From: a virus
Length of the DNA stretch: 20,469 bases
Virus record (IMG/VR): IMGVR_UViG_3300017758_000197
Span: 1 to 20,469 of that record
Reading direction: 5' to 3' (one strand)
The translations under genes were made by a program, and so were the position numbers. Shown piece by piece: positions 1-20,469 of the stretch. Under the pieces are notes generated by a model. The model ran no database searches. It worked only from the letters and a program-made list of their open reading frames with translations, and was not told the DNA's origin. The first letter of the stretch is position 1, and each line of letters begins with the position of its first letter.

Positions 1-74
1 AACTCAGTGCACATAGTTAGATAGGTTTCAATTATATGCTTGTGTTCCTCACTTGAGTAGATCGGTTCTATCAT
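1..74 (-). CDS. Hypothetical protein, 3' end cut by window edge
   Basis: An ATG at 74 opens a frame with no stop to the window edge, giving 24 codons that begin MIEPIYSSEEHKHIIETYL. It follows the NinG-like gene after 21 nt, on the same strand, so it looks like the next member of the replication operon. A TATCTTTG box at 79-86 ends only 4 nt before the ATG. No family is recognisable from so few residues, and the possible functions are open. Confidence 0.45.
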   Translation of the reverse strand, partial: MIEPIYSSEEHKHIIETYLTMCTE

Positions 75-95
75 ACGCCAAAGATAAAAAAAATG

Positions 96-506
96 TTACT
101 CAATTACTTTTTCTGTTTTTAACTTTTCAACAAGTGATTTGTAATAACTTATCTTTTCTTCATATTCTATCCTAGAAATCTTCAAAGTTGTTCTAGCTAA
201 GTATTGTAATTCTTCAGCTTTGCCTTCTCCATACTTGCCGTCTAAAGCTAGACTGAATTTGTACTGTTCTCCCCAAGCATAGACATTACACTTAACACAT
301 TGTACCTGACAATTCTCCTCATCAAATCTTGTAGATAAATGTTTCCTACTTTGAAAGTGTCCGTTCTGCATACCTTCTTTATAGTGTCTAACTATTCCAC
401 AGGTGAAGCATTGGCACATTCCGTATTCGTTTGCTTCTCTAAGTCTTATGTAAAGGCTGAACCACTTGTCAAGTTCTTTTTTTAATTTACTGACTGTCTT
501 CTTCAT
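96..506 (-). CDS. ninG: NinG/Rap-like recombination endonuclease
   Basis: This 136-residue protein resembles lambda NinG (Rap), a nuclease that acts on branched recombination intermediates. What is seen: a basic N-terminal helix with the SLYIRLREA signature (residues 17-25), a Cys cluster C31, C33, C36, the conserved NGH at 48-50, FDEENCQVQCVKCN at 61-74 with C66, C70 and C73, and a charged helical C-terminus. The Cys/His pattern suits a zinc-bound HNH-like fold. The ATG at 506 shares one base with the stop of the methyltransferase gene (TAATG), so the two are translationally coupled. Its length is shorter than lambda NinG but holds the whole conserved core. Its place beside SSB, nuclease and initiator genes fits a recombination or replication role. 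Confidence 0.85.
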   Translation of the reverse strand: MKKTVSKLKKELDKWFSLYIRLREANEYGMCQCFTCGIVRHYKEGMQNGHFQSRKHLSTRFDEENCQVQCVKCNVYAWGEQYKFSLALDGKYGEGKAEELQYLARTTLKISRIEYEEKISYYKSLVEKLKTEKVIE

Positions 507-1144
507 TAAAACATTTGTATTTGTTGTTGGTGTCTTTTAAGTCTTTTCATAGCTGCGTCAAAATATTCTTTGTCAAGTTCACAAGCTGTTAAATCATACT
601 TTAAATTATGACAAGCTATTGCTATTGAGCCACTACCTAAGTGAGTATCTAATATTTTATCTCCTTCTTTTGCGTAATTCATTAAAAGCCATTCATAAAG
701 TTTTATTGGTTTTTGTGTTGGATGTATTCTCTCCTTACCTCCTTTAGTTCCACTTTTAGAATTTATTTTATAACTTCTTAACGCTTTATTAAAAGATGTA
801 AATATTATTTCCCCATCTGAAAAATCATTATTTCCTGTGTTTTTATCCCAATAAGCCCACCCACTACTACTATATAAATTTTCTGTAAAATAATTCGCAC
901 CAAAAACAATTTGATTTTTAGTAACTCTAAAAAGTTCTTCCCAATATTTTTTATTTGGTTTTATATCCCAATTTTTACATATATATTTTTCCTCTCTATT
1001 TTTATTTCTATTTTTCGGTGTACTATTTTTAAATATATTATTCATAGTACCAATTCCATAAGGTGGGTCTACTATTGCTAAATCAAAATGATTATCTTTA
1101 TACCTAGCCATTAACTCCATATTGCATTCGTTAGTAATCTTCAT
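506..1144 (-). CDS. Beta-class DNA N4/N6 methyltransferase
   Basis: A 212-residue SAM-dependent DNA methyltransferase. The catalytic motif IV, DPPYG, is at 26-30, a HPTQKP motif is at 141-146, and the SAM-binding motif I region LDTHLGSGS is at 165-173. Catalytic motif before SAM motif is the order of the beta class (N6_N4_Mtase family), which methylates the exocyclic amine of adenine or cytosine. DPPY fits both N6-adenine and N4-cytosine enzymes, so the base is not settled. The protein is short and has little room for a target-recognition domain between motifs IV and I, roughly 30-140. The start overlaps the PD-(D/E)XK nuclease gene by 4 nt (ATGA). Likely role: protecting phage DNA from host restriction, or marking it for replication control. 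Confidence 0.9.
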   Translation of the reverse strand: MKITNECNMELMARYKDNHFDLAIVDPPYGIGTMNNIFKNSTPKNRNKNREEKYICKNWDIKPNKKYWEELFRVTKNQIVFGANYFTENLYSSSGWAYWDKNTGNNDFSDGEIIFTSFNKALRSYKINSKSGTKGGKERIHPTQKPIKLYEWLLMNYAKEGDKILDTHLGSGSIAIACHNLKYDLTACELDKEYFDAAMKRLKRHQQQIQMF

Positions 1145-1554
1145 AATCTTATTAAGTTTTTAATTAATACTTTAATCAGCATTTCTTGATCAAATATGCT
1201 TCCTTCTCTGACTGCACGACCACCATAATAGAAGATACCTTTTAAGTTATTTATTCTTTCATAGACAATAGCATTATTAAAAGCCCAAATAATAGCTACA
1301 GGCTTTCCGCTATTGACTTGAAGCTGTTGAGCTCTTACAATTTTACGCATTGCTACAATAACATCTTGTCCGTCCTCTATGTTTTTATGAACTCCTTTTA
1401 CTTCAGCAAAGCCTGTTATCTTTCCTTTGTTATATAGAACTGCGTCTATGTGAGCATATTCTTGATGAGAACCATAAGTCAAATCAAAGTGATTGCAAAA
1501 CTGAGTTAGAGCTTTGTTCTGTCTTTCTCTATGTGCTTTTCGTTCAAATTTCAT
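1141..1554 (-). CDS. PD-(D/E)XK-type nuclease, resolvase-like
   Basis: A small nuclease-like protein. The ATG at 1554 gives 137 residues; an in-frame TTG two codons earlier (1560) is less likely. With numbering from the TTG, the core shows D39 in HIDAVLYN and E53-x-K55 in GFAEVKG, the classic PD-(D/E)XK metal-binding arrangement, followed by a basic helix RKIVRAQQLQ and the strand PVAIIWAF. Size and layout suit VRR-NUC or Holliday-junction-resolvase-like phage nucleases. The stop overlaps the methyltransferase start by 4 nt. In a replication operon next to NinG the simplest role is cutting branched DNA. Acting as the cutting partner of the methyltransferase is an alternative that the sequence alone does not show. 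Confidence 0.7.
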   Translation of the reverse strand: MKFERKAHRERQNKALTQFCNHFDLTYGSHQEYAHIDAVLYNKGKITGFAEVKGVHKNIEDGQDVIVAMRKIVRAQQLQVNSGKPVAIIWAFNNAIVYERINNLKGIFYYGGRAVREGSIFDQEMLIKVLIKNLIRL

Positions 1555-1633
1555 CCTCAAACTTAGAACAATAATAAGCTTCTAAAATACAAAGTAGAAT
1601 TATTATTCCCCATACGATTGTTAATATCTTCAT
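1544..1633 (-). CDS. Possible 29-residue membrane microprotein
   Basis: A frame beginning at the ATG at 1633 encodes 29 residues: MKILTIVWG, then a very hydrophobic stretch through IIILLCIL, then a charged tail ending KFEDEI. It has one probable transmembrane helix (residues 3-18). The ATG overlaps the stop of the upstream gene (ATGA, 1630-1633), and the frame runs across the otherwise empty gap into the first 11 nt of the nuclease gene. The coupling and hydrophobic profile favour a real microprotein, but an ORF this short can arise by chance. No function can be assigned. Confidence 0.4.
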   Translation of the reverse strand: MKILTIVWGIIILLCILEAYYCSKFEDEI

Positions 1634-1980
1634 TTTAATAGTTTTGGTTCAGGTCTGTAATTTGGAACAGCTTTAGGGTTTTCCCCTCTATCAACTCTTG
1701 CCCTAGCTTCCCATACTAAGTCTTTATGTTTTCTAAGCCACTTCATATAAATAGGAACGGTTAAATGTATAAAGTCATTTGTAATAGGACTTCGTACACC
1801 TAAATTAAAAGCTTTTTGTGCATCTTCAAAGTAAAAGTTCTTATACATTCTAGATAAGTCAGCAGCTAAACTTGTTGCCATTATTTCAATAGTTTCTTCT
1901 TCTACATTATTTTGTCCTAACTCTATGTAAGTCTTACTTACTAAATCAACTGAAGATAATATTAAATCTTCTTTTGACAT
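1630..1980 (-). CDS. Hypothetical helical protein of replication operon
   Basis: A 116-residue protein if it starts at the ATG at 1980 (MSKEDLILSS), 4 nt after the stop of the initiator-like gene. A longer reading from TTG at 2004 would overlap that gene and is less likely. The protein looks mainly alpha-helical, with an amphipathic middle (MATSLAADLSRMYKNF), a conserved-looking FNLGVRSP segment, and a C-terminal YMKWLRKHKD stretch followed by a basic, Pro-rich tail. I do not recognise the family with confidence. Lying directly after an initiator-like gene, it could be a helicase-loader-type or primosome accessory protein, but this rests on position only. Confidence 0.75.
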   Translation of the reverse strand: MSKEDLILSSVDLVSKTYIELGQNNVEEETIEIMATSLAADLSRMYKNFYFEDAQKAFNLGVRSPITNDFIHLTVPIYMKWLRKHKDLVWEARARVDRGENPKAVPNYRPEPKLLK

Positions 1981-1984
1981 TGTT

Positions 1985-2620
1985 TTAATTAATCTCATTT
2001 TCAAATTGTTTTTTTAGTTTTTCTTTTACATTTAAATTCTTTTGTAGGTGCTGATGAATTTTAGACATTGTTTTCGGTTTCTTTGCTTCTCTTTTCTCCC
2101 AAGTTACGATTGCTTGTTTCCAATTTTTCATTTTATTACTTCCAACCATCCAACCTTTTGACTCATAAAAAGCAATGAACGCTTCAGCATCTATATTATT
2201 TTTCCTTTCTAAACAATAATTATTTACTTCATCTAAAGTAGGTTTTTTAAAAAATGCCTTTTTATTACTATCTGTAAGATTAGTATTAGTTATATTTATA
2301 TTAGTATTATCTGTACTTATATTTATACTACCCTTGTCTTTTAGATTGATGTACCTATGCATTATTTCTTTAGTACCTTGTCTATATATAACAGTTCTAT
2401 CTATATAGCCATTATCATCTAACATTTTAAGCCAATTTTGAACTGCTCCCCTACTAACTTCATACAGTCTGCAAAAGTATTCAGTTGAAGCTGTACATTT
2501 ACCATTCATATTGCAAAGGGCTGTAATTTCTGCATAAAGTAATTTAGCGTTTGGTGTTAGCTTTTTGCTGTATCTTACTTCAGCAGGAATTATAGCATAG
2601 TAGCTTGGCTTTTCTTTCAT
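1985..2620 (-). CDS. Winged-helix replication initiator-like protein
   Basis: A 211-residue protein. Residues 20-75 form a helix-turn-helix or winged-helix domain of the HTH_36 / phage replisome-organiser type (LTPNAKLLYAEI, SRGAVQNWLKMLDDNGYI). A low-complexity linker follows at 99-120, rich in Asn, Thr, Ile and Ser, and then a C-terminal domain at 126-175 (PTLDEVNNYC, GWMVGSNKMKNWKQ) like the C-terminal module of DnaD-like or lambda-O-like phage replication proteins. The ATG overlaps the upstream stop by 4 nt (ATGA). The likely role is binding origin DNA and recruiting helicase or its loader. The DNA for the linker carries direct repeats (see the repeat at 2279-2327), which resembles the placement of the lambda origin inside gene O. 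The family link is firm for the HTH and weaker for the C-terminus. Confidence 0.8.
   Translation of the reverse strand: MKEKPSYYAIIPAEVRYSKKLTPNAKLLYAEITALCNMNGKCTASTEYFCRLYEVSRGAVQNWLKMLDDNGYIDRTVIYRQGTKEIMHRYINLKDKGSINISTDNTNINITNTNLTDSNKKAFFKKPTLDEVNNYCLERKNNIDAEAFIAFYESKGWMVGSNKMKNWKQAIVTWEKREAKKPKTMSKIHQHLQKNLNVKEKLKKQFENEIN
2279..2327. repeat. Iteron-like AT-rich direct repeats inside initiator gene
   Basis: On the plus strand ATTAGTATTA occurs at 2279-2288 and 2300-2309, and TTATATTTATA at 2290-2300 and 2317-2327 (27 nt apart, exactly nine codons). They fall in the linker-coding segment of the winged-helix initiator gene and produce the similar peptides INISTDNTN and INITNTNLT. They may be an internal replication origin, or only a low-complexity protein linker. 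Confidence 0.55.
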
Positions 2621-3126
2621 ATGACTTCTATTTCGTGTTGATAATTTTGAAGGGCTAACTTACATAATTCTAACTGTTTGTAAAAATCTCTGTAAGAAAC
2701 TTTAACATTATGTTTTAATTTACCTGATACAATACTTATAGTAGTTTGATGTTTTAAGCTGTCGTGTATGCCGTTTTTCCTCAAGTGTTCCTGTAAGTTA
2801 AACAAGTCAATAAAAGTTAATTTAGCGTCTTTAATTTCAGCGTAAGCATTATACACTTTGTTGAATGTATTACGATATAAAGGAAAAGAAGCATAGTTAG
2901 ATGAATGACATCTTTCATAATGATTAACGCTTGTTCTATTCCTATCCAATACTTTCGCAATTACTTCTCTGTGAGTTTTATCTTCTAGTCTTGCAACCAT
3001 AGCTGCAACCATTCTAGGCACTTGATATTCTGTCTTTCTAGTTTTTAAAGATAAAGAGCCCTTAGGCAACCCTACTAAATTTGTAGTAAGGTCGCAAAGG
3101 TTTTTAAAGTTTTCTTCTGTATTCAT
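2617..3126 (-). CDS. DnaA domain IV-like DNA-binding protein
   Basis: From the ATG at 3126, which is 1 nt after the SSB stop, the protein has 169 residues. A TTG at 3162 would add 12 residues but overlap SSB. Residues about 25-75 read like the C-terminal DNA-binding domain (domain IV) of DnaA: SLKTRKTEYQVPRMVAAMVAR, then a helix, then DRNRTSVNHYER, where RxxxSVNHY takes the place of the DnaA signature RDHSTVLHA. There is no AAA+ ATPase domain. The C-terminal half is helical and unfamiliar. The likely role is sequence-specific binding at DnaA-box-like sites, as a replication initiator accessory or a regulator that competes with host DnaA. Its stop overlaps the next gene by 4 nt. Confidence 0.65.
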   Translation of the reverse strand: MNTEENFKNLCDLTTNLVGLPKGSLSLKTRKTEYQVPRMVAAMVARLEDKTHREVIAKVLDRNRTSVNHYERCHSSNYASFPLYRNTFNKVYNAYAEIKDAKLTFIDLFNLQEHLRKNGIHDSLKHQTTISIVSGKLKHNVKVSYRDFYKQLELCKLALQNYQHEIEVI

Positions 3127-3127
3127 C

Positions 3128-3469
3128 TTAGAAAGGTAAATCGTCAGGAGTAGTTCCTTCAAAATGTATATCTAAACTTTTACTTTCTTTAGATTTATTA
3201 CTCTGATTAGAAAAATGATAGCCATCTATATTGTGATAATATCTTCCATTGTATTCTCTTGAATAAACATTGCAAAGAACTGTTACTTCCATACCTATTT
3301 CTAGCTTGTTCATTCTTTCAACTTTATCACCAAAGGCACTTACACACACTTCATTGTTAAAGTCCCCACCTGTATCAATTACTATTGATTGCTTTTTCCA
3401 TTCTTTACCTGCTTTAGATATTCCTGTTTCTAATTCAAGTTTCTTTACTAGTTTTCCTGTTACGTCCAT
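3128..3469 (-). CDS. ssb: Single-stranded DNA-binding protein, DUF3127-like
   Basis: A 113-residue OB-fold protein. Residues 1-90 match the DUF3127 type of SSB-like protein common in Bacteroidota and their phages: GKLVKKLELETG, GKEWKKQSIVI at 22-32, then CVSAFGDKVERM, and SREYNGRYYHNIDGY near 71-85. The linker is Ser/Lys/Asn-rich and the last five residues are DDLPF, the acidic-hydrophobic tip through which bacterial SSBs recruit replication and repair partners. It lies 4 nt after the 57-residue coiled-coil gene and is followed by the DnaA-like gene after 1 nt. It should coat ssDNA during phage replication and recombination. Confidence 0.85.
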   Translation of the reverse strand: MDVTGKLVKKLELETGISKAGKEWKKQSIVIDTGGDFNNEVCVSAFGDKVERMNKLEIGMEVTVLCNVYSREYNGRYYHNIDGYHFSNQSNKSKESKSLDIHFEGTTPDDLPF

Positions 3470-3473
3470 TTTT

Positions 3474-3647
3474 TTATTTATTTATTAATTTATTAATTTG
3501 GTTTATTTTTTGCTTAGCTTCAATGATTTGTAATTTTAAATCAACATTATTTTGTCTTACTCTTTCATTTTCTTTTTTCAACCTTTCTATTTTTTGATTT
3601 TTTTTCAAAGGTGTATTTACACTGTTTTTAGGTATATAGCTATTCAT
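3474..3647 (-). CDS. Small coiled-coil protein, 57 residues
   Basis: ATG at 3647 to TAA at 3474. The protein begins MNSYIPKNSVNTPLKKNQ and continues as a single long Lys/Glu/Gln/Asn-rich helix with hydrophobic residues at heptad spacing (I20, L23, V30, V35, L37, L39, I41), ending KINQINKLINK. The stop is 4 nt upstream of the SSB start, separated by AAAA, and an A-rich leader precedes the ATG. It is basic and probably forms a coiled coil. Position in the operon suggests a small partner of SSB or of the replication proteins, but nothing in the sequence fixes a function. The low GC content could make a random ORF of this length, so some doubt remains. Confidence 0.65.
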   Translation of the reverse strand: MNSYIPKNSVNTPLKKNQKIERLKKENERVRQNNVDLKLQIIEAKQKINQINKLINK

Positions 3648-3665
3648 GATTTATTATTTAGTTAG

Positions 3666-3740
3666 TAAAAAAAGAGGTGGAATTTATCTTTCCAAAGTAT
3701 AACTGCCGAGTTAATAATTATTAAGATATTAACCACCTCT
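3666..3740 (-). terminator. Structured RNA element ending in U-tract
   Basis: Read on the minus strand just after the ERF-like gene, AGAGGTGG (3733-3740) pairs with CCACCTCT (3673-3680), directly followed by seven T (3666-3672). The roughly 50-nt interior holds a second hairpin, GTTAATA/TATTAAC (3710-3716 with 3727-3733). The closing stem plus U-tract looks like an intrinsic terminator with a large branched loop. Partial termination would tune expression of the downstream SSB and initiator genes. A riboregulator is an alternative. Confidence 0.5.
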
Positions 3741-3745
3741 CTATA

Positions 3746-4132
3746 TTATTTCTTTTTAAAGTCTTCTGACTCATCTTCACCAAATACGCCAAGTTCATAG
3801 AACCCTGTAAGCTTTAGTACAGCTCTTGACAAAGCTCTTTTTTCAGCCATTTCCATCACATACCAAGTGTTAGTATTACCATCTTTATAGCCTTCACCTT
3901 TAAGTGCTGATCCAAAAGTTTCTATTGTTGTTGTGTTTTTAGTAGCATTTGCGTGAACTACTGCAAAATTAGGTTTACATTCTATTACTTTATAACTAAT
4001 ATAAATATCTTCTATTGCTTGTATTTTTTCAATACCGCTTCTTGTTAAGATAATATAGTGCTGATGCTTAAAGACATCATCTTTAGTTAATCCGTACTTA
4101 ATGTACTTTTCTTTTAGTGCTTCTGTTTTCAT
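3746..4132 (-). CDS. Putative ssDNA recombination protein, ERF-like
   Basis: A 128-residue protein. The most telling segment is near the C-terminus: ETFGSAL, then NTWYVMEMAEKRALSRAVLKLTGFYELG (split here as NTWYVMEMAEKR at 88-99 and ALSRAVLKLTGFYELG at 100-115), then an acidic tail EDESEDFKKK. The pattern of a helix reading M-A-E-x-R-A-x-x-R-A after a beta region is typical of ERF/Rad52-like phage annealing proteins and relatives. The protein is shorter than most ERF proteins, about 180-300 residues, so it may be a minimal core or a distinct family. Its operon with SSB, NinG and the nuclease supports a recombination role. The assignment comes from pattern recognition only. Confidence 0.5.
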   Translation of the reverse strand: MKTEALKEKYIKYGLTKDDVFKHQHYIILTRSGIEKIQAIEDIYISYKVIECKPNFAVVHANATKNTTTIETFGSALKGEGYKDGNTNTWYVMEMAEKRALSRAVLKLTGFYELGVFGEDESEDFKKK

Positions 4133-4191
4133 ATATTCTACCTATGTTAATTGGCTAGGATTTTTGCCTGTTAATAATTTCGTTAAAAATA

Positions 4192-4551
4192 CTAAACTAA
4201 ATTGATTATAGTCGGTAAGCTGTCGTTATTCTTATAATGTTTTTTATAGATTGGTTTAAGCTCTACATCCCAACAGTCCTTCTGTTGCCAACCTTTAGTA
4301 TTGAGCATTTCACAAGCTTTTCTGTAACATTGTAAAGTTGTACCTACAACGACTACTGAACGACTGTTATAAGCTAAGTCATTACCACCTGAGCTTGTTA
4401 CCTTAGTAGGAATAAAATCAGGTTTTAAAAGCCATTCCTCAGCTATTACTTTTTTATCATCTATTAGCTTACCTGTTATAAAAGATATTTTAGGTTCGCT
4501 ATAATCTACATAAGTAGAGAATTCTAAGTATTCTGCGTCTTTTCTAGTCAT
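4192..4551 (-). CDS. Hypothetical protein
   Basis: A 119-residue protein beginning MTRKDAEYLEF, with the ATG 1 nt after the stop of the upstream membrane-protein gene. It looks like a mixed alpha/beta protein: strands ISFITGKLI and SRSVVVVGTTL, then a helix LQCYRKACEMLNTKGW, and a charged C-terminal section with KPIYKKHYKN. There is no signal peptide, membrane helix or nucleotide-binding motif that I can see. I do not recognise the family. As the second gene of the replication operon it may be an early phage-host takeover or DNA-metabolism protein, but that is position-based guesswork. Confidence 0.7.
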   Translation of the reverse strand: MTRKDAEYLEFSTYVDYSEPKISFITGKLIDDKKVIAEEWLLKPDFIPTKVTSSGGNDLAYNSRSVVVVGTTLQCYRKACEMLNTKGWQQKDCWDVELKPIYKKHYKNNDSLPTIINLV

Positions 4552-4552
4552 C

Positions 4553-4774
4553 TTAATAGTTTTGAATGTAAAGTAAAGTAGCTAAGATTGAAGCTCCTAA
4601 TATACATAAGTGAGCAACTACATCTAACATCTTATTTGTTCTTATTCTCTTTTGCTCTGTTAAATTTACTTCATTATAATTTTGCACTTTGTTTTTAATA
4701 AAAAAGTTTGTCTTTTCTTTTTCATTTAAGAAGTAAGTAGCTCCTGTGTTATTGTTTACGATTTTGTAGTTCAT
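4553..4774 (-). CDS. Small single-pass membrane protein
   Basis: A 73-residue protein. Residues 1-48 are polar and charged (MNYKIVNNNTGATYFLNEKE, then a basic RIRTNK segment), followed by a C-terminal hydrophobic stretch LCILGASILATLLYIQ (residues 56-71) that would be one tail-anchored membrane helix with the bulk of the protein in the cytoplasm. It is the first gene after the control region, about 35 nt downstream of a TAnnTTTG box, so it should be expressed early. The first position of an early operon often holds a host-interaction or superinfection-exclusion gene. No family is recognised. Confidence 0.65.
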   Translation of the reverse strand: MNYKIVNNNTGATYFLNEKEKTNFFIKNKVQNYNEVNLTEQKRIRTNKMLDVVAHLCILGASILATLLYIQNY

Positions 4775-4809
4775 TTCTTAATTATTTAATTATTACTATT
4801 TTAACACAG

Positions 4810-4841
4810 CAAAGATATAAAAAAAAATAGATACTAACATA
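4810..4841 (-). promoter_or_regulatory. Bacteroidota-type promoter of replication operon
   Basis: TATCTTTG at 4817-4810 matches the TAnnTTTG -7 element of the Bacteroidota primary sigma factor. A near match to the -33 TTTG element, TATG at 4841-4838, sits 20 nt upstream. The start site would fall near 4805, leaving about 30 nt of leader before the ATG at 4774. A second exact box, TAACTTTG, is at 4857-4850 but lacks an obvious -33 element. This box is expected by chance every 1-2 kb at this base composition, so location adds much of the support. Confidence 0.6.
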
Positions 4842-4925
4842 ATTATTATCAAAGTTATTAACAATTTAAGTGTTAAGAGTGTTTTTACTAGATAAGCAAC
4901 TTTAAGTGCTGTCTAGTATATTACC

Positions 4926-4956
4926 ATTAAAAAAGTGTAAAAGTGCCTAAAAAGGC
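4926..4956 (-). terminator. Weak terminator-like hairpin after late genes
   Basis: On the minus strand GCCT-TTTT-AGGC (4956-4945) makes a 4-bp GC-rich hairpin followed by ACTTTTACACTTTTTT. It lies about 90 nt after the metallophosphoesterase stop and upstream of the early promoter, where a terminator for the late operon is expected. The short stem makes it weak. Confidence 0.3.
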
Positions 4957-5045
4957 TAAAGGGGTGTGCTATATACTAAAGTATAATACTATTACAATTA
5001 ATAGAAAATAGAATAAAGTAAGCTTAGTTGAGTCTTTTAATTTCA

Positions 5046-6125
5046 TTAAAAATAGTGTACTAGTCTTGCTATTTGACCTGATTTTTTTGAATGTATAAAG
5101 CCCTCTACTGCTTTTTGTACTCCGCAAAAACCTTTTCTATTGTGCCAACTATCAGTACCACTAGGTGAACGCATATACTCAACAGTTACACCTATAAAGT
5201 CTTTAGCATCTAGCCATTTGTATTTTACTTTATGATGAATGTGATGAAGATACCAATACCTGTATTTAGTTTCCGCCCATTCTTGCGGTTTTTCGTTTGC
5301 CATTAACATAGGTAGCTTGTCCATTTTAGCTCCGTCACCATGTTCAAGCCCTATAAGATTAGATCCATACTTATAATATTTTCTATGTGCTACTGATATG
5401 TCAAAAGTTACATCTTTAGTATTTCTAAACCAAGACTTTAAAGAGTGAGCTAAATGAAAACCACTTTGATAATCGTGATTAGACATTGAATGAACTACAT
5501 CTACAGGAGCAACTTCTCTTAATATCTCAACGCATTTGACATAAAGCTTTAAAGCTACTTCAAAGTGTTGCCACCATTTACCGTCTGCATCTTGTGGTGT
5601 ACCTGCTGTAGTCGTGTTATAAACATTATCAATATGTAAAACATCATTTCCTACGCAAAATAAAACCCTATCAATACTAAACCCCTGAGCTTTGCTAATA
5701 AGTCCTGTAACGCCTTCTAAGACTCTATTGTAAGCAATCTCAGTATTATAGTCTTCTCCTGTTTCTAAAGCAACCCCTAATTTACCAATATGAATATCAG
5801 CAGGGTTTATAACTAATAGATGTTCACCCTTAACTCTTTTAATTGTTGGGTATTTTGGGGAGTAGTTTTCTATTAAACTTTGTATGTCTTCAAGTAGTTC
5901 TGCCTTATCAGTTCCGTATTGTTCTTTAGTAACTATTGAAAAACGTAACTCCCCTGACATACTTTGCCAATGTTTAACGCTTACAATATCTTTTTTATTT
6001 ATTCCCCTATCTTTAAGGTGAATATCTAAAGCAGTATTGCCGTTAATGTTTTGTAAGTCCTTTCCCCTGCTTTCATTGATCAACTCAACTTCTTCAGGGG
6101 AAAGTCTTATTCTTGTTCCTGCCAA
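5046..6125 (-). CDS. Calcineurin-like metallophosphoesterase
   Basis: A 359-residue protein with the full set of calcineurin-like phosphoesterase motifs: D110-I-H112, G159-N-D161, N216-H-D218, H262-G-D264 and H294-H-x-H-H298. These bind two metal ions and hydrolyse phosphomono- or diesters. Residues 1-100 form a separate N-terminal region (RIRLSPEEVELINESRG, then VKHWQ) that may be a small DNA-binding or wing-like domain. The frame opens in TTG at 6125, 3 nt after the upstream stop. No ATG occurs until residue 56, so a TTG start is the best choice. It is the last gene of the late block, after the lysis genes. The substrate (nucleic acid, cyclic nucleotide or other phosphoester) cannot be read from the sequence. 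Phage enzymes of this class are usually linked to DNA processing. Confidence 0.85.
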   Translation of the reverse strand: MAGTRIRLSPEEVELINESRGKDLQNINGNTALDIHLKDRGINKKDIVSVKHWQSMSGELRFSIVTKEQYGTDKAELLEDIQSLIENYSPKYPTIKRVKGEHLLVINPADIHIGKLGVALETGEDYNTEIAYNRVLEGVTGLISKAQGFSIDRVLFCVGNDVLHIDNVYNTTTAGTPQDADGKWWQHFEVALKLYVKCVEILREVAPVDVVHSMSNHDYQSGFHLAHSLKSWFRNTKDVTFDISVAHRKYYKYGSNLIGLEHGDGAKMDKLPMLMANEKPQEWAETKYRYWYLHHIHHKVKYKWLDAKDFIGVTVEYMRSPSGTDSWHNRKGFCGVQKAVEGFIHSKKSGQIARLVHYF

Positions 6126-6128
6126 AAT

Positions 6129-6329
6129 TTACTTTTTAATATCAGCAATTCCTTGACCTAATACAAGTGCTGAAATACTTAGTAATATTCCTTTAACTTC
6201 TTCTGCGTTCAATCCAAATTTTTCGCTTAATACAGTTGTTAAAATTCCAACTACTGTGTACCAAAATTTACGACTACTAAACATATTCATTAAAATTCCG
6301 TTTACGTACTTTTCTAAAAACTTTTTCAT
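6129..6329 (-). CDS. Putative holin-like membrane protein, two helices
   Basis: A 66-residue protein beginning with a basic segment MKKFLEKYVNGI, then two hydrophobic segments: about 22-36 (FWYTVVGILTTVLS) and 47-60 (GILLSISALVLGQG), separated by a charged loop EKFGLNAEEVK and ended by DIKK. This size, hairpin layout and basic termini fit a small class II or class III phage holin or a related lysis accessory. It follows the DUF5675 gene by 2 nt and precedes the phosphoesterase by 3 nt. A holin would make holes in the inner membrane so that the lysis enzyme can act. Other small phage membrane proteins look alike, so the role is inferred from context. Confidence 0.65.
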   Translation of the reverse strand: MKKFLEKYVNGILMNMFSSRKFWYTVVGILTTVLSEKFGLNAEEVKGILLSISALVLGQGIADIKK

Positions 6330-6331
6330 AA

Positions 6332-6871
6332 TTATTTATTTTTGATTATTAAATTAATATTTTCTCCTCCCAAATTTAGTATTTCTTTGATAACTAAGTC
6401 CATAGCTAAACGTGAGTTTTCAACAACGTCTTGTTCACGACCGTTTCCTACTAGAATACAGCCGCTTGTGTCTTTAGCTGTATTACCTCTATGAAATAAT
6501 ATCCAATCCCTATTAGGCACATCCTGAACTAATAAATGCAAGTATTCCCTAGTCGCTGACTCTCTTGGGTATCTTAGTCTTACTTTGTATTGACCTTGAG
6601 GAATACAGCTTATATTTCTTTGATTATCTATCCAAGGGTTTTCTAAGGTATCACAGAAACTCTCACCATTGATAAACAATCTACCAATAGTACTTTCTTT
6701 TGTGAAAGTGTCTCTTATAATTAAAAGATTAACGCCCTTGACCTTTGTAGGCTTTTTTGTAGCCGTTCTGCCCTTTACTTGCGTTTTTGGAGTGTACACC
6801 CTTTCGTTTTCTTTTAACGCTCTTAAAAGCGCTTGTAATAACTTTACGAGCCATCTATTTAGATTTTTCAA
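6332..6871 (-). CDS. DUF5675 family protein, putative lysis enzyme
   Basis: A 179-residue protein. Residues 1-25 are a basic amphipathic helix (NRWLVKLLQALLRALKE). Residues 47-175 match the DUF5675 type: STIGRLFING, FCDTLENPW, ISCIPQGQYKVRLRYPR, ILFHRGNTAKDTSGCILVG. The invariant-looking histidine (FHRGN) and cysteine (SGCI) recall the His-Cys arrangement of L,D-transpeptidase/YkuD-like folds, and the family is common in phages at the lysis position. Peptidoglycan cleavage is thus a reasonable inference but is not shown. The frame starts at TTG 6871; an upstream in-frame TAG removes any ATG, and no later ATG fits. It overlaps the small Cys-rich ORF by 17 nt and is followed by the membrane protein. 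Confidence 0.75.
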   Translation of the reverse strand: MKNLNRWLVKLLQALLRALKENERVYTPKTQVKGRTATKKPTKVKGVNLLIIRDTFTKESTIGRLFINGESFCDTLENPWIDNQRNISCIPQGQYKVRLRYPRESATREYLHLLVQDVPNRDWILFHRGNTAKDTSGCILVGNGREQDVVENSRLAMDLVIKEILNLGGENINLIIKNK

Positions 6872-6953
6872 ATTTACAATTTTTAGAACACCACCCTAAA
6901 CATATTCTTTCTTTAGTCAGAATGTATAATAATTTACATATTAGTCTTTTCAT
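6855..6953 (-). CDS. Possible 32-residue Cys-rich small protein
   Basis: ATG at 6953 to TAG at 6855: MKRLICKLLYILTKERICLG, then WCSKNCKFEKSK. It has an amphipathic or hydrophobic N-terminal helix and four cysteines (C6, C18, C22, C26), which could bind a metal or form disulfides. It overlaps the end of the 53-residue membrane ORF by 20 nt and the DUF5675 start by 17 nt. Together with its two neighbours it fills a gap that would otherwise be empty in a tightly packed genome. It could be a real lysis accessory or a chance ORF. Confidence 0.4.
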   Translation of the reverse strand: MKRLICKLLYILTKERICLGWCSKNCKFEKSK

Positions 6954-7095
6954 ATTTCAGGAATTTATATATAGTAAAACTTATTGCTAGAATTAAAGAA
7001 ACTAGCGTTAGTATTTCGTTACAGTCTGTTATGCTGAACCCTATTGCTGATGCGTTAGCTAACCCTACTTGTAGAGTGTCTTTTGCTTCTGTCAT
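6934..7095 (-). CDS. Small membrane protein, candidate holin
   Basis: ATG at 7095 to TAA at 6934 gives 53 residues. The N-terminal half (MTEAKDTLQVGLANASAIGF) is short and polar to small-residue-rich. Residues 28-46 (EILTLVSLILAISFTIYKF) form one clear transmembrane helix followed by a basic tail LKYEKTNM. An N-out, C-in small protein directly upstream of a lysis-like enzyme resembles a class III holin. An A-rich leader (AAAAAAACAAAACAAA) precedes the ATG. With the two-helix protein at 6129-6329 it could form a holin/antiholin pair. The hydropathy profile makes it more credible than the flanking tiny ORFs. Confidence 0.6.
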   Translation of the reverse strand: MTEAKDTLQVGLANASAIGFSITDCNEILTLVSLILAISFTIYKFLKYEKTNM

Positions 7096-7171
7096 TTTGT
7101 TTTGTTTTTTTATCTAAGTAGGTCTTTAACTTAGTAACATTTTTAGTTTTCGGTTTATAGTGTCTTTTCAT
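7055..7171 (-). CDS. Possible 38-residue basic protein
   Basis: ATG at 7171 shares a base with the stop of the connector-like gene (TAATG) and the frame runs to TAA at 7055. The product is very basic (MKRHYKPKTKNVTKLKTYL, then DKKTKQNDRSKRHSTSRVS) with no hydrophobic core. It overlaps the 53-residue membrane ORF by 41 nt in another frame. Translational coupling argues for it; low complexity and the overlap argue against. A basic virion- or DNA-associated peptide is possible, but no family is known to me. Confidence 0.35.
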   Translation of the reverse strand: MKRHYKPKTKNVTKLKTYLDKKTKQNDRSKRHSTSRVS

Positions 7172-7737
7172 TATGAGTAATCAGAAGCGTTTAAAAAGTC
7201 TCTTAAAGTAAGTTTAGTTCCTTGTCTCATTGGTCTTTCAAGGTTCATACCATTATAGTACGCATTTTGGTCAGGACTTATGTCTGCTCCTGAGTTAGTG
7301 TTGTATTCAGGAAAAAGAGTTATATTATTAGTAATGTACTTAATCATTCGTTCTGTAAAGTATTCAGCATTGTTTCTGACCTCCTCTCTAAGGTGTTGAG
7401 CTTCTTCTGTGCTTAAAGCATTTCCTGTCTCTGATGTCTTAGAATAGATGTTACCGTTTTCTGTTTTAAAGCGTAAGTAAGGAATGCACATGTGAAAAGC
7501 CCAAGAAGGTAAACAGTCGCCAATATACTCATCTACTAAAGTCTTGTATGCTCCTGCTAAAGAACCTGCTGTTATTTCAGCTTCTAGCTTTTGGTACAAG
7601 TCCGTTCCAATCTTTGGTTCTATATAAATACGCTGTGCTTGTAACACATAAGGTAACAAGATTTGAGGATCTACATTTAAGTTTATTGCTGTGCTATCTT
7701 TTAGCTTTGCTTCTGATATAAATAATACGTATGCCAT
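7171..7737 (-). CDS. Head-tail connector-like protein (DUF6712-like)
   Basis: A 188-residue, mostly helical protein: residues 23-60 (NVDPQILLPYVLQAQRIYIEPKIGTDLYQKLE), a middle helix around LVDEYIGDCLPSWAFHMCIPYLRF, an EAQHLREEVRNNAEYFTERMIKYI helix, and a flexible end with QGTKLTLRDFL. The pattern of an early helix with IxPxIGxxLYxxL is typical of small connector or adaptor proteins that dock under the portal, and I recall similar Bacteroidota phage proteins labelled DUF6712. The gene starts 2 nt after the portal stop, which fits. The connector role is inferred, not proven by a catalytic motif. Confidence 0.6.
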   Translation of the reverse strand: MAYVLFISEAKLKDSTAINLNVDPQILLPYVLQAQRIYIEPKIGTDLYQKLEAEITAGSLAGAYKTLVDEYIGDCLPSWAFHMCIPYLRFKTENGNIYSKTSETGNALSTEEAQHLREEVRNNAEYFTERMIKYITNNITLFPEYNTNSGADISPDQNAYYNGMNLERPMRQGTKLTLRDFLNASDYS

Positions 7738-7739
7738 AA

Positions 7740-9779
7740 TTATCTTGGTTCTAAAAATCCGTTATTTTTCATTCTCTTTGGTGGTCTTGCTACTAGCTTG
7801 TCGTTTCTTTCGGCAGTAAACCCTTCAGATAAAGCTTTAGTATAAGAAATTGCTTCACTTGGCTTGATATTACTCTTTGCACCTCTTAAAGATGTTTTAT
7901 AAATTTGTCTCAACCAAAAATGATGGCAGTTTCCACCGCCTTTGTACAAAAATATATTGTAAGTATCTGCACCACGAGGTCCCCAACCCGGGTTAACAGC
8001 TCTTGAACCCATTTGAATTATGTCCTCTTTTCTGTAAACTTTTTTCGCTGACATCATGATTCTGCAAAAATCTCTTGTACTTCCTTCTTGACTTAAGAAG
8101 TTGTCTTTAGTGTAAACATATCTAACTTTATAAAACTCATTGTCTGATTTATTAGTACCGTCTTGACTACTTCTTGCGTTAGGTCGAGCTGTTCCTGTTG
8201 ACGCTAATTCTGTTTTGTCATTAGCTATATTGTTAAGCTCATTTTCAAAGTCAAAGTCTTGATGTTCACCATCTACTATTTCTTCTTCTATCAATTCCCA
8301 ATCCTCTGAAATATCTTCTCCAAAATCTGCAATAAAACTTTCTAATTCAGTAAAGTCATTATCTGATTTTTTACAATCACATTTCTTTAAGTCAGTAGCT
8401 TCAGAATGGTCTTTACAAGCCATGTAGACTGTTTGCCCTTCTAAGTCGTGTTCGTGGTACCCTTCACAACCTACTACCTTAGCGTGTTCTTCAGCTTCTT
8501 CAATTGTAGTATATACAGGTTGTCCATCTATCATTCCTGCCTTAGATAGCTTAACGTCTTGCTCTACTGTATCTTCATCTCCTAAAGGTTCAAGCCCTAA
8601 GTCAGCTCTTATCTCGTCAATAGTCATAACTTCTCTTATAGTCTTAGAGTCAAACTGTACTGTAATAGGTTTAAGCTGTACAAACTCAACAGGCAAGTCC
8701 ATATTATTTACTGAGAATATAGTTTGTAAAGTATTTAAGATATTCAATTGGAAACCTTTTACTACTGTATTTTGATAGAAATTAGCTGCATTTATAAGTT
8801 CGTCAGCATTACTAGAAAAGCCGTTAGCAGTATCAATACCCATCAAAGTCTTAGATGTAATTCTATGAGCAGCACAAATATTAGAAACTAAAAGCTCTTG
8901 TAAAGCTAAGTATTGTTTGTCTGCATCAGAAACGCTTATAGGAGTTATTTCAGGAACTCTAGTCTTATCATCTGAAAAAGTCAATACAAACTTACCTGAG
9001 TTAGAAGCCCCTGTAAATTTATCTACTAAACTTTGTTCTATTTGCCTTCTTTCTTCTTGAGTTGGTATTCCGTTAGCAAAGCTTACAAAGTAAGAACCTG
9101 CAAATCCATTCTCTATATTATTTAAGTGAAACTCAGCAACCTTTTGATCTACTAAAGCCCAATTGCAACCTGCTATATAATCAGGTGTATGATAGATGTC
9201 CATATTAGGACTGTAAGCACCTGAATAAATTAACTGACTTCCTGAAGTTCTATCGTTCACATTAAAAGCAGCAATAGGGTATGGTTTATTTGTCCTAGTG
9301 TTCCCCCAATCAGCACTTATAAAGAAAGTGTCGACCTTCCCCATCTCATTAGGTCTCCCTGCTCTTACACGCTCTACAGGTACGTGATACACTTCTGCTA
9401 TTTCTGTTCTATCTCTATTCCAAACAACGTGAATAGCGTAAGCTCCCTGAAGCTTAAAATCAAAAGCAACTTTTTTTATTACTTGGTGTAAACTTTCATT
9501 TGAATTTGCGTGTCTTAGAAATTTCTTAAGTTTAACATAAGTTTCTAAATTTATTGCGTCTTCTTCTTGAGCTATTAAGTCCGTTCCTGCAATCATCTCA
9601 GCAGTCTGATTAACGATTGCAGCGTGAGTACTAGAATTGTAATATAAGTCAATTAAGAACTGTGGGTAAAGGTTTTTCCAATCTTCCGTTCCGTATTCTA
9701 TATAGTCACGACCTCTAACTTCTTGTACTATTGGTGCAGTTGAAGTTTCTAAATTTATGGTTAAAAGTGTGTCTTTCAT
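7740..9779 (-). CDS. Phage portal protein with Cys/His-rich C-terminal extension
   Basis: A 679-residue protein from the ATG at 9779, which overlaps the previous stop (ATGA); a TTG seven codons earlier is unlikely. Residues about 25-400 have the portal layout: LYPQFLIDLYYNSSTHAAIV near the start, a long helix-strand body, QYLALQELLVSNICAAHRI near 290, and SSNADELINAANFYQNTVVK near 325. Portals form the dodecameric DNA entry ring and head vertex. Beyond about 420 the chain adds a segment with GCEGYHEH and ACKDH (C438, H442, H444, C455, H458, then C467 and C469), an acidic low-complexity stretch (480-520), and a compact domain at 570-630 with VNPGWGPRGA, LYKGG and NCHHFWLR. These extra modules may bind zinc and assist assembly. 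Portal core is firm; the C-terminal function is unknown. Confidence 0.85.
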   Translation of the reverse strand: MKDTLLTINLETSTAPIVQEVRGRDYIEYGTEDWKNLYPQFLIDLYYNSSTHAAIVNQTAEMIAGTDLIAQEEDAINLETYVKLKKFLRHANSNESLHQVIKKVAFDFKLQGAYAIHVVWNRDRTEIAEVYHVPVERVRAGRPNEMGKVDTFFISADWGNTRTNKPYPIAAFNVNDRTSGSQLIYSGAYSPNMDIYHTPDYIAGCNWALVDQKVAEFHLNNIENGFAGSYFVSFANGIPTQEERRQIEQSLVDKFTGASNSGKFVLTFSDDKTRVPEITPISVSDADKQYLALQELLVSNICAAHRITSKTLMGIDTANGFSSNADELINAANFYQNTVVKGFQLNILNTLQTIFSVNNMDLPVEFVQLKPITVQFDSKTIREVMTIDEIRADLGLEPLGDEDTVEQDVKLSKAGMIDGQPVYTTIEEAEEHAKVVGCEGYHEHDLEGQTVYMACKDHSEATDLKKCDCKKSDNDFTELESFIADFGEDISEDWELIEEEIVDGEHQDFDFENELNNIANDKTELASTGTARPNARSSQDGTNKSDNEFYKVRYVYTKDNFLSQEGSTRDFCRIMMSAKKVYRKEDIIQMGSRAVNPGWGPRGADTYNIFLYKGGGNCHHFWLRQIYKTSLRGAKSNIKPSEAISYTKALSEGFTAERNDKLVARPPKRMKNNGFLEPR

Positions 9780-10009
9780 AGTTCTTCTTTTGTTATCCAA
9801 TTATTATTTATATTTTCTACAATTTCAAATAGCTCTGAATTTGTATAAATAGTTTTGCCTTCTAAAAAAGAAGGAGTATCACCCTCAAAGGAAACAACAA
9901 ACTCTGACTTATCCAAATTAGGTCTAGCAGTATCTTCTGAAGTTGTTAGTAATAAGCTAAAATTCATATTAGCTAATTCTGATTTTGTTATTATTGTATA
10001 TTTTCTCAT
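9776..10009 (-). CDS. Hypothetical small virion-region protein
   Basis: A 77-residue protein beginning MRKYTIITKSELANMNFSLL. Short beta strands (SEFVVSFEGDTP) and an acidic C-terminal helix SELFEIVENINNNW are suggested. No signal, membrane helix or known motif is visible. It starts 1 nt after the LamG protein stop and its own stop overlaps the portal ATG, so it is translated with the virion genes. Its relation to portal or head assembly is unknown. The size fits the many small accessory proteins of this head module. Confidence 0.7.
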   Translation of the reverse strand: MRKYTIITKSELANMNFSLLLTTSEDTARPNLDKSEFVVSFEGDTPSFLEGKTIYTNSELFEIVENINNNWITKEEL

Positions 10010-10010
10010 A

Positions 10011-10718
10011 TTATGGAGTGTCTGTTGTCCAAGCAGGACTATTAACTAAAGTTCCATTGTTTCCATTACCTGAACTGTCTTGAGCTTGTGTTCCTGTACC
10101 ATCATTAAATTTCCAATACCCTACTAAACCTGACATTCCTGTTAAATTAAGAGGTTGCATGTTAGACTGAAACACCTTACTTATATCAATTATATTATTA
10201 AAGAAAGCAAAGTTACTTATATATCCTTTGTAAAATGACGCATCAGCTGTATTTTGACCTATATCAAATGCAGTAGGAGCATCTGTCCAAGTTCCTAAAG
10301 TTTGTGCGATAGTCTGCTTTAAAACACCATCTAAATATATTTTAAGTTCATTATCATCTTGACTCCATGTGCATAGTATATGATGCCAATTACCGTCATT
10401 CTCTATTGCATCTGTGAATAGTGCAGTATTTACAGTTCCACCTGCTTTATAAGCAAAACGCATCTCATTATTACCTGCGTGGTAAAATAATTGCATAAAA
10501 TTATTACTATCATATATTGCCTTAAAAAGGAAACCTGTTGTACTCATAGTTGATACTTTAGTCCAAACTGATATACTTCCAACTTCAGGATTGACAGCAG
10601 CTGCTGCTGCATCATTAGTAACAAACTCTGTTCCTGTTATTTGAATAGAAAAATTGTTCGGACTAATAGTAGCAGCAGTATTACTTGCTAAAGATTGACC
10701 TAATTTAAGTCCTAACAT
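10011..10718 (-). CDS. LamG/concanavalin-like lectin-fold virion protein
   Basis: A 235-residue protein. Residues about 35-190 form a LamG (Laminin_G_3, concanavalin A-like) beta sandwich: GSISVWTKVS at 47-56, NWHHILCTWS at 110-119, LKIYLDGVLKQ at 125-135, FDIGQN at 151-156, YISNFAFFN at 166-174. The C-terminal 198-229 (GLVGYWKFNDGTGTQAQDSSG and NGNNGTLVNSP) resembles the opening strands of a second LamG domain that is cut short. Such domains bind glycans or proteins, so this is a good candidate for a decoration or adhesion protein on the head. The ATG shares a base with the upstream stop (TAATG). It lies between the tail tube and the portal genes. Confidence 0.8.
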   Translation of the reverse strand: MLGLKLGQSLASNTAATISPNNFSIQITGTEFVTNDAAAAAVNPEVGSISVWTKVSTMSTTGFLFKAIYDSNNFMQLFYHAGNNEMRFAYKAGGTVNTALFTDAIENDGNWHHILCTWSQDDNELKIYLDGVLKQTIAQTLGTWTDAPTAFDIGQNTADASFYKGYISNFAFFNNIIDISKVFQSNMQPLNLTGMSGLVGYWKFNDGTGTQAQDSSGNGNNGTLVNSPAWTTDTP

Positions 10719-11002
10719 TATAAAACTTGTTCATAGTAACATAAAGCAATCCCACTTGTTAAAGTTATTGCTGTGACGTTAAGCAGAATACTTGTACCGG
10801 CAGGTAGTGTTGTTTCAAGATTTGCTATAGCACTTCCTGTTGCTGTTGTTGCATTTGCTGCTTCAAGATTTGAAACTACTGAAGTTACAGGAAAGTAAAC
10901 TGCATAATAGTCTTTCCCTGTCATTGCTGTAGTTGTAATAACATCACATCTATTTTTGCCTAATTGCTCAGTTAATAATTGTTGTACGTTTTCTATTGCC
11001 AT
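10718..11002 (-). CDS. Small putative virion protein, head decoration-like
   Basis: A 94-residue protein, Ala/Thr-rich (ANATTATGSAIANLETTLPAG at 49-69), with a central beta-rich stretch and a final strand IALCYYEQVL. The pattern VVSNLEAANATTATGSAIANLETTLPAGTSILLNV, seen here in two parts (VVSNLEAANATTATG and TSILLNVTAI), is one I associate with small decoration-like proteins in Bacteroidota phages. No enzymatic motif is visible. Eight A residues directly precede the ATG, as in the capsid gene, hinting at strong translation. The role is inferred from composition and position. Confidence 0.6.
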   Translation of the reverse strand: MAIENVQQLLTEQLGKNRCDVITTTAMTGKDYYAVYFPVTSVVSNLEAANATTATGSAIANLETTLPAGTSILLNVTAITLTSGIALCYYEQVL

Positions 11003-11013
11003 TTTTTTTTATT

Positions 11014-11499
11014 TTATTGTCCGTAATATATATAGTTTGTTTCTGTTGGTGCTTCTCTTTGTGTGTATTGAACTTGCTGCGTTCCGTCTTTTTCTGATAA
11101 GTTCATCTTGCCTTTAGTAACTAATCCCTGAACTACTCCTTTAGTGTCAGCAGCAGGACTTAAAACATCATTTTCAGTTGCAGGTGCGTTACCTAAAGAA
11201 ACTGTTACTGTTCCGATCCAACTAACTTCATAAATCTCATACTTATAATATCCGGCAGGAAATATTTTTGTTTCTCCTGTATAAATATTTTGACTTGTAG
11301 CGTCGTAGTTAATACTAATTTTAGTAAACCTATCTTTAATTGTTTCAGTAACGCCATAAGAGTAATAAACAGACTTATCTAAGTCGTTTGTAAATTTAAC
11401 TAAGTGCCTTATCTGAGTAGAAGCAACAGAAGTATTTATACGATTGTCCTCAGTTTGCACAAATATATTAAAGCCTGTTTCTGTTATTGCTTGTATCAT
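11014..11499 (-). CDS. Beta-rich putative structural protein
   Basis: A 161-residue protein from ATG at 11499. A GTG at 11574 would extend the frame by 25 residues but lies inside the terminator hairpin after the tail tube gene, so it is rejected. The protein is strand-rich: GFNIFVQTEDNRINTS, LVKFTNDLDKSVYYSYGV, FPAGYYKYEIYEVSW, then an extended, Gln/Tyr/Thr-rich end (QQVQYTQREAPTETNYIYYGQ). This suits a neck, stopper or head-associated beta protein. I do not recognise a named family. It is the first gene after the terminator, so may be made in smaller amounts than the capsid and tube. Confidence 0.65.
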   Translation of the reverse strand: MIQAITETGFNIFVQTEDNRINTSVASTQIRHLVKFTNDLDKSVYYSYGVTETIKDRFTKISINYDATSQNIYTGETKIFPAGYYKYEIYEVSWIGTVTVSLGNAPATENDVLSPAADTKGVVQGLVTKGKMNLSEKDGTQQVQYTQREAPTETNYIYYGQ

Positions 11500-11549
11500 A
11501 GTTAGTTTGTCTGTTATATAATAGAAATACTTTAAATTTATTTGCTTTA

Positions 11550-11577
11550 AAAAGAAAAAGGAGTGCCTTAGCACCCC
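11550..11577 (-). terminator. Intrinsic terminator after tail tube gene
   Basis: On the minus strand GGGGTGC (11577-11571), loop TAAG, GCACTCC (11566-11560), then TTTTTCTTTT (11559-11550). The 7-bp stem has one GU wobble and a good U-tract. It starts 34 nt after the 11611 stop codon and should reduce transcription into the genes from 11499 downward, so capsid and tube can be expressed above portal and accessory genes. Confidence 0.8.
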
Positions 11578-11610
11578 TCAATCAAGAATATATAAGAAAA
11601 CTAATTAAGA

Positions 11611-12195
11611 TTAAGCTCCTACTGTTGGGAAAGTTCCTGCTTCATTAATAAAGCCACTTTGATCCCAAGGTGTTGTTGTGTAATCTTCTAAGAAAGCAAA
11701 AGGCAATGCTTCAAGTCCATCAAATGTAAGAGTGTAACCATTACGGTCACCAAATGCAGCACCACTATCCATAGTACCTGCATTAAGTTCTAATCCGTTA
11801 GCCATTCCTATCGCAATGAATACATCGTGTCCGTTAGCTAGTTGTTGGTTTAATTGTGCAAAAATTCTTACTTTAGATTTTCCTAACAATTTAATTTCGT
11901 TTTGGTCTTCTTTAGTAAGTTTGTTAAGCATAATATTTACAGTTGGAGTGTAAAAAATAGTTCCGTTCTCTCTACTACCTGTAATACTATCTGAAACTGA
12001 AGCTACACCAAGTGGCATAACATACTCAAATATAGTACTTCCATTCCAATCAATTGCATCAATTTCTAATTTGTGTGTTGCGTCATAAGTATAAGATACA
12101 TCTTCATCAAATACAGAAAAGAATATTTTTTTTACTCCTCCTGAAATTCTATTACAGTCGAGCCCCCTACCTTTTGTTAGTGCTGTACAAGCCAT
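11611..12195 (-). CDS. Putative major tail tube protein
   Basis: A 194-residue protein. It has a conserved-looking N-terminus (MACTALTKGRGLDCNRISGG) and beta-rich body: KKIFFSVFDED, FEYVMPLGVASVSDSITGSR, GTIFYTPTVNIMLN, then KVRIFAQLNQQ, IAIGMANGLELNAG, GYTLTFDGLEALP, and a Thr/Pro tail. The length, strand content and place next to the capsid gene suit a tail tube protein of a siphovirus or myovirus, which polymerises as hexameric rings. The terminator that follows, and an A-rich leader, suggest high-level expression. The alternative is another abundant virion protein such as a capsid vertex protein. The family was judged by pattern, not by a distinctive motif. Confidence 0.55.
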   Translation of the reverse strand: MACTALTKGRGLDCNRISGGVKKIFFSVFDEDVSYTYDATHKLEIDAIDWNGSTIFEYVMPLGVASVSDSITGSRENGTIFYTPTVNIMLNKLTKEDQNEIKLLGKSKVRIFAQLNQQLANGHDVFIAIGMANGLELNAGTMDSGAAFGDRNGYTLTFDGLEALPFAFLEDYTTTPWDQSGFINEAGTFPTVGA

Positions 12196-12218
12196 TGTTT
12201 TGTTTTTTTTTAGGTTAA

Positions 12219-12246
12219 GGGAGGAAGGGTTTTACCCCCTCCTTCC
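12219..12246 (-). promoter_or_regulatory. GC-rich mRNA hairpin after capsid gene
   Basis: On the minus strand GGAAGGAGGGG (12246-12236) pairs with CCCTTCCTCCC (12229-12219) around a GTAAAA-type loop, giving 11 positions with one A.C mismatch and one GU. No T-tract follows; the next bases are A-rich and lead into the tail tube ATG at 12195. This suggests an mRNA processing or 3'-end stabilising hairpin rather than a terminator. It is one of the few GC-rich structures in an AT-rich window. Confidence 0.6.
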
Positions 12247-12261
12247 GTATTATTTATTTTA

Positions 12262-13176
12262 TTATGATTGTCTTACGATGTCAGCTCCAACTCCTGTCTG
12301 AACTCCTGCTGAGTAACGAGCAACTAATCTCATGTTGTCAGAACCATCTAAAGCAGCCATGTCCATCAAAGTAATTCTAGTAGCATCTGAAAGTAAGTCA
12401 GTTCCAAAGAACATATTAGATTTTTCTGCTGCAATTACTGAGTTGTCTAACATTCCATTACAAACAGCGATTTTGTACCCTTCAAATACAGGTGCATAGT
12501 CTCCGTTCATGTTGTAAGCATTAACATATCCTAAAGTAGATACTGCTGATACATATAAAGCGTAAGTCTTAGGACTCATGTAAATATGTAAGTCTTCTTT
12601 TCTTAAGATAGCTGAAACGTTAGCTGCCATGTCAGCAGTTAAAGTTTGTAAGTTAGCTATGATGTTAGCTGCTGTGTAAGCTGCTGATGCTGAAGATTGA
12701 ACAACTGTTGCGTCAACTCCCGGTAATAAAAGTCCTGTTACAGCTCCTGAGAAACCATTGAATTTCCCTGCTACAGCAGTTCCTGCCCAAATACTTTCTT
12801 CTGTTGCTTCTGCTATGATTTCACCCATGTAAGAAATTACATAGTCATCAAAGCTTGCAGGTGGTGGTGCTCCTGCTCCTGCTCTCATTTGTAATGCTTC
12901 CCAAGAGTCAAGTAATGTAGACTTACAAAGGTCTAAGTTGATTTGTAAGTTCTTTGGTTCTAAAACTTTTTCAGTAAGTGCTAAAGTACCTGCTGAAGTG
13001 AAATCGCACGTGCTGTCCGCAACGACAGAAGAACCCGCCATGCGTTGTATATTACTTTTAAATTTAATGTTTTCAATAGATGTTAAGTAATCTAAAGAGT
13101 TTGCTTGTTTCAGTGCCGCACTGATGTAAAATCCTGCTGCTTTACCTGAAAAGTTTGATGTTGTAGTAAACGCCAT
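12262..13176 (-). CDS. Major capsid protein
   Basis: A 304-residue protein with the profile of HK97-fold capsid proteins. The N-terminal arm is Ser/Thr/Ala-rich (MAFTTTSNFSGKAAGFYISA), followed by IENIKFKSNIQRMAGSS, a spine-like helix around DDYVISYMGEIIAEATEESIW, AVTGLLLPGVDATVV, an alanine-rich A-domain helix region (AAYTAANIIANLQTLTADM), LRKEDLHIYMSPKTYALYV, FEGYKIAVCNGM, and a C-terminal MRLVARYSAGVQTGVGADIV strand. The order helix, SPKTY, EGYKI(A), and final strand is typical of this group. The gene follows the scaffold gene and precedes the tail tube gene. Eight A residues lie immediately before the ATG with no Shine-Dalgarno, as expected for strong translation in Bacteroidota. It should assemble the icosahedral head. 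Confidence 0.85.
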   Translation of the reverse strand: MAFTTTSNFSGKAAGFYISAALKQANSLDYLTSIENIKFKSNIQRMAGSSVVADSTCDFTSAGTLALTEKVLEPKNLQINLDLCKSTLLDSWEALQMRAGAGAPPPASFDDYVISYMGEIIAEATEESIWAGTAVAGKFNGFSGAVTGLLLPGVDATVVQSSASAAYTAANIIANLQTLTADMAANVSAILRKEDLHIYMSPKTYALYVSAVSTLGYVNAYNMNGDYAPVFEGYKIAVCNGMLDNSVIAAEKSNMFFGTDLLSDATRITLMDMAALDGSDNMRLVARYSAGVQTGVGADIVRQS

Positions 13177-13200
13177 TTTTTTTTGTTTTAAGTTATTATA

Positions 13201-13944
13201 TTATTTATTTAAATCGTGTAAGAATTTTTCTCGTCTTGATAGTTTGTTGTATTCTGCTCTAGCCATTGGCTTTCTGTCTGAACTGAACTTGTTTACATCT
13301 AAAGGAGCTGATGCAGGTTGTGAAGCTAACTCAGTTTTTAATCTTTCGTTTTCTTCTTTTAACTTAGTTAATTCATCTTCTGCTGAAAACTCAACTACTT
13401 CTGTAGTTTTTATAGACTTAGGATTTGTAGAAGGCTCAACTGTTTCTTCAACTACTTCTTCAGCTAATTCTTCAACTTCATCATCACCGCCGTCTTTATC
13501 TCTTTTAAGATCAGCTACAGCGTCCATTAAATTATCTACCTTATCTTTCATTTCTTCGTAAGACTTAGCCCAATCTGCTTTTTCAGCATCAGTTTCAGGG
13601 AACGCAAATTCAACAGCTTCAGCCATTTCTTCTTTGTCATCATACCCTGCATCTACTTCTTCTTCTGTGTCTTCTTCTTCTGTTTCAGACTCTATGACCT
13701 CAGCAACAATACCTTCTTCTTCAACTCTAAAAGATACTCCTGTGTCAGTCTTGTAAGTTCCTACAGGTAATAAAATTGTAGTTCCGTCTTCAGTTAAAAC
13801 TGAAATATCTACTCCTGCTTCTAATTCATCAGCTGAAGAAACAAAGATTGTTCCGTCTTCTGATTTTGCTTGATATGCTAAAACAACTTCTTCTTCAGTT
13901 TTGTTTAAGCCAAGTGCTACTAAGATTTGTTCTTTAATGTCCAT
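13201..13944 (-). CDS. Acidic scaffolding protein
   Basis: A 247-residue, strongly acidic protein. The N-terminal 30-85 segment is beta-like, then a Glu-rich tract (ESETEEEDTEEEVDAG), a helical region with WAKSYEEMKDKVDNLMDAVADLKR, a second acidic tract with EEVVEETVEPS, a short coiled coil TKLKEENERLKTELA near 193-207, and a basic C-terminal helix (ARAEYNKLSRREKFLHDLNK). Coiled coil plus a basic C-terminal capsid-binding helix is the usual layout of scaffolding proteins. The gene is between the protease and the capsid gene, the classic location. The protease probably removes it during head maturation. Confidence 0.75.
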   Translation of the reverse strand: MDIKEQILVALGLNKTEEEVVLAYQAKSEDGTIFVSSADELEAGVDISVLTEDGTTILLPVGTYKTDTGVSFRVEEEGIVAEVIESETEEEDTEEEVDAGYDDKEEMAEAVEFAFPETDAEKADWAKSYEEMKDKVDNLMDAVADLKRDKDGGDDEVEELAEEVVEETVEPSTNPKSIKTTEVVEFSAEDELTKLKEENERLKTELASQPASAPLDVNKFSSDRKPMARAEYNKLSRREKFLHDLNK

Positions 13945-13992
13945 AATTCTTTTTAGTTTTATTAGTGTTTGTAATATATAATAGATAAACTA

Positions 13993-14709
13993 TTACTTTG
14001 TTTGATTTTCGCTTATTATTTCGTTTAGTGCTGAAAGAATTTCCTCAGTCGTAGGTGCTTTTTCTGACATCTGTTCCATTTTGTCCGTAAAGTAGCCTTC
14101 TATTGATAATCCTTTAAGTTCTCCGTCCTTTATCTTAGACCAAATTTCATCATTAGAAATTTTTAGCTTAACCATCCAAGTACCTACAGGAAGTGAATAT
14201 CCGTAAAGAGTAGACTTATCTAACTTAGTATCTTCAATAATCCAAGACTCAACAGTAAGAACGCCGCTTACTCTGTCTTGGTGTTGGTATGTAGCTTTAT
14301 GGTGGTTGTTATGTTTTAAATACAATTCAGAAGCTTTTCTAACTGTCTCAGGACTGAAGTAAACATAGTAATCTGAGTCTGTATTTGGGTTGTGTCTAAA
14401 GATTTGCTTGTTAGGAATAAGAGCAGGACTAACTAACATTCTTTTCTCCTCATCTACCTTAGCAAATGTTAAGTTGTTTTTTTCTTTTCCAAAGTAAACA
14501 AAGTCCTGTTCTATCGCAGGTGAAGTTACTAAACTAATTGCATCAATAGCAAGTTCTTGACTATCATCATCAATTACTAACTCTACAATAGATGTAGTCT
14601 TTTCGTAATAGTCTTTGTTGGCTTCTTCACATTCAGCAACTGAGTCATAAGTGCAGCTTCCTGTCTTTCCCCATTTATATTTTCCGTTTTCACATTTTTC
14701 GCAAGGCAT
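13993..14709 (-). CDS. XkdF-like prohead protease
   Basis: A 238-residue protein. It opens with a short Cys motif (MPCEKCENGKYKWG with C3 and C6, then C19 and C27) that may bind zinc. Residues 55-205 fit the XkdF/Peptidase_U35-type phage serine protease: DAISLVTSPAIEQDFVYFG, then VYFSPETVRKASELYLKH, YQHQDRVSGVLTVESWIIED at 141-160, LYGYSLPVGTWMVKLKIS at 168-185, and GELKGLSIEGYF at 196-207. H143 and S202 are the plausible catalytic pair, but this is by analogy. The enzyme would cleave scaffold and capsid during head maturation. It precedes the scaffold and capsid genes. It is unusual that it follows the tape-measure gene. Confidence 0.8.
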   Translation of the reverse strand: MPCEKCENGKYKWGKTGSCTYDSVAECEEANKDYYEKTTSIVELVIDDDSQELAIDAISLVTSPAIEQDFVYFGKEKNNLTFAKVDEEKRMLVSPALIPNKQIFRHNPNTDSDYYVYFSPETVRKASELYLKHNNHHKATYQHQDRVSGVLTVESWIIEDTKLDKSTLYGYSLPVGTWMVKLKISNDEIWSKIKDGELKGLSIEGYFTDKMEQMSEKAPTTEEILSALNEIISENQTK

Positions 14710-14744
14710 ATTATATAATATATTTAATTAGTATTTATTTGATT

Positions 14745-16313
14745 TTAGATTGTAGCCCTTCTTCTAATATTGGCTAATTGGTTTTGACTGTTAGTCATTT
14801 CATCTGTTACTACAAATGCTTTAGTTGGTTCAGGTTCTACTCCTCCTGATAATTCAAAAGCTCCTGACATCATTTGAGGTGCAGGTGGTGCAGCAGGTGC
14901 TGTAAGATTTCCTCCTCCTCCTCCTCCGCCACCACTATCTCCGGGTACATCTGTTGCTAAGATTGTTCTTACATTATTTAGACCTGCTGCAATTACGGCT
15001 GCTGCTCCTACAAAACCTGCAACACCTCCCTGAGCAAATGCCTTAGTTGCACCTACATAAGTATCTATAGTGGCTGAAGTTACGGCTAACGCTTTATTGT
15101 CTCCTGCTAAAGCACTTAATCCTGAAGCAAGACCTGAGAATGCTTCTAGCTGTTCATTGACATTTTCTCTAACAATTTTTGACTTTGCATTTTCAAATTG
15201 TTTAGTAATAGCTGTAGTTTTTACCCCTGACTTTATAGCCAATTTTAGCTTTAAGTCGTAAGCGTCTTGAAGTTCTTGTAACTCTTTTTCTAGTCCTGTC
15301 AGTCCTGCGGCTCTTAACTCGTTTTGTGCTTCTAAAAGTTCTTTCTCTAAAGCTACTGCATTAGTCTTTTGTTCTGATAACTGACCTGTAATAGCTTCTT
15401 CAAGTTCTAGCATTCTAACTTTTTCACCTTGTAACGCTATAAAGTTTTCTTCATTTTGATTTAAATTGTATTGTGCTTCTGCTGCGTCTATTCCTGCTTG
15501 TATTTGTTTTCTTTGCAGCTCTTGTTGTTCTGCTAGTATATCGTTTAACTTATTATTGGCTTCAATTCTTTCTTTAAAAGTTTTAGTTTCATCATCTCTT
15601 ATTTGTCTTTGTATTTCAGCGTCTTTTAAGTATTGAGCGTTTAACATAGCAAATTGTACTGCTGCTCTGTTTGCTGCTTTCTTTGTTTCTGTAATTGCTG
15701 CTGCTGTGGTAAATGTTTCTTTAGTATATTTTACAATAGCGTCTGTAGCTTCAGTAACTATTTCAACTGTCTTATCAAATGCGTTATCTACACCTGTTGC
15801 TACATCTACTAATTCCTTCCCTGCTAGTGCAGCAAATTCTCCTGCTTCTTTAAAATTCCCTTTAAACAAAGCTGACAAAGCACTTCCTACATAACCAAAA
15901 GTTTCTAAAAGACTATTAAACCTTTCTATAAGGTTTTTTTCTATCATTTCTCCAAACTTCTTCAAAGACTCTTGTGGATTTTCAAATATATTTTTAAAGA
16001 AACCTGTAAAAGCTCCTATATTGTTACTTAAAAAATCAAACAAGTCATTGAATGCAATATTTAAAGCAGTCATTGCTGTGTCAAAAGCGTCAAGTACCTT
16101 TTGATTGCTACTGAATACTTCCATTAGTTTTGCTAATAACGCAACTATAAGACCTATCCCTGCTGCTTTCAATGCTGCACCTACTCCTTTAATTGCAGTA
16201 CCAAGTCCTTTAAATCCTGTCTTTCCTTTTTTAGTAGCACCTTCAAGCTTTTCAGTTTGAGTTACAACCTTTCCTATATCTGATTTTACATTTAATACTA
16301 TTTCTTCTGCCAT
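14745..16313 (-). CDS. Tail tape-measure-like protein (short)
   Basis: A 522-residue, mostly helical protein. Residues 33-67 are Gly/Ala-rich and hydrophobic (KGLGTAIKGVGAALKAAGIG, then LIVALLAKLMEVF). Residues 200-390 are coiled-coil-rich (RQIRDDETKTFKERIEANNK, then ILAEQQELQRKQIQAGIDAA). Residues 405-452 have the usual Ala-rich C-terminal signature SATIDTYVGATKAFAQGG and GAAAVIAAGLNNVRTIL. A Gly8 run (461-468) and a Pro/Ala-rich hinge end the chain. The composition fits a tape-measure protein, which sets tail length and occupies the tube. At about 0.15 nm per residue a full helix would be about 78 nm, so the tail would be short to medium if this holds. Confidence 0.75.
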   Translation of the reverse strand: MAEEIVLNVKSDIGKVVTQTEKLEGATKKGKTGFKGLGTAIKGVGAALKAAGIGLIVALLAKLMEVFSSNQKVLDAFDTAMTALNIAFNDLFDFLSNNIGAFTGFFKNIFENPQESLKKFGEMIEKNLIERFNSLLETFGYVGSALSALFKGNFKEAGEFAALAGKELVDVATGVDNAFDKTVEIVTEATDAIVKYTKETFTTAAAITETKKAANRAAVQFAMLNAQYLKDAEIQRQIRDDETKTFKERIEANNKLNDILAEQQELQRKQIQAGIDAAEAQYNLNQNEENFIALQGEKVRMLELEEAITGQLSEQKTNAVALEKELLEAQNELRAAGLTGLEKELQELQDAYDLKLKLAIKSGVKTTAITKQFENAKSKIVRENVNEQLEAFSGLASGLSALAGDNKALAVTSATIDTYVGATKAFAQGGVAGFVGAAAVIAAGLNNVRTILATDVPGDSGGGGGGGGNLTAPAAPPAPQMMSGAFELSGGVEPEPTKAFVVTDEMTNSQNQLANIRRRATI

Positions 16314-16323
16314 ATCTTTATTT

Positions 16324-17178
16324 TTAAAGTGCTACTCCTGTTTTAATCTGTGTAAACCTTATGTTGCTACACCATTCTATCGTTACGTCTGTTGCTCCTC
16401 TTACTCTCATAGCAAAGTTAGTTCCTGATGCTATTCCTGTTGGTTGCCAATTAGAAACAGTACCATTACTTTTTATTGCGTCTCGTTCTCTGTTTACGCT
16501 TAGTGTTCCACTTTCATTTATTATAACTCCTCTTTCTACCCAACTTGCATAGTCGCCTAAATTACCTGTTCCTGTTCCTCCTACTCTTACAGCTATTACG
16601 TCAGCGTGAAAATACATTGCAGCGTTTTCAGGCACAGCTAAGAGTTGATCAGTCGTATTGTTTAAGTAACTTACTGTATTAGTTCCGTTTGTAGTTTGTA
16701 CACCGTATATCACTTGAATGCTCTGTCTCTCACCTAATAAGTCAGCAGATACATTACCACCTAAGACTATAGAGTTATCCGCTGTAGCTTCTCCTAAAGT
16801 GCCATAGACGTTAGCGTTACTTACACCGTTTGCAATTTCGTTTTGAGTTCCTACTACAATATTATTTGTTGAGTCACCTTGAACTGTATTCTTTTGACCT
16901 ATTATGTAAGTGTTATTAGTGTTAGGTAGGGTTGTGTTTCCTGCTCCGTTTATCTTGTTATTTGTATTACTTATATTTCTATCTAAATTGGTGCTGTATT
17001 TAAAAGCTGAACAAGTCCTTGTTACTTTATTATATATGTAGCCGTAAGCTTCACATTGAATTTGATTAGGAGTCAAATCGTTAGTTCCGTCTGTAAAGGT
17101 AACTGTACCGATAGGACTTATACTAGAAGGCTTTACATTGAACCCTGTTAAAAATTGTGTTGTAGGTATTTTGCTCAT
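16324..17178 (-). CDS. Tail fibre-like protein with beta-roll repeats
   Basis: A 284-residue protein. Residues 1-60 include a Cys pair (C42, C56) with AYGYIYNKVTRTC. Residues 67-142 show short repeats of type N-x-I-x-x-G (NTNNTYIIGQKN, STNNIVVGTQNE, NANVYGTLGE, DNSIVLGGN) resembling the head repeats of YadA-like trimeric adhesins. A C-terminal domain (150-284) has strands QSIQVIYGVQ, AMYFHADVIAVRV, SWVERGVIINESG and ATDVTIEWCSN, like the knob domain of phage fibres. It probably forms a trimeric fibre involved in receptor binding. It sits between the large tail protein (1-nt TAATG overlap) and the tape-measure gene. Confidence 0.65.
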   Translation of the reverse strand: MSKIPTTQFLTGFNVKPSSISPIGTVTFTDGTNDLTPNQIQCEAYGYIYNKVTRTCSAFKYSTNLDRNISNTNNKINGAGNTTLPNTNNTYIIGQKNTVQGDSTNNIVVGTQNEIANGVSNANVYGTLGEATADNSIVLGGNVSADLLGERQSIQVIYGVQTTNGTNTVSYLNNTTDQLLAVPENAAMYFHADVIAVRVGGTGTGNLGDYASWVERGVIINESGTLSVNRERDAIKSNGTVSNWQPTGIASGTNFAMRVRGATDVTIEWCSNIRFTQIKTGVAL

Positions 17179-19910
17179 TATGGTATTAGTATAAATTCAA
17201 CTGTTGCTAAGTCGTTTGGTTTGTAATCTATTTTATTTACTCTATAAATTCTGTTCTTTATCATTACTTTATCAAAGAAATTAAAGCTATTGATGTCAGA
17301 AGGATTTAAATCTACTTTAAGAGTCATTATCCTAGTATCAGGATTGTAAAGTTCATTATAATAAGGTTGCCAAAATAAACTGAATAAATTAGCAGTAGAA
17401 GTTCCTATACTGCCTAAAGTCTGTTGTGTTTCGTAATTTATATCTATTGTAGTACTTGTAGTAGGTATATCAGTAAAGTGACTAAATTGTAAAAATTCAT
17501 CTAAATTTGCAGCAGCGTAACCATTCCAAGCGGGTACGTGATAAGTACCACTACCTACACTTTTTATACCATTGTTAAAAAATAATCTAGGACTATTATC
17601 AAAAGGTTGTGACTCTCCATCATCAGACACAGAATAAATAGCAGGAGTAATCAATTCAGATACAGCGTTAATCTCAGTCAAAGGTTTTGGTACTGATGCA
17701 GCAAAAGGTTCTGCTGATATTTCTTTTTCACCTGTAAGTAAATCAAACGCGAATGAAGGTGCAATGTAATCCAATGAACCGTAAGGGTGACCACCTGTTG
17801 AAGACTTAACAACACTAGCAGCATAATCGTCTTCATCTTCAGCAAATACAAACTTAGTTATTTTATTTAAGTCAGTTAAAGGAGTTAATTTTATTTGTGT
17901 TACATCTACTTTGTCAGTCCAATTTAATTCCTTACTATCGTCATTATCTATAAACGTATTATAGTAAGGTTCAAATCTTATCTCGCTTGGATTGTCAGGG
18001 TTCGGTAAAGTTACTAAATTAAACATATTAATCAAGCCCTTTAAAAACTCCCACTGAACAAGCTCACCTCTTAAAGTTTCCATTAGCGTTTCTGTAGTCA
18101 CTACTAGCATTCCTGTAGAACCAAAGACTTCACAAAACCCTAGACCTATACTTGAAGAGCCTGTACCAAAATACGTAAAGAAACTTGAAACAGTACACTT
18201 CCATTCCAACTGAATAAAATCCCCTGCGTTGTCGCATACAATATTAGCTGAAACAGTTCTAGGTGGAGGGTTAGATCCTGTTACTGAACCTGTAACGTTA
18301 TCAAAAGTGGCAAGTAAAGTTCCTGAACTGTTATATTTAGCCCATCTTGTAGATATATCTTGTACAGTAGCACTTGCAGTTCTTTTCCATGCTAGCACAG
18401 CTGAAAGGTCAAACATTTGACTATCTTCTGTTGCAACAAATTTACTAGTTCCATCAAATCCCATTTGAGAGTCAAAAGAATTACTTGACAAATAGATAGC
18501 AGTAAATACTGTATTAGGACAAAACTGCTGTGTATTTATATTATATATACCTTCTGTTTCAGGTACTCCTGATTTATTTTCACCATAACTAAAGTCCATG
18601 TATAAGTCTTTAAAAAAATCACTTACAAAAAAATCACTTTTATATGTAAAAGGACTGTCTTGGAATATTCTATCTATTAAATACTTTACGTTTATACAAG
18701 GTCTAAAAGCTGCTTGTAAATCTAATAGTTCAGGCATTCCTGTAATAGCAGTTGAAGGACTAGGGTAAGGTGTTTCTATTATTTGATGAGCCCAATCTAT
18801 AAAAGGGTACTTTAAAGTTCTGTAGGTGTCTCTAAAACCTGAAGTATTAGGATTATTATAAACTATTGATGCAAATGGTGCTGAGTCTCGCCAACTTTTA
18901 ACAATATTATCTTTCTGATAATCATGTTCTAATTCTGTTAAATCTATTTCTGAAAATGTCTTTAACTCTAACACATCAGCCAAAGCAACTGCTTCAGAGT
19001 ATAAATTTACATTGTAGCTTATTTCTCCTGACTTGTCTGATATATCTATCATTTTCAAATAACCTTCAAACAATAAAAAACCATCTTGTTTTAAAACACA
19101 TTTAGTTTTATTATAAGGATTAAAATTAAACCCTGTATAGGTTCTAGTTATTTCAAAGATGTGGTCAAAGATTTTATTGTTTCTTTTTGTTGAAGGAAGC
19201 TTAAAAGCTTTTGAATATGACTGTACTTTCTCAGCTACATTTTTAAAATCATCAACACTAAAACTTAAAGGTATATCTTCATCTTCATATAAGTCACAAA
19301 TAACTTGACCATCTTCTAAATCTGAATAAGTTTGAGTTGGAGTTACTCCTTGTTGGGTAACAGATATATTGTCTATAACTATATTATCAGCAGTAAAGTT
19401 CACATAAGTTATAACAATTGTAGGTGTTGTAGTTGTAGTTGTAAAAGAAACAGTAATTTGACTTAAACTTGCTGAGAACAAAGGTTGTATAATAGTATTA
19501 GTACCGTCATAAACACTTGCAAAAATGAAACCTGCACCTGTTGTAGTTAAGTCTATTACCATTTCATAAGTCGTCCCTACAACTAAGTTAGAAAGTTTTT
19601 GATATATACCTGATGATGTTGATGTAGATGCTGAGTATAAAGTGACTGCTCCTGAACTTACAGTCGGTGCTGTTGGTGTTCCTGAGTGTGTACTTCTGAA
19701 TTTGTAAAAACTATTTATATTGTTTGGTGGATTATTAGTTAAAGCTGAAACTATGATATTAGTTGCAGTAGCAGGAACGTCATAAGTTGGAATGAGTGTA
19801 TCAGCTAAAGCGTTAAAAGTAGAACCGTCTACACAAAATTGTCCTGTTTGTGAAAAGGAAGAACTGAAGCCGTTGTAATGTTGTGGGTAAACTATTAATT
19901 GTACGCTCAT
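17178..19910 (-). CDS. Large tail/baseplate protein with carbohydrate-binding-like insert
   Basis: A 910-residue protein. Residues 1-45 begin MSVQLIVYPQHYNGFSSSF. Residues about 46-188 look like a galactose-binding-like jelly roll (CBM_4_9 type): FYKFRSTHSG, GIYQKLSNLVVGTTYEMVID, SQITVSFTTTTTTP, and DNIVIDNISVTQQ. The body starts at about 200 (DLYEDEDIPLSFSVDDFKNV, then KAFKLPSTKRNNKIF), which is typical of a large Bacteroidota-phage tail protein, possibly baseplate or distal tail/hub-like. It is strand-rich with DLEDG..., and ends PNDLATVEFILIP. Glycan binding at the tail tip for the host capsule is an inference. The start overlaps the previous stop by 1 nt (TAATG). Confidence 0.6.
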   Translation of the reverse strand: MSVQLIVYPQHYNGFSSSFSQTGQFCVDGSTFNALADTLIPTYDVPATATNIIVSALTNNPPNNINSFYKFRSTHSGTPTAPTVSSGAVTLYSASTSTSSGIYQKLSNLVVGTTYEMVIDLTTTGAGFIFASVYDGTNTIIQPLFSASLSQITVSFTTTTTTPTIVITYVNFTADNIVIDNISVTQQGVTPTQTYSDLEDGQVICDLYEDEDIPLSFSVDDFKNVAEKVQSYSKAFKLPSTKRNNKIFDHIFEITRTYTGFNFNPYNKTKCVLKQDGFLLFEGYLKMIDISDKSGEISYNVNLYSEAVALADVLELKTFSEIDLTELEHDYQKDNIVKSWRDSAPFASIVYNNPNTSGFRDTYRTLKYPFIDWAHQIIETPYPSPSTAITGMPELLDLQAAFRPCINVKYLIDRIFQDSPFTYKSDFFVSDFFKDLYMDFSYGENKSGVPETEGIYNINTQQFCPNTVFTAIYLSSNSFDSQMGFDGTSKFVATEDSQMFDLSAVLAWKRTASATVQDISTRWAKYNSSGTLLATFDNVTGSVTGSNPPPRTVSANIVCDNAGDFIQLEWKCTVSSFFTYFGTGSSSIGLGFCEVFGSTGMLVVTTETLMETLRGELVQWEFLKGLINMFNLVTLPNPDNPSEIRFEPYYNTFIDNDDSKELNWTDKVDVTQIKLTPLTDLNKITKFVFAEDEDDYAASVVKSSTGGHPYGSLDYIAPSFAFDLLTGEKEISAEPFAASVPKPLTEINAVSELITPAIYSVSDDGESQPFDNSPRLFFNNGIKSVGSGTYHVPAWNGYAAANLDEFLQFSHFTDIPTTSTTIDINYETQQTLGSIGTSTANLFSLFWQPYYNELYNPDTRIMTLKVDLNPSDINSFNFFDKVMIKNRIYRVNKIDYKPNDLATVEFILIP

Positions 19911-20469
19911 TATATTGATTGTGTTCTTAGTGTCTTACTCTTTTCTACTTCAAAAGTGTATTGAATAAGTTTGTCGTTTGCTACTGTCTTTTTTGTAAAG
20001 TTTGTACTCGTTATCCTTACAGGTGTTACATATTGATTAAGAACAGTTGTTACATCAAATACATCAGAATATTTTGCTAATATATATACTTCAGGACTAT
20101 TTGTTAATTCTTCAAACATTACGTTATCGTTTTCGCTAACATAGTCTGTGTTCATTTTAATTTTTTCAGTAGCGTTTACTCTAAAAGTTTTCTTACCACC
20201 TTTAAAACCGTTAACTCTATAAGAGCTATCATTCCAAGTTCCTGCTAACTGCTCGTATGTAGATCCTTTAGTTGATATGTTTCTAGTAGATTTTTGCGTG
20301 AAAGTATAGTAATCCCAAGCTCCCCATTGATTAAGCCAACAAAGCCTTATAGAATCATATCCTTTCAAGTTAGGACAATTTAAGTTTATTCTATATTCTT
20401 GTGTTACAAAATTTGTTGAAACTGTTTTAAAAGCTTGAAATGTGTAATGTCCTCCTTGTATTGTTCCTG
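19910..20469 (-). CDS. Tail/virion protein, 5' end cut by window edge
   Basis: The frame is open from 19910 to the right edge. A TTG at 20368 has sometimes been a convenient start for a 152-residue version, but the same frame reads on upstream for 33 more codons (GTIQGGHYTFQAFKTVSTNF and onward) without a stop. The gene therefore starts outside the window. The visible part is strand-rich with aromatic motifs (CWLNQWGAWDYYTFTQ, WNDSSYRVNGFKGGKK, SPEVYILAKYSDVFDV) and ends KSKTLRTQSI. It is coupled to the large tail protein by TAATG and is probably another tail or baseplate component. No specific family is recognised. Confidence 0.65.
   Translation of the reverse strand, partial: GTIQGGHYTFQAFKTVSTNFVTQEYRINLNCPNLKGYDSIRLCWLNQWGAWDYYTFTQKSTRNISTKGSTYEQLAGTWNDSSYRVNGFKGGKKTFRVNATEKIKMNTDYVSENDNVMFEELTNSPEVYILAKYSDVFDVTTVLNQYVTPVRITSTNFTKKTVANDKLIQYTFEVEKSKTLRTQSI

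Follow-up and report, generated by a model that had tools for sequence, protein, structure and literature searches.

Genes and Features of the Locus

The window, which is the whole stretch of DNA analysed (20,469 nucleotides), is a virus record of 20.5 kb whose main genes are encoded on the minus strand. These genes encode portal, virion structural and tape-measure-like proteins, a DUF3127 single-strand-binding protein, NinG, a DNA methyltransferase and a replication initiator. The distant DNA matches of the window are mostly Flavobacterium phages, together with some of Nonlabens, Tenacibaculum, Cellulophaga and Polaribacter, which points to a marine member of Bacteroidota as the probable host. 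Among the GTDB genomes, no close host or prophage was found, and the homologues there were distant ones, mostly in Bacillota. The features of the locus are listed in Table 1.

Table 1. Positions of the initiator gene, its domains and the DNA features within it, and of the neighbouring gene, in the window.
Feature	Position	Strand	Basis or remark
Replication initiator gene, 211 aa	1985–2620	−	HTH_36 (PF13730) and PHROG initiation-protein families
C-terminal domain (about residues 125–180)	2081–2248	−	PHROG 15768 and 186; common to other phage initiators
Disordered linker (residues 97–122)	2255–2332	−	pLDDT < 50
51-bp AT-rich element, codons 103–119; probable unwinding tract	2264–2314	−	Synonymous sites nearly invariant
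ATTAGTATTA, copy 1	2279–2288	+	Within the invariant element
TTATATTTATA, copy 1	2290–2300	+	Within the invariant element
ATTAGTATTA, copy 2	2300–2309	+	Within the invariant element
Half-site 3, AGTACA	2312–2317	−	Direct orientation, type-specific
TTATATTTATA, copy 2	2317–2327	+	Within the type-specific stretch
Half-site 2, TATACT on the plus strand	2324–2329	+	Inverted orientation, type-specific
Half-site 1, AAGACA	2335–2340	−	Direct orientation, type-specific
HTH_36 winged-helix DNA-binding domain (residues 20–73)	2402–2563	−	Pfam and structure model
Upstream neighbour gene, DnaA domain-IV-like helix-turn-helix	2617–3126	−	Bac_DnaA_C in 17 of 20 homologues, best E 1.6e-8

In the Pfam scan of the initiator, HTH_36 (PF13730) scored 42.8 bits against a curated cutoff of 25, and PF13730 was matched at E ≤ 0.01 by 22 of the 22 members of the initiator family. 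The protein also matches the PHROG initiation-protein families 19658 and 270 and the DnaD-like family 186, its C-terminal domain being matched by 15768 and 186. The DnaD-likeness of this domain is that of the PHROG name alone, and the NCBIfam search returned no meaningful family and no DnaD model. In the structure model, folded parts flank the disordered linker, and the C-terminal part, which is the putative helicase-loading part, is helical. In phages of Porphyromonas and Vibrio, the same C-terminal domain follows unrelated N-terminal domains; one of these phages has its own GGTGACAAACTGTCA repeats in the linker.

The initiator is a two-domain protein of the HTH_36 (PF13730) phage/pPR9 type. 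It belongs neither to the lambda O family nor to the RepA_N family. The Pfam scan of the initiator gave no O-protein match, the O-like PHROGs 678 and 8540 match it weakly (E of 0.0027 and 0.033), and the Pfam scans of the initiator and its family members gave no match to RepA_N (PF06970). The similarity in fold to RepA_N proteins is weak; the top fold matches of the initiator model include the Rep structures 4pt7, 4pql and 5kbj, at E values of only about 0.01–0.05. Profiles of the initiator and its upstream neighbour found no match among the PDB sequences.

The upstream neighbour gene lies beside the initiator gene in 272 of 297 loci. Its product has no AAA+ domain and may bind DnaA-box-like sites. 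Two intergenic regions elsewhere in the window are also conserved. At 4850–4865, upstream of the early genes, the block ATTGTTAATAACTTTG (minus strand) is almost invariant in the aligned relatives; it contains TTATTAACA (plus strand), which is one base from the DnaA box TTATNCACA, and also TAACTTTG, which fits a −7 promoter element of Bacteroidota. The second region, at 6872–7170 between the lysis/early and the structural genes, has DNA matches in 95 loci and is possibly a promoter or packaging region.

Repeats in the Linker-Coding Part

A preliminary description of the window had pointed to direct repeats in the linker-coding part of the initiator gene, and both pairs were found exactly where it had placed them. 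The two copies of TTATATTTATA, which are 27 nt apart, are the only exact ones in the window, and ATTAGTATTA has one more exact copy at 11310. TRF reports an array with a period of 21 bp and 2.1 copies at 2279–2323. With one mismatch allowed, TTATATTTATA has 4 matches against 3.3 expected and ATTAGTATTA has 12 against 6.8 expected. The bare repeats are weak, as such counts are near what AT-rich sequence yields.

Three of the four repeat copies fall within the conserved codons 103–119. The second copy of TTATATTTATA lies just beyond this invariant block, where the sequence differs between types of the DNA-binding domain. The bare repeat counts would fit ordinary low-complexity coding sequence, that is, an Asn/Thr-rich linker written in AT-biased codons, and so would the composition of the genome, which is AT-rich and uses AAT for 85% of its Asn codons. 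This explanation is weighed below together with the synonymous differences.

Constraint on the DNA of the Element

A codon alignment was made of 80 loci that had been fetched by peptide patterns, none of which reaches codons 103–118 and one of which touches codon 119. Codons 103–119 are nearly identical throughout this alignment, and the adjoining codons vary. Some other loci were fetched by patterns touching the element, and the main statistic was therefore repeated on the peptide-pattern loci only, as 49 representatives of less than 92% identity whose retrieval had made no use of the element.

The representatives are related and recombining, so that the constraint figures are descriptive and are not probabilities; the ratio of observed to expected synonymous difference in the element is 0.021, compared with a gene median of 0.69, and it is 0.029 in a larger set of 90. 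The observed synonymous difference in the element is 0.012, where 0.42 is expected from codon usage. In the 49 representatives, the differences from the window sequence are 71 nonsynonymous and 3 synonymous inside the element, and 2362 and 1943, respectively, outside it. The ratio of the element is the lowest among 3,524 segments of 17 codons in the 20 genes of the window with enough relatives, and the next lowest elsewhere is 0.20. Among the codon positions of the element, the second is the most diverse and the third the least, and in the N-terminal part the third is by far the most diverse. Taken together, these results show that selection acts on the DNA.

The low-complexity alternative, which the preliminary description had itself raised, does not survive these results. 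The constraint is on the third codon positions and not on the protein, the amino acids change more freely than the synonymous bases, and the synonymous difference is far below expectation. This alternative is refuted by the synonymous differences unless the alignments are wrong, and its probability is regarded as negligible. That description had also asked for a check of the synonymous positions in relatives; in the same codon alignments, the repeats are kept there almost without exception.

Low synonymous variation was also seen at two other places of the window, both on the minus strand, namely 11014–11574 (codons 12–28; 0.20) and 96–506 (codons 116–132; 0.25). These codons possibly reflect start-site or gene-overlap effects, or further embedded signals.

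The variants of the element are modular, the middle and third parts changing as blocks and in frame. One of the rarer forms of the middle part is palindromic, and its changes are matched, as in ATACTAAAGTAT, ATGCTAAAGCAT and ATAATAAATTAT. Matched changes of this kind, seen in the short central palindrome of some variants, could point to a role in the mRNA, either as a structure or as a translation signal, but they fit a symmetric protein-binding site equally well. Any hairpin would have about four A/T-rich pairs, and no Rfam match was found. A structure in the mRNA was rejected, and an action at the mRNA level is hardly credible.

The element consists largely of ANT codons, which give TAN repeats on both strands. 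A DNA pattern for it was found in at least 119 stretches of viral contigs, and all of the 80 analysed lie in frame in initiator homologues. Seven motif patterns for the element, its variants and an adjacent half-site gave 445 matches in the initiator gene and 2 elsewhere in 1.45 Mb, both of the latter in loci of one contig. Each genome has essentially a single copy of the element. Duplex stability in the window is lowest at 2280–2330 for stretches of 51 bp and at 2258–2332 for stretches of 75 bp, and both of these overlap the element; at 100 bp, its region is second in instability to 4770–4869.

The AT-rich intergenic region at 4775–5045 raises a different explanation, in which the element would serve a DNA-binding protein, such as a repressor or the DnaA-like product of the neighbouring gene, as an operator or another kind of regulatory site, and the origin would be situated elsewhere, perhaps in this intergenic region. 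A DnaA-like helix-turn-helix protein is indeed encoded next door, and the intergenic region has both the least stable 100-bp stretch and a short block conserved in the aligned relatives. However, the element is nearly single copy per genome and lies within a gene, a long way from the starts of operons; no direct repeats were found in the intergenic region, which looks like an early-operon leader; and the homologous linkers of distant phages show the layout of an origin. An operator is therefore considered very unlikely.

Half-Sites and the Type of the DNA-Binding Domain

Directly upstream of the element, three half-sites of the form NNNAC(A/T) are arranged at 2312–2340 in the orientation + − +. 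Their sequences go with residue 62 of the initiator. Where this residue is K, they are mostly TTAACA, then TTTACT or TTTACA, then TTTACA or TTAACA; where it is N, they are TGGACA, AAGACA or TAGACA, then TAGACT or TATACT, then TGTACA, TATACA or AGTACA. Rare codons are kept at the half-sites: in the K type, 39 of the 49 Asn codons at position 95 are AAC, against a usage of 15%. The recognisable part upstream of the tract thus comprises three type-specific half-sites, or about one and a half palindromic sites, where other phages have 2–4 repeats.

The information on the helix type, with residue 62 excluded, reaches up to 1.0 for residues up to 102, with the peak residue in 91–96. From residue 103 on, the block means are at most 0.17, and the value is 0.02 in 103–108. 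Since the information ends at codon 103, the helix, the wing and the upstream sites travel together; the AT-rich element is common to all helix types. In part, the linkage of the half-sites to the helix type could simply reflect their proximity on the chromosome. Together with the symmetry of the half-sites, the linkage suggests that the half-sites are cognate sites of the initiator.

The sharp stop at codon 103, as well as the C-terminal domains behind unrelated N-terminal domains, would also suit a recombination hinge, that is, a short homology where phages swap the DNA-binding and C-terminal halves of the initiator and which is made uniform by repeated exchange. However, the changes in the element are almost all nonsynonymous, are confined to certain bases and include in-frame block variants, which argues for selection on the letters and not for homogenisation, and the tract is very AT-rich also in distant phages where its sequence differs. 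The hinge is thus a very improbable account of the element. It is compatible with an origin, as exemplified by the lambdoid O genes, in which a recombination hinge and an origin occur together.

A Probable Origin Embedded in the Initiator Gene

The region at 2264–2340 is very probably the cis-acting replication origin of the phage, composed of binding sites and an unwinding tract and placed within the initiator gene itself, where the linker is encoded. The constraint at the DNA level, the very low duplex stability, the near-uniqueness per genome, the linkage of the sites to the domain type and the same layout in distant phages were shown in this analysis. A constrained cis element in the linker-coding part and an easily melted AT-rich tract beside candidate binding sites, which characterise an initiator-embedded origin, are both present. 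Two points count against this reading, namely the second AT-rich conserved region at 4775–5045 and the number of recognisable palindromic sites upstream of the tract, which is smaller than the number of repeats in other phages. The GC3 and AT3 skew of the genes of the window showed no clear switch and is uninformative.

We infer from this arrangement that protein binding, melting, helicase loading and origin firing occur at 2264–2340. In the proposed mechanism, the winged-helix domain would bind the half-sites as a dimer or higher multimer, and the binding would strain the adjacent 51-bp tract, which would open. The opened tract would then let the C-terminal domain and its partners load the replicative helicase. 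The linker peptide would be a mere tether and, because of this, could tolerate whatever the DNA requires.

The preliminary description had suggested that the repeats may be origin iterons in a design like that of lambda O. The repeats are indeed part of the probable origin, but they belong mainly to its AT-rich part, which is probably unwound, and the half-sites at 2312–2340 are the probable sites of initiator binding. The lambda-like design is supported as a layout by the constraint on the DNA and by the distant relatives, but it does not extend to membership of the O family, as the protein is of the HTH_36 type instead.

The tract, which is kept letter by letter and is not merely AT-rich, may be read as a single strand by the C-terminal domain or by the host initiator. 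A broader and rather doubtful proposal, made by analogy with DnaD and DnaA at the B. subtilis origin, joins several of these points. Initiator-embedded origins would carry a codon-phased ANT element (TAN on both strands) for single-strand recognition, read sequence-specifically by the C-terminal domain of the initiator or by the host initiator; the disordered Asn/Thr linker would be a by-product of the DNA code, common to phages of several phyla, and the recognition helix would be exchanged together with its cognate sites, in a single cassette that ends at the element.

The design is already known, and the evolutionary evidence for it is unusually clear here. In the literature searched, outside which most subscription journals lie, no paper describing the clade or the near-invariant tract was found. 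The results give a probable origin at base resolution in more than 100 genomes for a widespread group of uncultured phages, probably of marine Bacteroidota, and synonymous sites frozen in an initiator linker offer a simple sign for finding such origins elsewhere. They also separate the type-specific half of the origin from the near-universal half, and the information in the unwinding tract becomes testable by recoding.

Comparison with Known Systems

When origin DNA is single-stranded, DnaD recognises 5'-TnnT-3' motifs in pairs (PMC10201434). The tract of the window, which reads mostly TAN on both strands, resembles the AT-rich, trinucleotide-periodic single-strand motifs of the DnaA-trio/DnaD element of B. 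subtilis oriC. Its ANT codons, with their change at codon position 2, would fit such an element, but the period of three could equally come from the coding frame, so that a relation to DnaA-trio/DnaD motifs is no more than a possibility.

Among plasmids, pSK41, of the RepA_N type, has its origin inside rep, and the linker is dispensable as protein (PMC5703833). In pPR9, a segment that includes a PF13730 N-terminus replaces the RepA_N domain and origin of pSK41, and the mini-replicon replicates autonomously (PMC5703833). The window resembles pPR9 in the PF13730 N-terminus and differs from both in that they are plasmids.

Among phages, lambda has both its iterons and, after them, an AT-rich tract in the middle of the O gene (PMC7466680). 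The proposed layout in the window resembles that of ori-lambda, which has four iterons and an initiator of a different protein family. In SPP1, oriL is embedded in gene 38 (PMC5499656), a likeness to the window that is taken from the literature only. In 80alpha, an ORF20 mutant was not complemented in trans, suggesting an embedded origin (PMC5499656). The initiator gene ORF20 (gp20) has an annotated putative rep_origin of similar layout, with repeats and a ACTAATAAT-rich tract, and its linker contains the least stable 36-bp stretch of the locus. The DNA-binding domain of gp20 is non-homologous, having no BLASTP similarity to the protein of the window.

Of the phages inspected that have a homologous DNA-binding domain, most show tandem repeats of 21–24 bp in this linker and, after them, an AT-rich tract. 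In seven such phages (five of Lactobacillus/Leuconostoc/Enterococcus kinds of host, one Staphylococcus and one Fusobacterium), the linker repeats are mostly palindromic with a spacing of 22–24 bp, and the AT-rich tract follows, as in GAGAATAATACAAGTATTAATAATACA. Many homologue loci from GTDB show the same layout, and the linker contains the least stable 36-bp stretch of the locus in 8 of the 17 scored. In the cultured Cellulophaga phage phi39:1, three 21-bp repeats, ACCCACGACAAAATTGTCTAC, precede an AT-rich tract, although the locus has less stable stretches than this tract (0.71 percentile). The window is thus like phi39:1 (gp41), Lactobacillus phage CL1, Enterococcus phage B1578 and Staphylococcus phage 8490 in its DNA-binding domain and in the order of sites and tract within the linker. 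Unlike these HTH_36 phages with their 2–4 recognisable repeats, the clade of the window combines three half-sites with a nearly letter-perfect tract of 51 bp.
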